NCBI RefSeq assembly: GCF_016584665.1
Contig: NZ_BBJB01000057.1
Coordinates: forward strand, 124,001 to 188,000
Source of the DNA: Pseudanabaena sp. lw0831
GTDB taxonomy: Bacteria > Cyanobacteriota > Cyanobacteriia > Pseudanabaenales > Pseudanabaenaceae
DNA length: 64,000 nucleotides
Direction of reading: 5' to 3'
The position numbers and the translations under genes were made by a program. The notes under the pieces are model-generated. The model was not told the origin of the DNA. It worked only from the letters and a program-made list of their open reading frames with translations, and did no database searches. This document shows, one piece after another, positions 1 through 64,000 of the stretch. Each line of letters opens with the position of its first letter. Position 1 is the stretch's first letter.

Positions 1-456
1 GCTACATAAAGCGTTAAGGCGATCGACGATATCGCTCTCTTTCCCAGCCGCAATTTCTAAATCTTGCTTGGCTTTATTCATGGCATTGGGATCTTTCGCC
101 TCCGTTGCTTTGACTTGCCCCTTTAGAGCTTGAGAAGCATCACCATAAACGCCCAATAATTGTGTTTGCAAATCTTTAAGCTTTGAGTCTTGGACTGCGA
201 TCGCTTGTATTTCTGTGCGGATTTGATCAATATTTGTGGCTAATGGCACAAAGCCCGCAATATCCTTGGGAACCACCAAAGCTGTGGTTTTATTGGCAAT
301 AGTAACAACTTTGTTACATTGGGAAATTTTACTTTCTCCACAACCATAAAGAACTAGTCCGATGGTCAGAGCCGCAGCCCCAAGGGCGGCACGACGGTTG
401 AGACGGGTTGGCAAACGATCAGACAAGTGCTTAGGAAATTGCTTTTGAAGTTGCAT
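1..456 (-). CDS. Putative lipoprotein, cut by window edge
   Basis: Reads from an ATG at 456 to the first base of the window without a stop, so only the first 152 residues are visible. The start has basic residues and a twin arginine (NRRAALG), a hydrophobic stretch, and a lipobox LVLYGC with Cys39, so the mature protein should be a membrane-anchored lipoprotein exported across the cytoplasmic membrane. The rest is polar and helical-looking (many Lys, Gln, Ala) with no motif I recognise. It is divergent from ilvD, with about 90 bp between the two starts. Function unknown. Confidence 0.7.
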   Translation of the reverse strand, partial: MQLQKQFPKHLSDRLPTRLNRRAALGAAALTIGLVLYGCGESKISQCNKVVTIANKTTALVVPKDIAGFVPLATNIDQIRTEIQAIAVQDSKLKDLQTQLLGVYGDASQALKGQVKATEAKDPNAMNKAKQDLEIAAGKESDIVDRLNALCS

Positions 457-548
457 TTGGTAATTGCCGATAGTCCAAGATGATTATTCTAGTGTCTAAA
501 AATTCTAAAATGTTTTAGTTGATTAAGCTAATAATAGAGATGTGAACT

Positions 549-2234
549 ATGTCCGATAATCGCCGAAGTCGTGCAATTACCGAAGGCGTTCAGCGATCGC
601 CTAACCGCGCAATGTTACGCGCTGTTGGTTTCCAAGACTCAGATTTTACTAAACCTATTGTCGGTGTGGCAAGCGCCCACAGCACAATTACCCCTTGCAA
701 TATGGGGATTGCACCTTTGGCGATCCGCGCTGAAGCAGGAATTCGTGCTGCGAATGGGATGCCACAAGTTTTCGGCACAATCACGATCAGCGATGGGATC
801 TCTATGGGAACCGAGGGGATGAAATATTCTCTCGTGTCCCGTGATGTGATTGCTGACTCGATTGAAACCGCCTGTACTGGTCAGAGTATGGATGGCGTTT
901 TGGCGATCGGGGGATGTGACAAGAATATGCCTGGGGCGATGATCGCAATGGCAAGAATGAACATTCCTGCTTTGTTTGTCTATGGTGGCACGATCGAACC
1001 TGGGCATCTCGATGGCGAAGATTTGACCGTAGTTAGTTCCTTTGAAGCCGTCGGTCAGTATAGCGCAGGCAGAATTGATGAAGTCAGACTCAACTCAGTT
1101 GAGCGCAATGCTTGTCCTGGGGCTGGCTCCTGTGGTGGGATGTATACGGCAAATACTATGTCTTCAGCATTTGAAGCAATGGGCATGAGCTTGATGTATT
1201 CCTCCACCATGTCAGCCGTCGCTCCCGAAAAAGCGACAAATACTGAACTAGCTGGCACTGTGTTAGTAAATGCGATTCGGAATAATTTGCTGCCTCGCAA
1301 TATCATCACACGCAAATCGATTGAGAATGCGATTTCGGTGGTCATGGCAGTAGGCGGCTCGACCAATGCTGTCTTGCACTTTTTAGCGATCGCGTATTCC
1401 GCAGGTGTGGAATGGAATCTCGATGATTTCGAGCGTATCCGCGAGCGTGTTCCTGTTCTCTGTGACCTCAAGCCATCAGGAAAGTATGTAGCCACCAATC
1501 TCCATAAAGCAGGTGGTATTCCTCAAGTGATGAAGATGCTCTTAGTTCATGGCTTATTACATGGTGACTGCATCACGATTACTGGTCAAACCATTGAGGA
1601 ACTTCTCAAAGATATTCCTGCCGAACCTCGTGCCGATCAAGATGTGATCCGTCCTTGGGAGCGTCCGATGTACAAGCAAGGACATCTCTCGATCCTTAGA
1701 GGCAACCTTGCAGAAGAAGGTGCAGTCGCCAAAATCTCTGGTGTCAAAAATCCAATCATCACTGGGCCAGCCCGTGTTTTTGAATCGGAAGAAGATTGTC
1801 TTGGGGCAATTCTCGCGAACAAGATTAATGCTGGTGATGTATTAGTAATCCGCTACGAGGGGCCAAAGGGTGGACCTGGTATGCGTGAAATGCTTGCGCC
1901 CACCAGTGCAATTATCGGTGCGGGTTTAGGGGACTCAGTGGCTCTGATTACTGATGGCCGTTTTTCTGGCGGTACTTATGGAATGGTGGTTGGTCACGTT
2001 GCGCCTGAAGCTTTTGTTGGTGGTGCGATCGCCTTAGTAAATGAAGGCGACTCAATCACGATTGATGCGCATCAGCGATTGATTCAACTCAATGTCAGTG
2101 AGGAGGAACTTGCTGCCCGTCGTGCAAATTGGAAGCCTCCAGCTCCTCGTTACACCAAAGGTGTTTTGGCAAAATATGCCAAGCTTGTTTCGACGAGTAG
2201 TAAAGGTGCTGTAACTGATTTAGACCTGTTCTAG
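549..2234 (+). CDS. ilvD: Dihydroxy-acid dehydratase
   Basis: Converts 2,3-dihydroxy-isovalerate and the isoleucine-branch equivalent to 2-oxo acids in valine, isoleucine, leucine and pantothenate synthesis; cytosolic iron-sulphur enzyme. The 561 residues match the normal IlvD/Edd length. The three expected cluster-ligand cysteines are present: Cys50 (TITPCNMG), Cys123 (GGCDKNMPG) and Cys195 ([16 protein letters not shown]). The C-terminal half carries [11 protein letters not shown] and [10 protein letters not shown]. The ATG at 549 gives the family-typical start [13 protein letters not shown]. It stands alone, followed by two strong hairpins. Confidence 0.97.
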
Positions 2235-2277
2235 TCTCGACACGGGGATTACAGCGCTTTGCGCTCAAACCCGAACC

Positions 2278-2326
2278 AAGAAATTTTTTAAAAGTGTTGC
2301 GAAGCAACACTTTTAAAAAATTTCTT
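2278..2326. terminator. Perfect 23-bp hairpin after ilvD
   Basis: Arms 2278-2300 and 2304-2326 are exact inverted repeats around a GAA loop. It lies 44 bases after the ilvD stop; A/T-rich outer arms would let it act as a terminator in either direction. Confidence 0.6.
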
Positions 2327-2357
2327 ATGGTTCATCTGATCTGAAATTGCTGTAACC

Positions 2358-2403
2358 CCAAAATAGTATGAGGTGGCACGAAGCGCCGCCTCATACTATT
2401 TGG
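2358..2403. terminator. Palindrome between convergent genes
   Basis: Arms around 2361-2377 and 2385-2401 pair with one G-U and enclose CACGAAG. The outer sequence AACCCCAAA / TTTGGAGTT resembles the shared outer arms of the palindrome family described in the findings. It ends inside the last codons of the hydrolase gene on the other strand. Confidence 0.55.
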
Positions 2404-3290
2404 AGTTCTATCGCTTTACCTATAGCTCTTCTCAGCCCAACAGAGTCTACCCAGCCAACAAATCCAGCATATTGACATTCCCCAGCAGCATTAGCAATGA
2501 ATATATGATCAACACCGAAAATGTTTTTCCAAGTGTGGAGGCTAGTCCCATCGGCAAAAGAGAATACAGTCTTAGCATGGTGCAAATCTCGCGAATTTGC
2601 ATCAGTGATACCTGACACGGCACGAAAATGTTCTATCAATTCTAAGGTTAGCGTGATTTTGGGCGCAGGTAGGGGTTCTCTCGGCTTTGCCCAAAATTCT
2701 TGAATCGCCTCAGCCACAGTAGGATCAAACCTCAGTGCGGGGTGACTTACACCGTTTAAGCAGACAAAATGAGCGTGGTTTAACTTTGTAGACTCAGTTG
2801 TGACCGTACCATCACTATCGATATTCCCCGCCACTACCAATGTCGGAACTATAGCCGTAATTTGCTCTGCTAGAGGTCGCCGATTTTTGCCAAGATGTTT
2901 AGCCATACCAATACCCCACCCAAAAGGATCGATAATTCGGGCAAGATCAGCACCGCCAATAGGCGAACCTAACAATACCAAAGACTCGATTTTTGACCAC
3001 CATTCTCGATGGCGAGATAATACCTCAACCCAAATCACACCTCCCAGCGAAGTAGCCATGATCCGAACAGGTAGATCAGGGTACTGAGCAAAAGCTTGTG
3101 CAGCCGATCGCTCAACCTTTTGAATCAAAGGTTCAATCTCAAAATGAGTTTGGATAAACCCCAGATTTGGTGCAACGATATGAGAATATGGCGGCGCAAC
3201 TTTATAAGCTAACGAGTTCATCGCATGGTTGGTATCGCTCATTCCATGCTGAGAAAATATTATGAGCTTCGGGTGATGAACGCTTGGCAT
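2391..3290 (-). CDS. Alpha/beta hydrolase, unknown substrate
   Basis: About 299 residues. The core has the alpha/beta hydrolase order: LIIFSQHGMSD near the N-terminus (strand plus HG turn), a nucleophile elbow-like MATSLGG with Ser, and LVLLGSPIGGADLARI. A later domain (HTWKNIFGVDHIFIANAAG) does not match anything I know. An ATG at 3338 is open in frame but lies inside the short hairpin GGTGGGCATTGCCCACC (3330-3346), so the ATG at 3290 (MPSVHHPK) is preferred. It follows dut by 63 bases and may be co-transcribed. The substrate cannot be read from the sequence. Confidence 0.75.
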   Translation of the reverse strand: MPSVHHPKLIIFSQHGMSDTNHAMNSLAYKVAPPYSHIVAPNLGFIQTHFEIEPLIQKVERSAAQAFAQYPDLPVRIMATSLGGVIWVEVLSRHREWWSKIESLVLLGSPIGGADLARIIDPFGWGIGMAKHLGKNRRPLAEQITAIVPTLVVAGNIDSDGTVTTESTKLNHAHFVCLNGVSHPALRFDPTVAEAIQEFWAKPREPLPAPKITLTLELIEHFRAVSGITDANSRDLHHAKTVFSFADGTSLHTWKNIFGVDHIFIANAAGECQYAGFVGWVDSVGLRRAIGKAIELQIV

Positions 3291-3353
3291 ACTTATATTT
3301 AGGCTACTTAAGATATTTCTCCCGCGCAGGGTGGGCATTGCCCACCTTACTCT

Positions 3354-3791
3354 CTAAGTTAATCCAGTACTGCCAAACCCGCCAATACCGCGATCGCTAG
3401 TTCCGAGTTCTCCTTCAAGATATTGAGCTTGAATCACTGATTTTAATACTAACTGAGCAATCTTTTGACCTTTTGCGAAAGTATAAGCTTCTGTTCCTAG
3501 ATTAATCACAATCACTTGAATCTCGCCACGATAACCAGCATCGACTGTTCCAGGCGAATTGAGAACGGTAATACCATGTTTGAGCGCCAGCCCACTTTTG
3601 GGACGCACTTGAATTTCGTAGCCGATGGGAATATCGACTGCTAATCCTGTGGGAATGGCGACGCGATGCAGTGGCTGGAGCGTAACTTCGACAACCGAAT
3701 AAACATCAGCACCAGCATCCCCAATATGGGCATAACTAGGAACTTGAGCATCTGGATGGAGTTTTTGGAACTTGATATCTATGGTTTGCAT
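3354..3791 (-). CDS. dut: dUTP diphosphatase (dUTPase)
   Basis: Hydrolyses dUTP to dUMP, keeping uracil out of DNA; trimeric cytosolic enzyme. The 145 residues carry all five family motifs in order: DAGADV, RPKSGLA, TVDAGYRGEI, KGQKIAQLV and RGIGGFGSTG. The ATG is 3 bases past the stop of the upstream kinase gene, so the pair, together with the DUF4330 gene before it, looks translationally linked. No truncation seen. Confidence 0.96.
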   Translation of the reverse strand: MQTIDIKFQKLHPDAQVPSYAHIGDAGADVYSVVEVTLQPLHRVAIPTGLAVDIPIGYEIQVRPKSGLALKHGITVLNSPGTVDAGYRGEIQVIVINLGTEAYTFAKGQKIAQLVLKSVIQAQYLEGELGTSDRGIGGFGSTGLT

Positions 3792-3794
3792 TAA

Positions 3795-5510
3795 TTAGAA
3801 GGTAAGTGGTTTTGAAGGCTCTGGCACAGGCTCAGTAGGAGTAGGCACTGGCGAGGGCGATCGCGGTGGTTCGGTAGGAACAGCAGTAGGAGTAGGATCG
3901 GGAGATCGCGTAGGATCTGGCTGTCCAGAAGTAGGGGTGGGACTAGCAGTGGGCGTAGTTGTTGGCTTATCCGTAGGCGTAGCTGTTGGACTGGCCGTAG
4001 GTGTTCGAGTTGGTGTCGGTTGAGCTTTTACCGAGGCTTCTAACTGGACATCGAGCTTATAAGTAGTTTCATTTGTACTAGTGGTTTTGATTTTGATGTA
4101 GTACACACCATCTTTTTTGAGGCGACCTTGCCAATATCCTGTCGCATTATCAATTGCTTTACGATCAAGGCTAACTTGATCGTCACTTTGGATGGTCATT
4201 TGCAAATCAGCCCCATTTAGCGAAACGGTTAAAAGCTCATCTTTTTCGCCATTAAAACGTACATTAATGACTTGTCCCGCCGCAATTTTATCGCTACTAA
4301 ATCCACGGTTTAAGCCTTCATTAACTGACTTGAGTTCAAGGCTAGTGTTGATATTCTTTACATTGGCTGCGCTTGGTGTTGCCGTGGGAGAAGCGATCGC
4401 TGTTTCAGTCGGACTGGTAGTAGCGCGATTACGACTAAAAAAGAAAGAGGTGATTGCCCATGAGCCAATACCAGCTACCAAAATGATTAAAATCCCTAAA
4501 AACCAGTTGACACCGCCACCACTAGTTGATCGATTAGGCGGATTTTGAGTGCCATAATTGGCTGGATTGCGATTGCTAGCACCAGCTACCACCGTTCTTT
4601 GGGGAATATTTGCCGCAACATTAGATGGCACTTGTCGTCCTACGGCATAGGTTTTTGCGCCCGAAAAAGAGGCTTGGGCAACTTGCAGCGCTTGAGTCAC
4701 CTCATCGGCGGAACGATAGCGATTGGTGGGTTTATAGCTCAACATTTGGTTGATTACCCTTGCAAATGCAGGATTAACATTGGCAAACTGTTGCCAATTC
4801 CAAGCCAGATTAATGCTATCAAACAGTTCTGATGGCTCGCGACCAGTTAGCAAAACAATCGAAGTTACCGCAAGAGCATAGAGATCGCTATTGGCATAGG
4901 CATTGCCCGACTGTAATTGTTCGGGAGGCGCATAGCCTGCTTTGCCTGCAACGGTTGAGGCGGGAATGCCCATCTGTGAGTTGAGTTTGGCGGTGGTTTC
5001 CTGCACGACACCAAAATCGATCAGCACAGGTAAATTATCCTGCGATCGCAACATCAGGTTTTCGGGCGAGATATCGCGGTGAATAATATTGTGACCATGC
5101 AGATAGCTCAGCACTGGCAAAAGCTGCTGCATCAATGCAAAAATTTCATTCTCCGAAAATGTCTGCCCAACCTTGAGGCGATCAAGTAACAAGTTGCGAT
5201 AATTTTTACCTTCCACATAGTCTTGAACCAAGAGCAATCGGCCCTCAGACTCAAAGGTCGCCCGAAACTCTGGCACTTGTGGATGACGGATTTGATAAAG
5301 TACCGATGCTTCTCGGCGAAATAACTCTTTCGCCTTTTCTGTCACCTCTTGAGAATCTTGAGGAGGGATAAATTCTTTCAATACACAGGTTTCATTAAAG
5401 CGCTCTAGGTCTTGCGCTAGATAAGTGCGCCCCATGCCACCCTGTCCAATTGTTGCTCGGACTGCATAGCGACCTTTAAGTACAAAGCCTTGAGGAAATG
5501 GGGATTGCAT
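3795..5510 (-). CDS. Membrane-anchored Ser/Thr protein kinase
   Basis: A eukaryote-type (PknB-like) kinase of 571 residues. Kinase domain about residues 14-280: glycine loop GQGGMG (22-27), Lys45, catalytic loop HRDISPEN with Asp146, DFG at 165-167, APPEQ near 194. A juxtamembrane linker leads to one transmembrane helix (about 336-358), then an outside domain (about 385-495) resembling a pre-peptidase C-terminal-type beta sandwich, and a Pro/Thr/Ser-rich tail (TPTASPTATPT-like) that may cross the cell wall. The gene starts 2 bases after the DUF4330 gene and ends 3 bases before dut. The signal sensed is unknown. Confidence 0.9.
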   Translation of the reverse strand: MQSPFPQGFVLKGRYAVRATIGQGGMGRTYLAQDLERFNETCVLKEFIPPQDSQEVTEKAKELFRREASVLYQIRHPQVPEFRATFESEGRLLLVQDYVEGKNYRNLLLDRLKVGQTFSENEIFALMQQLLPVLSYLHGHNIIHRDISPENLMLRSQDNLPVLIDFGVVQETTAKLNSQMGIPASTVAGKAGYAPPEQLQSGNAYANSDLYALAVTSIVLLTGREPSELFDSINLAWNWQQFANVNPAFARVINQMLSYKPTNRYRSADEVTQALQVAQASFSGAKTYAVGRQVPSNVAANIPQRTVVAGASNRNPANYGTQNPPNRSTSGGGVNWFLGILIILVAGIGSWAITSFFFSRNRATTSPTETAIASPTATPSAANVKNINTSLELKSVNEGLNRGFSSDKIAAGQVINVRFNGEKDELLTVSLNGADLQMTIQSDDQVSLDRKAIDNATGYWQGRLKKDGVYYIKIKTTSTNETTYKLDVQLEASVKAQPTPTRTPTASPTATPTDKPTTTPTASPTPTSGQPDPTRSPDPTPTAVPTEPPRSPSPVPTPTEPVPEPSKPLTF

Positions 5511-5512
5511 AA

Positions 5513-6034
5513 TTAATACCTCACCGCCATTGCACTACCCCGAATAATGTATTTCGGTCCTTCAATGTCAATTGAAGTGCCGACTTTGACCTTTTCGTTA
5601 GCAAATACAGCTCCATCATTCGTGATTTGGGCAGTTGCTTCGAGGGTTATGGCAAGGTCAGATTGAGAGGTCGAGACAGCACGAGGGTCATCAAAATAAA
5701 CCGCAGTGCCATCAGATTTTGCCGCAACAACTTTTGGAGTTGAGATTTCCACTTTTTTGATGGTGACTTCTCCTCGTGGTTGATTGCGAATAATAATCTT
5801 TACTTTGTCGCCGATTTTGAGAAGGTTTTGAGGATTGGTTGCACTTAGACCCCGCACATTCATATCGACTTGGACTGTTTTATTTTCAGCAGATAGCATT
5901 TGCGCGATCGAACTGCCGCCATTGCCAGGAACTATAAGTAAGCCAATCAGGACAATCAGGATCGTGGCGATCGCACCGATGTCGAGAATGCTAAATTTGC
6001 CAAATAAACGACCTTGTCGATCTAGAAGTGCCAT
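5513..6034 (-). CDS. DUF4330 domain protein
   Basis: A 173-residue cyanobacterial protein of unknown function. The start MALLDRQGRLFGKFSILDIG runs into one hydrophobic segment (ATILIVLIGLLIV), then a mainly beta-strand region presumably outside the membrane. The reading frame is open up to 6121, but the ATG at 6034 gives the DUF4330-like N-terminus and has a weak AAGAG before it, so it is preferred. First of a tightly packed set DUF4330-kinase-dut. Confidence 0.8.
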   Translation of the reverse strand: MALLDRQGRLFGKFSILDIGAIATILIVLIGLLIVPGNGGSSIAQMLSAENKTVQVDMNVRGLSATNPQNLLKIGDKVKIIIRNQPRGEVTIKKVEISTPKVVAAKSDGTAVYFDDPRAVSTSQSDLAITLEATAQITNDGAVFANEKVKVGTSIDIEGPKYIIRGSAMAVRY

Positions 6035-6180
6035 GCGTCTCTTAAGAATGTGATTTAGGGTGTAACAGTTGAAATGTGTGAAAGTGAAATGTGTGAAAGG
6101 CTTGTTAATGCGACAAAGCACTTACAGCATTACAGTATAGCAATCGCTAAGGCGGTTACATTGCTTTGCACTGATTATTT

Positions 6181-6813
6181 CTATTTCCGTGGCAATGCAT
6201 TTAATAGCTCTTCAGTAATGATTTCAGCCATAATGCTAGACATTTTAGGTAACAAAATTTCATTGGTACGCTTCATGGAGTCACCTATAACCTGAGGCAA
6301 TACAGCGATCGCCTTTTTACCAGTTGCCGAATTATAAAAGCCAATGATGTCACGCAATTCAGAGGTCGTAAAATACTTGTCATAGATCGGATAAGACACC
6401 TCATCGATCAATTGGCCGACATCAATTTTTTTGATCACGCGATCGCGATATTTCCCAGCCATCCGTGACACGATGTCGCTCAACTTCTTTTGAACATCTG
6501 GGCTATCGCTGTCGAGCGCGGGAGCATTTTTGAGAATAGTCGATACTAGTTTGGGTAATTCAGCCCTTACCATCGCATCCATGATTTGTTGGGCATTTTT
6601 ACTGGATTCGGTAATTTCTAATAGCTCTTTGATCAAAGCTCGTTTTTCTTGGGAAATTACTGGCGAACTCGTTTTTGTGGGCTGGGATGCATCACTGCTC
6701 TCTTGAGGAGTCTGCGCGATCGCTTGATTAAATGACGGTAAGACTAGAGCCGTAGTGAGCAATGAAGACAACGCAACTGTTGTAAAAATATGATTTCGCA
6801 TGTGATTTCGCAT
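6181..6813 (-). CDS. DUF2059 domain protein, exported
   Basis: About 210 residues with a clear signal peptide (IFTTVALSSLLTTALVLPSFNQAIAQ, cleavage after AIA-Q expected). The mature part is helical and ends with YDKYFTTSELRDIIGFYNS and TGKKAIAVLPQ, typical of the DUF2059 family, whose role is not established. The first 24 bases are a 12-base tandem duplication that supplies two in-frame ATGs (6813 and 6801), so the true start is uncertain. It begins 4 bases after the CCB-family gene. Confidence 0.8.
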   Translation of the reverse strand: MRNHMRNHIFTTVALSSLLTTALVLPSFNQAIAQTPQESSDASQPTKTSSPVISQEKRALIKELLEITESSKNAQQIMDAMVRAELPKLVSTILKNAPALDSDSPDVQKKLSDIVSRMAGKYRDRVIKKIDVGQLIDEVSYPIYDKYFTTSELRDIIGFYNSATGKKAIAVLPQVIGDSMKRTNEILLPKMSSIMAEIITEELLNALPRK

Positions 6814-6817
6814 GATT

Positions 6818-7456
6818 TTATGAGGATGTTTTTTCGAGATTATAGGTGAGTTTGTCAGCGATCGCCGCTACCCAATTTTCATCTTGTTTAGTATAGCTAC
6901 GCGGGATATTTGCTCCTAAAACCATGACTCCTTTTTCGCCTAGAGGTTGCACAATTACGCCCTGAGTATTTTCGGGTAGATAGTCAAACTCCACCCGCCC
7001 AGGATAAAGCTCTAGTTTGACTAGATAAATTGGCTTTTGGGTTTTCATCACCCTTGCCGCGATCGTGCCGATATTTACCTGATTGCTCTTGCCTAAGATG
7101 CCCCGCCGTAAAATCGTCTTGCGATCGTAGTAAACCGCCGCCACCTTAGTCACAGTATTAGTTAGCAAAATATGCGAAGCCCAAGCCAGTTCAGTTTTGA
7201 CCGCCTCTGACAAATTCTCATCAAGTTCAAAACCTTCTTCACCAATTAAATTCACTGCATCGGGAGGCTTAGGCTGAGCTTGTTGCCACAGTAGCCCCAC
7301 CAAAATCAAAACCGCGCTCAACAAAACCCCCAAAGCATCAGCGCGAGACTGACTATTTGTAAGATTTGCAGTCACCATGCGATTAGCTAATAGCGCCACG
7401 CCGCCTAAGCCACCCACCACAAGCGGCAAATATCGAATCATCATATCTAAATCCAT
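6818..7456 (-). CDS. Cofactor assembly of complex C subunit B (CCB family)
   Basis: Family implicated in attaching haem ci to cytochrome b6 of the b6f complex (CCB/System IV pathway). The 212 residues begin with two hydrophobic segments (about 9-27 and 42-59), followed by a soluble domain with GRVEFDYLPENTQGVIVQPLGEKG near the end, as I recall for cyanobacterial CCB2/CCB4-like proteins. Transcribed with the DUF2059 gene. A very long palindrome lies immediately upstream (7457-7517). Assignment is by general resemblance. Confidence 0.75.
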   Translation of the reverse strand: MDLDMMIRYLPLVVGGLGGVALLANRMVTANLTNSQSRADALGVLLSAVLILVGLLWQQAQPKPPDAVNLIGEEGFELDENLSEAVKTELAWASHILLTNTVTKVAAVYYDRKTILRRGILGKSNQVNIGTIAARVMKTQKPIYLVKLELYPGRVEFDYLPENTQGVIVQPLGEKGVMVLGANIPRSYTKQDENWVAAIADKLTYNLEKTSS

Positions 7457-7517
7457 TTAAAACCAATAAAATCAGAGGCGATGCCTAGCATCACCTCTGA
7501 TTTTATTGGTTTTAAAA
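7457..7517. repeat. Long palindrome upstream of CCB gene
   Basis: TTTAAAACCAATAAAATCAG reads into its own inverse around GCCTAG; only one pair inside the stem fails to match. It sits between two genes on the same strand and begins next to the CCB start codon, so it could end transcription from the beta-oxidation cluster or shape the CCB leader. Confidence 0.6.
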
Positions 7518-7578
7518 CATTTCTTGCCATGAAAAACTTTTGTCAGGAAAGACCATCATAAAAAATTTATCATCATGT

Positions 7579-10158
7579 TCATAATGCTGCATTGCGATCT
7601 CCTAACCCGTATCCAAAGGCTTTCGATTGAGAATTGGAGACTATCGTGTTTTGGGTGATATTGACGACAGCAGCCAAATCGTAAACCTGAGAGGCATAGG
7701 ACATCGAAGCATAAAGTTTTTCTGGACTGGAAACTTCAGCACCTTGCATATACTCATCAAGGTTAAATGCATCAACCTGAATAGCCTCATTGCGAGCTAA
7801 TTCAGCTTCTCGGAGAAGATTCGCTTCTGCTTCAGAAATAATATTTGCGCTCAAAGCCAATGCGATCGCTTGCTCCAAATTGCGATCAAGTTTAATATTC
7901 AGGATCTGTCCCGATCTCATTGCTGCCTTCAACTTCTGGAAGACTACTTCAGCGCGATCGCTTAGGCTAAGAGCATTTTCTAAACGACCGAGCGCCTCAT
8001 TAGAGTCAGTGGGAATATATATGCCAGAGGTGAGCCGATCACGATCGCTACCAAAGGTTTGGATGCTTTTGGCAATCTGACCACCGAGAGCATCAGTTGG
8101 TAAACTTGCGATCGGATTGAGGCGACACCATCCGCGAAGAGGTACGCGAGCGAGCGCAGGTAAAGGTAAGTTATCGAGAATTCCTTCTAAAGCGATTTGG
8201 ATTTGTGCCAAGCTGTATTGCATCGCCCAGTTCACAAAGGGAAGATCTGCTTCCTGCTGCCCCTCGGCAGTAAACCTTCGTAGAGTGGCGCTGCCCAAAT
8301 ATAGCCAAGAGAGCATATCCGCAAATCTTCCTGTGAGTTTCTCGTGACGTTTCAAACTACCGCCAAAGAGTAAAAAAGCAATATCAGTAAGGAATGCGAA
8401 GGTTGCTGAAGCCCAAGTTAGTTTCTGATAGTAGCGAGCGATCGCTCCAGAAGTTCCTAAATCTGACAGATTGGCAAGATGACCGCGAGATAGACTCAGC
8501 AAGGCACTACGAAATCCATTTTTGACTATGAAACCAAAATGATTCCATAGGAGCATATCTACGGCGATCGCATCTTGTTTTTGTAAGGCTTCGATTTCTT
8601 GATAGATATAGGGATGGCAACGAATTGCGCCTTGTCCGAAAATCATCATCGTGCGCGTGAGAATATTGGAACCCTCGACGGTAATCGGGATGGGCATAGC
8701 AGTATAGAGATTAGCCAGTAAATTGCGTGGCCCGCGACAAATACCTGCTCCACCGAGGGTATCCATCCCATCATTGACGATTTTGCGGGCAAGTTCTGTA
8801 AATTGATATTTAGCGATCGCGGCAGCAACCGCAGGCTTTTCGCCGCGATCAACGGCGGCACAGGTATAAACTCGCGCCGCTTCCATGAGATAGGTCAAGC
8901 CACCAATTCGTGCCAATGGTTCTTCCACACCTTCAAAGCGTCCGATGGGCAACCCAAATTGTTGGCGCACACCAGCATAGGCCCCTGTTACCCGCGTTAC
9001 GAACTTTGCCACGCCTGTGCAGGTAGCAGGGAAGCTAATACCACGTCCTGCGGCAAGGGTTTGCACCAGCATTTGCCAGCCACGACCCGCTTGTTCCACA
9101 CCACCAATAATTTGCGAGATGGGAACCACGACATCCACACCTGCGATCGGAGAGTTGTAGAAGGGGACGCCCATAGGGTCGTGACGCTGACCTAAGATTA
9201 CGCCTGTGGTATTGCTAGGAATCAGAGCGCAGGTAATGCCGACATCTTCATCTTTACTTAAGAGATGATCGGGATCGTAGAGTTTGAATGCAAGTCCGAT
9301 CAGAGTCGAGATCGCGCCTAAAGTAATGTAGCGTTTGCGGAAGTTCAAACGGATGTATAAATTGTCATCTTCTGCTTTAAAGACTACACCCTTCGAGATA
9401 ATGCTGGCGGCATCGGAACCAGCACTAGGTTCCGTTAAGGCAAAACAGGGGATTTCTTCACCGCTTGCTAATCGCGGCAAATAGTGGTCTTTCTGGGTCT
9501 CTGTGCCATAGTTGAGCAGTAATTTGGCGGGTCCCAGAGAATTCGTCACGCCTACGGTGGCTGTGTGGATAAAAGAACGGGAAGCTAACTTCATTATCAC
9601 TGCACTATAGGCAAGACTGGAGAAGCCCAAACCACCATAAGATTTGGGGATCGTCATCCCCAAGAAGCGTTCTTGTTTGAGATAGTCCCACAGAGCGGGA
9701 GGCAAATCTTTGCGACGATGAATTTCCCAATCCGTTGCCATTTCACAGGCTTTTTCGACTTGGATATCGAGAAAAGATTGAATCTCAGGATCGATGGTGG
9801 GATAGGGTTCGCTATTGATGCACTGAAAATCAGGATTTCCTGAAAAGAATTCACCTTCAATCCAGACGGTGCCTGACTCGATTGCTACCTGTTCGGTTGC
9901 CGAAATACTGGGCAAGAGTTTGAGCGATCGAATTAGTTTCATGATTGGAACTGTAGCAAGATTCCGTCGTAGCAATGTTAGATTGAAGACTAGCGCCAGC
10001 ACACCGAAAATTCCCCAAATCTCAAGTGGTGCATTGAAAATTAAAAGGGCGATCGCGCCGTAAAGCGACCACTGCCATAGGGATACGCCCATATATCCCA
10101 GCAATACGAGTGTTGCTAACAAAACGGGAATGGTCATCGCGAAAGGTAAAGTAATCAT
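7579..10158 (-). CDS. fadE: FadE-type acyl-CoA dehydrogenase
   Basis: Would catalyse the first step of beta-oxidation, forming trans-2-enoyl-CoA with FAD and passing electrons to ETF. At 859 residues it matches the long E. coli FadE form: two N-terminal hydrophobic segments, then the dehydrogenase core with CFALTEPSAGSDA, the MGVPFYNSPI region, GRGISFPATCTG, and FadE-like ITVEGSNILTR and FGQGAIRCHPY, followed by a DUF1974-like C-terminal domain. A strong GGGGGAGG lies 9 bases before the ATG. Last gene of the cluster, 25 bases after the thiolase. No etfAB genes are in the window. Confidence 0.9.
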   Translation of the reverse strand: MITLPFAMTIPVLLATLVLLGYMGVSLWQWSLYGAIALLIFNAPLEIWGIFGVLALVFNLTLLRRNLATVPIMKLIRSLKLLPSISATEQVAIESGTVWIEGEFFSGNPDFQCINSEPYPTIDPEIQSFLDIQVEKACEMATDWEIHRRKDLPPALWDYLKQERFLGMTIPKSYGGLGFSSLAYSAVIMKLASRSFIHTATVGVTNSLGPAKLLLNYGTETQKDHYLPRLASGEEIPCFALTEPSAGSDAASIISKGVVFKAEDDNLYIRLNFRKRYITLGAISTLIGLAFKLYDPDHLLSKDEDVGITCALIPSNTTGVILGQRHDPMGVPFYNSPIAGVDVVVPISQIIGGVEQAGRGWQMLVQTLAAGRGISFPATCTGVAKFVTRVTGAYAGVRQQFGLPIGRFEGVEEPLARIGGLTYLMEAARVYTCAAVDRGEKPAVAAAIAKYQFTELARKIVNDGMDTLGGAGICRGPRNLLANLYTAMPIPITVEGSNILTRTMMIFGQGAIRCHPYIYQEIEALQKQDAIAVDMLLWNHFGFIVKNGFRSALLSLSRGHLANLSDLGTSGAIARYYQKLTWASATFAFLTDIAFLLFGGSLKRHEKLTGRFADMLSWLYLGSATLRRFTAEGQQEADLPFVNWAMQYSLAQIQIALEGILDNLPLPALARVPLRGWCRLNPIASLPTDALGGQIAKSIQTFGSDRDRLTSGIYIPTDSNEALGRLENALSLSDRAEVVFQKLKAAMRSGQILNIKLDRNLEQAIALALSANIISEAEANLLREAELARNEAIQVDAFNLDEYMQGAEVSSPEKLYASMSYASQVYDLAAVVNITQNTIVSNSQSKAFGYGLGDRNAAL

Positions 10159-10183
10159 GATCGATTGCCTCCCCCGAAGAGGA

Positions 10184-11374
10184 TTAAGTCATTAAATTCT
10201 CAAATACGGCAGCAGCACCCATGCCACCACCAATACACATCGTCACCAGTCCGTAGCGAATGTGGCGGCGTTTCATTTCATGCAATAGCGTGGCAGTGAG
10301 TTTTGCACCCGTACAGCCTAAGGGGTGTCCCAAGGCGATCGCACCACCATTGACATTGACAATATCCTCATCCAATCCCAATTTGCGAATCACGGCTAAG
10401 GCTTGGACGGCAAAGGCTTCATTCAGTTCGATCAAGCCTATGTCTGCTAAAGTCAGACCAACCTGCGCAAGCACTTTCGGAACAGCGAGAATTGGACCAA
10501 TACCCATGATTTCTGGCGGTACACCTGCGACAGCGAAACCGACCATGCGACCGAGGGGATGCAGTCCAAGCTCGATCATTTTGCGGTGGCTGACGAGAAT
10601 CGAAACCGCTGCTCCATCGGACATTTGCGAAGTATTTCCTGCGGTGACAGTACCACCAATACGAAATGCGGGAGGCAAATGGGCTAAGGCTTCGAGGCTA
10701 GTATCAAAACGTGCGCCTTCATCCATCGATAGAACTGTTTCATGTACTTCAGGTTTGCCATCTACATACAGAGTTTCGCGAACGGTGACGGGAATCACTT
10801 CATCCAAGAGTTTATCCGATCGCATTGCCGCGATCGCGCGTTGGTGAGAACGCAGGGCAAATTCATCTTGCTCAGTACGAGAAATATGATACTGCTCCGC
10901 GATATTCTCAGCGGTATGTCCCATTGCGCTATAAATAGCAGGCATATTTTCCATCAAAACTGGGTTGGGTAGCATCACATGACCACCCATAGGAATCAGA
11001 CTCATCGATTCCACGCCACCCGCGACCATTATTTCCGCTTGTCCCGTAGCAATCGCTTGTGATGCCGAAGTGATCGCTTGCAACCCTGAAGCACAGAAGC
11101 GATTGACCGTCGCACCTGCGACTGTATCGGGAAGCCCCGCGCGTCTGGCGATCACCCTCGCGATATTAAATCCTTGCTCTGCTTCAGGAAAAGCACAACC
11201 AAAGATGGCATCCTCAATGCTGTCAATGGGCAAATTGGGAAGTTTTTTCAGCGCACCTTGCAAGGCGATCTCGCCGAGATCGTCGGGGCGCATATTTCTC
11301 AGCGTGCCGCGATGGGCTTTGCCGACGGCGGTTCGCACGCTACTGACAATATATGTTTCATTCATGGCGTTCAT
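10184..11374 (-). CDS. fadA: Acetyl-CoA C-acyltransferase (thiolase)
   Basis: Last step of beta-oxidation: cleaves 3-ketoacyl-CoA with CoA. About 396 residues, normal for thiolase II. Catalytic residues are visible: the nucleophile Cys in NRFCASGLQAI, the His in GGAIALGHPLGCTGAK, and the second Cys in TMCIGGGMGAA; NEAFAVQALAV is also typical. The frame is open to a TTG at 11395, but the ATG at 11374 has GGAG 9 bases before it. Lies between the FadN-like gene and fadE in the same order as Bacillus subtilis fadN-fadA-fadE. Confidence 0.93.
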   Translation of the reverse strand: MNAMNETYIVSSVRTAVGKAHRGTLRNMRPDDLGEIALQGALKKLPNLPIDSIEDAIFGCAFPEAEQGFNIARVIARRAGLPDTVAGATVNRFCASGLQAITSASQAIATGQAEIMVAGGVESMSLIPMGGHVMLPNPVLMENMPAIYSAMGHTAENIAEQYHISRTEQDEFALRSHQRAIAAMRSDKLLDEVIPVTVRETLYVDGKPEVHETVLSMDEGARFDTSLEALAHLPPAFRIGGTVTAGNTSQMSDGAAVSILVSHRKMIELGLHPLGRMVGFAVAGVPPEIMGIGPILAVPKVLAQVGLTLADIGLIELNEAFAVQALAVIRKLGLDEDIVNVNGGAIALGHPLGCTGAKLTATLLHEMKRRHIRYGLVTMCIGGGMGAAAVFENLMT

Positions 11375-11433
11375 TGTTTTAGTCTCCATAATCAAGATCG
11401 GATTGACCTAATCTGTCTGCGTTTCAACCTATC

Positions 11434-11513
11434 TAGCCCCCTAACCCCCCCAATTCTGGGGGGCTTTGAAAGTCTGTTATTTTCTTGTTCCCCAAGAATT
11501 GGGGGCTAGGGGG
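11434..11513. repeat. C/G-rich inverted repeat between fadA and fadN-like genes
   Basis: TAGCCCCCTAACCCCCC with AATTCTGGGG on one side and CCCCAAGAATTGGGGGCTAG on the other form an imperfect palindrome of the CCCCTAACCCCC type common in cyanobacterial intergenic DNA. It splits the otherwise co-linear cluster. Confidence 0.6.
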
Positions 11514-11517
11514 CGAT

Positions 11518-13872
11518 TTAATTCCTCAACGGCTTTTTCGTTTTCAAAACATGAGCAATCCGTTCTTGCGTCTTTGGTTGCTCCAACAGTGGCAAGAAAG
11601 TTTCCCGTTCCAATTGCAGTAGATACTGTTCCGAAACCAAGGCAGGAGCCGAGAGTTCGCCGCCTGTCATCACATAAGCGAGGCGATTGGCAAGATAGCG
11701 ATCGTATTCGCTGGCATAGCCGCCTTGTTGGAAGAGATATGCCTCATGTTCCAAGACGGCTCTACCAGAACGTCCTAGTACCATGATGCTATTGTTCTCG
11801 ATTGGTGGCAGATAGCCAAGGCGATCGAGATGGAGGATTTCTGCTTTTGCTACCGCTAGACGGCGATCGCCATTGATCACAATCTTTGCACTGGCTGGTA
11901 AGTAACCCATTTCCTGAGCTTCATAGGCACTGGAAGAAACCTTTGCCATCGCGATCGTTTCAAAGACGCGCGTGATTAACGGTTGAATGTGGCTTGGTAA
12001 TTCTGAGGCAGAACGTTCCACCGCACGCTTGACTGTACGCAGAATTCCCCCTGCTCCTGGAATCAGACCGACACTCACTTCCACTAGACCGATATAGGTT
12101 TCGGCGGCGGCGACTACGTGGGGACAAGCGAGGACGAGTTCGCAAGCACCACCGAGAACTCGCCCTTGGATGGCGGCAACGATTGGTTTGGGTGCGTAGT
12201 AAATGCGATGTAATAGATTTTGGAAGTCTACAATCAGTTTTTCCAATACGCCAAGGTTGCCAGATTGCGCGGCGATGACCATTTCTAGCAGATTCGCGCC
12301 ACCAGAGAAATGATCGCTACCATTGCCGATGACCATGCCCTTGTAATGATCTGACATCAAGATATCTAGGGATGCTGATAGACCTTCAAGCACTTTGAAA
12401 CTGAGCGTGTTACCCTTAGAGCGAAATTCGTACAGCAGCACCCCATCACCCAGATCGAGCAGTGCGGCTTCGGAATTTTGCCATACTGTGAGTTTAGGTT
12501 CCGATTTCAGCAGGTCGAGATCGATCGCATCCCGTAGCAATGGCACTGGGACATAGCCCTGTCCATGTCGATAGACTTCCAGATTTTGATGGATATCCTC
12601 TTGATAGAAGTGTTGACCTTCTTTAGAACTCAAGATGTTTACCCATTCAGGCAGAAGGATATTTGCCGATCTCATATCTGCCAAAACTGTTTCAAAGCCC
12701 AGTGCTTCCCAAATCTCAAAAGGCCCTAATTCCCAGCCAAAGCCCCAACACATGGCGCGATCGATATCGAGAGGGCTATCAGCAATTTCAGGAATCCGAC
12801 GGGAGCTGTACGCCAAGATTTCCAGCATGGTTTGACGGAAGAATTCGCCAGCCCTGCCGCGATCTCGATACAGAGCAATCAGGCGATCGGTAAGTGGTAA
12901 TTTGGCGATCGCGGTAACTTCTAAAGAATCAGTGTCATCAGTGGCTTCGTAGGTCAAGGTTTCAGGATTGATGGCAAGAATTGCTGACTTCTGTTTCTTG
13001 TAAAAGCCCTGTCCCGTTTTCGCGCCCAAAGTTCCTGTAGAGACCAGTTTTTGCATAATTTCGGGAACTTGAAAGATCTCGCGACTCTCATCGTCAGGAA
13101 TCGCAGGATACAGATGATCGGTGACATAGGTCAGAGTGTCCAGCCCAATTAGATCAGCAGTGCGGAAGGTTGCGGATTTGGGTCTACCTACCAAGGTTCC
13201 CGTTAAGGTGTCAATTTCGGCGATCGTGTAACCTTTTTCAGTCCATGCTTTGATGGCTAGCAGCGTCGCATACATCCCAATGCGATTGGCGATGAAATTG
13301 GGCGTGTCTTTAGCAATCACGATGCCCTTGCCTAAATGCAATTCTCCAAACCATTGCATTCTCGCTAATACCTGCGGATCGGTGTCCTTAGTGGGAATCA
13401 GTTCCAGCAATTTCAGATAGCGCGGTGGATTGAAGAAATGCGTTCCCAAAAAGCGACTGCGAAAAGATTTTGTGCGTCCTTTAGCGATCGCCTGAATTGG
13501 TAAGCCGCTAGTATTCGTGGAAATAATTGCATCGGGATGGATCACCGCTTCCAATCGTTCCATCAGGGCTTGCTTTGTGGGCAAATCTTCCACAATTGCC
13601 TCAATCACCCAGTCAACTGTGGCTAAGCGATCGAAATGCTCATCAAAGTTGCCAAGAATGACGCGCCGAGAGGTTTTCTCGGTAAAGCAAATTGGTGGTG
13701 ATAGTTTCAGCGCTTTCTTATAAGCCGCCTCCACATGGTCATTCTTGCAACCAGTGCTTGAAGCTAGATTGAGCAGATGTACGGTCAGACCAGCATTAGC
13801 CAGATGGGCGGCGATCTGGCTACCCATCACGCCTGCACCGAGAACAGCAACGGTTCGGAATGGCGTAAACAT
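11518..13872 (-). CDS. 3-hydroxyacyl-CoA dehydrogenase / enoyl-CoA hydratase (FadN-like)
   Basis: Would carry out the middle two steps of beta-oxidation. The 784 residues have the dehydrogenase first: NAD-binding VAVLGAGVMGSQIAAHLA, THFFNPPRYLKLLELIP, KDTPNFIANRIG; then a hydratase domain from about 470 with GGACELVLAC and GLVEVSVGLIPGAGG, where both catalytic glutamates are present. This order (HCDH then ECH) is that of Bacillus FadN, the reverse of E. coli FadB. AGGAGG lies 9 bases before the ATG. Followed by a C/G-rich repeat and the thiolase. Confidence 0.92.
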   Translation of the reverse strand: MFTPFRTVAVLGAGVMGSQIAAHLANAGLTVHLLNLASSTGCKNDHVEAAYKKALKLSPPICFTEKTSRRVILGNFDEHFDRLATVDWVIEAIVEDLPTKQALMERLEAVIHPDAIISTNTSGLPIQAIAKGRTKSFRSRFLGTHFFNPPRYLKLLELIPTKDTDPQVLARMQWFGELHLGKGIVIAKDTPNFIANRIGMYATLLAIKAWTEKGYTIAEIDTLTGTLVGRPKSATFRTADLIGLDTLTYVTDHLYPAIPDDESREIFQVPEIMQKLVSTGTLGAKTGQGFYKKQKSAILAINPETLTYEATDDTDSLEVTAIAKLPLTDRLIALYRDRGRAGEFFRQTMLEILAYSSRRIPEIADSPLDIDRAMCWGFGWELGPFEIWEALGFETVLADMRSANILLPEWVNILSSKEGQHFYQEDIHQNLEVYRHGQGYVPVPLLRDAIDLDLLKSEPKLTVWQNSEAALLDLGDGVLLYEFRSKGNTLSFKVLEGLSASLDILMSDHYKGMVIGNGSDHFSGGANLLEMVIAAQSGNLGVLEKLIVDFQNLLHRIYYAPKPIVAAIQGRVLGGACELVLACPHVVAAAETYIGLVEVSVGLIPGAGGILRTVKRAVERSASELPSHIQPLITRVFETIAMAKVSSSAYEAQEMGYLPASAKIVINGDRRLAVAKAEILHLDRLGYLPPIENNSIMVLGRSGRAVLEHEAYLFQQGGYASEYDRYLANRLAYVMTGGELSAPALVSEQYLLQLERETFLPLLEQPKTQERIAHVLKTKKPLRN

Positions 13873-13899
13873 AATCTTAATCCTCCTGTGGATTTGGAA

Positions 13900-14135
13900 A
13901 GCGGGGATTTTAGATCCCCCCCAGCCCCCCTTATAAAGGGGGGGAATTAATTCCTTCCCCTTTATAAGGGGGATTGAGGGGGATCTCTTTGAGGTTTTGA
14001 CCTCGGAAAGTAATTCTTAAAGTGAATATCTAATTGGTAAAGCGGGGGTTGCTTTAGATCCCCCTCAATCCCCCTTGTAAAGGGGGGAATTAAATTCTTC
14101 CCCCTTTACAAGGGGGATTGAGGGGGATCTCTTCG
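13900..14135. repeat. Two tandem C/G-rich palindromic units
   Basis: Two similar palindromes follow each other (about 13906-13972 and 14061-14130), each built from GATCCCCCTCAATCCCCCTT and its inverse with an AATTAA-like centre. Each is preceded by AAAGCGGGG; the second is bordered by TAATTGGTAAAGCGGGG, a sequence found again at the very end of the neighbouring synthetase gene (14141 onward). Confidence 0.65.
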
Positions 14136-14140
14136 ATTTT

Positions 14141-17100
14141 CTAATTGGTAAAGCGGGGATTGAGCGACTGCGTGAAAATTGGACAGGCGATCGCATCATA
14201 ATCAGCACAATCGAGTTGAACATTTTCAGGTTCTAAATTGTTCGCCTTGTTCCTGTTTTTAAGCTTGCTCTCATCCTGCTCTCCATAGAGAATGTCGATC
14301 TCGCGAGAGAATCTTGCAATTACCGCAGCCCGATTGATTTGCTGATCTGACCTCAGTAAGCCATTTTCTAAAGTCAATTCCGCATCGATCAGCAGAAAGC
14401 GCTTGACATTCGCCCAATAAGGTAAGTGGCAGTTGATTGCATCGATTTCAGCGCGATAGAGTGCCAAGATACAGGGATGACGGAACAGTTCGTCATTACT
14501 TAAGGTGACACTCAATTCAGGGAAACCCAAAGCTCGCACGCGATCGCGTAAAGCACTAAGATTGACAAAGATCAATGCTGAGCAGAACTTGCGATCGGAA
14601 CCGACGATCGTGGCTTGCTTGATCAGAACTGACTTGTTTAGCTGTTCTTCCAAGGGTTGCGGGGCAATATATTTCCCTGTGGAGAGCTTAAACAGAGATT
14701 TCTTCATGCCCGTGATTTTGAGCAAACCATTGTCAGTAAATGCCCCCAAATCGCCTGTATGCAGCCATCCTTGCGGATCGATCGCTGCCTCGGTAGCTGC
14801 TGCATTTTTGTAATAGTCGGGGGTAACGTACAGTCCACGGACAAGAATTTCGCCATCGGCAGCGATCGCAATTTCCACTCCTGGAATCGGACTGCCCACC
14901 GTGCCAGCCCGATTATTGTCCACCCGATTGAAACAGACGACACCACCCGTCTGCGTTAGACCATAACCCTGCAAGACTGGTATCCCTGCGGCATTAAACG
15001 CTTTGGCGATTTCGGGACTTAGCGCCGCTCCACCACTGAGCAGATATTTCAAGCGATCGCCAAATAGCGATCGCCACTGCGTATATACCAATCCATCGGC
15101 AATTTGCATCGCCAGTTTGTTGTGCAAAGCTGCCAGTCCGCGAGGCTGTTGTCCTAGCTCATATTGTTGCGCTAGGCGCAACCCACAGACCGCAATCTGC
15201 TGCTCCCACCACGATGATGATTTCTGGCTGCGCTCCACAATTTTGCTATAGAACTTCTCTAAAAGCAGAGGTATGGAAGCGAGAATTGTCGGTTGGACTT
15301 CCTTTAAATGTCTGAGTACGCGGTTGGGATGGGAGAGGTAAATGCTGTGACCGTAGTACAGATGACCATAGAACAGACAACGCGCAAACACATGGGTCAG
15401 CGGCAAAAAGGATAGCCCCACCTCGCGATCACCCCATTCCATATCCTTTAAACTCGCAAAAGCGGCTAAAGCGTTCCCAGAAAGATTTTCATGGGTCAGC
15501 ATCACTCCCACCAGTTTGCCATTCTCTGCGGGAATGTAGATGATCGTCGCCAGATCCCTAGAGTTCAAACGCGATCGCAAGATTTGGAGATTATGCGCGG
15601 TCGCCCGACTCTGACCTTGGGCTTGCAATTCACTTAGTGAAAATACTTGTAAACATTGAGGTAGGGCAATATCGCGAGATTCTGGAGCAAATTCTGGACG
15701 ATTTCCATGTAGGAACGTATGCAGATCTAGACAAGCTTGGGCAGGAATATTTTGCGTAAATTCCAAGCTATCGTTCTGTATATCCTCTGCCGATTCTGGA
15801 GCTAGCGATCGCGTTGGCTGCCAATCATCAGGAACTTCCGCAATCACAATTTGCTGCAAATTCGGAGCTTTACCCAAATATGGTGCGATTTGCTTCAGTA
15901 AATCCAAATTGGCGATCACCAAAGCCTTGGCTTCACTATGAGATAGCGCCCAGAAAATATTTTCTAAAGTCTGCGTCAAGTCAATCGGTACATCCACTAA
16001 GCCTGCTAATAGACAACCCATATCTGCGATCGCAAAATTGAGATCGTTATGCAGCAGTAAAGCCACGCGATCGCCTTTAGCTAAACCCAAACCGAGCAAT
16101 CCCATCGCCAAAGTTTCCGTTGCCGATTTGAATGCTTGATTGGAATGCGATCGCCAACCAAGATCTGTCCATTGATTAAGAGCTTTGGCATTGGGATTAC
16201 GTTGACAAGCTTCTTCTAACAGCGAAGGTAACGTTCGTCCTAAAGGAACTAAAGCCGCATTTTGTAATGTGTTCGCTAAGAAAAACTGGCAGGTTTGCGT
16301 TCCTGCTAAATCGTGAGCTAGATGGCGATCGAGCCAGATTTCTAAATCAGTAAATACTTTGCGAGCATGGACATCTACGTAGAGATCGTGATAGCTATCA
16401 GGGTATTCTCGATGTTCTTTATCAGGAAAGATCACCCGTTGGAAAAAAGCACGACTGGCTTCGGGAAGCGTGACGCGATCGGAATTGCCATGCATCACTA
16501 ACAATGGGATTTTAATCTCCGATGCATGGCTGTAAATCCAGTCTACGGTTGAGGAGAATTCTGTCGCCAGACGTGCAGTTCCATATTCATGTCTCAATGG
16601 ATCTTGCTCGTAAGCAAGTTGTTCGGCTGGAGTTCGGGCATTACCTTCATGGGGAATCCCCAATTTCAAACTGAACCTTGGTAATACGTTAGAAAATAAT
16701 TTCCCCAAAGATAACTTGAAATTCGAGATATTTACCTTATTCAAAGCAGGCGCAGTCACGATCGCACCCTGAATATTTTCAGGATAGTGCAAGATATAGT
16801 CAAGGGCGATCGTCCCGCCTAGGCTATGTCCCCAAAGGATATAAGAACAGCAAACCCGTTGCGATCGAATCTGTTGCAATAGAAGATGTAAATCTTCGCG
16901 AAATTCTTGCCAACGATTGATGTAGCCGCGTTGTCCCTCAGAACGTCCATGTCCTCGTAAATCTAGGGCATAGACCTCATAGCCTTGGGGAACCAAATAG
17001 TCCACCACATTCTGAAATACGCCACTATGTGTACCCAAGCCATGAATGAGAACAACGATCGCATGGCTAATTCCCTCTGGTTGCCAGCTTTGATAGTAGA

Positions 17101-17146
17101 GATGGCATCCTTCATACCCCAATAACGTTCCTTCTATATGTTTCAC
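14141..17146 (-). CDS. Lipase / acyl-CoA synthetase fusion
   Basis: A two-domain protein of about 1001 residues. N-terminal alpha/beta hydrolase (about 1-280, monoacylglycerol-lipase type): HGLGTHSG, LDLRGHGRS, GHSLGG with Ser108, HGNSDRV with Asp223, SYHDLYVD with His253. C-terminal AMP-forming synthetase (about 300-985): LTHENL, LPLTHVF, QGYGLTQTGG, GWLHTGDLG, STGKYIAPQPLEE. The ATP-loop usually written TSGTTGxPKG reads IPAENGKLVG (about 538-547), YGLTE reads YGLTQ, and GRKK reads GMKK, so activity is uncertain. A GTG at 17206 is open but lies in a repeat; the GTG at 17146 has GGGGAGG 9 bases upstream and is preferred. Would feed fatty acids to the genes downstream. Confidence 0.85.
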   Translation of the reverse strand: MKHIEGTLLGYEGCHLYYQSWQPEGISHAIVVLIHGLGTHSGVFQNVVDYLVPQGYEVYALDLRGHGRSEGQRGYINRWQEFREDLHLLLQQIRSQRVCCSYILWGHSLGGTIALDYILHYPENIQGAIVTAPALNKVNISNFKLSLGKLFSNVLPRFSLKLGIPHEGNARTPAEQLAYEQDPLRHEYGTARLATEFSSTVDWIYSHASEIKIPLLVMHGNSDRVTLPEASRAFFQRVIFPDKEHREYPDSYHDLYVDVHARKVFTDLEIWLDRHLAHDLAGTQTCQFFLANTLQNAALVPLGRTLPSLLEEACQRNPNAKALNQWTDLGWRSHSNQAFKSATETLAMGLLGLGLAKGDRVALLLHNDLNFAIADMGCLLAGLVDVPIDLTQTLENIFWALSHSEAKALVIANLDLLKQIAPYLGKAPNLQQIVIAEVPDDWQPTRSLAPESAEDIQNDSLEFTQNIPAQACLDLHTFLHGNRPEFAPESRDIALPQCLQVFSLSELQAQGQSRATAHNLQILRSRLNSRDLATIIYIPAENGKLVGVMLTHENLSGNALAAFASLKDMEWGDREVGLSFLPLTHVFARCLFYGHLYYGHSIYLSHPNRVLRHLKEVQPTILASIPLLLEKFYSKIVERSQKSSSWWEQQIAVCGLRLAQQYELGQQPRGLAALHNKLAMQIADGLVYTQWRSLFGDRLKYLLSGGAALSPEIAKAFNAAGIPVLQGYGLTQTGGVVCFNRVDNNRAGTVGSPIPGVEIAIAADGEILVRGLYVTPDYYKNAAATEAAIDPQGWLHTGDLGAFTDNGLLKITGMKKSLFKLSTGKYIAPQPLEEQLNKSVLIKQATIVGSDRKFCSALIFVNLSALRDRVRALGFPELSVTLSNDELFRHPCILALYRAEIDAINCHLPYWANVKRFLLIDAELTLENGLLRSDQQINRAAVIARFSREIDILYGEQDESKLKNRNKANNLEPENVQLDCADYDAIACPIFTQSLNPRFTN

Positions 17147-17197
17147 TGTCGCTACCTCCCCTAAGATGGGATCTGAAGTTGCTTGTGATATACTTAT

Positions 17198-17312
17198 GCC
17201 CTGCACTCAAGTGCGGGCTGAAAGCTCAAACCCGTTGAAACGGGTTAATTAGAAGATTTCTTTAGTCTGCTTCAGCAGACTTTAGCTTTTAGCCCGCACT
17301 TGAGTGCAGGGC
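17198..17312. repeat. Nested inverted repeat upstream of fusion gene
   Basis: Perfect 22-base outer arms at 17198-17219 and 17291-17312 (GCCCTGCACTCAAGTGCGGG core) enclose two smaller hairpins, AACCCGTTGAAACGGGTT and AGTCTGCTTCAGCAGACT. The structure resembles a small non-autonomous insertion sitting between the regulator and the fusion gene. Confidence 0.65.
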
Positions 17313-17333
17313 TATAGGAACTATAGGAACTTG

Positions 17334-17882
17334 TTAATTCTGGATTTCTATAGAATTTGACTCAGTATCGAAGGGCAGAGAAGTTGATGATTTGATTTGG
17401 TTCAGTACGATATTTGTGCGTACCTTCTCAACGCCTGGCATTGGCGTGATCTGCTCATTGAGAAATCGTTCTAGCTGTTGGTGATCTGATGCGACCACCT
17501 TCAATAAATAGTCAAATTCTCCAGTCAGATGGTGGCATTCCAATACTTCAGTTAACCCCTTCATCCGTTCGCAGAACTGACCGACACATTCTGGTTGATT
17601 ATGGGTGAGGGTAACTTGGGTAAAACAGAGCAGATCGAGTCCCAATGCCTCACGATTTACTAGTGTTACGTATCCATCGATGCAACCACTTTCTTCTAGT
17701 TTTTTAAGCCGTTTTTGCAACCCAGGTGGGGTGAGATTTAGCTGACGAGCCAATTCTACATTACTCGTTCGACTGTTTTCTTGTAAGAGTTGCAACAGTA
17801 ATTTATCGCGATCGTCTAACTGCTGAAACTGTTCTGGTTGCTTATCTGTAGGGTTGCGTTTAAGAGATTTTTTCTTTTGCAA
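17334..17882 (-). CDS. Lrp/AsnC-family transcription regulator
   Basis: 182 residues: winged helix-turn-helix about 22-75 (LDDRDKLLLQLLQENSRTSN then LARQLNLTPPGLQKRLKKLEESG), and a RAM ligand-binding domain about 85-165 (TGEFDYLLKVV, MPGVEKVRTNIVLNQIK). Members bind amino acids or other small molecules and form octamers. The TTG start has GGAGGGG 5 bases before it; no ATG fits better. First gene on this strand before the beta-oxidation genes, so it is a natural candidate to control them. A 27-bp perfect palindrome lies about 95 bases upstream. Confidence 0.88.
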   Translation of the reverse strand: MQKKKSLKRNPTDKQPEQFQQLDDRDKLLLQLLQENSRTSNVELARQLNLTPPGLQKRLKKLEESGCIDGYVTLVNREALGLDLLCFTQVTLTHNQPECVGQFCERMKGLTEVLECHHLTGEFDYLLKVVASDHQQLERFLNEQITPMPGVEKVRTNIVLNQIKSSTSLPFDTESNSIEIQN

Positions 17883-17975
17883 TTGACCCCTCCAAATACA
17901 GGTTTATAAATTGATATTTCCTTACTTTTTATCCTAGCCGAATTCTCCAGTTAAATCAAGACCGCCAGTTGTTAT

Positions 17976-18037
17976 TTAATACTTTATTCATTATTTTGGT
18001 TTATTTTATAAACCAAAATAATGAATAAAGTATTAAA
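17976..18037. promoter_or_regulatory. 27-bp perfect A/T-rich palindrome upstream of lrp-like gene
   Basis: Arms 17976-18002 and 18011-18037 match without error around ATTTTATA. It lacks the GC core of the other palindromes in the window and lies where the regulator's promoter or operator would be. It may instead act only as an insulating hairpin. Confidence 0.45.
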
Positions 18038-18123
18038 AAATGTAGATTTTTGCTGCAAAGTTATAAATATAGAGCCCCCCCGAAACCGTCATATAGCTGT
18101 AGCCAGTTAGGACAAAACAAAAC

Positions 18124-18168
18124 CCAAAAAGAGAGTTGCGGCGCTTCGTGCCGCAACTCTCTTTTTGA
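18124..18168. repeat. Palindrome of the AACCCAAA family
   Basis: Arms 18126-18142 and 18150-18166 (AAAAAGAGAGTTGCGGC and inverse) around GCTTCGT, framed by AAACCCA and GAGTTT. The stem nearly equals the one at 52176-52216 but the loop differs. Confidence 0.65.
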
Positions 18169-18216
18169 GTTTATATCTTAACTACTCCCTTCCTACCGAG
18201 AGAATAGACGTTGTAA

Positions 18217-18267
18217 AGTGAAGAATTAGTGGTGCGCGGCGAAGCCGCGCACCACTAATTCTTCACT
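18217..18267. repeat. Perfect 24-bp hairpin with GAA loop
   Basis: Arms 18217-18240 and 18244-18267 are exact inverse copies around GAA. Outer flanks ACTCCCTTCC (about 18184) and GGAAGGGAGT (about 18269) also pair, so the whole 18184-18279 segment is a nested inverted repeat. The 270 bases that follow, to 18540, hold no gene I can see. Confidence 0.65.
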
Positions 18268-18540
18268 GGGAAGGGAGTAAATTGACTAAAGTTATAGAGC
18301 TTACTAAGATTGGCATACACTACTTCCAAGCCCAGTCAAGTGTATTTCTTTGTATCTAATCCCTAAGATTCTTGAGTGTTGTTGTAAGATTAGAGTATGA
18401 CTTTTGATGATTGTAGAAGCCTAATCTTTTGCTGGTAGATGGCTCTATAAAGTAGAGGGGCTTTATCAATCTGTTGTTTGTACAGTCTTTACAACCCTTG
18501 TGAGCCATTGCAATTAAAAGTTGATGTCTTTTAAGGAATA

Positions 18541-18708
18541 ATGGAAGAAAGAATTATGAAATCTGCTGCTTCACATTCCGATGAGAGTTACCAAAAAGCT
18601 AATCAGTATCTAGATCGATTAAACCATGCTCCCTATTTAACTATCTTTGCATGGATATTAGGGATGCTTTGTCTATTCACTTTCATCATTTTGATTGGAG
18701 TTTTTTAA
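18541..18708 (+). CDS. Small single-helix membrane protein, unknown
   Basis: A 55-codon frame. The first half is polar (MEERIMKSAASHSDESYQKA), and residues about 31-55 form one hydrophobic helix (APYLTIFAWILGMLCLFTFI). AAGGA lies 3 bases before the ATG, rather close; a second ATG at 18556 is possible. The ordered layout (polar head, helix, stop right after the helix) looks like a genuine small membrane protein, but I know no family for it. Followed by two hairpins and the convergent BLUF gene. Confidence 0.45.
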   Translation: MEERIMKSAASHSDESYQKANQYLDRLNHAPYLTIFAWILGMLCLFTFIILIGVF

Positions 18709-18717
18709 TAGATTTGC

Positions 18718-18776
18718 TACCTGCAAGCAGCAAGTTGCTGCTTGCAGGTATTAGGGTGGGCAATGCCCACCCTAAT
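18718..18776. terminator. Two adjoining hairpins between convergent genes
   Basis: CCTGCAAGCAGCAAGTTGCT continues to its inverse (18718-18750), followed directly by ATTAGGGTGGGCAATGCCCA and inverse (18750-18776). The second shares GGTGGGC-A-GCCCACC with the hairpin at 3330. Confidence 0.5.
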
Positions 18777-18795
18777 ACTTCTTCTCTTTGGCATT

Positions 18796-19230
18796 CTAGG
18801 AGACTACTCCCTTTTGATAAAGTTCAGTCAATTCACGCAAAAAATTCAAACTCTGCTTGCCAGTCATCGAGATTGGTGAAAATATATCTGAACTTGAGTA
18901 TTTCAAGATAATGTCGCGCACTTCGGCATGATTACCAAGTTGAACAACCTTCATCGACCATAGAGCAAAATCGCGATGCTCAATTTCCGAGAAATCTATC
19001 AGCTCAGCATTAACATGACGCTTATCTAGCAGAATGCGATTATAGGTTTGGCTAATCACCCGCCGACTGCCCTCTAGTACCTGCAAAAACATCGAATCAC
19101 CAAAACTCAACATTCCCGTAATTCCTACTTTTTTGTTGTTACGTTCGGACTTCTCCAAAATTTCAACCAAGTCGGGATATTCTAGTCCTGCGATCGCCTG
19201 ACTAACGTAGATTAAACGATAGAGAGCCAT
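18796..19230 (-). CDS. BLUF photoreceptor, PixD-like
   Basis: Short blue-light receptor using FAD. From the ATG at 19230 the protein is 144 residues, MALYRLIYVSQA..., which places the key residues as in Synechocystis PixD (Slr1694): Tyr8, Asn31/Asn32, Gln50 (FLQVLEG), Trp91 and Met93 (LWSMKVV). A longer start at 19248 is possible but breaks this agreement. The C-terminal helices (QSLNFLRELTELYQKG) match PixD, which in Synechocystis acts on phototaxis through PixE. No PatA/PixE-type response regulator gene is next to it here. Confidence 0.9.
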   Translation of the reverse strand: MALYRLIYVSQAIAGLEYPDLVEILEKSERNNKKVGITGMLSFGDSMFLQVLEGSRRVISQTYNRILLDKRHVNAELIDFSEIEHRDFALWSMKVVQLGNHAEVRDIILKYSSSDIFSPISMTGKQSLNFLRELTELYQKGVVS

Positions 19231-19304
19231 AGATTTATTCATTGCCAAGTAATGTATATAAGACTACCAAAAATCGCCAATGATTTGTCGCACACAATTA
19301 ACAC

Positions 19305-19343
19305 AAAAGAGAGTAGCAGCGCAAAGCGCTGCTACTCTCTTTT
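19305..19343. terminator. Perfect 18-bp hairpin between amylase and BLUF genes
   Basis: Arms 19305-19322 and 19326-19343 pair exactly around AAA; outer arms are A-rich then T-rich on either strand. Lies 19 bases past the amylase stop. Confidence 0.65.
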
Positions 19344-19361
19344 GGCTCTAGCTACTAAGCT

Positions 19362-20837
19362 CTACTTTTTGAGCCATACAGAAACTGAGCCACCATTGCA
19401 ACAAAACTCTGCCCAGCCTTCGTCATTGGTGGTCACAGGCTCAGCAACATGCTCAGTGATATCGATGTAGGTACTATTAGGATGACCGACATTCATCCAT
19501 TTCCGTCCATCTTCGCCGTTACTAAGTACTACCGCCATACCACCAGAATGATCTTCATCGCCCAATCTTGTCCAACCAATCGTATTGGGATGGTCGAAAT
19601 AGTCTAACTGATCGCCATAGCAATAGGTTTGCCGAGCAAAAAGGAACTTATCAAGTAACCATTGGTGGCTCTCCATCCAAATTTCATACTCATTGCCATC
19701 TTTACCCCAATCCTTGTAATGTGCGCCGTAGTAATCACCATAAAAAATACAAGGATATCCTTCTTGCCTTAGCAAAATCAGTGCGTAGGCAAGGGGCTTA
19801 AACCAAGCCTCGACGATTGATTCTAGGGACTGCAATGGCTGAGAGTCATGGTTTTCTACCAAGGTAACCGCGAGGGTCGGCTGATCTTTGACTAAGGTAT
19901 TTTCAAAAATTTGGCTGAGGTCATAATCTTGACCCGCTTGACTGGCGAGATGGAAATTAAAGTGCAAAGGTGCATCAAATAGATCGACCTTACCATCGGT
20001 AATAGCGATGAAATTATTTAAAGCTTCTACTTCGTAAGACCAATATTCCCCCACTGCAAATAGATCCCGTTTGGCGTGATGACGCACATGCTCTAACCAT
20101 TCTGGAAAGAATCTTGCTGACACATGCTTAACCGCATCAAATCGGAATCCATCGACATGGGTTGTGTCATACACCCATTCCCCCCAATATTTGAGTTCCC
20201 CTTGGACTTCCGAGTTTTGCATGTCAAGGTCGCAACCCATTAAGTAATCAAAGTTCCCTTTTTCGAGATCAACGTCCTTATCAAAGGATTTACCCTTAAG
20301 CAAATAGATAGCGTCTTCACCTTCGTTATAAACGTTGTAATCGATCGCATCAAAATGCCACCAATGCCATTCCATCGTCGAATACTTGCCCTTGCGACCC
20401 TCAAAAGTAAAGTGAGTCCAAGCTTTGATGTGTTGATACTCGCCGATCGCCTGATTCCGATTTTCCATGCTAAATGGAGTCGCTTCCATTTCTTCTTCGC
20501 GATCGGCCCCTAGTTTGTGATTAAACACTACATCGGCATAAACATTAATTCCTACTTTCTGTGCGGCTTTAATGGCGCGAATATATTCGTCTTTAGTCCC
20601 ATATTTGGTTCTGATTGAGCCTTTTTGGTCAAACTCGCCAAGATCAAATAAGTCATAAATGCCATACCCCACATCCATACCTCCAGCCGTACCTTTGTAA
20701 GCAGGTGGTAACCAAAGGGATGTAATACCTATTTTTGCTAATTCATCAGCTTTTTCAGCCACCTGATTCCACAGACTACCATCGTCGGGCATGTACCAGT
20801 GGAAATACTGCATCATCACGCCATTTTGTTTCGCCAT
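19362..20837 (-). CDS. Cytosolic alpha-amylase (GH13)
   Basis: Hydrolyses alpha-1,4 glucans; no signal peptide, so it probably acts inside the cell on glycogen-derived chains. About 491 residues. GH13 regions visible: YADVVFNHK, GFRFDAVKHV (nucleophile Asp), FAVGEYW (acid/base Glu), LVENHDSQP (third Asp). N-terminus NGVMMQYFHWYMPDDG is that of bacterial cytosolic AmyA. ATG at 20837 gives MAKQNGVMMQ; another at 20846 is open. glgC, for glycogen synthesis, lies 23 kb away in this window. Confidence 0.92.
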   Translation of the reverse strand: MAKQNGVMMQYFHWYMPDDGSLWNQVAEKADELAKIGITSLWLPPAYKGTAGGMDVGYGIYDLFDLGEFDQKGSIRTKYGTKDEYIRAIKAAQKVGINVYADVVFNHKLGADREEEMEATPFSMENRNQAIGEYQHIKAWTHFTFEGRKGKYSTMEWHWWHFDAIDYNVYNEGEDAIYLLKGKSFDKDVDLEKGNFDYLMGCDLDMQNSEVQGELKYWGEWVYDTTHVDGFRFDAVKHVSARFFPEWLEHVRHHAKRDLFAVGEYWSYEVEALNNFIAITDGKVDLFDAPLHFNFHLASQAGQDYDLSQIFENTLVKDQPTLAVTLVENHDSQPLQSLESIVEAWFKPLAYALILLRQEGYPCIFYGDYYGAHYKDWGKDGNEYEIWMESHQWLLDKFLFARQTYCYGDQLDYFDHPNTIGWTRLGDEDHSGGMAVVLSNGEDGRKWMNVGHPNSTYIDITEHVAEPVTTNDEGWAEFCCNGGSVSVWLKK

Positions 20838-21075
20838 AGCTAACATTCTCTATATCAAGGTTAAAAAACAAAACTAGGAATAAAGAAATTATTGCTTAAT
20901 TACGAGGCTGATTGAGTAATAAATATTTTGGAAAGGCTGGTGATCTCTATCATATTGGTTAAATCCTCTTTGTTAAATTTTATGTCGTATTTAATCAAGT
21001 TACTCATTTCACTCAATAAATCAATCACGCGGCTGCAAAAGTGAATTTGTGAATTAAAAACAAAGGACATTAATT

Positions 21076-21333
21076 ATGAGTTTACCAGAAAGAGCTAAAG
21101 CGGCTGCCAAAAATATTGAAGGCAAAATTGAAGAAGTTGTGGGCAATATCACTCATGACTCTTCAAAGCAGTCTGAAGGTCAGGCAAAGCAGGTTGAAGC
21201 AAATGTTCGCAATGCAGCTGAAGATGTCAAAGATGCAGCTAAAGATGTTGCTGACATTGTTAAAGAAAAAGCTAAAAATGTAGCTGAATCTGTAAAGAAT
21301 AAAGCGAAAGATGTCAAAAATGCTATTGATTAA
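21076..21333 (+). CDS. CsbD-family stress protein
   Basis: 85 residues, highly charged and alanine-rich (RAKAAAKNIEGKIEEVVGNI, then repeated KDAAKDV/KNVAESVKNKAKDV heptads) predicting long amphipathic helices. CsbD-like proteins accumulate under general stress in many bacteria; their action is unknown. ATG at 21076 follows AAAGGACATT, a good ribosome site. First of a run of stress-type genes in the same direction up to 23465. Confidence 0.8.
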   Translation: MSLPERAKAAAKNIEGKIEEVVGNITHDSSKQSEGQAKQVEANVRNAAEDVKDAAKDVADIVKEKAKNVAESVKNKAKDVKNAID

Positions 21334-21504
21334 ATCTAATTAACTAAAAAATTACGATCCAAGATTTTTTGTATTTTTAATCATCAAAAAATCGTCTTTA
21401 TTCCTGTATCTAACAAGATAAGGCATTCCTTAGGGACTACTTATTTAACTAGATAAATTAAATCCCAAACAATACATTTTTTAGAGAGTAATTGGAGAAC
21501 TGAA

Positions 21505-21990
21505 ATGATTTCGCAAATTTATCGATCATTATTAAAGATTGGATTAATTTCAATCCTCTCATTTACCTTAGTCTTTGGGCTTGCTGTTAAGAATAGTTCG
21601 GCGGAACAATCATTCACGCAGCTAGTTAATTATCCTCATACAGCGATCGCCACAATGGGGAAAGTTAAAGCAACTGCCAAAGATCTTGAAGGTAAAACTC
21701 AAGAAGCGATCGGCAATGTTATGGGTGATACCCAAAATCAAATTGCTGGTAAGGCGAAACAAGTTGAAGCCGATGTTCGTAATGCGGCTGAAGATATTCG
21801 AGGCAAGGTGAAGTTACCAGAAAGGGTCAAGGCTGCTACCAAAAATATCGAAGGTAAAACTCAAGAGGCGATCGGTAACGTCACAGGCGATAGCCGAGAC
21901 CAAGTCACTGGCAAGGCAAAACAAATGGAATCGAAGACTCGCAATTTAATGGAAGATGCCAAAGGTAAACTTAAAGACATGTTGAAATAA
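21505..21990 (+). CDS. Exported protein with two CsbD repeats
   Basis: 161 residues. The N-terminus (IYRSLLKIGLISILSFTLVF, then GLAVKNSSAE) is a signal peptide or anchor. Two CsbD-type units follow: about 52-97 (MGKVKATAKDLEGKTQEAIG...) and about 101-155 (LPERVKAATKNIEGKTQEAI...), the second closer to the N-terminus of the preceding gene. An internal duplication of a neighbouring CsbD gene plus a signal sequence would explain it. Its stop codon TAA forms part of the target duplication of the inverted-repeat element that follows. Confidence 0.75.
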   Translation: MISQIYRSLLKIGLISILSFTLVFGLAVKNSSAEQSFTQLVNYPHTAIATMGKVKATAKDLEGKTQEAIGNVMGDTQNQIAGKAKQVEADVRNAAEDIRGKVKLPERVKAATKNIEGKTQEAIGNVTGDSRDQVTGKAKQMESKTRNLMEDAKGKLKDMLK

Positions 21991-22130
21991 CTGATGTTAC
22001 GTGGAAGTTTCTACAGCCCTCACCCCTAGCCCCTCTCCCGCAGGAGAGGGGAACAAGAAATAATATGGGTTTTACTCCCCTTCTCCTGCGGGAGAAGGGG
22101 TTGGGGGATGAGGGTTCCACGTAACATCAG
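21991..22130. mobile_element. 140-bp inverted-repeat element (MITE-like), copy 1
   Basis: Perfect 16-base terminal inverted repeats CTGATGTTACGTGGAA at 21991-22006 and 22115-22130, flanked by the direct repeat TGAAATAA (21983-21990 and 22131-22138). Inside is a hairpin built on CCCCTCTCCCGCAGGAGAGG-like sequence; no coding frame. It sits exactly at the stop of the CsbD gene. A relative with the same ends lies at 58889-59027. Confidence 0.8.
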
Positions 22131-22177
22131 TGAAATAAGTTGAAAACTGCAATGACTAATAAAAAGGATGGAATTGT

Positions 22178-22423
22178 ATGAATTTTCTTTGGTTTATTTT
22201 GATCGGTCTAGCTGCTGGCTGGCTAGCAGGACAACTGATGAGAGGTGGTGGATTTGGGTTGGTGGGAGATATCGTTGTCGGTGTCATTGGCGCATTGCTC
22301 GGTGGTTTCTTATTTAGCACCTTTGGTCTATCTACTGGCGGCGGACTACTCGGTAGTTTGATTGTTGCCACGATTGGCGCTGTTGTCCTCCTGTTTGGGC
22401 TACGCCTGATTAAGTCAGCGTAG
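22178..22423 (+). CDS. GlsB/YeaQ/YmgE-family stress membrane protein
   Basis: 81 residues, almost wholly hydrophobic: three helices with glycine-rich turns (LIGLAAGWLAGQLMRGGGFG, DIVVGVIGALLGGFLF, LLGSLIVATIGAVVLLFGLR), the recognisable transglycosylase-associated/GlsB pattern. Members are induced by stress; mechanism unknown. AAAAGG lies upstream of the ATG. Fits the stress-type neighbourhood of the two CsbD genes. Confidence 0.88.
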   Translation: MNFLWFILIGLAAGWLAGQLMRGGGFGLVGDIVVGVIGALLGGFLFSTFGLSTGGGLLGSLIVATIGAVVLLFGLRLIKSA

Positions 22424-22486
22424 TTATTACTCGCGATACGTCGCAACGCCTAGCTTAAACAATTACTAAGAGTTTTATTAAAAATC

Positions 22487-22915
22487 ATGCCTGACGAAAG
22501 AGATCAAGAAATCACAAGTAGGAAAGTTACATCTAACTCAAATACTCCATTGAACAGATACAACGTTTCTGAAGAACGCACGACTAAAGTCAAAGATGAT
22601 AGCAGTTCTAACGCTGTGATTGTTATCGTCTTGCTTTTCTTAGCTGTAGGCGCAGGAGCAGTTGCATATTATCTAAACAACCGCCCAGTAACACCGATCT
22701 TAGTCCCGAGTGCAGTGGACACTGTGAGAGAAAACAAATCAACAGTAATCGAACGGAATAACACAACTATTAAAGAAGTAAGTCCTGCAACTTCGCAACC
22801 AACCCCAAAAGTTGACATCACTGTTCAGCCTCAGCCTGTAGCACCAGCCGAAACTCCAAAGGCTGCCACTCCCGCTGCAACACCAAGACCAACCACAGGT
22901 TCTCCAAACAATTAG
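22487..22915 (+). CDS. Unknown membrane-anchored protein, tandem copy 1
   Basis: 142 residues, not recognised. A polar N-terminus (MPDERDQEITSRKVTSNSNT) is followed by one transmembrane helix (about 45-62, AVIVIVLLFLAVGAGAVAYY), a short conserved segment (PILVPSAVDTVRENKSTVIE, RNNTTIKEVSPATSQPTPK) and a Pro/Ala/Thr tail. It is a near duplicate of the next gene, and the duplication takes in about 55 bases of leader containing GCGATACGTCGCAA. Follows the GlsB gene by 63 bases. Confidence 0.7.
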   Translation: MPDERDQEITSRKVTSNSNTPLNRYNVSEERTTKVKDDSSSNAVIVIVLLFLAVGAGAVAYYLNNRPVTPILVPSAVDTVRENKSTVIERNNTTIKEVSPATSQPTPKVDITVQPQPVAPAETPKAATPAATPRPTTGSPNN

Positions 22916-22979
22916 TCAATTACTTGCGATACGTCGCAATGCCCAGCTTAAACAATTACTAAGAGTTATATTAAAAATC

Positions 22980-23465
22980 ATGCCTAATGAAAGAGATCAA
23001 GAAATCACAAGTAGAAAAGTTACATCTGACTCAAATACTCCTGTGAACGGATACAGAGTTACTGAAGAACACAAGACTAGAGTCAACAACGATGGCAGTT
23101 CTACTGCCGTAATTGTCAGTGTCATACTTCTCTTAGCGATAGGTGGAGGAGCGATCGCATACTTCCTAAACAACCGCCCAGTAGCAACACCGATCTTAGT
23201 ACCGAGTGCAGTTGATACTGTGAAAGAAAACAAATCAACAATAATCGAACGGAATAACACAACTATTAAAGAAGTAAGTCCTGCAACTTCGCAACCAACT
23301 CCCAAGGTTGAGATCACTGTACAGCCTCAGCCTGTAGCACCAGCACCAGCACCAGCACCAGCAGTAACCGTAACAGCCCAACCGACAGCAACACCAGCTG
23401 CACCTCCAAAGGCTGTGACTCCTTCTGCAACACCAATGCCAACCACAGGTTCTCCTAACAATTAG
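22980..23465 (+). CDS. Unknown membrane-anchored protein, tandem copy 2
   Basis: 161 residues, the second copy of the preceding gene: the polar head, the helix (about 45-62) and the segment PILVPSAVDTVKENKSTIIE are nearly the same, while the Pro/Ala tail is longer through added PAPAPAPA and TVTAQPTATPAAPP. Tail growth by short repeats suggests it is a flexible spacer. A perfect-arm hairpin follows at once. Function unknown; the neighbours suggest a stress role, which is inference only. Confidence 0.7.
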   Translation: MPNERDQEITSRKVTSDSNTPVNGYRVTEEHKTRVNNDGSSTAVIVSVILLLAIGGGAIAYFLNNRPVATPILVPSAVDTVKENKSTIIERNNTTIKEVSPATSQPTPKVEITVQPQPVAPAPAPAPAVTVTAQPTATPAAPPKAVTPSATPMPTTGSPNN

Positions 23466-23473
23466 TCAATCCC

Positions 23474-23514
23474 AATAAAAAAGAGGCAGTGCAAAGCACT
23501 GCTTCTTTTTTATT
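23474..23514. terminator. Hairpin between convergent genes
   Basis: Arms 23474-23492 and 23496-23514 around AAA with one wobble pair (core CAGTGC/GCACTG). It follows the tandem gene by 9 bases and overlaps the end of cobI. Confidence 0.65.
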
Positions 23515-24235
23515 GCGGATTAGTTTGACTGGGAATCATGACGATCGCCCAATAGGGAACTTCATCGGCAACAACTGAGGAGATCGCTTTAATCGTTTGA
23601 TTGGGCATTGTGGCGCGTTCAATATATAGGGCGCGAGAAAATAATCCTAATTCTTCTAAAACTGACTTAACTTTAGCGAAATGTCTACCTAATTTGATGA
23701 TGATCGCCGCATCGGCAACTGCTAGGCGATCGCGTAAAATACTAGCTTCTAAAGTTGCAGGCATGATACTCAGTACATCATTGCGATATGTAAGGGGAGC
23801 GCCCAACATTGCGGCACTGGCAAAAGTAGAAGATATTCCTGGAATGACTTCTGTATGAAACCTGTCAGATAGACGATTGAAAATATACATAAACGAGCCG
23901 TAGAGCATCGGATCGCCTTCGCATAATACCGCCACATCCCGCCCTGCTTCTAAATGTTTGGCGATCTTTTCGGCAGCAATGTCGTAATAGGGCTGTGAAG
24001 AGCGATCGACACTAAATGGAAGTGGCATTGGTACTTCAATCTGCTCAGGGCGAATAAAATCAGCAACGATCGCCCTAGCCAAAACTTTGCCGCTTTCCAT
24101 AGTCGGATAGGCGATCACAGGAACTGAAGTCAAAATGCGATGCGCTTTAATAGTCAATAACTCTGGATCGCCTGGCCCAATTCCCAAGCCATACAAGTTT
24201 CCTTTTTTTGCAATCACTTCTTCAACTGGGTTCAT
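23510..24235 (-). CDS. cobI: Precorrin-2 C20-methyltransferase
   Basis: SAM-dependent methylation of precorrin-2 (or its cobalt form) at C20 in cobalamin synthesis. 241 residues of the tetrapyrrole methylase fold: GKGNLYGLGIGPGDPELLTI at the start, VAVLCEGDPMLYGSFMYI, VIPGISSTFASAA. All are typical of CobI/CbiL. The next gene on this strand is cobH, 101 bases upstream, so the two are likely expressed together. No cobalamin riboswitch is visible before them. Confidence 0.93.
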   Translation of the reverse strand: MNPVEEVIAKKGNLYGLGIGPGDPELLTIKAHRILTSVPVIAYPTMESGKVLARAIVADFIRPEQIEVPMPLPFSVDRSSQPYYDIAAEKIAKHLEAGRDVAVLCEGDPMLYGSFMYIFNRLSDRFHTEVIPGISSTFASAAMLGAPLTYRNDVLSIMPATLEASILRDRLAVADAAIIIKLGRHFAKVKSVLEELGLFSRALYIERATMPNQTIKAISSVVADEVPYWAIVMIPSQTNPQ

Positions 24236-24287
24236 ACTAACAATCCTAAATCATGTGTGTGAGAATCTTTTCCTTGCCTAGCTAAAC

Positions 24288-24319
24288 CAGTAAGGGCAAT
24301 TCATGAATTACCCTTACTG
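24288..24319. repeat. Hairpin between cobH and cobI
   Basis: CAGTAAGGGCAATTCATGAA and its inverse pair with one G-U. The centre GGGCAATTCATGAATTGCCC also occurs in the element at 48587-48671. Confidence 0.5.
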
Positions 24320-24336
24320 ACAAATCAAGTACATTG

Positions 24337-24966
24337 CTATAGCTCATTCTCCATCGCTAATGCATTCAAGGCTGCGGCTGCCATCGCACTCCCCCCACGC
24401 CGACCATGAATAGTCAAAAAGGGAACGCCACGACTGTTTGCTGCCAAAGCCGCCTTTGATTCGATCGCACCGACAAAACCAACGGGGAATCCTAGTATAA
24501 CGGCTGGTTTGGGCAAACCTTGATCTAGCATTTCTAATAATCGAAATAGTGCCGTTGGTGCATTACCGATCGCTACGATCGATCCCTCAATATGCGATCT
24601 CCATAGTTCCATTGCGGCGGCTGAACGTGTATTGCCAATTGTTTTAGCAATTTCTGGCACTTCAGGCTCATTTAAGGTGCAAATTACAGGATTATTGGCT
24701 GGTAGGCGCTTGCGGGTGACTCCATTAGCAACCATTTGCGCGTCACAGAGAATATTTGCGCCATTTTTCAGCGCTGCCCTCCCAATTTTCACCACATCTT
24801 CAGAATAGCCAAGATCTCCAACAATATCTGTCATCCCACAGGCATGAATTAAACGCACAGCAACTACTTCTAAGTCCTGTGGCAAAATTGATAAATCAGC
24901 CTCAGCGCGAATTGTGGCAAAGGACTTTTGATAAATTTCATTGCCATCACGGATATAGTCAAGCAT
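24337..24966 (-). CDS. cobH: Precorrin-8X methylmutase
   Basis: Moves a methyl group from C11 to C12 of precorrin-8X to give hydrogenobyrinate (cobyrinate in the anaerobic route). About 209 residues. The catalytic His is in VRLIHACGMTDI; GFPVGFVGAIESKAAL and HGRRGGSAMAAAALNAL are strong family signatures. The frame is open to a TTG at 24990, but the ATG at 24966 (MLDYIRDGNEIY) is the family-like start. Same direction as cobI. Confidence 0.93.
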   Translation of the reverse strand: MLDYIRDGNEIYQKSFATIRAEADLSILPQDLEVVAVRLIHACGMTDIVGDLGYSEDVVKIGRAALKNGANILCDAQMVANGVTRKRLPANNPVICTLNEPEVPEIAKTIGNTRSAAAMELWRSHIEGSIVAIGNAPTALFRLLEMLDQGLPKPAVILGFPVGFVGAIESKAALAANSRGVPFLTIHGRRGGSAMAAAALNALAMENEL

Positions 24967-25016
24967 GTAACAGGTCAGATTAGATCTCAAGCTATTCTAA
25001 AGCGTAAAGCCCCTTA

Positions 25017-25199
25017 ATACCAATTCTCAAAGTGGAAACGTAGCAATTCTCATTATACAAATCGGTTTTTTGAAAGCACGCCTTAGGCGTGCTTTCAAAA
25101 AACCGATTCTGGTGTTTCCAGCGCCAAAGGCGCTGGAAACACCAAAATCAGTTTCATAATGAGAATTGCTGATGGCAACGCCACTTTGAGAATTAGTAT
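25017..25199. repeat. Nested multi-hairpin repeat (composite element)
   Basis: Outer arms 25017-25035 and 25181-25199 (CAATTCTCAAAGTGG type) enclose a second pair TAGCAATTCTCATTAT (25041-25056) / ATAATGAGAATTGCTGA (25157-25173), which encloses two hairpins: about 25060-25108 and 25111-25143 (GGTGTTTCCAGCGCC). Relatives at 26211-26246, 43190-43226 and 52904-53009 share these modules. Confidence 0.75.
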
Positions 25200-25229
25200 A
25201 AGCAGTTAGGCAAAAGAAATCTTAAAACC

Positions 25230-25272
25230 AAAAAAGACAAATCGCCCGCTTAGCGGGCGATTTGTCTTTTTT
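25230..25272. terminator. Perfect 20-bp hairpin
   Basis: Arms 25230-25249 and 25253-25272 around TTA, framed by AAAACC and TAATTA. Placed 10 bases after the SIMPL-domain gene's stop on the minus strand. Confidence 0.65.
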
Positions 25273-25282
25273 AATTAGGGAC

Positions 25283-26014
25283 TTAGTAAGTAATTTGCAA
25301 AGTCACTAAAGCCTCGACTTTCTGCTCGCCAGCCAAAATTGGCACGGAGCTAGCAGCTTTGGCAAATGTGTCCATGCGTGGCTGTGGAACTGGATAAGCG
25401 ATCGCTGAATCACTAATATTAATGGTCTTTATGGTTTTGGGCGTAAAACCTAAGGCGCTCAAAACCGTATTAGATTGAGTTTGAGCATCTTTAATCGCAT
25501 CTTGGAGCGCGAATTGCTTAGCGGCATTTAACTCGGCATCGGTGGCGACAAAGCTAATTTGCTCAATTAGATTTGCACCTGAGTTAACAGCCGCATCAAG
25601 GACTGAACCAGCTTGATCGATCGCGACTACAAAACTCACACTAGTCTGTCCCGTGAAACCTTCTTGGCGTTGGCGATTATTTTCATAGACATACTTGGGA
25701 TTGAGCTGAATGCTGGTGGTTTGTAATTTCTCAACATTTAGTTGCTGCAAGCGCGCGACAATGCTATTAGCTTGACGCGCAACTTCTTCTTGGACGGCGA
25801 TCGCAGTTTTTCCTTCCACATTTACACCAAGCTGAATTCTCGCTTTAGTGGTTTTGACAGAGCGTTCACCACGTCCTGTGACCGTGAGAACCCGCTCATT
25901 TTTGATTTCGGAATACTTTGCAGAAGATTCTTTCGCCTTTGCGGCAGGTGCGATCGTTGCGATCGCGGGAACACAAAAAGCAAGACTGAGAACAAATGTA
26001 GTTAAGTGACGCAT
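25283..26014 (-). CDS. SIMPL (DUF541) domain exported protein
   Basis: 243 residues with a signal peptide (FVLSLAFCVPAIATIAPAAKA). The mature part has VTGRGERSVKTTKARIQLGV, QEEVARQANSIVARLQQLNV, TSIQLNPKY and a final VEALVTLQITY, the SIMPL/DUF541 pattern. These periplasmic or surface proteins have no agreed function, though some protect against oxidative stress. It stands alone: a repeat on one side, the phosphate operon diverging on the other. Confidence 0.88.
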   Translation of the reverse strand: MRHLTTFVLSLAFCVPAIATIAPAAKAKESSAKYSEIKNERVLTVTGRGERSVKTTKARIQLGVNVEGKTAIAVQEEVARQANSIVARLQQLNVEKLQTTSIQLNPKYVYENNRQRQEGFTGQTSVSFVVAIDQAGSVLDAAVNSGANLIEQISFVATDAELNAAKQFALQDAIKDAQTQSNTVLSALGFTPKTIKTINISDSAIAYPVPQPRMDTFAKAASSVPILAGEQKVEALVTLQITY

Positions 26015-26210
26015 ATAATCCTTACGAACCTTTGCTTTTACGATATTGTTATTTTTGCTGTTCTTAAAATATCACCTAGATAAAATAGGATTTAGAGTGG
26101 TTACATTTTCAGCAACGACAAAGATCTAGGTTCCCAAATCTTAAGAGTGAAGGTATTGCTTAGCGACATTTTTGATCGAAAATTACTGTAAAGCAAGATT
26201 TGCGGTTTCA

Positions 26211-26246
26211 GCAATTCTCATTATGAAACCAATTTTGATAAGGAGA
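26211..26246. repeat. Partial copy of the CATTATGAAACC repeat
   Basis: CAGCAATTCTCATTATGAAA followed by CCAATTTTGATAAGGAGAAT; the same module ends the composite element at 25144-25173 in the other orientation. It lies 100 bases before the metallophosphoesterase start. Confidence 0.55.
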
Positions 26247-26345
26247 ATTACTGTTGCGGTTTGGATTATGTTGCAAAGAAATGGATTATATGCTTAATTT
26301 AACTTGAATCCTTATGTAGTTCGCGTTGAACTTTCAACTTAAATC

Positions 26346-27575
26346 ATGCAGTTTTGGCGATCGTCTTTGCGAATTTTCCTTGGTATGTTGGCTGGTCTTG
26401 CCATAGTGTTGGCGCTCCATGCATGTCAAACTGGTTTGATCTCTACATCAACCCCTACCTCTCCCACCCCGTCAGTAACTGCAAATCCAAAAGCTGTTGA
26501 GTCTGCCCCAAAAGAGACTCCACTTCCTCCAGCAACAAAGGCGATCGTTGACAGCGCTGGTCCAAATGGACTTTATAATCCACCAAGGGGTGATGTACGA
26601 CTGGTAGTAATCAGCGATCTTAACAGCGCCTATGGTTCAACTGATTACGATCCAGAAGTCGATAAGGGTGTTGCCCTACTTCCCTTTTGGCAGCCAGATA
26701 TGGTGGTATGTAGTGGCGACATGGTAGCTGGACAATATCCTTCCCTGACTGAAGAGCAGATGAAAGCGATGTGGGGAGCCTTTGACGACCATGTGGCATC
26801 TCCATTGCGTAAGGCAAAACTGCCCTACGGATTTACGATGGGAAATCACGATGCATCTAGCGCTAGAAGTATATCGGGTGGTTTTTTGTTTGACAAAGAA
26901 AGGAAGGTCGCTTCTAAATATTGGAACGATCCAGCGCACAATCCCGGAGTGGAATTTGTCGATCGCAATGAGTTTCCTTTCTACTATAGTTTCAAACACA
27001 AAGACATTTTCTTTCTGGTTTGGGATGGTTCGTCCGATATGATTCCCAAAGACAAACTGGATTGGGTGGAGAAGGCGTTGCAAAGCCCTGAAGCTAAATC
27101 TGCAAAAATCAAGATTTTATTGGGACACTTACCTCTTTATGCGATTACGGTTGGGCGCAATGATCCTGGTGAAGTCATGGCAAATACCGAACAGTTACGG
27201 GCGATGCTAGAGCGAAATCAGGTGCATACCTATATCAGCGGACACCATCACGGATACTATCCCGCTCATAAAGGCAAGCTCCAGCTTTTACATATGGGAA
27301 TTCTCGGTGCGGGACCTCGTCCTTATATTGACAGTCGTCTGCCACCACGAAAATCTCTAACTGTAATGGATATCAACTTTGCATCTCCTGAACTTACAAC
27401 CTATACTACCTATGACATGCGAACCATGCAACTGATTAAGTTTGAGGAGCTTCCCCGCTTTATCTCTGGTCATAATGGCATGGTATTGCGTCGTGATGTC
27501 AAAATGGAAGATCTGAGTGCATCAGAACGTTCTAGCTGTGAAAGTCGCTTAAGCGCCGATCTATGTCGTGCCTAA
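26346..27575 (+). CDS. Metallophosphoesterase, probable lipoprotein
   Basis: 409 residues. N-terminal helix and lipobox ALHAC (Cys27) suggest an anchored extracytoplasmic enzyme. Metal-binding motifs of the calcineurin-like family are in order: VVISDLNSAYG (the usual DxH is replaced by DxN), VVCSGDMV, TMGNHDAS, LLGHLPLY and ISGHHHGY. Predicted to release phosphate from an organic ester. Its last 8 bases overlap the start of the PstC-PstA gene, so the two are translationally coupled, linking hydrolysis to uptake. A clear Pho box was not found upstream. Confidence 0.87.
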   Translation: MQFWRSSLRIFLGMLAGLAIVLALHACQTGLISTSTPTSPTPSVTANPKAVESAPKETPLPPATKAIVDSAGPNGLYNPPRGDVRLVVISDLNSAYGSTDYDPEVDKGVALLPFWQPDMVVCSGDMVAGQYPSLTEEQMKAMWGAFDDHVASPLRKAKLPYGFTMGNHDASSARSISGGFLFDKERKVASKYWNDPAHNPGVEFVDRNEFPFYYSFKHKDIFFLVWDGSSDMIPKDKLDWVEKALQSPEAKSAKIKILLGHLPLYAITVGRNDPGEVMANTEQLRAMLERNQVHTYISGHHHGYYPAHKGKLQLLHMGILGAGPRPYIDSRLPPRKSLTVMDINFASPELTTYTTYDMRTMQLIKFEELPRFISGHNGMVLRRDVKMEDLSASERSSCESRLSADLCRA

Positions 27576-29454
27576 AGTCTCTATCCCAAATTATTTGACC
27601 CGCAATAGAGCTTCTCTTTGGTCGAACTTGGTATTTCATTGGGTTACTCTAGGAATGGCGATCGCGATTGTCGTCATTGTTGCCGCGATCGCTGTCGAAC
27701 TGGCGATCGCGGCTATTCCTGCGATTCAAAAATTTGGGTTAGGGTTTCTCTTCACGACAGAATGGAATCCAGTCCGCAACATTTATGGAATTTTGCCTCA
27801 GATCTATGGAACTCTAGTCAGTTCTATAGTCGCCCTAGCACTAGCAATTCCTATGGGAGTTGGCATTGCGATTTTCTTGAATGAAAATTTTGTACCTAAA
27901 AGCATTCGCGTACCAATTTCTTTTGCGATCGAGTTACTTGCAGCTATTCCTAGTGTTGTCTATGGTCTTTGGGGGATTTTTACGCTGACCCCGATAATGA
28001 AGCCCGTGCTTCTTTGGCTGCATCAAAACTTGGGATGGATCCCTTTTTTTAGCACAGTTCCATCTAATCGCTCGCTATTGCCAACAATCTTGGTGCTGAC
28101 GCTGATGATTTTGCCCATTGTGGTTGCGCTATCTCGCGATGCGCTAGCCTCAGTCCCATTAGAGTTGCGTTTGGGAGCAGCTGCCCTTGGAGCAAATCGT
28201 TGGGAGTTTATTTTAGGAATTATGATTCCTGCGGGTTTGTCTGGAATCGTCGGTGCGGCAGTGCTTGCACTTGGTAGGGCGATCGGCGAAACGATGGCAG
28301 CTGTGATGCTGATTGGTAATGCTAATCAAATTCAATGGTCGTGGCTGGCTCCTAGCTCTACGATCGCCGCCTTAATTGCCAATCAATTTTCAGAAGCGCG
28401 TGGAATTCAGGTGTCGGCATTGCTTTATGCTGCACTAGTGCTAATGGTGTTGACGCTGTTCGTCAATGTTGTGGCTAACTGGTTTATAAGTTCATTCCAT
28501 CTAATTCAGGATTTAGCTAAGCAATACGGTAATTTAACATTTTTGCAGATCATAGGAAGTTATTGTGTTAAAACAGTTCGCGATCGCATTCCATCCAATC
28601 GACAATTAGGACTGTGGCAGCCAAATCCGCTGCGGCGCAAAATTGGAACTTGGCTGTTGACATTCGGGATAATTTTGGGAACATCGATTGCTGTTTTGGC
28701 AATTGGATCGATTTTTGCGAGTCTGATATGGCAAGGAGTATCGCGTTTTGATGTCGCGGCATTTACAGAATTCCCGCCGCCGCCGTTAGACTTAGGTGGA
28801 GGTTTCCGCAATGCGATTGAGGGAACCTTATTAATGGTGGGAATAGGTGCGGGATTAAGCGCACCATTAGGAATTGGGACGGCGATCTATTTGGTTGAAT
28901 TTGGGCGAGGTAATGCTCTATCGCAATGGGTTAGGTTTTTTAATGGAATTTTGAGTGGAGTGCCATCAATTCTCTGCGGTCTTTTTGTATACGCCTTAGT
29001 TGTTCTCACTACAGGAACTTTTTCGGCGATCGCAGGGGGAGTAGCCCTAGCGGTAGTAATGTTGCCAATTACAGTGCGGACTGCAGAAGAAGGATTAAAA
29101 GCTGTGGCTCTAGAACTGCGTGAAGGGGCATATGCTCTAGGAGCAAGTCCGCTCCAAGCTATTGTATTTATAATTTTACCAGATGCATCGCCAGCGATCG
29201 CCACTGGGGTAGTTCTATCCATCGCGCGGGCATCTGGTGAAACGGCTCCATTGCTATTTACTGCCTTGTTCAGCCAGTATGGATTCAATGGATTATGGAA
29301 GCCTGTTGCATCAATGTCCGTGCTGATCTATAACTTTGCCTTGTCGCCTTATCCTAACCATCAATCGTTGGCTTGGACGGCGGCTCTCGTAGTTGTCGCC
29401 CTAATTTTAACGCTCAGCATCACAGCGAGATTTTTAACGCGCGATCGCCTGTAG
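27568..29454 (+). CDS. PstC-PstA fused phosphate ABC permease
   Basis: Both membrane subunits of the Pst transporter in one chain of 628 residues. The first half (about 20-310) is PstC-like, with its permease loop AAALGANRWEFILGIMIPAG; the second (about 345-625) is PstA-like, with AYALGASPLQAIVFIILPDA. Each has about six hydrophobic helices, joined by a linker near 310-350 (AKQYGNLTFLQIIGSYCVKT). Normally these are two genes. Start is a GTG overlapping the previous gene. PstS follows 65 bases later; no pstB ATPase lies in the window. Confidence 0.9.
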   Translation: MPKVSIPNYLTRNRASLWSNLVFHWVTLGMAIAIVVIVAAIAVELAIAAIPAIQKFGLGFLFTTEWNPVRNIYGILPQIYGTLVSSIVALALAIPMGVGIAIFLNENFVPKSIRVPISFAIELLAAIPSVVYGLWGIFTLTPIMKPVLLWLHQNLGWIPFFSTVPSNRSLLPTILVLTLMILPIVVALSRDALASVPLELRLGAAALGANRWEFILGIMIPAGLSGIVGAAVLALGRAIGETMAAVMLIGNANQIQWSWLAPSSTIAALIANQFSEARGIQVSALLYAALVLMVLTLFVNVVANWFISSFHLIQDLAKQYGNLTFLQIIGSYCVKTVRDRIPSNRQLGLWQPNPLRRKIGTWLLTFGIILGTSIAVLAIGSIFASLIWQGVSRFDVAAFTEFPPPPLDLGGGFRNAIEGTLLMVGIGAGLSAPLGIGTAIYLVEFGRGNALSQWVRFFNGILSGVPSILCGLFVYALVVLTTGTFSAIAGGVALAVVMLPITVRTAEEGLKAVALELREGAYALGASPLQAIVFIILPDASPAIATGVVLSIARASGETAPLLFTALFSQYGFNGLWKPVASMSVLIYNFALSPYPNHQSLAWTAALVVVALILTLSITARFLTRDRL

Positions 29455-29519
29455 CGATGAGCCTTTTCTTTGCTGACAGATCGTAGTATTGTTATCCAAA
29501 ATCTACAGTTAGGTTATTT

Positions 29520-30620
29520 GTGTCTTTCAGATTTGTTTCATCCCGTCGCGGATTTCTCCTAATGTCAGCCATCCCCTTAGCGATCGCGCTAAAGGCTTGT
29601 CAAGGAAAGCCTCCCGATCCTAAGGAGACTAATACTCAAGCCCCCGAATCTAAACCGTCAGCAATTGCCACCGCAATTTCTCTATATGGGGCGGGAGCAA
29701 CCTTTCCTTCATTCTTGTATTTGCGCTGGTTTAAGGAATACAACACTAAAAACCCTAACGTGCAAATCAGTTACCAACCAGTAGGTAGCGCTGCAGGAAT
29801 TCAGCAGTTTCTCTCGGGAACAGTAGACTTTGGTGCGAGTGAAGTTCCTCCTACTGATAAAGAAATCTCTCAAGTCAATCGCGGCGTAGTTCTTATTCCA
29901 TCTGTAGCGGGTAGTGTTGCAGTTGTGTACAACATTCCTGGGGTAAAGACTGGACTAAAGCTATCACGGCAAGTTCTCCCAGCTATTTTTTTAGGCAAGA
30001 TTAAAAAATGGAACGACCCCGCGATCGCCGCTCTTAATCCAAGCGTTACGCTTCCAGATCTGCCAATTACCGTAGTTCATCGCTCTGATGGAAGCGGTAC
30101 GACCGCAGCATTTACAGCCCATCTCAGCGCGATTAGTCCTGAGTGGCAAAGTGCAGTAGGAACTGGGCTTAACGTTTCTTGGAAGACGGGCGTTGGTATC
30201 AAGGATAATTCGGGAATTAGCGCTCAAATACAGCAAGGAGAAGGCGTAATTGGCTATGTGGAATATGCTTTTGCCAAACAGTTGAAACTTGCCACAGCTG
30301 CGCTAGAAAATAGAATGGGACAGTTTGCTCTGCCAACGGAAGATGCAACTGCCAAGGCGATCGCCACTATCAAATTGTCTGACGATTTTCGCGGTTCTGT
30401 AGCTGACCCTGAAACAAATGATGCCTATCCAATTGTCACGTATAGTTGGGTACTAGCCTATAAGCAGTATGACGATCCCAAGCAGGCGCAAGCACTGAAA
30501 GATGTCTTGCGGTGGGGATTGACACAGGGACAAGCAATGGGTTCTGAACTTGGATATGTTCCTCTGCCAGACATGATTGTCAAAAAGGCGATCGCCGAAC
30601 TAGATAAAATTGGCAACTGA
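29520..30620 (+). CDS. pstS: Phosphate-binding protein PstS
   Basis: 366 residues. The N-terminus [20 protein letters not shown] has a twin-arginine motif, followed by a lipobox LKAC (Cys26), so it is probably a Tat-exported lipoprotein. Binding-protein features: [55 protein letters not shown]. Starts at GTG; no convincing ribosome site. Delivers phosphate to the fused permease encoded just upstream. Confidence 0.93.
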
Positions 30621-30788
30621 AAAACATTTCTCAGATTGAGCATTCAAGGCATCGCAGTATTTTCAATTTTCTCGCTAGCCTTTTGGCTAGTTTGGTTGCT
30701 TATCCCTATCGCGAGACTAAACCTGCTTTGGATCTTCAGGTCAAAGGATTGTCTGCTCTTCCTCCTATTTGCTTGTAGTTCGTTGAAT

Positions 30789-30905
30789 TCACGTCTGATT
30801 AGATGATTGGGCAGCAGTCTCGCCAGCCGTCACTAGACTGTTTGTTAAAGCGATCGCTCTAGAAGCACCAGCTAGAAATTGGCGGCGAGAGGTTTGGTAG
30901 TTCAT
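30789..30905 (-). pseudogene. Isolated Tat signal peptide, gene remnant
   Basis: A 38-codon frame from ATG at 30905: MNYQTSRRQFLAGASRAIAL continuing to a TGA at 30789. SRRQFLAGA is a textbook twin-arginine signal, but the mature protein it should lead is missing; the sequence to the pstS stop has no long frame in this direction. It looks like the 5' stump of a deleted exported enzyme. The 320 bases between pstS and lpxB hold nothing else I can support. Confidence 0.45.
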
Positions 30906-30944
30906 AACGAAGTTTTTCTATCTATCTTTCTATAGACAATCAAG

Positions 30945-32126
30945 CTATAGATAATCAAGAATCGAATCAGCAACACGTTTAATCGCGCCCTTTTCGCCTA
31001 AACTTTCTCTTACTCTGGCATATCCATCCAGCATAGTTTGCCTTGCTTGAGGATTGATTAATAAATCTAATGCACATTCCGCGATCGCTTCGGGAATCGC
31101 CGCAGTTTGGACAAATTCAGGCACGACTGATTCCATATTGACTAAATTCACGGGTGAAATAAATGGTAGTTTTAGCTTCAGCACATGACGGGCGATCCAA
31201 GCCGTAACATTACTGACTCGATATAAAATTACCTGCGGCACATTGAGAAGAGCTGTCTCTAAATTCACAGTTCCTGATTTGCTCAGCACCAAGTCAGCCG
31301 CGCTAATTGCAATCTGAGACTTTGCGGAAATGATTGTGGCTTTGATGTCATATTCCTTAAGTAACTTCTCAACTTCGGGGCGATAGCGCTCTAAAGATAG
31401 CGGCAACCAAAATTTGACATGGGGTAACTTCGTTTGGATGATTTTAGCGGTTGCCAGAATAATCGGCATGACCGATCGCAATTCTTGAGTACGAGAAGCT
31501 GGAAGTAAAGTCACCACCAAATCATCATCAGCGATACCAAGTTGCTTACGTGCTTCCATGCGATCGGGAATCCTTGCCATTAGGTCTACAAATGGATGTC
31601 CGACCCATTGTACGTTTGTGCCTTGCTTCTCGTAAAAAACTGCTTCTTGCGGGAAAATTGCCAATAATTTATCCGTAAAATCAGCGATCGCCCTCGTGTT
31701 TTTGTCGTTATATGACCAAACCCATTCTTGAGGAGCGATGTAATAGATGACGGGGATCTTTAATGTGTGTTTAGCATAATGCCCCATACTTTGATTGGGC
31801 ATCATGTAATCGATTAGCACTACCACATCGGGCGGAGAAGTTTTTAACCATTGTTTTGCATCTCGCTGCACCTTCAGGGTTGGCAAAATATAAGGTAGCG
31901 CTTCAACTATCCCAATTGAACCAATTCCGACCGTATTTCCTAGCACCTTGATCCCTGTCGCCGCCATGCGATCTCCACCAAGTCCGACGATTTCTAATTC
32001 GATCCCTCTTAGGGCAGCACGTTCTCGCAGCCCCTCAATCAAAATCGCCCCATGCCAATCGCCTGAAACTTCCCCTGTACTGATAAACACGCGGCGTTTT
32101 GTCTTAATTTCTGAATTAGATTCCAT
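30945..32126 (-). CDS. lpxB: Lipid-A-disaccharide synthase
   Basis: Joins UDP-diacylglucosamine and lipid X in lipid A synthesis at the inner membrane face. 393 residues of the GT-B glycosyltransferase fold: FISTGEVSGDWHGA, LGGDRMAATGI, VVLIDYMMPN, IYYIAPQEWVW, and SKSGTVNLETALLNVPQVIL. All are LpxB signatures. Divergent from rpmI. A second, more distant LpxB relative is encoded at 35890. Confidence 0.94.
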   Translation of the reverse strand: MESNSEIKTKRRVFISTGEVSGDWHGAILIEGLRERAALRGIELEIVGLGGDRMAATGIKVLGNTVGIGSIGIVEALPYILPTLKVQRDAKQWLKTSPPDVVVLIDYMMPNQSMGHYAKHTLKIPVIYYIAPQEWVWSYNDKNTRAIADFTDKLLAIFPQEAVFYEKQGTNVQWVGHPFVDLMARIPDRMEARKQLGIADDDLVVTLLPASRTQELRSVMPIILATAKIIQTKLPHVKFWLPLSLERYRPEVEKLLKEYDIKATIISAKSQIAISAADLVLSKSGTVNLETALLNVPQVILYRVSNVTAWIARHVLKLKLPFISPVNLVNMESVVPEFVQTAAIPEAIAECALDLLINPQARQTMLDGYARVRESLGEKGAIKRVADSILDYL

Positions 32127-32229
32127 ACTTAAGTTTTATAGGTTGTGCCATATTATTTCACGCCAAATTCAACATATCGCGTTACCTTATGGTACACTCG
32201 TAAAGGTCAAAAATTTGGACTAGAAAGAA

Positions 32230-32427
32230 GTGCCTAAGCTCAAAACTCGTAAATCTGCCGCCAAGCGATTCAAGGTGACGGGTAGCGGCAAGTTTGCTCG
32301 CCGCCACGCTGGTCGCAATCACCTACTAGAGCATAAGCCAACTGTTCGTAAGAGCAGATTGGGTAAAATGGCTATAGTTGATGAGACTGATAATGACAGA
32401 GTAAGTGCAATGATGCCTTACGCCTAG
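32230..32427 (+). CDS. rpmI: Ribosomal protein L35
   Basis: 65 residues, basic: [20 protein letters not shown] then [18 protein letters not shown], as in L35. The start is GTG with AGAAAG a few bases before it. Followed by rplT after 72 bases, the common rpmI-rplT pair; infC is not adjacent. Confidence 0.97.
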
Positions 32428-32499
32428 TGATTGCTATCGATGAGATAGACATTGCTAGAAGTGAAAATAACCGATTTTAACGATAATTAACGAACTGCC

Positions 32500-32853
32500 A
32501 TGACGAGAGTAAAACGCGGTAACGTAGCTAGGAAGCGCCGCAACAAAGTACTGAAATTAGCCAAGGGCTTTCGCGGATCGCACTCTAAGCTGTTCCGCAC
32601 TGCTAACCAGCAGGTAATGAAAGCTCTGCGTAATGCCTACCGCGATCGCCGCAAGAAGAAGCGCGATTTTCGTAGTCTCTGGATTACCCGCATTAATGCT
32701 GCGGCTCGCCAACAAGGTTTGAGCTATAGCAAATTTGCAGGGTTGTTGAAGAAATCTAATATTGAGATCAATCGTAAGATGCTTTCTCAGATTGCGATTC
32801 TTGATCCTGATGCTTTTACTGCAATTGTAGAAAAAGCAAAAGCGATCGTTTAA
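32500..32853 (+). CDS. rplT: Ribosomal protein L20
   Basis: 117 residues, strongly basic: [61 protein letters not shown]20 is needed for 50S assembly and in several bacteria represses its own operon. The stop overlaps the first base pairs of a 26-bp perfect hairpin that probably ends the transcript. Confidence 0.98.
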
Positions 32854-32906
32854 ACCCAAAAAAGAAAAAAGCGGCGCTCAGCGCCGCTTTTTTCTTTTTT
32901 GGGTTT
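32852..32906. terminator. 26-bp perfect hairpin ending the rpmI-rplT unit
   Basis: Arms 32852-32877 and 32881-32906 pair without error around TCA; the core is GCGGCGC and the outer arms AAACCCAA/TTGGGTTT. The T-rich descending arm suits a factor-independent terminator. Member of the palindrome family in the findings. Confidence 0.75.
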
Positions 32907-32928
32907 TTTGAGATTTTAGGGAGGAGAT

Positions 32929-33756
32929 GTGAAAAAAAACCAGAGTAATACTTTTGCCTTCGCAACGATCGCAATAATTTCCTTGTTTGATGGCGGGAAT
33001 TATCTCAAGGCGCTTCAACCACATAATTTGGCTATCGCCGCAGAAACAAATTCATTAATAACTCCAGAAATAAATACTCTCGATAAAATCCAAAAACGAG
33101 GCAAGTTAGTTATTGGGGTCAAAGATAATTTGCCGCCTTTAGGATTTCGCGATCGCAGTGGTAACTTGTCAGGGCTAGAAATTGATATTGCTCGTGAATT
33201 AGCCAATGAGCTAAATATGCCGATTGAGCTAATCCCATTAAAAAATCGCGATCGCTTATCCGCATTACAAAACAATCAGGTTGATTTAGCGATCGCCCAA
33301 ATCACCGTCACCACAAATCGTTCGCGCCTAGTTGATTTTTCTTTGCCCTATTACACCGACAGCACGATCGCGATCGCTAAGCGTGACATAACTTTTCAAG
33401 AACTGAGGCTACCATCAGCCATTGGGGTTCTTAAGAATTCAGCAGCAATTGCTATTATCCAATCTCAATTCCCCAAAGCGGCGATTATTGGTGCAAGTTC
33501 TTACGCTGATGGCTTAGATGCTCTGCTATCTGGCAAAGTCAAAGCTTTTGTGGGCGATCGCACTAGTCTCATGCAATGGCTAAAGGATCATCCTGATTAT
33601 GTAATCATTGGGCAGCCATTGGCGGTTCATAGTTTAGCGATCGCTTTACCGCGTGGTTTACAGCATCTAGACTTACGCGATCGGGTATTTGATATTGTTG
33701 AGAAATGGCGAAGAAATGGCTGGCTCAAAGAACGCGCAAATTATTGGGGCTTATAA
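32929..33756 (+). CDS. Amino-acid-type extracellular solute-binding protein
   Basis: 275 residues of the SBP family 3 fold: TLDKIQKRGKLVIGVKDNLP, GLEIDIARELANEL, NQVDLAIAQITVTTNRSRLV, FSLPYYTDSTIAIAKR. An N-terminal hydrophobic stretch with AIAAE suggests export. GTG start preceded by a strong GGGAGGAG. No ABC permease or ATPase genes adjoin, so it may serve a transporter encoded elsewhere or act as a sensor. The ligand cannot be read from sequence. Confidence 0.85.
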   Translation: MKKNQSNTFAFATIAIISLFDGGNYLKALQPHNLAIAAETNSLITPEINTLDKIQKRGKLVIGVKDNLPPLGFRDRSGNLSGLEIDIARELANELNMPIELIPLKNRDRLSALQNNQVDLAIAQITVTTNRSRLVDFSLPYYTDSTIAIAKRDITFQELRLPSAIGVLKNSAAIAIIQSQFPKAAIIGASSYADGLDALLSGKVKAFVGDRTSLMQWLKDHPDYVIIGQPLAVHSLAIALPRGLQHLDLRDRVFDIVEKWRRNGWLKERANYWGL

Positions 33757-33788
33757 AAAAAGAGAGTGCTTTGCACTCTCTTTTTTAT
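33753..33788. terminator. Hairpin between convergent genes
   Basis: Arms ATAAAAAAAGAGAGTGC and inverse around TTT, overlapping the stop of the binding-protein gene and ending at the VKOR gene stop. Confidence 0.65.
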
Positions 33789-34688
33789 TTATTTGCGATC
33801 GCCTGTATAGCCAGATTCATTTGCTAATTCATCTAAAGTTCGCTCACCTGAAAGCATCTTTCCATTGATCTCCCAAGTGGGAAATCCCTTGATTCCTTTT
33901 TGTTCACATAATGCAGTTTGGGACTTTACCCCATTAGGAGCATTAGGAGCACATTCCACATAGGGAATTAACTTTTCAGCCTCGCCAAACTTTTTCTTTT
34001 GATCTAAACAATGCGGACACCAATATGCGCCGTACATCTTGGCATTGGTTGCGGTCAAGTGCTGAGCTAATCGTCCTGCAAACGAGTTACTCTGAGCCGA
34101 GAGTTTGCCTTGGCTACCATAAACGACCAAAGTTCCTGTAAATGTAACGATCGCCACGATCGCACCTGTAAAGAAGAGATTGCCCACATCTTTCCAAGCA
34201 TTACCGAATATAGTTAGCAACCAAATTGTGGTCATGGTGACAGCAGAAGATATGCAATAGAGGCAAACCTGCGGCTGTCCACCGATCTGCCCCGAAGCGA
34301 GGAGATACATCAGGTAGCCGCTAAAGACAAAAGTTGACGAGGAAACCATAAACAGCAAGAAATTCGCTAATTCCTTGATTTGTGCTTGAGCTTTGGGATC
34401 ATCTTTTTTTAAGAGCAATGGCAAGCCCGCTAACAGTCCGATGGTGAGATAGCCTAAAGCACCAAAGATTGTTAAAGGGATCCCAAAAATCTTGGCGTAT
34501 TCACTACTTAGCACTAAGTCACAGCCACTTCCTTGGACATCACAGAGTGCGACTTTTTGCCCAAAAAAGTGAGTTACGGTCAAATAAGTTGTTAGAGAAA
34601 AGCCAAATAGGGACAAAGCGACGATCGCAGGGCGCGACCACCGATGCAACCAAGGCTCAGATCGTTTTCTTGTAGCTGTTCCTGACAA
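33789..34688 (-). CDS. VKOR-thioredoxin fusion (disulphide formation)
   Basis: Makes disulphide bonds in exported or lumenal proteins, passing electrons to quinone. 299 residues: four or five helices of the vitamin K epoxide reductase domain with Cys49, Cys56 and the CLYC pair (Cys142, Cys145), then a thioredoxin-like domain with CPHC (Cys224, Cys227) and a further pair Cys246/Cys261. This set equals that of the Synechococcus VKOR homologue and plant LTO1. Stands alone. Confidence 0.93.
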   Translation of the reverse strand: MSGTATRKRSEPWLHRWSRPAIVALSLFGFSLTTYLTVTHFFGQKVALCDVQGSGCDLVLSSEYAKIFGIPLTIFGALGYLTIGLLAGLPLLLKKDDPKAQAQIKELANFLLFMVSSSTFVFSGYLMYLLASGQIGGQPQVCLYCISSAVTMTTIWLLTIFGNAWKDVGNLFFTGAIVAIVTFTGTLVVYGSQGKLSAQSNSFAGRLAQHLTATNAKMYGAYWCPHCLDQKKKFGEAEKLIPYVECAPNAPNGVKSQTALCEQKGIKGFPTWEINGKMLSGERTLDELANESGYTGDRK

Positions 34689-34758
34689 TTTGTACCTGCC
34701 TACTAAATAGATTTGTAACTAGAGGCGTTATGCGCATCTAGCTTTTATTTTATAGATT

Positions 34759-35625
34759 TTATCCAATCGATATCGGCGGAGATCGCAATATTTGCTCTTC
34801 GGCAACATGCTTATTTTTTTTATTGGCAATATCTAAGCGCACAGCATCTACAAAGCGGCTGACCCTGATCGGATCGATCGCTTGTTGAATCTGACCATTA
34901 CGCTTGAGTGAGCTAGAGACAATTACGCCATCAGCATATTCCATCAACTGCGGCACATTATCCCATGTTGCGCCAGAGCCAACAAATAGAGGTGTATCAC
35001 CACAGGCAATTTTTGCTTCCTGAAGATCTTCTGATGTCGGTGGATGTCCCGTTGCCCATCCAGATAAAATCACCGCATCAGCAAGTCCTCGATAAATCGT
35101 ATCGTGGACTGCTGCGGAAATCTGCGGAACTGAAATGGGTTGAGCATGCTTCACCAAAACATCAGCAAAGATTTTCACGTCTGAGCCTAGTTCACGGCGA
35201 TAGCGCAAAAGTTTGTAGGCATCACCTTCGATAATGCCTTGATCGGTTGCCATTACGCCCATCAGGACATTGACCCGAATAAACTTAGCACCAACACAGG
35301 AAGCGATCGCTAAGGCACTATGACCATCATTCCTTAGGACATTGATGCCTACAGGAACGCCAACCATTTGCTTGACTCGATGGACAACTAGGCTCATGGA
35401 ACTGACCACAGCAGGATCGACGCGATCTTTAGTAAATGGAGCATCAAAAAAATTTTCTACGATAATTCCATGTACACCGCCTGCGGCGAGTGCTGTAGCT
35501 TCCTGCTCAGCACGATCAATTACCTCTTTAAGACTGCTCCCCCAACGAGGCGAAGTAGGCAATGGCAAAAGATGGATGACCCCAATTACGGGTTTGGGCG
35601 TATCAAATAAACTACTTAAATCCAC
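34759..35625 (-). CDS. btpA: Photosystem I biogenesis protein BtpA
   Basis: Thylakoid-associated protein needed to stabilise photosystem I reaction-centre proteins in Synechocystis. 288 residues with the family's conserved pieces: PVIGVIHLLPLPTSPRWG, GGVHGIIVENFFDAPF, GVPVGINVLRNDGHSALAIA, FADVLVKHAQPIS, VILSGWATGHPP. The fold is a TIM-barrel-like domain. Single gene. Confidence 0.95.
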   Translation of the reverse strand: MDLSSLFDTPKPVIGVIHLLPLPTSPRWGSSLKEVIDRAEQEATALAAGGVHGIIVENFFDAPFTKDRVDPAVVSSMSLVVHRVKQMVGVPVGINVLRNDGHSALAIASCVGAKFIRVNVLMGVMATDQGIIEGDAYKLLRYRRELGSDVKIFADVLVKHAQPISVPQISAAVHDTIYRGLADAVILSGWATGHPPTSEDLQEAKIACGDTPLFVGSGATWDNVPQLMEYADGVIVSSSLKRNGQIQQAIDPIRVSRFVDAVRLDIANKKNKHVAEEQILRSPPISIG

Positions 35626-35757
35626 ATGCGTGACGTTTATAAAAATTTGGGTAAAAAGCTGAGTGACTAGCTCTTAATTTAACTTGATTATGAGTGCATA
35701 ATTTTATCGTGAATTCGATCCCGTCATTTCAATTTCTGGCAATGAGTACCTCGACAC

Positions 35758-35832
35758 AATTAAAAAAACAGAGGCAAAATCTGTACCGCCCGCGTAGCGG
35801 GCGGTACAGATTTTGGGGTTTTATATTTAATT
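35758..35832. repeat. Palindrome with CTGTACCGCCCGC core, copy 1
   Basis: Perfect arms 35775-35793 and 35797-35815 around GTA. Core and flanks (GTACCTCG...ACAGAG; GGGGTTTTATATTTAATT) match the inverted copy at 40795-40870, while the outer stem differs (AAAATCTG versus AAGAACTG), each with its partner changed to suit. Confidence 0.7.
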
Positions 35833-35834
35833 GT

Positions 35835-35909
35835 GCCATTGTCAGTAAACCCATAAAGTAGAGAGAGTGAGAAATTTTCTGTCTACTTTATGGGTTTACT
35901 GACAATGGC
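35835..35909. promoter_or_regulatory. 28-bp perfect inverted repeat covering a translation start
   Basis: Arms 35835-35862 and 35882-35909 are exact inverse copies with a 19-base spacer. The right arm contains both candidate start codons (ATG 35890 and 35905) of the following gene. If transcribed as one RNA, the stem would bury the start. Confidence 0.6.
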
Positions 35910-37200
35910 TAACATTCCTCAAACCAAGGATATTTCTACAGATATTTTAATTCTGTCGAATGCTCCTGGGGAGTTAACGACATGGGTATTTCCCTTTCTT
36001 CAAGCCTTAGAAATATCAATGCGATCGCAGCCAGACTTAACCAACCCTCAAAAAACGCGCATTTCGATCGCCCTCTCACCATGCCAGAATGCCAGTGGAC
36101 GGGAAGCCCAACTTGCCCAAAGTTTTCCGAATGTAGATCGTGTATTGCCTCAGGATCAGTTTTTTGATTTTTTATTGTGGGGTAAAACGCCTAACTGGGA
36201 ATGGGCGAAACAAGGGATCGTAGTTTTTTTGGGTGGAGATCAGTTTTTTGCGATCGCGATCGCTAAGCGCCTTGGCTACAAAACTTTGATTTATGCAGAA
36301 TGGGAAGCCCGATGGTCTCGCTGGGTAGATTTGTTCGCAGTACGCAATCAGGCAGTTTTCGATAAGATCCCAACAGAATTTCGAGCAAAAGCAACAGTAA
36401 TCGGGGATTTGATGATTGATCAATCAAATCAAGAAGAGACATTGAGAAACTCATTACCTGCTAACAGAATTTGCTTTATGCCTGGTTCCAAAGGGCATAA
36501 ACTACAGGTCGGTGCACCTCTAGTTGTGGCGATCGCGGATATTCTCAAACAAAAACGTCCCGATCTAGAATTAGCGATCATCCTTGCCCCAACGACTACC
36601 CCCGAAACCTTAGCTCAATATACTCAAATTAGCTTTCCTACTGCCGATAGTGATGGGGCGACAGCCAATATATTTGATGGAAATTTAGTAACTGCCAAAG
36701 GGACTATCATTAAGATCCATCGCGAATTCCCCGCCCATAACTTCATCAAAAGCAGCCAACTCTGCATTACCACTGTCGGCGCGAATACTGCCGAGCTAGC
36801 AGCGCTCAATCAGCCGATGCTAGTTCTTTTGCCCACCAATTTTGCAGACACCAAAGTGGGCTGGGATGGATTGCTGGGGCTAATTGCATCAGCGCCACTT
36901 TTGGGTAAAGTTTTAGGGATTTTAATTAATCGGATTCTGATTTCTCAAATTCAAAAAAGAGGTCAGTTATTAGCTTGGCCGAATATATGGGCTGGTGAAG
37001 CGATCGTGCCAGAGCTTTGGGGAAAGCTCATACCGACTCAAGTTGCTACAGAAATTTTGTCTTATCTCGATCGCCCCGAAGAGTTAGCAAAAATGCGCGA
37101 TCGCTTAAAAAAAGTATGTGGTGAAGCAGGAGCGGCCACAAAACTCGCAGCCATGGTCATCAATAATTTAAAAGATTTCCAGTCAATAAAATCCCTGTAA
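35890..37200 (+). CDS. LpxB-related conserved cyanobacterial protein
   Basis: 436 residues, related to lipid-A-disaccharide synthase but lacking close agreement with LpxB (the TIGR03492-type group as I recall). Visible pieces: ILILSNAPGELTTWVFPFLQ, VVFLGGDQFFAIAIAKRLGY, IYAEWEARW, FMPGSKGHKLQ, TTVGANTAELAALNQPMLVL. Probably a GT-B glycosyltransferase-like fold; substrate unknown. The longer ATG at 35890 is given; 35905 (MANIPQTKD) is equally possible, neither has a clear ribosome site. True lpxB is 4 kb away. Confidence 0.8.
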   Translation: MGLLTMANIPQTKDISTDILILSNAPGELTTWVFPFLQALEISMRSQPDLTNPQKTRISIALSPCQNASGREAQLAQSFPNVDRVLPQDQFFDFLLWGKTPNWEWAKQGIVVFLGGDQFFAIAIAKRLGYKTLIYAEWEARWSRWVDLFAVRNQAVFDKIPTEFRAKATVIGDLMIDQSNQEETLRNSLPANRICFMPGSKGHKLQVGAPLVVAIADILKQKRPDLELAIILAPTTTPETLAQYTQISFPTADSDGATANIFDGNLVTAKGTIIKIHREFPAHNFIKSSQLCITTVGANTAELAALNQPMLVLLPTNFADTKVGWDGLLGLIASAPLLGKVLGILINRILISQIQKRGQLLAWPNIWAGEAIVPELWGKLIPTQVATEILSYLDRPEELAKMRDRLKKVCGEAGAATKLAAMVINNLKDFQSIKSL

Positions 37201-37348
37201 GGGCAGGTTTTGGAATAAATCTATCGGTAAACCATTGACTTGCCTCTAAACCTGCCCCTACGCATGGGTATATATTCTTTTGGAAATCTCCTTAAAAGAT
37301 TTGGGTGACCCTTATCTTTCTTAATCTTAATAAAAGACAAGATTGATG

Positions 37349-37421
37349 CGATATAAAAAAGAAGCAGTTTTTTGTGTCGTGGCTTTACCACGACACAAAA
37401 AACTGCTTCTTTTTTATATCG
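37349..37421. terminator. 34-bp perfect hairpin at the end of msrA
   Basis: Arms 37349-37382 and 37388-37421 pair without error around CTTTA. The arm contains the last two codons and stop of msrA (PPTAAI ends in it). Much longer than an ordinary terminator stem. Confidence 0.65.
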
Positions 37422-38067
37422 CGGCAGTAGGCGGATAACAAACATTTGTACCGCCTAGCCCGCAATACCCACCAGGATTCTTGGCGAGATATTGTTGATG
37501 GTAGCCCTCAGCGTAATAAAACTCCCCAGCATCACGAATTTCCGTCGTAATGCCCTGCTTCATCCCTGAAACCTTGAGAGCATCCTGATAAACTTCCCGC
37601 GAATCCTCGGCCAGTTTTCTTTGGGCATCGTTGTACACATAGATGCCTGAACGATATTGGGTTCCTTTATCATTGCCCTGTTGCATTCCTTGGGTGGGAT
37701 TATGGGATTCCCAAAAAACTTTGAGTAAATCAGCATAACTAATCACTTTGGGATCGTACACAACTAGCACAACCTCATTGTGTCCAGTCATGCCCGAACA
37801 AACTTCTTCATAAGTCGGATTAGGTGTTAAGCCCGCAGCATAACCAACAGCAGTAACATAAATACCTTTTTGCTGCCAAAACTTACGTTCGGCTCCCCAA
37901 AAACACCCTAAGCCAAAAACAGCAGTTTCCATACCTTCAGGGAAAGGGGGGTTCAGCGCATTACCATTTACAAAATGATGTGATGCGGTGGGAATTGCCG
38001 AAGGTCTTCCCGCAAGAGCATCTGATGATGTGGGAAGAGTTAACTTTTTGCCAAGTCCAAATAACAT
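37414..38067 (-). CDS. msrA: Peptide-methionine (S)-S-oxide reductase
   Basis: Repairs oxidised methionine. 217 residues: the active Cys lies in [45 protein letters not shown] and [20 protein letters not shown] are family signatures. An extra N-terminal stretch of about 40 residues ([20 protein letters not shown]...) is common in cyanobacterial forms. A C-terminal [14 protein letters not shown] has two Cys that may recycle the enzyme. Confidence 0.96.
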
Positions 38068-38172
38068 ATGTTCGCTTAAATATTCGCTTAAAAAAACAAT
38101 AAATCTCTCATAGATATTTATTATGCATTTATCTCACAAAAAATTAGGGGCTTCAGCCCCTTAATTCATTCA

Positions 38173-38481
38173 TCAGTTTAGTGATTTCAGAGTCTGACCG
38201 CTAAATGCAAAAAAACGGTCAAGCTTAAAATCCATTGAATCATCATAAATGGTCAGCTTTTCAGGTTTGCAGCGCTTAACCATTACAGAAAGTCCTTTAG
38301 AGCCTTCTGCTTCAAGATCTTCGATAAAACCAAGCTTTGCAGATTCAGCTTCGGACTCACTCGCGAAAGGGCCAAAGTAGTATGTGCAATGTGGAGAATC
38401 GGTGACAATTTCGACCCACACTGCTAATCCAACAGTTTCGAGAATTGATGTAAAAATGTTCTTAAACAAGTTACCACCCAT
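38173..38481 (-). CDS. DUF1816 domain protein
   Basis: 102 residues, cyanobacteria-restricted family of unknown function. The conserved block VGLAVWVEIVTDSPHCTYYF then GPFASESEAESAKLGFIEDL, followed by GSKGLSVMVKRCKPEKLTI, is the DUF1816 pattern. Some members are linked to phycobilisome genes elsewhere, but nothing here supports that. Single gene. Confidence 0.88.
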   Translation of the reverse strand: MGGNLFKNIFTSILETVGLAVWVEIVTDSPHCTYYFGPFASESEAESAKLGFIEDLEAEGSKGLSVMVKRCKPEKLTIYDDSMDFKLDRFFAFSGQTLKSLN

Positions 38482-38576
38482 GATTTTACATAATTAAAGT
38501 GAATGGTTTAGGTGAATGAGAAGACTTTAACTTTAAAGCCTTCTTTCTATATCTTTATATAACTTAAAACATGACT

Positions 38577-40049
38577 TCAAGACAAATTGTTCAGGTTTAA
38601 CGTATTCACCCAACGTTGTCTAAAAATCTCGTACAGCGCCATTCCTGTGGCAACTGACGCATTCAGGCTTTCCACTTTTCCTTCTAAAGGTATAGATACC
38701 AAGAAGTCACAATTTTTTTGCACTGACAGACTCAAACCTTCATCTTCTGCACCGATGACCAAGGCGATCGCGCCAGAGAATTTGGCTTTGTGAATTGCTT
38801 CGCTTGCACCTGCCATAGTTCCATAAACCCAGAAGCCTGCTTCCTTGATTTTCTCAAGGGCGCGATTGAGATTAACCACACGGGCGACTGGAAGGATTTC
38901 CAAAGTACCTGCCGCAACTTTGGCAACGGTGGCGGTGATTCCTGCCGCACGGCGTTGGGGAATGACTAGGGCATGTGCGCCGAGGGCAGCAGCACTGCGA
39001 ATGATCGCCCCTAAATTATGGGGATCAGTGATTCCGTCAGCGATGACAATTACTGGCTGAGCCGATTTTGCTTTAGCACTAGCAATTAATTCGTCAAGGT
39101 CGGCATATTCATAAGCAGAAACCTGAATAGCGATACCTTGATGTCTGCCATTGTCAGTGATGCGATCAAGTCTTGTATTGTCAACTTCATCGACCACTGC
39201 TCCTGCTGCCTTAGCTTCGTCAATCAAGGGCAAGAAGTCTGGTGCATAACGCAGTCGAGCAGTTACCCATACACGGTTAATGCTGCGATCGCTTTGTAGT
39301 ACCGCCTCAACTGCATGACGACCATAAACAATATCGGGATTTTCAGGGTTATGGACTGGTGCAACAATTCCTAACTCGCCATCGGGATCGACATTACGCG
39401 AGACTGGCGGCAGAGAGCGGCGCTCAAAGTTGGGAACTGCGGAGCGATCTCGATCGCCAAAATTGCGATCGCCAAAATCTCGATCGCCAAAATCTCGAAC
39501 AGCGCCCCGATCAGAACGCTCAGGGCGATCACTCTTTTCAAACTTCTTGCCACCGAATTTCTTGTCGCCGAATTTTTTATCGCCGAACTTCTTGTCACCG
39601 AATTTTTTATCGCCGAATTTCTTCTCAGCGAATTTGTCGCCAAACTTTTTGCCGATAGGTTTGTCAAACTTGCGCTCAAATCTTGGCTCCGCAGATGATT
39701 CAGAGCGCTTCTCAAATGGCTTGTCAAAACCTTTCTCAGGACGACGATCTGAGTATTTGTCTGATTTGCCAGAATATTTAGAGTCAGTGCGACTATCGGA
39801 GCGCTTGTCAAAATTTCTATCTGATGACTTGTAAGGCTGATCGGATTTGTAGGGCTTGTCAACAAATCGGTCAGTACTTCTCTCTGGACGACTATCGGAA
39901 CGGCTATCGGTACGATTGTCAGTGCGTTTATCCGAACGTTTGTCTGAATACTTATCAAAAGACTTGTCGAAGCGTTTTTCGTAACTTCTATCTCCGTCTC
40001 TATCAGAATTCTTGTCGGATTTGGATTTTAGTCTAGGTTGCGTTGTCAT
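38577..40049 (-). CDS. rlmB: 23S rRNA Gm2251 methyltransferase with long disordered N-terminus
   Basis: TrmH/SpoU-family 2'-O-ribose methyltransferase. The catalytic half (about 235-490) has YGRHAVEAVL, NLGAIIRSAAALGAHALVIP, VIGAEDEGLSLSV and SLNASVATGMALYE, the three SPOUT motifs. The first 220 residues are a low-complexity, charged extension rich in Asp, Lys, Arg, Ser and Phe, with SDKRSD/DRRTDS-like steps and the tandem unit KKFGD repeated at about 140-165. Its ATG overlaps the mrnC stop by 4 bases, so the two RNA-processing genes are coupled. Confidence 0.92.
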   Translation of the reverse strand: MTTQPRLKSKSDKNSDRDGDRSYEKRFDKSFDKYSDKRSDKRTDNRTDSRSDSRPERSTDRFVDKPYKSDQPYKSSDRNFDKRSDSRTDSKYSGKSDKYSDRRPEKGFDKPFEKRSESSAEPRFERKFDKPIGKKFGDKFAEKKFGDKKFGDKKFGDKKFGDKKFGGKKFEKSDRPERSDRGAVRDFGDRDFGDRNFGDRDRSAVPNFERRSLPPVSRNVDPDGELGIVAPVHNPENPDIVYGRHAVEAVLQSDRSINRVWVTARLRYAPDFLPLIDEAKAAGAVVDEVDNTRLDRITDNGRHQGIAIQVSAYEYADLDELIASAKAKSAQPVIVIADGITDPHNLGAIIRSAAALGAHALVIPQRRAAGITATVAKVAAGTLEILPVARVVNLNRALEKIKEAGFWVYGTMAGASEAIHKAKFSGAIALVIGAEDEGLSLSVQKNCDFLVSIPLEGKVESLNASVATGMALYEIFRQRWVNTLNLNNLS

Positions 40050-40441
40050 GGCGGCGCTGGGGTATCGATGTGGCTAAGTAGCTGTGTAAAAATTTGGTCG
40101 AGGCGATCGCGATCGGTTAAGTAAAGATAACCAATCAAAGCTTCAAATCCTGTAGCACTTTGGTAAATCTTGGGATCAACTTTACGTGGGGCAGATCCCG
40201 CAGCATTGCGTCCGCGTCTTACTAGATCGGACTCAAAATCTGTGAGATCAAGTTTTTCGAGAAGTTTTGCTTGTTGCTCGGCTCTAACTTGACTAACTAC
40301 AAGCTGGTGATACTGTTTGGCTGTGCGTGGCGGCAGTAAATAATGAAGCCGTATTTGCATTTCATACACAGCATCGCCAATATAGGCTAGAGCAGAGGCT
40401 GGGATCTCAGCGATATTTTCAACGATTGGGCTAAGAGACAT
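40046..40441 (-). CDS. mrnC: Mini-ribonuclease 3
   Basis: 131 residues: an RNase III catalytic domain without a double-stranded-RNA-binding domain, which matures 23S rRNA in several bacteria. Motifs: ALAYIGDAVYEMQIR, SQVRAEQQAKLLEKL, DLVRRGRNA and GFEALIGYLYL with the metal-binding acidic residues. Overlaps rlmB by ATGA. Confidence 0.93.
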   Translation of the reverse strand: MSLSPIVENIAEIPASALAYIGDAVYEMQIRLHYLLPPRTAKQYHQLVVSQVRAEQQAKLLEKLDLTDFESDLVRRGRNAAGSAPRKVDPKIYQSATGFEALIGYLYLTDRDRLDQIFTQLLSHIDTPAPP

Positions 40442-41075
40442 TACAGGATAATGCCATTACAGAATAATTTGATTACTTTCGTTGGGGCTGGACAAAATGT
40501 TTAGGTATTTATCAGACATTTAATATTTACATTTACTTTAAGACATTGATGGGCAAGCGTAGCTTGCCCATCAATGTGTATAAATTTTGTCTTATGAACA
40601 TCATAGCAGGACTTCCAATTACTGAGAATAGGTTTTGGTGGCTGCCACTAAAAACAAGTGTCGTAACTAGGGTTTGAGCGCTCTAAAACTGTTTTAGTAC
40701 AAACTCCGTGGAGGTTCCCCAAACAAATATTTGGCAAAAAAACAGCAAAGGTGAATTCTTGCAAAATATTTGGAGTTATTAAGGTAGCTAGGCAAAATTA
40801 AATATAAAACCCCAAGAACTGTACCGCCCGCGTATCGGGCGGTACAGTTCTTGGCTCTGTTTTTTATGCCGAGGTACTTATCAGTAGTTTGCGCTATATC
40901 AAGTTCATTTAAGCGATCAATTTTATTTTGATGTTTACATCAAATTTGGAAAATTTGCCCCCTAAACTTTCGTCATCTTTGAGTGAAAAATATCATCAAG
41001 TTTAAATTGAGTGTCTACACTTTTTGAGCTTAATCGATATGTTGATCTATTTGATTGTTTTTACTGGCTTTTAAC
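40442..41075. other. 630-bp intergenic region with two palindromes
   Basis: No protein gene is supported. It holds the hairpin 40543-40577 (ACATTGATGGGCAAGC and inverse around GTA) and the inverted copy of the CTGTACCGCCCGC palindrome (arms 40812-40830 and 40836-40854, flanks about 40795-40870). The stretch 40640-40790 is unstructured by eye; a small RNA cannot be excluded. Confidence 0.5.
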
Positions 41076-41465
41076 TTAGTCTTTTTTAGTTTGGTTAAGC
41101 TTGGCAAGCGCTTCATCAATAGATGTCTGAAGGGACAGGAACTGATCTAATCGAACCAGTTTGACAGTTTGCGTGACTCTAGCGTTGGTAATAATTTGGA
41201 GCGTGCCACTCAAAGTTTGAGTTTTTTTTGCCATTTGTACTAAAACTCCAAGTCCAGAGCTATCGACAAAATCAATGGTTGACAGATCTAAAATCACGTT
41301 AAATGGTCCATCCTCGACGCATTTGCCTATCACCTTTTTAAAGGCTGGCTCAGAAAAAGCGTCTAGAAGACCTGTGAGGCGGATCAATTGATAGGTGTCC
41401 TTGACTTCGCGGCTGCCTCGTAAACTCACAGTCAGGGTTAGCGGTTCAGGAATAATGACCTCCAA
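41076..41465 (-). CDS. STAS-domain anti-sigma-antagonist-like protein
   Basis: 129 residues. LRGSREVKDTYQLIRLTGLL, VILDLSTIDFVDSSGLGVLV and GTLQIITNARVTQTVKLVRL form the STAS fold; the Ser in DSSGLG is the site phosphorylated in SpoIIAA-like partner-switching proteins. No matching kinase (RsbW/SpoIIAB type) or phosphatase adjoins, so the partner is elsewhere. Confidence 0.9.
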   Translation of the reverse strand: MEVIIPEPLTLTVSLRGSREVKDTYQLIRLTGLLDAFSEPAFKKVIGKCVEDGPFNVILDLSTIDFVDSSGLGVLVQMAKKTQTLSGTLQIITNARVTQTVKLVRLDQFLSLQTSIDEALAKLNQTKKD

Positions 41466-41562
41466 GCGGTGCGAACGTACCTTAATTTGCGGGTATATTG
41501 TATTTGCTTTCTTCGCACTTGTCCAGAAAATTATTTATTTTTGCTACAAAAGCTATAGCAGC

Positions 41563-41615
41563 TATAGCGAAAAAGTAGAGAGGTTGCTTAGCAACCTCTC
41601 TACTTTTTCGCTATA
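41563..41615. terminator. Perfect 25-bp hairpin
   Basis: Arms 41563-41587 and 41591-41615 around TTA. It lies 38 bases upstream of gatA and 100 bases upstream of the divergent STAS gene, so it is in a promoter region rather than at a gene end. Confidence 0.55.
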
Positions 41616-41652
41616 TACTTAAAATCTTGCCCACTAACGTACTAGATTCTTT

Positions 41653-43113
41653 ATGCTTTCGATCGCCCAAATTCGCCAAACCTTAATCAATAAAGAGCGA
41701 TCAGCAACCGAAATTGCTCAAGAGTTTTTAGATCGCATCGATCGGCTAGAGCCAAAATTACATAGTTTTGTTACTGTTACGCCAGAAGTGGCGATCGCAC
41801 AGGCAAAAGTCATCGATGCGGCGATCGCCGCAGGTGAAACTTTACCAGCGCTTGCTGGGGTTCCGCTTGGCATGAAAGATAATATGTGTGTCAAGGGAAT
41901 GCCCACCACTTGCGGCTCCAAAATGCTGAAAAATTTTGTCCCACCTTACGAAGCGACAATTACCGCCAAATTGAGATCGGCTGGAGCCGTGATGGTTGGC
42001 AAAACTAACCTCGATGAGTTTGCGATGGGCAGCTCCACTGAAAATTCGGCGATCGCAATGACCTCGAATCCTTGGAATACTGATTATGTGCCTGGTGGCT
42101 CTTCGGGTGGCTCGGCAGCAGCTGTCTCTAGTGGTGAATGCATAATTGCCACAGGTTCCGATACAGGTGGATCGATTCGTCAACCTGCTTCATATTGTGG
42201 CGTAGTTGGTCTAAAGCCGACTTACGGATTAGTTTCGCGATTTGGGTTAGTTGCTTTTGCTTCGTCTCTGGATCAAATAGGACCTTTTGCCAACACCGTT
42301 GAAGATGCGGCGATATTTTTGGGTGCGATCGCAGGTTACGATCCCAAGGATTCCACCAGCATTAACGCCGCAGTTCCTGATTACGCAGCTTTGTTAACAC
42401 CAGATTTAACTCAATCACTCAAGGGCAAAAAGGTCGGTGTAATTACGGAAACCTTTGGAGAAGGCTTGGATAGTGAAGTTGAAGTTGCGGTGAGGAAAGC
42501 GATCGCGCATTTCGAGAGTATTGGCGCAGAGGTTTATGAAATTTCCTGTCCTCGGTTCCGCTATGGGCTGCCCACCTATTACATCATCGCGCCCTCAGAA
42601 GCATCCGCCAACCTCGCCCGATACGATGGCGTGAAGTATGGCTTCCGTGACGAGAATGCTGAGAACTTGCTAAGCATGTACGAAAATACCCGCGAACAGG
42701 GTTTTGGCGCTGAAGTGAAGCGGCGGATCATGATTGGTACATATGTCCTGTCGGCTGGCTACTATGATGCCTATTATCTGAAAGCTCAGAAAGTTAGGAC
42801 TTTAATCGTTCAAGATTTCCAAAAAGCCTTTGAGCAAGTGGATGTTTTAGTTTGTCCAACTGCACCAACTACAGCTTTTAAAGCGGGTAGTAAGACTGAA
42901 GATCCTCTAGGGATGTATCTCTCGGATCTGATGACAATTCCTGTAAATCTGGCGGGTTTACCAGGGATTAGTATTCCCTGTGGTTTTGACTCAAAGGGAA
43001 TGCCAATTGGTTTGCAAATGATCTCAAATGTATTGAGGGAAGATGTGTTGCTGCAAGTTGCATATGGTTACGAGCAATCAACGGAATGGCACAAGCAACA
43101 ACCTTCTCTATAA
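41653..43113 (+). CDS. gatA: Asp/Glu-tRNA amidotransferase subunit A
   Basis: Amidase subunit that makes ammonia from glutamine for transamidation of misacylated Glu-tRNA(Gln) or Asp-tRNA(Asn). 486 residues with the Ser-cisSer-Lys triad: Lys in [14 protein letters not shown], the cis-Ser in [15 protein letters not shown], the nucleophile in [16 protein letters not shown]. gatB and gatC are not beside it, as usual in cyanobacteria. Followed by several hairpins. Confidence 0.97.
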
Positions 43114-43118
43114 ACAAA

Positions 43119-43143
43119 AAAAGCCTTGCGAAGCAAGGCTTTT
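43119..43143. terminator. Terminator after gatA
   Basis: AAAAGCCTTGC/GCAAGGCTTTT around GAA, six bases past the stop, with a short T run. Confidence 0.75.
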
Positions 43144-43189
43144 CCCCTCTTAAACAAGAGTCGGCAAAAGGTTCTAACTCTTGTTTATA

Positions 43190-43306
43190 CCAATTCTCAA
43201 AATGGCAACGCCATTTTGAGAATTGGCCCCCCTTACTGAGTTTAGTTTTTGATTCCCTCAAAAACTAAACTCAGTAAGCAAATTGCCTGCAACGCGGCAA
43301 TTTGCT
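43190..43306. repeat. Three adjoining hairpins between gatA and glgC
   Basis: CCAATTCTCAAAATGGC with its inverse (43190-43226), then arms 43233-43251/43259-43277 (TTACTGAGTTTAGTTTTTG), then AGCAAATTGCC/GGCAATTTGCT (43277-43306). The first is the outer module of the composite repeat at 25017-25199. Confidence 0.65.
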
Positions 43307-43341
43307 TTTTGAGGTTTTAGTTCTGATTCCGTCTATCTACT

Positions 43342-44631
43342 TTAGATAATCGTGTTATCGGGAATTACTGCGTTTTTGACGACGACGACAATGCCGTTGC
43401 AGATGCAATAGCCCTGCTCTTCACGATTTACATCTTGGACACGATCTTTGTTGATGATCTGCACATTTTTGCCAATACGAGCATTCTTGTCGATGATCGC
43501 GTGACGAATAATTGTGTTTTCTCCAATTCCCATTGGCACTTTGTTAGTTTCGAGATCCGACTTACGGTCTTCTTGGGGCTGATAGAAATCACAACCCATT
43601 AGGAGAGTATCTTCGATCGTGCAATTAGCATCAATATGCATCCGAATACCGACAACCGAATTGGTGACAGTCGATTTGTTAAGGAGACATCCTTCACCGA
43701 TGATTGAATCTTTTACCTTACAGTCATGAACTTTGCTGGGTGGCAAATAACGAGCACGGGTGTAGATCGGTTTTTTAGTCTCGTAGAAATTAAAGCCAGT
43801 GGAAGGATGACGAGTCAAATCCAGATTAGCTTGATAGAAGGACTCGATGGTTCCAATATCTTCCCAATACCCCTTATATAGGTAAGCCTGAACATTCAAA
43901 TTATGAATTGCATCAGGAATAATTTCTTTGCCAAAATCTGTATGTTCAGGATTTTCGCTGAGCAGTTTTAACATAGCCTGCTTGTTAAATACATAGATTC
44001 CCATCGAAGCGATGAAAGGATTCGCGATCGCTGAAGCCTGATCTAAGCCAAGTTTAGTTGTATCAACACGCATTCCCTCCAGCGCTTCACCTTTAGGCTT
44101 TTCGAGGAAATTAATCACTTTGCCAGTGTTATCGGTTTTGAGCAAGCCAAAAGCTGATGCTTTTTTCTGATCGACAGGCAATACGGATAGGGTGATATCT
44201 GCACCAGTTTCACGGTGATGCTCAACGAACTTTTCATAGTCCATGTTGTACAGATGATCGCCAGATAAGATCAAATATTCGCTGACATCCCAAGACTCTA
44301 AAAGCCATGCATAGCGGCGAACTGCATCGGCTGTGCCTTGAAACCAGTCTGGGCTATCAGGGGTCTGCTGCGCGGCAAGAATTTCGACAAAACCATCAGA
44401 ATAGGAGGCAGGTCGATAGGCTTGATTGACATGACGATTGAGCGATGCAGAGTTAAACTGCGTCAGGATATAAATTTTTTCAATACCTGAGTTAATGCAG
44501 TTGCTCACAGGAATGTCGATCAGCCGATATTTGCCTGCTACGGGGACGGCGGGCTTAGCGCGTGTCTTAGTGAGGGGATATAGTCGGCTTCCCTGTCCAC
44601 CGCCCAGAATGATAGCCAGTACATTTTTCAT
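43342..44631 (-). CDS. glgC: Glucose-1-phosphate adenylyltransferase
   Basis: Makes ADP-glucose, the committed step of glycogen synthesis; allosterically controlled in cyanobacteria. 429 residues: [61 protein letters not shown]-like core, and a C-terminal left-handed beta-helix ending [17 protein letters not shown] with the Lys of the 3-phosphoglycerate site. Single gene. Confidence 0.97.
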
Positions 44632-44744
44632 AAATTATTCGGATTATCTTGGCTTTTTTATTTGCATATTTTTTCTGAATGCAAACATTGTCTATCTTTG
44701 CGGGGATCGTTGCAAGTAATGTAAGAACACAAAATCAGAAAGTC

Positions 44745-44797
44745 AAACCCAAGAAAGGAGTAGCGGCGCTTTGCGCCGCTACTCCTTTCTTAGGGTT
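44745..44797. repeat. Palindrome of the AACCCAA family
   Basis: Arms 44751-44769 and 44773-44791 (AAGAAAGGAGTAGCGGCGC and inverse) around TTT, framed by AAACCC and GGGTTT. Lies between divergent glgC and the next gene. Confidence 0.65.
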
Positions 44798-44905
44798 TAA
44801 AGCATTTCGCTGCATAAAAATTTATTTTTGCTAGGAACAATATGAGCAACAACTATGTCTAGCAAGGTTAAGTTTAAGCCTAAATGCGATTAGGGAGATT
44901 TTATA

Positions 44906-46225
44906 ATGCTTGTGAACAAAACGCTGGCTAATTCATGTTTCGCTTTATTGAGTTTGGGCGCGATCGCTATCTCGGGTATCTCCTTACCACAGGCAGCTAG
45001 AGCCTCAGAGCAACCGAGTTTAGATGGTCTCGTTCGACAAGCAGCTTCCAAAGATCAAGCAACATCGCAGCAGGCGATCGCGAAGTTACGCGAATTTAAA
45101 AACGTGGGTATCGATGCATTTTGGAATGCTTATCAAAAAGATTTACCTAATAATTCGCAATTACGAGCAACTTTAGACGCAATTTGTCAGCAAAAGGACT
45201 GTGATGCATCGCGGTTGTATTGGTACAAAGATTTGGAAGCAGCCAAGACTGCATCAAAAGAATCTGGCAAACCGATTTTGTCTTTGCGCTTGCTTGGCAA
45301 CCTCAATGATGAGCTTAGTTGCGCTAATAGTCGATTTTTCCGCACGGCGCTTTATCCTAATGCAGGAGTTTCGCAGTTGTTGCGCGATCGTTTTATTTTA
45401 CATTGGCAGCCTGAGCGTCCCGTACCTAAGGTCACGATTGATTTTGGAGATGGTCGCAAGCTAGAACAAACCCTTACTGGCAATAGCATCCACTATGTTC
45501 TCGATAGCGATGGTCGCCCAATTGATGCAATCCCCGGTTTGTACAGCCCACAAGCCTTTATGGACAATCTTAAAGATGCTGATGGGGCGGCACAACTACT
45601 TGACAATACTAATGATTTAAAATTGCGTCGTGAAGTTTTGGTGAAATATCATCGTGATCGCCTTGCTAAGCTAGAAAAAAACTGGCGATCAGATCTCACT
45701 CGTTTACGCCTTCCTGCACAACCCTTGCTTCAGACCGTAGCGATCGCGCCAACGAATATTGACGCAACCATTGCTAGTCGTTTGGCTGTTGGTAAAATGG
45801 CGATCGAGTTACCAACTTTAACTCGCACACCTAGCGTGCCCCTCTCTGAAGTTATTCCACCTTCGCCTTTTGCCAAGCTTAGTGATGCAAATTGGGCGAG
45901 ATTAGCTAGGCTTTATCAAAATCGGGTGTATCTCGATCAAGGTAGTCTGAAGCTGATGGAACGTAAGTTGTCACCAAGTGCATCGATGCCAACGGTGGTC
46001 AATAGTTTTGAACGTGCGATCGCGCAGGACACTGTTCGCAATGAATATGTATTTCACGCGCAGATTCACAGTTGGTTTGCTAACGGTGAATTTATGAATA
46101 GCGATGCATCCCTAACAGCCCTTAATCGCCGTGTTTACGATCAATTGTTTCTCACTCCCGCTAGTGATCCTTGGTTGGGTTTAGTAAATGTGAATGTCTA
46201 CACAGGGATCAGTAAAGTAAATTAA
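44906..46225 (+). CDS. Unknown exported protein with thioredoxin-like segment
   Basis: 439 residues. A signal peptide (LANSCFALLSLGAIAISGIS, ending ARASE) leads the protein outside the membrane. Residues about 110-235 (DLEAAKTASKESGKPILSLR, then ...HWQPERPV and HYVLDSDGRPIDAIPGLYSP) resemble thioredoxin-fold proteins of the DUF255/thioredoxin-7 sort, but the CxxC pair is missing (ELSCANSRFF has one Cys). The C-terminal half is unrecognised. GGGAG precedes the ATG by 7 bases. Function unknown. Confidence 0.7.
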   Translation: MLVNKTLANSCFALLSLGAIAISGISLPQAARASEQPSLDGLVRQAASKDQATSQQAIAKLREFKNVGIDAFWNAYQKDLPNNSQLRATLDAICQQKDCDASRLYWYKDLEAAKTASKESGKPILSLRLLGNLNDELSCANSRFFRTALYPNAGVSQLLRDRFILHWQPERPVPKVTIDFGDGRKLEQTLTGNSIHYVLDSDGRPIDAIPGLYSPQAFMDNLKDADGAAQLLDNTNDLKLRREVLVKYHRDRLAKLEKNWRSDLTRLRLPAQPLLQTVAIAPTNIDATIASRLAVGKMAIELPTLTRTPSVPLSEVIPPSPFAKLSDANWARLARLYQNRVYLDQGSLKLMERKLSPSASMPTVVNSFERAIAQDTVRNEYVFHAQIHSWFANGEFMNSDASLTALNRRVYDQLFLTPASDPWLGLVNVNVYTGISKVN

Positions 46226-46260
46226 TATTAAGTGGCGCTAGCGCCACTTAATATTAATTT
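46219..46260. repeat. 20-bp palindrome at gene junction
   Basis: AAATTAATATTAAGTGGCGC, TA, then its exact inverse. Contains the stop of the preceding gene and ends 12 bases before the DUF2252 start. Confidence 0.6.
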
Positions 46261-46272
46261 GAGGGGATTTGT

Positions 46273-47490
46273 ATGGCAAATCGAAATATTTGCGATCGCA
46301 TTTATCAATTTAATCTCAGTCAACCGCGAGATCCTGATTTGCTTAAAGCGAAATATGGGTATATGCGTGAGGAAAAAGAAAATCCCTTTGTCTTTTTTCG
46401 ATCTACCTGCCATCTTTTTTATGAAGATTTACCAATTAAGTCATGGTTAAAAAAAGCTCCTCTAGTCTGGATTTGTGGCGATCTTCATGTAGAGAATTTT
46501 GGGAATTACAAAGCGGATAATCGTCACGTTTATTTTGATATCAACGATTTTGATGAAGCTGTGCTTGCTCCATGTACTTGGGAAATTGCACGTTTGTTGA
46601 CTAGCATTTTTGTGTCTACAGAGACCTATTCGGTTGAGTTGCAAATTGCAGAAAAGCTCTGCCAGAAATTCCTCAATTCATATATTCAGACTATCTCTAA
46701 GGGGAAAGCTTATTGGATGGGTGAAGATATGGCTCCTCCTGTGATCGAAGATTTGCTGGCGCGCAAAAATCAGGTCAAGCGCAGAGAGCTATTAGAGGAA
46801 CGTACTGTTTTAGATAAAGAAACGCAAAAGCGATCGCTAAAAATTGATTTCAAAAAGGCAAAACCAATTTCTGATCTGCAAAGACAGAAAGTGACAAGTT
46901 TTATGGAAGTCTTTGCCTCAAAGCATCCAAACCCTAAGTTCTTTAAATTATTGGATGTAGCACAACGCATTGCTGGCAAGGGCAGTTTAGGGTTAGAGCG
47001 CTATGTTTTATTAGTGGAAGGTAAAGGCTCACCCGATGGTAACTATCTCCTCGATCTAAAAAGAGCACTACCTTCTTCGCTGGCAGTGCATAACGTTTGG
47101 GCACAACCAACATGGGAAAGTGAAAGCGATCGCATTGTTTCAATTCAAAAGCGATTACAAGCAATTCCCATTGCTTTTCTGCATTCTGTGACTATTGGTA
47201 AAGATTCATTTGTGTTGAGAGGACTTCAGTCAACTCAAAGTCCAACCGATCATTTAAAGATCGAGAAATGGGATGATAAATTACCGCATTCTGAAATGTT
47301 AATGCAGTCATTGGGACAAGTGGTGGCTTGGTCGCATTTGCGTAGTAGCGGTAGACAAGGCTCTACGATCATTGATCAATTGATTGACTTTGCTAGCAAA
47401 TCTAAATGGAAAACTGAGGTAATGGAATACGCTAAGGTATATAGCCAGCAGGTAAAACTTGACTGGAAGGAGTTTTGTCAATATTTATGA
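46273..47490 (+). CDS. DUF2252 family protein
   Basis: 405 residues. WICGDLHVENFGNYKADNRH and VYFDINDFDEAVLAPCTWEI are the core of DUF2252, which has a protein-kinase-like fold with HxENxG- and DxDD-like pieces; LDLKRALPSS and a final GQVVAWSHLRSSG also fit. No activity is established. GAGGGGATTTGT lies before the ATG. Alone between a palindrome and a convergent gene. Confidence 0.88.
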   Translation: MANRNICDRIYQFNLSQPRDPDLLKAKYGYMREEKENPFVFFRSTCHLFYEDLPIKSWLKKAPLVWICGDLHVENFGNYKADNRHVYFDINDFDEAVLAPCTWEIARLLTSIFVSTETYSVELQIAEKLCQKFLNSYIQTISKGKAYWMGEDMAPPVIEDLLARKNQVKRRELLEERTVLDKETQKRSLKIDFKKAKPISDLQRQKVTSFMEVFASKHPNPKFFKLLDVAQRIAGKGSLGLERYVLLVEGKGSPDGNYLLDLKRALPSSLAVHNVWAQPTWESESDRIVSIQKRLQAIPIAFLHSVTIGKDSFVLRGLQSTQSPTDHLKIEKWDDKLPHSEMLMQSLGQVVAWSHLRSSGRQGSTIIDQLIDFASKSKWKTEVMEYAKVYSQQVKLDWKEFCQYL

Positions 47491-47511
47491 TTTAAGAATT
47501 ACGGATGATAA

Positions 47512-48126
47512 TTAATTACTAAGGATTTTGACTAAGATGCGTAGAAGATCGTCTAGGTCGGCGGGGACACGGAAGAGGTTGAGATCTTGAGTTACTACGC
47601 GGGTTTGACGGTTGAATTTTCCAAATTGCCAAATATTTCCCGTGGATATTGCGCCATATATGATTGGTTGATCGGATTCAATCCATTGATCGATCGCTAT
47701 CATTTCGATCGCAAGTTGTACAAAGCCTCTTTCTAAGTCTTCATTTTTAGCTTCAACAACAAGGAATGTCTGGTCATTTTGCAGAAGATAATCTAGGGAG
47801 CCTTTGAGTTGGTTACTCACGGCGACGGGATATTCAATGTTGAGGGTGGCTTGGGTATAGTGGAGTACATCGGTTAATACTGGGGCAATTAGGAATTCTC
47901 GTCGCGCTATTTCACTGGTGAGACTTAGGCGGGGTAGACTTTCTTCGATGCGCGCTTTGAGATCGATCAGGCGATCTAGTGTGGATTCATAACGGGGGAA
48001 TTGCAAGGATTGCCTTTGGAGAATAACGCCAAAATACGCGAGGATATCTTGTGATGCAAAGTTCAGTTTAAAATAATCTGCAAAACTATAGGATTGATCG
48101 GGCTGGATAATGGCGGTTCTGGGCAT
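47512..48126 (-). CDS. Unknown protein with nuclease-like (PD-(D/E)xK) motif
   Basis: 204 residues. The middle reads SNQLKGSLDYLLQ ... FLVVEAKNEDLERGFVQLAI, i.e. a DY acidic strand followed by VEAK, a spacing seen in PD-(D/E)xK nucleases and in the N-terminal part of type I restriction R subunits. Similar stand-alone proteins occur in cyanobacteria. No methylase or specificity gene adjoins, so a restriction role is not supported. Confidence 0.6.
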   Translation of the reverse strand: MPRTAIIQPDQSYSFADYFKLNFASQDILAYFGVILQRQSLQFPRYESTLDRLIDLKARIEESLPRLSLTSEIARREFLIAPVLTDVLHYTQATLNIEYPVAVSNQLKGSLDYLLQNDQTFLVVEAKNEDLERGFVQLAIEMIAIDQWIESDQPIIYGAISTGNIWQFGKFNRQTRVVTQDLNLFRVPADLDDLLRILVKILSN

Positions 48127-48238
48127 AATAATATATTTAATGATGAGCTTTTTCTGATTTTAGTGCTGGCTGATTGTACTAAAATTGGGAACATGTTTGT
48201 CTATATATTGCAGTATACAAGTTAAAACAAGAGAGCAG

Positions 48239-48535
48239 ATGCGCGCCAAGATTGAGAACGAAGTTCTATTTATCCATCGAGAGGATGTACCAAATTACAA
48301 CAAGCAAGGCTCAATTGTTCGTAATAGCTACTTTTGGGCTTTGCGATCGATCGCAGGTCGTGCAAACTCACGCCACGACTGGGAATTTGAATCGGAAGTA
48401 TGGATTGCATTGCAGAGAATGTTAATCTCTTTTGCGGAGTCAGGATATTTGCCCACCCGCGAAACTCAGCTAGAATTTGCTCCTGAAACCGAGGAAATTC
48501 CGCAATTACTGCGACTAGTTTCGACAATTGACTAA
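48239..48535 (+). CDS. Unknown small protein
   Basis: 98 residues from ATG 48239, which has GAGAG close before it; the frame is open back to a TTG at 48185. Pieces such as VLFIHREDVPNYNKQGSIVR and FESEVWIALQRMLISFAESG suggest a compact folded protein. I do not recognise it. Immediately followed by a 21-bp hairpin. Confidence 0.6.
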   Translation: MRAKIENEVLFIHREDVPNYNKQGSIVRNSYFWALRSIAGRANSRHDWEFESEVWIALQRMLISFAESGYLPTRETQLEFAPETEEIPQLLRLVSTID

Positions 48536-48536
48536 A

Positions 48537-48581
48537 CAGATTAAAAATGGGCGGCGCGATGCGCCGCCCATTTTTAATCTG
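48537..48581. terminator. Perfect 21-bp hairpin
   Basis: Arms 48537-48557 and 48561-48581 (core GGGCGGCGC) around GAT, directly after the stop of the preceding gene. Confidence 0.7.
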
Positions 48582-48586
48582 TGAGA

Positions 48587-48671
48587 ACTTACGCAAATCG
48601 GCTTGAAAACCTTATTCATTCGTAGGGGCAATTCATGAATTGCCCCTACGAATCGTGGTTAATGCGTAAGT
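48587..48671. mobile_element. 85-bp inverted-repeat element with ACTTACGCA ends
   Basis: ACTTACGCA (48587-48595) and TGCGTAAGT (48663-48671) are terminal inverted repeats; between them is the palindrome CGTAGGGGCAATTCATGAAT and inverse. No frame inside. Short elements with such ends are common in cyanobacteria as deleted insertion sequences; which family is not determined here. Confidence 0.55.
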
Positions 48672-48705
48672 CCTAACTATAATTTAAAAAAATCAATAAA
48701 ACTTT

Positions 48706-49668
48706 ATGAAACTTGCCTTTATTATTGATCCGATCGCCAAACTCGATCCCGCCCATGATACCAGCGTAGCCCTGATGGAAGCATCTTGTCGCCAAGGGTA
48801 CGAGGTGTTTATTACAAATATGAATACGCTCAGTGTCAAAGATGGCAAAGCATGGGCTTTTTTGCAATCCACCAAAATCCATCCAGTGCCACTCGTAGAT
48901 GGTAAATGGCAAGTTCCAAATCCTTGGTATGAAGTCGCAGAGGGCAAATTTCAACCTTTAGAAGACATGCAATTTGTATGGATGCGTCCCGATCCACCTG
49001 TAACCACAGAATATCTCTATGCAACTTACATTCTCGATTATGTTGATGCTAACAAAACTAAAGTTCTCAACTCGCCCCAAGGTATTCGCGCGGCAAACGA
49101 GAAAATGTATGCCCTGCAATTTACAGAGGCAATTCCCAAAACGATTGTGACTGCTGATAAAGGGACAATTCGCGAATTTGTGGCGGCTGAGGGCAAGGCA
49201 GTAATGAAGCCACTGGGCGGCAAAGGTGGCGAGGGGATTTTGTTTTTGGAAGTAGGCGATCGCAATCTTAATTCGATGATCGAAATCAGTACTAATATTG
49301 GTAAAACTCCTGTGATGGTGCAGGAATATCTGCCCGACGCGCAAAAGGGCGATAAGCGGATTATTTTGCTGGATGGTGAACCGATTGGCGCAGTAAATCG
49401 CGTTCCCCAGTCGGGAGAGTTTCGTGGCAATATGGCGGCGGGTGGGAGTGCGGTGCAAGACAATATTACCGATCGCGAGCGGGAAATATGCAACCAACTC
49501 GCACCAATCCTAAGGCGTGATGGCTTAATGTTTGTTGGTATTGATGTGATTGGCGGCTACCTCACCGAAGTCAACGTCACTAGTCCTACTGGTGTTCGTG
49601 AAATTGACCGACTTGACGGTGTGTGTTTGGGCGATCGGGTGATGGATTGGCTAGGAACCCTCAAATGA
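48706..49668 (+). CDS. gshB: Glutathione synthetase
   Basis: ATP-dependent joining of glycine to gamma-glutamylcysteine. 320 residues of the ATP-grasp fold: FVWMRPDPPVTTEYLYATYI, AVMKPLGGKGGEGILFLE (glycine-rich loop), MVQEYLPDAQKGDKRIILLD, GEPIGAVNRVPQSGEFRGNM and EVNVTSPTGVREIDRLDG. All match GshB. gshA is not in the window. Confidence 0.96.
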   Translation: MKLAFIIDPIAKLDPAHDTSVALMEASCRQGYEVFITNMNTLSVKDGKAWAFLQSTKIHPVPLVDGKWQVPNPWYEVAEGKFQPLEDMQFVWMRPDPPVTTEYLYATYILDYVDANKTKVLNSPQGIRAANEKMYALQFTEAIPKTIVTADKGTIREFVAAEGKAVMKPLGGKGGEGILFLEVGDRNLNSMIEISTNIGKTPVMVQEYLPDAQKGDKRIILLDGEPIGAVNRVPQSGEFRGNMAAGGSAVQDNITDREREICNQLAPILRRDGLMFVGIDVIGGYLTEVNVTSPTGVREIDRLDGVCLGDRVMDWLGTLK

Positions 49669-49701
49669 ATAACCCCACCACAGGTGGTGGGTTATTCATT
49701 T
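49663..49701. terminator. Terminator at the end of gshB
   Basis: AAATGAATAACCCCACCAC and GTGGTGGGTTATTCATTT pair with one bulged base, starting at the gshB stop codon. Confidence 0.7.
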
Positions 49702-49763
49702 GCTACTGCAAACTTTGTCTAGGTTAGAATTGATATAGAACATCTATAGCAATTCTTTGAGAA

Positions 49764-50741
49764 ATGTCCCTTTTACCTATGAAGTTTTTTAGCTCAGAAT
49801 TTATGCAAAAAGTTAATGCTCACGTCAAAGTCTGGACGCTATCGCTTGCCGTAATTTCATTAGTTGCGATGACTATATTTGGTGGTGCTCACGAAGCTTT
49901 TGCAAAACGCTCAGGTGGTCGGATTGGTGGAAGCTCTTTCTCAGCCCCAACCCGTTCGGCTCCATCCAATTCAGGATATAGCGGCAGCAGCAATGGCTAC
50001 TACAACAATAACGGCGGCGGTGGATTTTTCTTCCTACCCATGTTTTTTGGTGGTGGTGGCGGCGGACTGTTTACGATCTTATTATTGGTGATTGTTGCAG
50101 GCGCGATTATGCAAGCATTTCGCGGTCGTGGTGATGGCGAAGGTATTACTGGCATGGCTAGCAAAGTTACTGTTGCCAAAATCCAAGTTGGTCTGCTCTC
50201 CTCAGCGCGATCTCTGCAACAAGAGTTAACTCGTCTAGCTCTAGAGTCGGACACCTCCTCCGTAGAAGGTTTAGCCACGGTCACCCGCGAAACTGCCATC
50301 TCCTTGATGCGTCATCCAGAATATTGGGTTTATGTCAGCAGTGCCAACGAAAACACCAAGTTTGCCCTTGCTGAGCAAAAATTTAATAGTTTGGTGATGT
50401 CCGAGCGCAGCAAACTCAATGAGGAAGTATTGAGTAACGTCAGTGGTCGGGTACTGCAAGGCAAAACTGCTGCTGTATTACCTAGTGCAGGTAGCTTAGA
50501 CCTCGAAGCTCCAAGCGAATATATTGTGGTTACGCTTTTACTTGCAGTTGCAGGTGATAGCCTCAGCAAATTGCCTCCTTTACGTTCTACCGCAGATTTG
50601 CAGTCAGCTTTATCCGCGATCGGTTCTGTGCCTGCGGACAACCTGTTGGCAGTAGAGGTACTGTGGGAACCACAATCCGAAGACTATACGCTCACCACTG
50701 ATGAGGTGCTGACTATATATCCCGATCTTGTCAGAATCTAG
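49764..50741 (+). CDS. DUF1517 domain membrane protein
   Basis: 325 residues. N-terminal signal/anchor (VWTLSLAVISLVAMTIFGGA, HEAFAKRSGGR), a Gly/Ser/Asn-rich stretch (about 50-95), a second helix (LFTILLLVIVAGAIMQAF), then a soluble domain (about 130-325) with VTVAKIQVGLLSSARSLQQE and EYIVVTLLLAVAGDSLSKLP, as in the cyanobacterial and plastid DUF1517 family. Function not established. Either ATG 49764 or 49779 could be the start. Confidence 0.87.
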   Translation: MSLLPMKFFSSEFMQKVNAHVKVWTLSLAVISLVAMTIFGGAHEAFAKRSGGRIGGSSFSAPTRSAPSNSGYSGSSNGYYNNNGGGGFFFLPMFFGGGGGGLFTILLLVIVAGAIMQAFRGRGDGEGITGMASKVTVAKIQVGLLSSARSLQQELTRLALESDTSSVEGLATVTRETAISLMRHPEYWVYVSSANENTKFALAEQKFNSLVMSERSKLNEEVLSNVSGRVLQGKTAAVLPSAGSLDLEAPSEYIVVTLLLAVAGDSLSKLPPLRSTADLQSALSAIGSVPADNLLAVEVLWEPQSEDYTLTTDEVLTIYPDLVRI

Positions 50742-50772
50742 TCCTGTTGGACGCTTTTCGTCCACCCATAGT

Positions 50773-50811
50773 AAAAAATGAAAGGGGCGCTATGCGCCCC
50801 TTTCATTTTTT
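50773..50811. terminator. Hairpin after DUF1517 gene
   Basis: AAAAAATGAAAGGGGCGC and inverse around TAT, ending in T6 then GGGTTT. The 200 bases that follow contain no gene. Confidence 0.7.
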
Positions 50812-51022
50812 GGGTTTAAAGATTTACAAAATCTCTGCCAAATCTATGGTGTTAAGCGTCAATCTGTGGTATCACTTACCAGTATTATTTTTTTCTTATT
50901 TGTTCTGAGACAAGTTCAAAATATTGTGATTTGGCTAAGATAGCGATAAAAACTTCACAATTTGATTATAAATTTGGGTATCGCCAAGTGCGCGTGGTTA
51001 ATAGAGTGAATAGGATCGACAT

Positions 51023-52162
51023 ATGATGCAAAGTACAGATAATAAATATACAAATAGCACTGAGCAGCTTTATGTAACTCAAGACGTTGATGCATATACA
51101 GACAACGTTGATAACTTAATGGACGATCTGTTTGGAGATGTCGAATCCACGCTCCATGTTGATTATGCCAAGCAGCGATCGCTTAGACAAAAAAACTCAC
51201 AAACTAAGCAAAGCAAAACATCAACCCCCTATGCTTCTGTACAAGCCTCAAGCTCAGACATAGTAGCAATTCCTAAACTTGACACCTCCGAAAAAGAGCT
51301 GTCAACATCAAAAGATACCGTTAGCATTACCAAACTTAATGTTGCTGACATTGCCTTACCACCCATCTCTAAACAAGATGTGCTCTGGATTCAACCCTAC
51401 ATCATGCGGAATCCAGAGCCGACAAGCAACCTGCCACCAACACCACCTGAGCTAGTAGTCCCGAAATATAACCTGATCGATCGCCTCTTGCTGGTCTTTG
51501 CTTGCAGCTCCGCACTAATTGCAGCAGTAATGTGGACAATTAATCACGGAATTTGGCTAGGTAGGCAATCAGTTAATGTTGCTCAAGTTTCATCTAAAGA
51601 CACTGGCTCAAGTAAGGCTTTTGGCGAAGAAATTAAGCGGATGTTGTCGGAAGTAGTAGACAAAAATCGAGCGATCGCAACTAATGCCATTGGCACCATT
51701 GGTAGCAATATGCCCATCATTGCTGCGCCCCTAGTCGGCAATATGCAATTACCCGTGGGGACAAATAATCCTTTTGTGAATGGGTTGCAGCAGCCAATGT
51801 ATGTGCCTGTGTATCAGCCTCCTGCTCTAGGTAATAGTGGTAATTCTCCATCTCCGCTTGCCTTACCGCCTGTCACGACCAATAACTCCGTTGATGTTTC
51901 TAACTCAGCGACAATGGCAAGACCAAATGCTGTATCTCCTCAAATCATTGCTGCGCCAGCGCCATCATATACATTGATAGGTGTGCTTGATTTAGGCGAT
52001 CGCTCTACCGCAATGCTTGATATAAATGGCTCTGTCCAATCTATCGGACTAGGCAAAGCGATTAACAATACAGGCTGGATTTTATCCCGTGTTAGCCAAC
52101 AAGAGATCATCCTCAAGCGCGGTAAGGAAACGAAAACTATATTTGTTGGGCAAAAGTTCTAA
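51023..52162 (+). CDS. Unknown protein with GspC/PilP-like C-terminal domain
   Basis: 379 residues. A disordered cytoplasmic part (1-150, Ser/Thr/Asp/Lys-rich) precedes one transmembrane helix (about 153-174, RLLLVFACSSALIAAVMWTI). A Pro/Asn-rich linker leads to a C-terminal domain (about 315-379): YTLIGVLDLGDRSTAMLDIN, SVQSIGLGKAINNTGWILSR, EIILKRGKETKTIFVGQKF. This compact beta domain is reminiscent of the HR domain of type II secretion GspC or pilus PilP. No secretion genes adjoin; the likeness is by eye. Confidence 0.6.
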   Translation: MMQSTDNKYTNSTEQLYVTQDVDAYTDNVDNLMDDLFGDVESTLHVDYAKQRSLRQKNSQTKQSKTSTPYASVQASSSDIVAIPKLDTSEKELSTSKDTVSITKLNVADIALPPISKQDVLWIQPYIMRNPEPTSNLPPTPPELVVPKYNLIDRLLLVFACSSALIAAVMWTINHGIWLGRQSVNVAQVSSKDTGSSKAFGEEIKRMLSEVVDKNRAIATNAIGTIGSNMPIIAAPLVGNMQLPVGTNNPFVNGLQQPMYVPVYQPPALGNSGNSPSPLALPPVTTNNSVDVSNSATMARPNAVSPQIIAAPAPSYTLIGVLDLGDRSTAMLDINGSVQSIGLGKAINNTGWILSRVSQQEIILKRGKETKTIFVGQKF

Positions 52163-52175
52163 CATTCCCCAAAAA

Positions 52176-52216
52176 CAAAAGAGAGTTGCGGCGCAAAGTG
52201 CCGCAACTCTCTTTTG
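52176..52216. terminator. Palindrome of the AACCCAAA family
   Basis: AAAAGAGAGTTGCGGC (52177-52192) and inverse (52200-52215) around GCAAAGT, followed by GGGTTT. The stem matches that at 18126-18166. Confidence 0.65.
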
Positions 52217-52289
52217 GGTTTGGGTATGCCAATGTTGATATTGGGTTACAATTTTTCTGGAAAGCGCCTAAAACATCTGAGGAAAGTAT

Positions 52290-52862
52290 ATGGGGTTAAT
52301 AGAGGATATATCTCGCTTTTTAGAGACCCGCCTAGAGGAGTTTATTCGCAATAACCCACAGATTGAGTTGCAAATCCTCGAAGATAAATTGCGGCAGCAA
52401 GAAGAAGAAATAGCGAAACTAATCGTTAGCTCGAAACTGGAGGAGAAAAAACTCCAAGATCGGATTCTGGAAATTGCCGAAGAAATTCGCGTCTGGCACG
52501 ATCGCACAGTCAAAGCAGAATCCTTTGATCGCCCTGACTTAGCTAGTGCAGCTAAAGAACGCGAAGCTGCGCTCTTGCGCCAAGGCAACCAAATCTGGGC
52601 ACAGATGGAACTTGTCAAAAAACGAGCCACTGATAGTCAAACGCTACAGGTGCAGATCCAAGAGCGGCGCAAAGAAGTCCAAGCCAAAGTCGCTGAAGCC
52701 GCTAAAACTGCCAAAGCAAAATCACCAACTAGTACTCCTTTAAATTGGGACAATCTTTACACTCCACCCTTTCGTGATCCTAACGATAAGTTAGAAGAAA
52801 CTTTTCGGCGTTGGGAAATGGATGAAGAACTTGAACGCCTCAAACGCAATATGGGCAAATAA
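52290..52862 (+). CDS. Coiled-coil protein, TIGR04376-type
   Basis: 190 residues, nearly all helical: MGLIEDISRFLETRLEEFIR, LQILEDKLRQQEEEIAKLIV, AKEREAALLRQGNQIWAQME. It ends with LEETFRRWEMDEELERLKRN. This is the cyanobacterial TIGR04376 group as I recall it, distantly similar in build to PspA. No enzyme motif, no signal or membrane segment. AGGAAAG precedes the ATG. Confidence 0.78.
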   Translation: MGLIEDISRFLETRLEEFIRNNPQIELQILEDKLRQQEEEIAKLIVSSKLEEKKLQDRILEIAEEIRVWHDRTVKAESFDRPDLASAAKEREAALLRQGNQIWAQMELVKKRATDSQTLQVQIQERRKEVQAKVAEAAKTAKAKSPTSTPLNWDNLYTPPFRDPNDKLEETFRRWEMDEELERLKRNMGK

Positions 52863-52903
52863 AACCCACAAGAAGGAAGACGCGAAGCGTCTTTGTTCTT
52901 GCG

Positions 52904-53009
52904 ATCAGCATGAAAGTACGCCTGCGGCGTACTTTCATGCTGATTTTGGTGTTTCCAGAGCCTTTGGCTCTGGAAACACCAAAATCGGTTCATAATGAGA
53001 ACTGCTGAT
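52904..53009. repeat. Composite hairpin repeat, second long copy
   Basis: ATCAGCATGAAAGTACGCC/inverse (52904-52944), GGTGTTTCCAGAGCC/inverse (52948-52980), then AAAATCGGTTCATAATGAGA with ACTGCTGAT. The last two modules match 25111-25173 in the same order; the first hairpin is unrelated in stem sequence. Confidence 0.7.
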
Positions 53010-53074
53010 ATTTTTGCTTGTCTAGTAAAATTTGCAAACCATCATGCTATGATAGGAAAGCGTCAAAAACGCAA

Positions 53075-53148
53075 CGGGATGTAGCGCAGCTTGGTAGCGC
53101 ACCACTTTGGGGTAGTGGGGGTCTTGGGTTCAAATCCCAACATTCCGA
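53075..53148 (+). tRNA. tRNA-Pro (GGG)
   Basis: A 74-base cloverleaf: acceptor CGGGATG/CATTCCG, D arm GCGC/GCGC with AGCTTGGTA, anticodon stem CCACT/AGTGG around loop TTGGGGT giving anticodon GGG, T arm with GGTTCAAATCCC, discriminator A. CCA is not encoded. All stems pair, with one G-U in the acceptor. Confidence 0.95.
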
Positions 53149-53157
53149 TTTCGCAAT

Positions 53158-53198
53158 AAAAAAGGAGAGAAATTGCAAGGCAATTTCTCTCCTTTTTT
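53158..53198. terminator. Terminator after tRNA-Pro
   Basis: AAAAAAGGAGAGAAATTGC and exact inverse around AAG, ten bases after the tRNA, ending in T6. Confidence 0.75.
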
Positions 53199-53637
53199 AT
53201 GTAGCTAATACACTCGCTAAACCCTCTGGAACTAGTCTTATATTCTGGTTATTTATTTCCGCTAATGACAGCCATCTTGCAGTAAATTTTGTTTTTATAG
53301 AACCTTCATAACAAGTTAGCTCTTCTTTTTCATACCAAGACTTATCCACAAATTCAGCGTCATAGACAAACACAACTTCATGTCCTTGGTTGCCTTCGTA
53401 AACAAATATATTTTCGATTACCTTAATCAGGTGCAGCTTCTCTACTTCGATAGATATCTCCTCATCAATTTCACGCAACATCGCTTCTTGGCTGCTTTCC
53501 CCAAACTCTATCCCTCCACCTAATGGACGGCAAAAATAGTCCTGCTTTATCGAGTCAAAGCATTCTGACACCAAAATTTTGTTGCCATTACGGAATAAGC
53601 AAATGGAAATCGGTCTGATACATTGAATATTATCCAT
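53197..53637 (-). CDS. Nudix hydrolase
   Basis: 146 residues from ATG 53637 (MDNIQCIRPISICLFRNGNK). The Nudix box is GGGIEFGESSQEAMLREIDEE, fitting Gx5Ex7REUxEE, with Ser where the final Gly is usual. Hydrolyses a nucleoside diphosphate linked to some group; substrate unknown. The frame is open back to 53730 but the upstream part (many Cys, no ribosome site) looks non-coding. Confidence 0.88.
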   Translation of the reverse strand: MDNIQCIRPISICLFRNGNKILVSECFDSIKQDYFCRPLGGGIEFGESSQEAMLREIDEEISIEVEKLHLIKVIENIFVYEGNQGHEVVFVYDAEFVDKSWYEKEELTCYEGSIKTKFTARWLSLAEINNQNIRLVPEGLASVLAT

Positions 53638-53796
53638 AAGCCTAAATTTCTTGATTTGTGATATCGATCGCAAATTACCACACATAACATCACAGAAACA
53701 AGAATTAGCGATCGCAGTCCCAACACTCATAGAAAGCGATACTCGTAGCTATAGAGAAATTCCTTCACAGATCTCAAGCCTAACTATCCAACAGCC

Positions 53797-54042
53797 ATGA
53801 TTCTCAACTCACTAAATGAAACCCGTTCAATTGAAGTCATAACCTTTGCTGGTAGAGAACGCGGGATTGTCTTTTTAGGTAAAACTTTTGTTGCAGATAG
53901 GTCTTTCAACAGCTTAAACGCAGCGATCGCTGCTTGTAGAAAAGACTTAGATTTGGGTTTAGCCATATTGATTACCCCTAACGCAGACAAATTTCAAGTC
54001 TGGGTCTCAGTCCCCAATCAAATGATTTTTCATGCTGCTTAG
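53797..54042 (+). CDS. Unknown small protein upstream of umuD
   Basis: 81 residues: MILNSLNETRSIEVITFAGR, ERGIVFLGKTFVADRSFNSL, NAAIAACRKDLDLGLAILIT. It looks like a compact alpha/beta protein, without signal or membrane part. I do not recognise the family. A 27-bp hairpin separates it from umuD, so a joint transcript is doubtful. Confidence 0.6.
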   Translation: MILNSLNETRSIEVITFAGRERGIVFLGKTFVADRSFNSLNAAIAACRKDLDLGLAILITPNADKFQVWVSVPNQMIFHAA

Positions 54043-54050
54043 CCAAGATG

Positions 54051-54109
54051 AGCAAGATAAAAAAAGCAAAGGCAACGCAAAACGTTGCCTTTGCTTTTTT
54101 TATCTTGCT
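54051..54109. terminator. 27-bp perfect hairpin
   Basis: Arms 54051-54077 and 54083-54109 match exactly around CAAAA; T7 lies in the descending arm. Between the small gene and umuD. Confidence 0.7.
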
Positions 54110-54168
54110 ATAGATCGACGACTGTGTTAAAGTTTTGAATATCGCACTTTAATCAAAAAAAATAGCTT

Positions 54169-54783
54169 ATGGAAAGTGACGATCCACATCAAGGTGAATT
54201 TTGGCAACTAAAAGGTAGTAGACATGATCAAACTGCCCCAAATATGCAGTTGCTAACAAATAAAAACATAGTAAATATTGGGACATGGACAAAAGAACAG
54301 GTTAGTAGTCTTGCCGAAAGTGTTAGAGATATTCATCTTCCTGATATGAGCACTAAATTAGAATTGCCGTTGCAAAACTGTTCTGTCCCTGCGGGTTTTC
54401 CTTCTCCTGCGGAAGACTATGTAGAACATAAGCTCGATCTCAATAGCTATTTAGTGACTCATCCAGCGGCGACTTTTTTTGTGAGAACTTCAGGGAATTC
54501 GATGACTGGAGCGCATATTCATGATGGCGACCTACTGATTGTCGATCGCTCTCTTGAAGCCACCCATGGCGATATTGTGATCGCTGTAGTCCAAGGAGAA
54601 ATTACTGTCAAACGCTTGCATTATCAGAAAGGAGAAGTTGCACTAGTCCCTGAGAACGATAGCTACAAGACGATTTTTATTAACGAACATTCCGAACTAC
54701 ATATTTGGGGAGTTGTCACTAATGTCATCCACAGTGTTAGACCGAAAAGTCGAAAAAAGATTCGCTCTGGTCGATTGCAATAA
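54169..54783 (+). CDS. umuD: UmuD-type SOS protein (Pol V accessory)
   Basis: LexA-like autoprotease whose cleaved form joins UmuC in translesion DNA polymerase V. From ATG 54169: cleavage site Ala75-Gly76 (PAGFPSPAEDY), nucleophile Ser111 (GNSM), general base Lys148 (TVKRLH). The spacings 75-111-148 equal those of E. coli UmuD (24-60-97), but about 50 extra residues lie before the cleavage site; a later start is possible. It overlaps umuC by 62 bases. No LexA box is visible upstream. Confidence 0.92.
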   Translation: MESDDPHQGEFWQLKGSRHDQTAPNMQLLTNKNIVNIGTWTKEQVSSLAESVRDIHLPDMSTKLELPLQNCSVPAGFPSPAEDYVEHKLDLNSYLVTHPAATFFVRTSGNSMTGAHIHDGDLLIVDRSLEATHGDIVIAVVQGEITVKRLHYQKGEVALVPENDSYKTIFINEHSELHIWGVVTNVIHSVRPKSRKKIRSGRLQ

Positions 54784-56014
54784 CTTTTACGTTTCCTGTG
54801 AACGTTTATTTAATCCTACTCTGATAGGAAAACCTGTGGTAGTACTATCTAACAATGATGGTTGTGTCGTGGCGCGATCGCAGGAAGTCAAAGATCTCGG
54901 TATCAAGATGGGTGTGCCTGTCTTCCGAATCTACGAACTCATCAAGCGCTACGACGTTCAGGTCTATTCTTCTAACTACAGTCTTTATGGCGATTTGTCG
55001 GGTAGAGTCATGTCTACATTGGCTTACTTTGCTCCCGATGTGGAAATCTACTCAATTGATGAAGCCTTTATGGATTTATCAGGATTTCGATATCGTGACT
55101 TAACGGAATATGGCAATGAGATCCGACAAAGAGTGCTGCAATGGGTGGGAATTCCCGTTTCAGTAGGAATTGCCCCGACCAAAACCTTAGCAAAGTTAGC
55201 CAGTCTTATTGCCAAGAAATCCAGCTCAGGTGTTTTCGATCTCAGTGTCTATCCATCTATTGATGAAATCCTATCTCAAGTGGATGTTGGCGATTTGTGG
55301 GGTATTGGCTTCAAATATGCTAATTGGCTAAGAGAAAAAGGTATAAATTCAGCATTGCAAGTAAAAAATGCCGATGAAAGCTTGATTCGTAAAAAGATGG
55401 GTATCGTTGGTGTCAAATTACAACTGGAGCTAAGAGGTGAATCTTGTTTAGCGATGGAGTTACTTGACAATCCTAAAAAAGGAACCTGTGTCTCTCGCTC
55501 TTTTCCTCAGTCTATAAATACGCTGTCAGAACTCAAAGAAGCGATCGCTTCTTTTACACATCGAGCCGCAGAGAAACTACGGCAGCAAAAACAAGCCGCC
55601 AGTGTGATCACAGTTTTTGCCAGAACCAGTCCTTTTCGAGATAATTTCTACTCAAATAGCGCCACCGCAGAATTGGATTTATCAACTAACTACACGATCG
55701 AACTATCCCGTGTCGCGTCTCAGTTAGTCGAAAGTATCTATCGCAAAGGACAAAATTTTAAAAAAGCTGGTGTGATTATGACGGGACTTGTGTCTGAGAA
55801 ACAAGTTCAAGGCAATCTTTTTGATGTTAGTAATGATGAGGAAAAGCGGCGATCGCGCAATCTGATGAGCGTCATGGATACAATCAATGAAATTTATGGT
55901 AGGGATACCTTGCGATTTGCGACCACTGGAGTAATCCAAGTCTGGAAAACAAAATCTGAACAGCGATCGCCAAAATACACAACCTGTTGGCAAGACCTAC
56001 TCGAAGTTTCATAA
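54722..56014 (+). CDS. umuC: DNA polymerase V subunit UmuC
   Basis: Y-family error-prone polymerase. 430 residues from ATG 54722. ALVDCNNFYVSCERLFNPTL (catalytic Asp, metal binding), YSIDEAFMDLSG (Asp-Glu pair), GIPVSVGIAPTKTLAKLAS, and C-terminal little-finger region and RSPKYTTCWQDLLEV tail typical of UmuC. A TTG at 54713 is open in the same frame but ATG is preferred. Coupled to umuD by a 62-base overlap in another frame. Confidence 0.95.
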   Translation: MSSTVLDRKVEKRFALVDCNNFYVSCERLFNPTLIGKPVVVLSNNDGCVVARSQEVKDLGIKMGVPVFRIYELIKRYDVQVYSSNYSLYGDLSGRVMSTLAYFAPDVEIYSIDEAFMDLSGFRYRDLTEYGNEIRQRVLQWVGIPVSVGIAPTKTLAKLASLIAKKSSSGVFDLSVYPSIDEILSQVDVGDLWGIGFKYANWLREKGINSALQVKNADESLIRKKMGIVGVKLQLELRGESCLAMELLDNPKKGTCVSRSFPQSINTLSELKEAIASFTHRAAEKLRQQKQAASVITVFARTSPFRDNFYSNSATAELDLSTNYTIELSRVASQLVESIYRKGQNFKKAGVIMTGLVSEKQVQGNLFDVSNDEEKRRSRNLMSVMDTINEIYGRDTLRFATTGVIQVWKTKSEQRSPKYTTCWQDLLEVS

Positions 56015-56051
56015 AAAAAGAGGCGGTGCTTAGCACCGCCTCTTTTTTTAT
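56011..56051. terminator. Shared terminator of umuC and pdhB
   Basis: ATAAAAAAAGAGGCGGTGC and exact inverse around TTA. It overlaps the umuC stop and ends in the last codon of convergent pdhB; A and T runs suit both directions. Confidence 0.8.
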
Positions 56052-57022
56052 GCTAACAATTTCTCAACTGCGGCAATCACATCCTCAGGTTGAGGAATTG
56101 TCAGATTTTCCAATCCGCCATTGTAGGGAGTTGGTACATCAAGCGCGGCAAGACGAACAATTGGTGCATCAAGCTCATCAAAATAGCTATCATTAATCGA
56201 AGCAATGATCTCTGAACCAATACTGGCGCAGCGCATTCCTTCTTCAACAATTACAATGCGATGAGTTTTGCGCAACGAGGTGACGATGGTTTCCATGTCC
56301 AAAGGCTTAAGCGAAATCAAGTCAATCACTTCAGGATCGTAGCCTCTATCAACTAAAGTCTCGACGGCCTTGAGTACGTGATAGCGCATCCGTGAATAGG
56401 TCAGGATCGTCACATCATTACCTTCGCGCACGATTTCCGCTTTGTCGAGAGGCAACAAATATTCTTCGTCGGGGATATCTTCCTTGAGGTTGTACAGCAA
56501 CACATGCTCAAAGAAAAGGATTGGGTTATCGTTACGAATTGCTGACTTCAGCAAGCCTTTAGCGTTGTAAGGAGTGGAGCAAGCCACCATCTTAATCCCA
56601 GGCACAGCTTGGAAATAGGTTTCGAGACGCTGCGAATGTTCTGCGCCGAGGTTGCGCCCAACGCCACCAGGACCACGAATGACGATCGGGATTTTGAAAT
56701 TACCACCAGAGGTGTAGCGCAACATCCCAGCATTATTCGAGATTTGGTTAAAAGCGAGTAGCAAGAAGCCCATGTTCATGCCTTCGATGATCGGGCGTAA
56801 GCCTGTCATTGCTGAGCCGATCGCCATCCCTGTGAAGCTATTTTCTGCAATCGGGGTGTCGAGTAGGCGCAAGTCCCCGTATTTTTTGTAAAGGTCTTTG
56901 GTTACTTTGTAGGAGCCGCCATAATGCCCCACGTCTTCGCCTAAAACATAAACGGCTGGATCGCGCTCCATTTCCTCATCGATCGCTTCTCTGAGGGCGT
57001 TGAAAAAAGTAACCTCTGCCAT
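56048..57022 (-). CDS. pdhB: Pyruvate dehydrogenase E1 beta subunit
   Basis: Beta chain of the thiamine-dependent E1 of pyruvate dehydrogenase. 324 residues: [60 protein letters not shown] and [20 protein letters not shown] are the family's conserved blocks. pdhA is not adjacent, as is common in cyanobacteria. Single gene. Confidence 0.96.
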
Positions 57023-57225
57023 ATAAATCTGTGATTGTATCTATGATTATGTAAACAAGTCTTAAGCGATTATATCTTTTGGGGTGCGTCAATACACATA
57101 ACCTTACTTGGGGATATTGTCGCTAAGAATATTCAAAAATAGCTAGCCCTTATAAAATCTATTTTTGCAATCGTCTTTACAATCAGATTTTATAAAAACT
57201 GATTCGATACACGCTTGTTTCCTTC

Positions 57226-57468
57226 TCACCATTCTAGTGTCTCGCTACACTCACTAATAGGAGTTGCTAAACCTTCCACAATTGACGCTCCTACTTCGGG
57301 AATTGAGGGTAAATAGATTGTTTCTTGAATTCTTTTCCAATCTTCTTCGGAGACTAGAAAAGCATTAGATGTGTTTCCTGAAATCAGAATAGGCTCATGA
57401 GAATGTGAAACATCATTTATCAGATCTTGAAGTTTAACTTGAGCTTCATTTAGAGGAATAATGGACAT
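57226..57468 (-). CDS. Phd/YefM-type antitoxin, no toxin beside it
   Basis: 80 residues from ATG 57468, preceded by AGAAGA. MSIIPLNEAQVKLQDLINDV, SHSHEPILISGNTSNAFLVS and EEDWKRIQETIYLPSIPEV are the Phd/YefM DNA-binding fold. A RelE- or Doc-type toxin gene should follow on the same strand, but only 200 non-coding bases precede pdhB, so it is an orphan or its partner is lost. Confidence 0.8.
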   Translation of the reverse strand: MSIIPLNEAQVKLQDLINDVSHSHEPILISGNTSNAFLVSEEDWKRIQETIYLPSIPEVGASIVEGLATPISECSETLEW

Positions 57469-57542
57469 TTTTTTCTTCTGGAAATTTGAGCAGTACGTAT
57501 GTCTTTTGAAAGTCAAAATCGCTACACTTGCTAAATCACAGC

Positions 57543-57869
57543 TTAATGCAGTAAATTAACTCGAAGAAGAATAGAACCAACGGATATAAAGGAAATGACT
57601 ACTGTGCCGATCCAAAACTTACGTTGTTCTTTTTCTTTGTCAAGCCATTCTCTTAAATCAGAAATTGTACCAGCACGAAAACCTATACCATTTTGATTTC
57701 CATCAATTGACTCTAAACTAGATCTAGAACAGTTGAATCCCATAATGATGGGTTGTTCACTTGGGTAGAAAAAACGTGCTGGTTGTTCCCAATTTTCTGG
57801 AAGCCCAATAATTGGCTGAGGTTTTCCAATAACTGTTATCACTGAAGGTCGCTTTCCTTGATCTAGCAT
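57543..57869 (-). CDS. Unknown protein with C-terminal helix, possibly truncated
   Basis: 108 residues with ATG 57869 (MLDQGKRPSVITVIGKPQPI) and one hydrophobic helix at the end (KFWIGTVVISFISVGSILLR). The frame stays open a little upstream of the ATG, to a short inverted repeat at 57895-57930 beside the IS remnant, so the original N-terminus may have been cut away. No family recognised. Confidence 0.45.
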   Translation of the reverse strand: MLDQGKRPSVITVIGKPQPIIGLPENWEQPARFFYPSEQPIIMGFNCSRSSLESIDGNQNGIGFRAGTISDLREWLDKEKEQRKFWIGTVVISFISVGSILLRVNLLH

Positions 57870-57934
57870 CTTTCGTAGAGTTTCATCTCTGGTGTTTTTT
57901 GAAATGCGCTTTGCAAGAGCATTTCAAAAACTTC

Positions 57935-58537
57935 GGCACTGGTCGGTTAAGACGTGAGGGAAGTAAAGCCTCGCAATGATAGCAACTCCAGCTATGGCGA
58001 TCGGTCGATGATATAGTCCGATCGCCATAGCTGGAGTCTTGTTTTTCCCTAAGCCCACATGAGGTCTCACCCAGTTGTGAACTAATTACTGTCCATCCTT
58101 TTGACTCTGAGGGGGGAGGTTCTCGCCAACGCGAGTGTAAACCTCATCTCCCTCGACTGTTATATCTGCTCCTGCTGGGGCAGGGGGACTCCATTGCTGT
58201 GACTGGGATGCTAATTTTTGCTCCCATCTCATGATACTTGTGTGGTATTTTTCTAGCACTCTTCCACTGGCTCTGATTCTCATCCCCTCTGTCCTCATCT
58301 TGAGTGCAAAGGAAACCACATTTGCTGGCGTTCTCAGCCTTGACATTGCGGTTCCTGTTCGTTCGTTGAACCGTTTGCTGCATCCTTTGCATAAATAATT
58401 CTGGATAGCTTTGCCGTCTTGGTGGCAATCCTTGCCATTCTTGACTATCTTTTGGTTTTGGCAGTGTGGACATTCCATGCCTTTCTCCTTGACTCTGCCT
58501 CTTTATTTTACATCTCACGTCTTAACTGACCAGTGCC
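57935..58537 (-). mobile_element. Insertion-sequence remnant with 24-bp terminal inverted repeats
   Basis: Ends 57935-57958 (GGCACTGGTCGGTTAAGACG...) and 58514-58537 are inverse copies with one mismatch. Between them lie a damaged IS1-type transposase (58086-58478) and, near the left end, the hairpin ACTCCAGCTATGGCGATCGG with its inverse (about 57983-58041). At 603 bp it is shorter than an intact element of this type. No target duplication is evident. Confidence 0.7.
58086..58478 (-). pseudogene. IS1-family transposase fragment
   Basis: 130 codons: zinc-ribbon MECPHCQNQKIVKNGK ... YLCKGCSKRF, a helix-turn-helix-like part (MRIRASGRVLEKYHTSIMRW), and the start of the catalytic domain ITVEGDEVYTRVGENLPP. 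There the frame ends in QSQKDGQ; shifting one base at the C run (about 58108-58113) restores PSESKGWTV, after which the sequence is unrelated. So it is both frameshifted and truncated, and not functional. Confidence 0.75.
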
Positions 58538-58688
58538 ATTTTTTTTCCATAGTATGGGACAATAAAATTTTTAAAATTTCACTAGGTTTTATGGCAGCAC
58601 AAAGCGATCGCAATTGTTTTTACTTTTTAGTTGGTTGATAATGCGGATGCGCCCACGCTAAATGATCCAAAGATTTCCTGTGATATTC

Positions 58689-59049
58689 TCACGCTGTAAT
58701 GCTCGCTTCTCCATAGGCAATGCAAGCATAAATGTCTTCTGGTTGCAGTTGTGGATATTCTTCTAGTAGTTCAGGGATGCTAGTGCCACTGGCTAGGAAG
58801 TCGAGAATTAGGGATACCCAAATGCGATGTCTACGAATACAGGGTTTTCCAAAACAAATATTAGGATTAATCGAGATTCGGGTTAGTACTGATATTACGT
58901 AGAACAAAGATCGTCAGAATGTTTCCATGTCATCTTAAGAGAGGATTTGGAGACCAAATCCCTACATATTTGTAAAGGTAGAGGCTTGGTCTCCAAGCCC
59001 CAATCTCAGCGTTCCACGTAACATCAGTTAGTAGTTCTTTTTGTTTCAT
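58689..59049 (-). pseudogene. DUF433 gene split by an inverted-repeat element
   Basis: The downstream part (to 58689) reads TRISINPNICFGKPCIRRHR, WVSLILDFLASGTSIPELLE, EYPQLQPEDIYACIAYGEAS: the DUF433 fold found in antitoxin-like pairs. Removing the element 58889-59027 and one TACTAA copy joins it to an upstream ATG at 59049 and gives MKQKELLTRISINPN without a break. Today the frame could only start inside the element (TTG 58907). No DUF5615 partner gene is present. Confidence 0.7.
58889..59027. mobile_element. 139-bp inverted-repeat element (MITE-like), copy 2
   Basis: Ends CTGATATTACGTAGAAC (58889-58905) and, inverse at 59011-59027, CTGATGTTACGTGGAAC, the same ends as the element at 21991-22130. 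Flanked by TTAGTA on both sides (58883-58888, 59028-59033). The interior (a weak TTTGGAGACCAAA / TTGGTCTCCAA repeat) is unlike copy 1. Confidence 0.8.
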
Positions 59050-59172
59050 GACTTTAGTTTTTGGTTATTCTACTCATCAAACGCGATTCTCATCCTCTTA
59101 TCGTTGTTCCTAGGCAGTCAGTAACAGCGATTCAATTTAAACACTCTAAAATAGGCTAAGACAATTAAAGGA

Positions 59173-60152
59173 TTAAATTTTTGACTTTAGATAATTGATA
59201 AAAGATGTACATGAAAGTAGAAAAAATTTTGCGTCAGCAGCAGTAAGATTGGGTTCACTTAGCATAGCGTGCCTAATGCCTCCTTCATCGCTAGTATAAC
59301 CATACAATTTTGAGAAAGACTCTTTTAAAGACGGATGGATTTTGTTGGAAATTTCTAAAACTTTGAGTGCTTCTCCTAAAGTTGCTTTAGGCTTACCAGT
59401 AATCTCTTTTGCAATACTCTCTACAGCAGAGATAGACTCCTTTATAGAGTTTCGATAATCTGGATTTTTCGATCGCTCATCAGAGTAAGAGCACGTTGGA
59501 GATGGATCGATACAGCAGGAAATCGCTTGCCAGTCAATGCTTCCTCTAGCATCTTAACCTCTTGTTCAGTTGTTATATCTGTAAATACACCTCCAACAAA
59601 CCTAAAGCCTGAAAACTCTCTGTTTAAGATATTATTCACCTCTTCCACTAATGTCACACTTTCAAAATAGTTAAGGGTAACTTCAAGAAAATCATAAACT
59701 TCAAACCATTCAAATCCATCAAAGAGTTCTCGTAATTCATTTACTTGTACACTTGCATATAGATTAGATGGCAAATCATCTATTGGCTTTTTAAAAAAAT
59801 CCATCCACAAATATTTAATAAACTCATCAATTTGCTTCCCACAAAAAACACTTCTTGTATGATCTGAATACTTAAGTAAAAAATTGTTACTTAAAACATT
59901 CCAAAGTGAATGTCTTAAATCTTTACTTATATCATCAACTTGAATTACTTCAGATACGTGTTTAAACCCCTGTCTTTCGCTAAATCTTTTAGATGGTATC
60001 GCAAATTTAGATTTTAACTTTAACGCTTGATTTTGAGTCTCACGTTCAGTTATGGCTTTAGGATCGTGAGCATAGCAATATCCAGAAGAACCTGCTTCAC
60101 GATTACACTTTGCACCAGATTTTGTCGTGCCTTTACACTTTAATGATGACAT
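59173..60152 (-). pseudogene. AbiJ-like abortive-infection protein, frameshifted
   Basis: The intact frame 60152-59442 gives a small Cys/His module (CKGTTKSGAKCNREAGSSGYC then YAHDP, residues 5-30) and an AbiJ-NTD4-like domain (RFSERQGFKHVSEVIQ, DLRHSLWNVLSNNFL). It ends LMSDRKIQIIETL. One base added to the T run at 59465-59469 would continue it as DRKNPDYRNSIKESISAVES and then HPSLKESFSKLYGYTSDEGG and AADAKFFLLSCTSFINYL to a stop at 59173, the normal C-terminus of the STM4504/CBY_0614 group. Either a true one-base loss or a sequencing error. Members are linked to phage defence. Confidence 0.75.
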
Positions 60153-60255
60153 TTTAATAGAATTAACAAAAACTTTTTTAGGCAGAATTTCAGCTATAGC
60201 TATTTTGTAACTATAGCATTGAAAATAAATATTTTAGGCGATCTCCCTAGTCAAA

Positions 60256-60654
60256 CTACCAAACAATCCTAACCAAATTCGCAGCACAAATATTCCGATC
60301 GCAACTCAAAATAGCTACCTGATTTCCTTGCCCCTCCACCACCAAAGCCGTTGATACAATCTGACGATCGTGCATCTCATTGATAGAAGTGAGGTTGATA
60401 CTTTTCTCAATTACATCAGCATCAAGTGGATAGATAGAAACTCGTTTATCTTGCTTCACTACCTTTAGCAAAGCATCAACGGAAAGAATCGAAGTCTTGC
60501 CTCGACTCACGATCCATACCGACTCCGCCAAAGCGATCGCAGGTAAAATCAATTCACTACTTGAATCCGCAAGAATTTCTTTAGCAGTCACCCCTAAACG
60601 AGAATTACCCTCCAGAAACCAGATTAAAGCGTGGGTATCAAGAATATATTTCAT
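60256..60654 (-). CDS. PIN-domain toxin (VapC-like)
   Basis: 132 residues from ATG 60654 (MKYILDTHALIWFLEGN). PIN acidic residues: Asp6, Glu in ALAESVWIV, Asp in MHDRQIVSTAL, Asp in LSCDRNI. Such RNases are toxins of type II toxin-antitoxin pairs. It starts 10 bases after the presumed antitoxin. The frame is open to 60759 but this would overlap the antitoxin gene heavily. Confidence 0.88.
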   Translation of the reverse strand: MKYILDTHALIWFLEGNSRLGVTAKEILADSSSELILPAIALAESVWIVSRGKTSILSVDALLKVVKQDKRVSIYPLDADVIEKSINLTSINEMHDRQIVSTALVVEGQGNQVAILSCDRNICAANLVRIVW

Positions 60655-60664
60655 ATTGCTAGAA

Positions 60665-60898
60665 TTAAGCCCAGCCAAGAGCATCGTCAATATCACCATT
60701 AAATTCAGCATCTCTAAAATCAGCTTCAGTCGATTGTTGAGAACCTGAAAACATCCCAAACGACATAAACTGATTAGCGCGACTAACTGACTCAGGCTTA
60801 AAAAAAGTCACAAAAACTTGACTCTCCGTAATATCTTGAGGGACTTCTGCTAATTCAACTTTACCGTTCCGATATATTCCTTGGATTGTCTGTAACAT
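60665..60898 (-). CDS. Antitoxin partner of the PIN toxin
   Basis: 77 residues: TIQGIYRNGKVELAEVPQDI resembles the N-terminus of DUF104/VapB-like antitoxins (an AbrB-like small barrel), then an acidic tail (STEADFRDAEFNGDIDDALG) fit for neutralising a toxin. Placed directly before the PIN gene on the same strand, the usual antitoxin-first order. Confidence 0.75.
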   Translation of the reverse strand: MLQTIQGIYRNGKVELAEVPQDITESQVFVTFFKPESVSRANQFMSFGMFSGSQQSTEADFRDAEFNGDIDDALGWA

Positions 60899-61065
60899 AA
60901 TCGTCTGCGCTGGTTAATTTGAGAGATCGCCAATCAATTGTAGCACTACAACATTTTAGCTAATATTCGTAGCTATTTGTGAAGTTGTGGGAATGGTTGC
61001 GATCGCTATTAGAGGCTGAAAGGCGATCTCTGCTTGGCTGATTTTTAGTGAAAGGCGATTGCATA

Positions 61066-62298
61066 CTACAACAAACCCGCGATCGCAGATTGCACAGAAT
61101 AGCCCAAATGCTTCCATGCTGCGGCTGTAGCTACCCGACCGCGAGGCGTGCGATTGATATAGCCAATCTGTAATAAATATGGCTCATAGACTTCTTCAAT
61201 TGTATGAGCATCCTCACCAGTCGCCGCTGCTAATGTATCCAAGCCTGCGGGGCCACCATTAAAGTTCTCAATTAACACCGTTAATAATTTGCGATCGATC
61301 CAGTCCAAACCTTTCGGATCGACATTAAATAATTCCAGTGCTGATTCAGCGATCGCACCTGTAATCTGTTCGCCCTTTGCCTTAACTTCGGCATAGTCCC
61401 GCACTCGCTTTAAGAGACGATTGGCAATCCGAGGCGTACCTCTTGATCTGGCGGCGATCGCGATCGCGCCATCGTCATGGATTGGAGTTTCTAAAATCTT
61501 GGCACTGCGGGACACAATTTGCGTTAGTTCATCCTGCTCATAGAAACGGAAATGTTGCACAAACCCAAAGCGATCTCGCAATGGCGAAGATAATGCTCCA
61601 ATTCTCGTAGTAGCACCGATCAGCGTAAATTTATTTAACTGCACACTACGAATCCTTGCTCCTTGACCTTTTCCAATTGTAATATCAAGTCGATAATCTT
61701 CCATTGCAGGATAGAGAATCTCTTCGGTCACGCTAGGTAACCGATGAATTTCATCAATAAAGAGAATGTCGCCCTGTTGCAGAGAAACCAGTAATCCTGC
61801 CACATCACGGGGACGCTCAAGGGCAGGAGCCGAAGTGATTTTGCATTGCACGCCCATTTCTTGGGCAATAATTAGAGCCAGAGAAGTTTTACCTAACCCT
61901 GGGGGGCCATATAACAGCAAATGATCGAGAGCTGACGATCTCGATTTTGCCGCCGCGATCGCAATATTTAGCAGTTCTTTTAAATCTTTCTGCCCAATAT
62001 AGTCTGCGAGATTTTTGGGGCGAATATTGATATCAACTGAAACTTGAGCAGGAGCATCTTTGGCAAGTTGATCCTCTAATTTCTCCTCTGGTGTGGCTTC
62101 CGCTTGCAGCAAATCTAACGCCTGTTGCATTTCTGGCGATGTCACTTCTTTTTTAGTGGATTTTTTAGGCGATCGGGAGGTTGATTTTTTGCTGACAGCT
62201 TGTTCGGGAACTGGTGCAGAGTTTTGAGCAGTTTGGTGATTAACCCGATCGTCTTCTGGATTCGGGGTTTGATTTGGTTTAGAGGAGATGATTGCCAT
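61066..62298 (-). CDS. ruvB: Holliday junction helicase RuvB
   Basis: Hexameric AAA+ motor of branch migration. About 410 residues, longer than E. coli (336) through a Lys/Ser/Pro-rich N-terminal extension (about 1-85). Walker [14 protein letters not shown], Walker [11 protein letters not shown], sensor [18 protein letters not shown], arginine-containing [21 protein letters not shown]-terminal winged helix [23 protein letters not shown] 62298 ([10 protein letters not shown]) is chosen; it overlaps the preceding gene by 20 bases. ruvA and ruvC are elsewhere. Confidence 0.95.
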
Positions 62299-63094
62299 AT
62301 GCTTTAGGTTGCTCAAATTTGTAAATATCTTCGATCAATTGCACCCAACCATCAACTAGAGAGGCAAGCATTTTTTCGCCCTTTTCTCTAGTCGCAGCCT
62401 TAGCATCACCCAACACACCACTACGAGTCAAATCGCGCATCACCCATGCAAAGGGATTTGCCGATTCCATACTGAGCAAACTATTTTCAGGCAAGCCATA
62501 GGGATATTCGGTAACAGCTTTATCCATCTGCACCTGTTCAGGCAAAAGCGCCAACATCAGGCTGGTTTCCGCATCGCCACCATGAATTCCAAATTCTAAT
62601 TCTTTTTCCGTCAAAAGCGCTTTGGCAAAATTAGGAACCCGCCAAGTAAAGAGTGGAAAGATCGCAAAATCTGGATATTTTTCATGGAGATCGCGAGCAA
62701 CTATTTCCAAAATTTGCGGCTGTCCACCGTGGGAATTCATCAAAGCTAATTTCCGAAATCCTGCTCGATAGACACTTTCAGCAATGTCTGTCAACATCGC
62801 TAGCATCGTCTGCGATCGCATGGTTATCGTACCTGCAAAAGTACTATGCTCATTCGATTTGCCATAATACAAAGGCGGCAAAGCATAGGCAGGAATCACA
62901 GGATCTAATTTCTCTAAAGCCCTTGCCAACACCCCAATACTAATCGCCGCATCAACGATCAATGGCAAATGTGCGCCATGCTGCTCGATCGCCCCCATCG
63001 GTAGAATAATCACTACATTTTGCTTGTTTGGCATTGCGGCGATTTCTGGTGACGTGAGGTAAGCAAAATATCGATGATTAGGGAAATAACTCAT
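62279..63094 (-). CDS. Creatininase-family amidohydrolase
   Basis: 271 residues. Metal ligands and family blocks: [20 protein letters not shown] (Glu, His, Asp), [52 protein letters not shown]. The family includes creatininase and enzymes acting on cyclic amides such as in riboflavin or F420 metabolism; the substrate here is unknown. Overlaps ruvB by 20 bases, so they are probably co-transcribed. Confidence 0.88.
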
Positions 63095-63202
63095 GACGAT
63101 TTTATTATTTATCCTAGATCAATTTCTAAAATAATAATGTTGTTTGATTTTAAAGATGGCTTCAGTCGCAAATTCTAATAAATAATGCAGGCTAGGACAA
63201 AT

Positions 63203-63259
63203 CAAAACCCAAATAAATAGAGGCGGCGCTTTGCGCCGCCTCTATTTATTTGGGTTTTG
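63203..63259. repeat. 27-bp perfect palindrome of the AACCCAAA family
   Basis: Arms 63203-63229 and 63233-63259 pair exactly around TTT (core GGCGGCGC, outer CAAAACCCAA). Preceded by GGCTAGGACAAAT, a left flank shared with the copies at about 18110 and 40790. Confidence 0.7.
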
Positions 63260-63378
63260 GTCTATAGGTGTTATGGGGAGGTCAAACATGATAAACAACT
63301 TAATGCTTTGTAATCCGAGGCTAATCCCAAGTCACACTAGTATGACGACACTTTTATGACTTGAGAATCAAACCCAGT

Positions 63379-63439
63379 AATGGTTTTACATCAAAACATA
63401 AAATCGCTATACCATTTTGTATTTTGATGTAAAACCATT
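63379..63439. repeat. Inverted repeat in the argD-creatininase gap
   Basis: AATGGTTTTACATCAAAACA (63379 on) and TTTGATGTAAAACCATT (to 63439) pair over 26 bases with two mismatches. The remaining 450-bp gap 63095-63549 shows no gene. Confidence 0.5.
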
Positions 63440-63549
63440 GCGCATCAGATATTTCAGCCATTTAAGCTAATGTAAATCCCTGAAACAAATACTGAGCCAT
63501 GCCTTTTGGGGTCTAAGTTCTATTTTGACCGTAAAGCATTAATAACCAA

Positions 63550-64000
63550 CTAGAAGCTAGCGATCGCCTTTTCGACGATGGCTAGAGCTTGATCAATCTC
63601 CTCGGCAGAGACGATCAGAGGAGGCACAAAGCGCACCACCTTCACACCCGCAGGCACTAGCAACAAACCAGATTCAATCCCTGCGGCAACCACATCACGG
63701 GCTTGAATCTGGCTGGACTCTTGCAAAACTAAACCATCGATTAAGCCCCAGCCACGGACTGAAGCAATATGTTGGGGATAGCGATCGCAAATAGCTTGTA
63801 GTCCAGTTCGCAATTGTTGACCACGCTCTCTCGCATTGGCAATCAAATTATCCTGAACCATCGTGCTACAAACTGCTAGGGCAACGGCACAGACAAAAGG
63901 ATTACCACCAAAGGTACTCGCATGATCCCCAGCCTCAAACACATCGCAATGCGCTTTACACATCATCGCGCCGATGGGAATGCCGCCGCCTAAGCCCTTT
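63550..64000 (-). CDS. argD: Acetylornithine aminotransferase, C-terminal part
   Basis: PLP-dependent enzyme of arginine synthesis; only the last 150 residues are inside the window. It enters as KGLGGGIPIGAMM, where the Lys (codon 63997-63999) is the likely PLP-binding residue, followed by DHASTFGGNPFVCAVALAVC, SVRGWGLIDGLVL and VRFVPPLIVSAEEIDQALAI. All fit ArgD; other class III aminotransferases are less likely. Confidence 0.88.
   Translation of the reverse strand, partial: KGLGGGIPIGAMMCKAHCDVFEAGDHASTFGGNPFVCAVALAVCSTMVQDNLIANARERGQQLRTGLQAICDRYPQHIASVRGWGLIDGLVLQESSQIQARDVVAAGIESGLLLVPAGVKVVRFVPPLIVSAEEIDQALAIVEKAIASF

Follow-up and report, generated by a model that had tools for sequence, protein, structure and literature searches.

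In the window, by which we mean the whole 64,000-nt stretch of Pseudanabaena sp. lw0831 DNA analysed here, we find a gene cluster that, judged from its sequence, appears to be an old cyanobacterial operon for fatty-acid beta-oxidation running without an electron-transfer flavoprotein (ETF), a reading to which we assign a probability of about 0.55. Its parts differ in strength: that the cluster encodes beta-oxidation enzymes is close to certain, that the pathway works here without ETF is very likely, and direct reduction of quinone by its acyl-CoA dehydrogenase, FadE, is a tentative proposal at slightly less than even odds. Many cyanobacteria carry this conserved set of genes for burning fatty acids, yet the gene for the standard electron carrier was not found in them. 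Our findings correct the statement, made in a passage of PMC6123915, that cyanobacteria lack beta-oxidation, and this correction bears on the design of biofuel strains and on models of lipid turnover. A passage of PMC3750487, contrary to other papers, has Synechococcus elongatus recycle fatty acids via the beta-oxidation pathway, for which our analysis yielded no support.

The gene cluster and its products

All five open reading frames lie on the minus strand at 7579-17882, as the ORF list confirms, and Pfam and NCBIfam profile searches agreed on the domain naming of each, so that the five-gene, one-strand set of the original prediction holds. The Lrp/AsnC-family regulator (17334..17882; 182 aa, TTG start, GGAGGGG site) has domains PF01037 and PF13412; by Pfam it is a predicted member of that family and not an Lrp equivalog, scoring 119.9 bits against NF008370 with its cut-off of 233. 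Of the 80 named loci, many of which have short flanks, L066 and L088 carry a homologue upstream of the operon. Ribosome sites, claimed to be strong throughout, are good ahead of lrp, fadN and fadE; for the other two genes they appear only at starts later than that of the longest ORF, judged by eye. The lipase/AMP-binding fusion (14141..17146) is open to 17206, with GGGGAGG preceding its likely start, GTG 17146, which matches the residue at which the separate lipase ORF of locus L039 begins; the fadA-like thiolase (10184..11374) is open to 11395, with GGAG preceding its likely start, ATG 11374.

The FadN-like 3-hydroxyacyl-CoA dehydrogenase/enoyl-CoA hydratase (11518..13872, 784 aa, 56–73% identical to four relatives) shows 3HCDH_N, 3HCDH and ECH_1 (PF02737, PF00725, PF00378) in HCDH_N-HCDH-ECH order over its full length. 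It matches NF052272 (FadN/Staph FadB) along that length at 632.9 bits, below the exception-model cut-off of 999, and is therefore named FadN-like only. Its crotonase glutamates E578 and E598 and its HCDH residues H145/E157, to which we assign catalytic roles by assumption, are invariant in five aligned cyanobacterial sequences. The thiolase, with Thiolase_N/C domains (PF00108, PF02803), scores 450.8 bits against TIGR01930 (cut-off 240.55) and 350 against the narrower fadA model TIGR02445 (cut-off 591); Cys/His/Cys, presumably its catalytic motif, are visible by eye in the ORF. The catalytic residues of thiolase and hydratase appear intact, as had been claimed.

FadE (7579..10158, 859 aa) is of the E. 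coli type, with Acyl-CoA_dh_N/M/1 and ACDH_C domains by Pfam; the latter (PF09317, E 1e-89) occupies residues 512-798 at 7765..8625. At 1001.8 bits it exceeds the cut-off of 600 for NF007000 (PRK09463 subfamily), and at 849.2 bits it falls short of the 1300 required by the narrow FadE_coli model NF038187, and is therefore filed in the former. E495 (VEGSNILTR, 8674..8676), which we take from the ACAD family to be the catalytic glutamate, is invariant across 44 aligned sequences. The predicted model (pLDDT 87.3) includes N-terminal helices, residues 6-78 (9925..10143), and residues 2-20 and 45-63 stand out in the hydropathy profile as two strong hydrophobic stretches; we infer that these helices anchor FadE in the membrane, hydropathy alone being no proof of insertion. 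In a fold search the model came closest to VLCAD/ACAD9 (Z about 34-35), in rows spanning residues 97-711 at most, so that neither the N-terminal helices nor the C-terminal end were placed. The prolyl-ACP oxidase AnaB (4irn) is one solved relative in that fold list.

The lipase domain of the fusion (Hydrolase_4, PF12146, E 1.5e-65; residues 48-278, 16373..17065) contains GHSLGG, seen by eye and presumably the nucleophile elbow. Its AMP-binding (ANL) domain (PF00501 and PF23562; residues 330-977, 14276..16219) is degenerate in its motifs, a point absent from the original prediction. At the A3/P-loop position (15506..15538), YIPAENGKLVG replaces YTSGTTGxPKG, which we take to be the canonical motif and which relatives in the same genome also show; at the A10 catalytic-lysine position (14339..14341), Gln956 replaces Lys. 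Among 54 aligned cyanobacterial copies, counted after three short ORFs (L085, L134, L068) had been dropped, the A3 motif Y[TS][ST]G[TS]T is kept in none and the ATP-binding core is altered in all, and the A10 position holds Lys in 6, another residue in 39 and a gap in 9 (no lysine shown in 48/54); four copies retain several motif residues. The A3 motif is retained in Lentisphaera marina (L132), in a Campylobacterales MAG (L127) and in an Aas-like protein of the window's own genome. The predicted model of the domain keeps the ANL fold, the only fold in its Foldseek list. Together, this points to proteins that kept their fold, lost their adenylation motifs and stay under selection, though such a domain may have residual activity. 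We found no published account of this motif change in the operon.

Distribution and ancestry

How widespread is this gene set? We collected FadE relatives in one scan of genome contigs and called loci cyanobacterial on database record and gene content. Among the best 80 of 143 relatives, 67 loci are cyanobacterial, and the order synthetase-fadN-fadA-fadE occurs in all 53 of those with at least 7 kb of upstream sequence. Within the window's class, FadN matches at E <= 1e-40 were confined to the five sampled genomes with full-length FadE. All four genes show dN/dS of 0.05-0.17 in seven hand-chosen close pairs, indicating purifying selection.

The claim of gain by transfer in this strain is not supported by these counts and the trees. 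Acquisition by the window strain alone would fit the two sampled genomes of the same genus, neither of which has a FadN match; one (G344) lacks FadE, and in the other (G280) the sole match of the FadE search is to the repeat at the fadE end. Against it, the cyanobacterial sequences form one side of a branch in the FadE tree with support 100, the window copy lying within that side, and the FadN tree groups Nostocales together and Acaryochloridales together. Recent strain-specific transfer was rejected on these two trees, and we regard it as highly improbable. Branch support in these quickly built trees comes from SH-aLRT alone, and because the FadE tree is midpoint-rooted, its cyanobacterial sequences make up a single clade only where the true root falls elsewhere. 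Several order-level groups are followed by the operon-gene trees. This pattern suggests one old acquisition, mostly inherited and often lost. Contamination was ruled out, the cluster sitting on a 190-kb contig next to a CCB2/CCB4 gene; its cyanobacterial origin is supported by this adjoining gene, by the kinship listing and by the FadE tree.

Nor is the operon as little described as had been supposed. The passage on module 303 in a 2018 cyanobacterial pan-genome study (PMC5862535) presents an operon-like co-occurrence unit of acyl-CoA dehydrogenase and 3-hydroxyacyl-CoA dehydrogenase genes, centred on a gene annotated as thiolase in some strains, which is very probably the present operon; that passage does not mention ETF, the FadE type or a degenerate synthetase. 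In Nostoc punctiforme, a passage of PMC7660261 places acyl-CoA dehydrogenase and 3-hydroxyacyl-CoA dehydrogenase among PKS/NRPS genes.

ETF and the electron acceptor of FadE

The cluster had been described as complete-looking, a description that fits neither the AMP-binding domain, which lacks its core catalytic motifs, nor electron transfer: the window's own genome has no match to the ETF family (PF01012) and none to the ETF-quinone oxidoreductase domain (PF05187). The latter absence is weak evidence, because E. coli and the ETF-bearing genomes L121 and L124 likewise show no PF05187 match. PF01012 was also without a match in 68 distinct cyanobacterial carriers searched by profile (0/49, 0/17 and 0/5, three of the five being duplicates), which cover 66 of the 67 cyanobacterial loci (all but L074) among the best 80 of 143 relatives. 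An ETF missed by a weak search was rejected as an explanation, since the same profile matches 10/14 control genomes and 4/4 FadE genomes of a sister class. Among sister-class genomes, ETF is found in 26 of the 28 with an acyl-CoA dehydrogenase match.

Outside the cyanobacteria, 13 genomes are represented among the best 80 of 143 FadE relatives; 10 of these have ETF, and some FadE may therefore use it; the FadE-bearing Lentisphaera marina, Lentisphaerales MAG (L131) and Campylobacterales MAG show no ETF match. In the gammaproteobacterial class of Salinisphaera (L136), sampled with 258 genomes, FadE occurs in 154; 62 of these carry an ETF match above the cut-off, and the remaining 92 carry none that reaches it. 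Two matches below the curated cut-off (one in a FadE genome) were counted as negative, and the two traits show no association (p = 0.51). Some absences in the locus-derived genomes and in this 258-genome sample may be assembly gaps. The original prediction had counted a genome without ETF against beta-oxidation; we do not take the missing ETF to refute the pathway, because E. coli-type FadE so often occurs without it. ETF is probably not needed by FadE. We found no published account of its absence from cyanobacterial carriers of the FadE operon.

Where, then, do the electrons go? A membrane-anchored FadE would hand them, with no ETF in between, to an acceptor in the membrane, the likeliest candidate being the plastoquinone pool, reduced directly. 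Two other readings contest the electron acceptor only. FadE could be an oxidase, its FADH2 reoxidised by O2 to give H2O2 without ETF or quinone, in keeping with a report of E. coli FadE as an H2O2 source (PMC11495604), with AnaB among the fold relatives and with other acyl-CoA-dehydrogenase-like matches in 27 sampled genomes of the same class, none of which has ETF. Yet the best model matches are VLCAD/ACAD9-type proteins, a soluble enzyme would leave the conserved hydrophobic helices unexplained, and the relevant passages of PMC11495604 do not describe stoichiometric H2O2 from FadE; we consider an oxidase rather unlikely. The electrons might instead reach another soluble or membrane protein in place of ETF, such as ferredoxin, flavodoxin or an unrecognised flavoprotein, to which, if unrelated, the PF01012 and PF05187 searches would be blind. 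That no such carrier is found among the four conserved operon genes speaks against this replacement, an unlikely arrangement in our view.

A further alternative concerns purpose: instead of breaking down common fatty acids, the operon could make or trim an acyl chain of some specialised kind, as in lipid remodelling or for acyl-plastoquinol or hydroxyacyl precursors. Patchy distribution, the presence of a lipase and a degenerate synthetase, and the scarcity of isocitrate lyase would suit such a role. All enzymes of the cycle, thiolase included, are however kept together and, in the sampled pairs, are under purifying selection, which one-way trimming would not require, and we think a specialised role quite improbable.

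Proposed pathway and related systems

In the beta-oxidation reading, the lipase domain would release a fatty acid from a glycerolipid and the free acid would be converted to acyl-CoA, an uncertain step: because almost every copy of the AMP-binding domain is without its adenylation motifs, we infer that activation comes from elsewhere, through an Aas-like or another ligase, the AMP-binding protein possibly being retained for a later or different step. FadE would then form 2-enoyl-CoA, FadN would hydrate it and oxidise the product with NAD+, and FadA would cleave off acetyl-CoA. The window genome has no isocitrate lyase, and among the cyanobacterial carriers tested only 5/50 show a convincing one, which makes net growth of these organisms on fatty acid unlikely; matches in 17/52 genomes comprise 5 strong two-part ones and 12 weak ones that are probably other superfamily members. 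A bolder version, in which FadE of this kind would act, without a partner, as a membrane-anchored acyl-CoA:quinone oxidoreductase feeding the plastoquinone pool and the adenylation-dead ANL protein would have become a transacylase moving acyl groups from Aas-made acyl-ACP to CoA, strikes us as a long shot. If true, electrons from fatty acids would enter the plastoquinone pool common to photosynthesis and respiration, and acyl-ACP recycling would be linked with beta-oxidation without spending ATP a second time.

E. coli FadE (b0221) belongs to the same family and shares the ACDH_C domain and the hydrophobic N-terminus. In E. coli, however, fadE is a separate gene and the genome matches ETF, whereas in cyanobacteria it stands in an operon with fadN-fadA and without an ETF match. 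The relevant passages of PMC11495604 and PMC9329746 treat the electron acceptor of E. coli FadE as an open question, and the latter regards the connection with the respiratory chain as a crucial question. Dozens of genomes have FadE and no ETF match and therefore offer a clean test of this acceptor, with no ETF to confuse it.

The fadN-fadA-fadE order is, as had been stated, that of Bacillus subtilis, and the HCDH-ECH domain order is shared with the FadN(FadB)-FadA-FadE locus of Bacillus/Staphylococcus (NF052272). The likeness ends at FadE, which in that locus comes from a different family: a Bacillus-type FadE was rejected for the window protein at 106.2 bits against NF058590, far under its cut-off of 600, and the cyanobacterial carriers show no ETF match. 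Lentisphaera marina has the same four genes in the same order (ACS-fadN-fadA-fadE) and likewise no ETF match. Unlike the cyanobacterial copies, its synthetase keeps the canonical A3, A5 and A10 residues; identity to the window proteins is 47% for FadE, 44% for FadN and 56% for FadA.

Composition and gene order of the operon

Five open reading frames occupy the minus strand of the window between 7579 and 17882, and their families and strand are borne out as originally described. Pfam and NCBIfam assign them to an Lrp/AsnC-family regulator, a Hydrolase_4 lipase joined to an AMP-binding domain in a single frame (the fusion, whose AMP-binding part we call the synthetase), a FadN-like 3HCDH_N-3HCDH-ECH protein, a thiolase that exceeds the TIGR01930 cut-off (FadA) and an acyl-CoA dehydrogenase bearing an ACDH_C domain (FadE). 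A ribosome site is found ahead of each of lrp, fadN and fadE; those of the fusion gene (at GTG 17146) and fadA (at ATG 11374) lie downstream of the longest-ORF starts. The FadN-like protein matches the FadN/Staph FadB model over its full length, with 632.9 bits below a narrow cut-off of 999. FadE scores 1001.8 against NF007000, above the cut-off of 600, and 849.2 against the narrow FadE_coli model, below its cut-off of 1300. A Bacillus-type FadE could be ruled out (106.2, far below a cut-off of 600). The order fadN-fadA-fadE is Bacillus-like. Judging by the FadE scores, the unit thus combines an E. coli-type FadE with a Bacillus-like gene order.

Several repeats accompany these genes. One of ~92 bp (7616–7707) overlaps the final fadE codons. 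It is found again in the window genome at L047:6543-6634 (87%), and a genome of the same genus carries it at 82% (L046); FadE residues 814–859 are modelled with low confidence, and the repeat may have extended the reading frame. Between fadE and a CCB2/CCB4 gene lies a 61-bp inverted repeat (7456–7516) matching its own reverse complement at 92%, and the interval between lrp and the fusion gene (17200–17300) has, by eye, the look of an inverted repeat, with GCACTCAAGTGC and GCACTTGAGTGC at its ends.

Spread and inheritance

How widespread is this operon? In print, beta-oxidation is stated not to be present in cyanobacteria (PMC6123915) and to be lacking in Synechocystis (PMC11973298), and is spoken of in Synechococcus elongatus (PMC3750487). 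A 2018 co-occurrence study describes an operon-like unit with genes for an acyl-CoA dehydrogenase and a 3-hydroxyacyl-CoA dehydrogenase (PMC5862535), very probably the present operon. Among open-licence papers, as listed by title or start of abstract, we found none on an ETF-free FadE in cyanobacteria or on a degenerate synthetase.

Within a 386-genome sample of the phylum, full-length FadE occurs in five genomes of the window's class, namely the window genome and four others (G185, G332, G060 and G209) at 60–70% identity; a sister-class family (f30) adds three full-length copies at 47–49% and a partial one at 40%. FadN matches at E <= 1e-40 come from those five genomes plus two of the sister class. 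When named genomes were scanned with the five FadE sequences, 143 relatives emerged, the best 80 of which were analysed; 67 of these loci are cyanobacterial, as assigned from record labels and gene content. The order synthetase-fadN-fadA-fadE on one strand holds in all 53 of the 67 cyanobacterial loci with at least 7 kb upstream; the strain is not a special case. Carriers among these best 80 of 143 include Fischerella, Calothrix, Chlorogloeopsis, Nodosilinea, Acaryochloris and Pleurocapsales. The synthetase frame is short in three of the 53 loci (L085, 357 aa; L134, 473 aa; L068, 344 aa), perhaps being broken or mis-assembled. In 32 of the 53 loci the synthetase has a lipase match upstream on its own strand; three loci have the lipase elsewhere, and in 18 none was found. 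The fusion is an exception, with a similarly long frame in L067 and separate frames at the other loci, and a homologue of the regulator appears in two of the 80 loci (L066, L088).

Under midpoint rooting, one branch of the FadE tree (SH-aLRT 100) separates 69 cyanobacterial rows from 17 others. For FadN, the tree places the 14 Nostocales rows together on one side of a branch and likewise the four Acaryochloridales rows, and order labels change 18 times, compared with a mean of 32.6 after shuffling; labels of Leptolyngbyales and Nodosilineales are dispersed, hence transfer among cyanobacteria, or poor labelling, is possible. Rather than a recent, strain-specific transfer, the trees suggest an old shared operon, probably acquired once, then for the most part passed down vertically and lost in places. 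dN/dS is 0.05–0.17 for all four genes in seven hand-chosen close pairs. One MAG labelled Candidatus Gracilibacteria (L068), counted among the 67 cyanobacterial loci, carries the cyanobacterial operon, and its FadE is closest in the tree to that of Hydrococcus; it is probably mislabelled or mis-binned.

Electron transfer from FadE

The original prediction listed the absence of any electron-transfer flavoprotein (ETF) among the results that would refute it; this absence is the most informative result. No match to the ETF family PF01012 exists in the window genome, which is 99.97% complete, in the four further carriers from the 386-genome sample, in the 49 genomes behind scan loci L058–L107 (L074 left out) or in 17 cyanobacterial genomes from a second set of loci: zero of 68 distinct cyanobacterial carriers, three duplicates removed. 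Of 14 control genomes, the same search recovers ETF in 10, and it does so in all four sister-class genomes holding FadE. In the 386-genome sample, 181 genomes match, those of the window's class being G177 and G330 only, both of family f26.

Outside the cyanobacteria, ETF is present in 10 of the 13 genomes among the best 80 loci; no match was obtained in a Campylobacterales MAG (L127), a Lentisphaerales MAG (L131) or Lentisphaera marina (L132), which shares the four-gene order of the cyanobacterial operon. In the class of Salinisphaera (L136), ACDH_C occurs in 154 of 258 genomes, 62 of them with ETF over cut-off and 92 without (genome completeness unstated), and the two are not associated (odds ratio 1.22, p = 0.51). 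In the sister class, by comparison, 28 genomes match an acyl-CoA dehydrogenase, and 26 of these also have ETF. The ETF-QO domain was found in none of 29 cyanobacterial entries (28 distinct genomes), which says little since E. coli and the ETF-bearing L121 and L124 show none either.

The FadE model, a confident one (pLDDT 87.3), adopts a VLCAD/ACAD9-type fold (Z 34–35) with helices at residues 6–78, ahead of the enzyme core. Two to three strong N-terminal hydropathy segments are predicted in 51 of the 53 cyanobacterial FadE proteins whose start is covered and in 11 of 12 non-cyanobacterial ones; the E. coli protein shows three peaks. Taken together, the missing ETF, the model and the hydropathy profiles argue that FadE functions without ETF (probability about 0.85). 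That it hands electrons directly to a membrane quinone follows more tentatively from the same evidence, at somewhat under even odds; O2, or another, unrecognised carrier, is a possible acceptor as well. For E. coli FadE, too, the ETF question is open in print (PMC11495604, PMC9329746).

Fatty-acid activation and the fate of acetyl-CoA

The broad reading of the cluster as a beta-oxidation operon stands; its completeness does not, with ETF absent and the synthetase degenerate. Of the 54 cyanobacterial copies that were aligned, not one has an intact A3 core (Y[TS][ST]G[TS]T). At A10, the catalytic-lysine position, six copies have Lys, 39 have a different residue and nine have a gap, and the A5 glutamate persists in 37 copies and is replaced by Gln in 17. 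All three motifs are canonical in the Lentisphaera and Campylobacterales homologues and in the window genome's Aas-like protein. Decay appears graded, because four copies (Pleurocapsa, Xenococcus and Xenococcaceae records) retain the A5 Glu, the A10 Lys and the A3 lysine. The region around A8 (FKLSTGKY) is conserved, and the predicted model of the AMP-binding domain retains the ANL fold.

Could another enzyme activate the fatty acid? The window genome holds seven further AMP-binding matches: three long frames on contig C4 that look NRPS-like by length, an acetyl-CoA-synthetase-like and an Aas-like protein (both by eye, the latter passing no cut-off among the NCBIfam models listed), a MenE that exceeds the TIGR01923 cut-off and a malonyl-CoA-synthase-like protein that narrowly misses its own. 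Given the nature of these proteins and the degenerate synthetase, activation is the least certain step of the pathway.

Isocitrate lyase was sought in 52 genomes (50 carriers, one same-genus non-carrier and Lentisphaera marina). The window genome has no match, and strong matches occur in five of the 50 cyanobacterial carriers. With the enzyme mostly missing, gene content suggests that most carriers probably respire or recycle acetyl-CoA, not grow on fat; a glyoxylate shunt is possible in the five with convincing matches (L062, L072, L075, L081 and L126).
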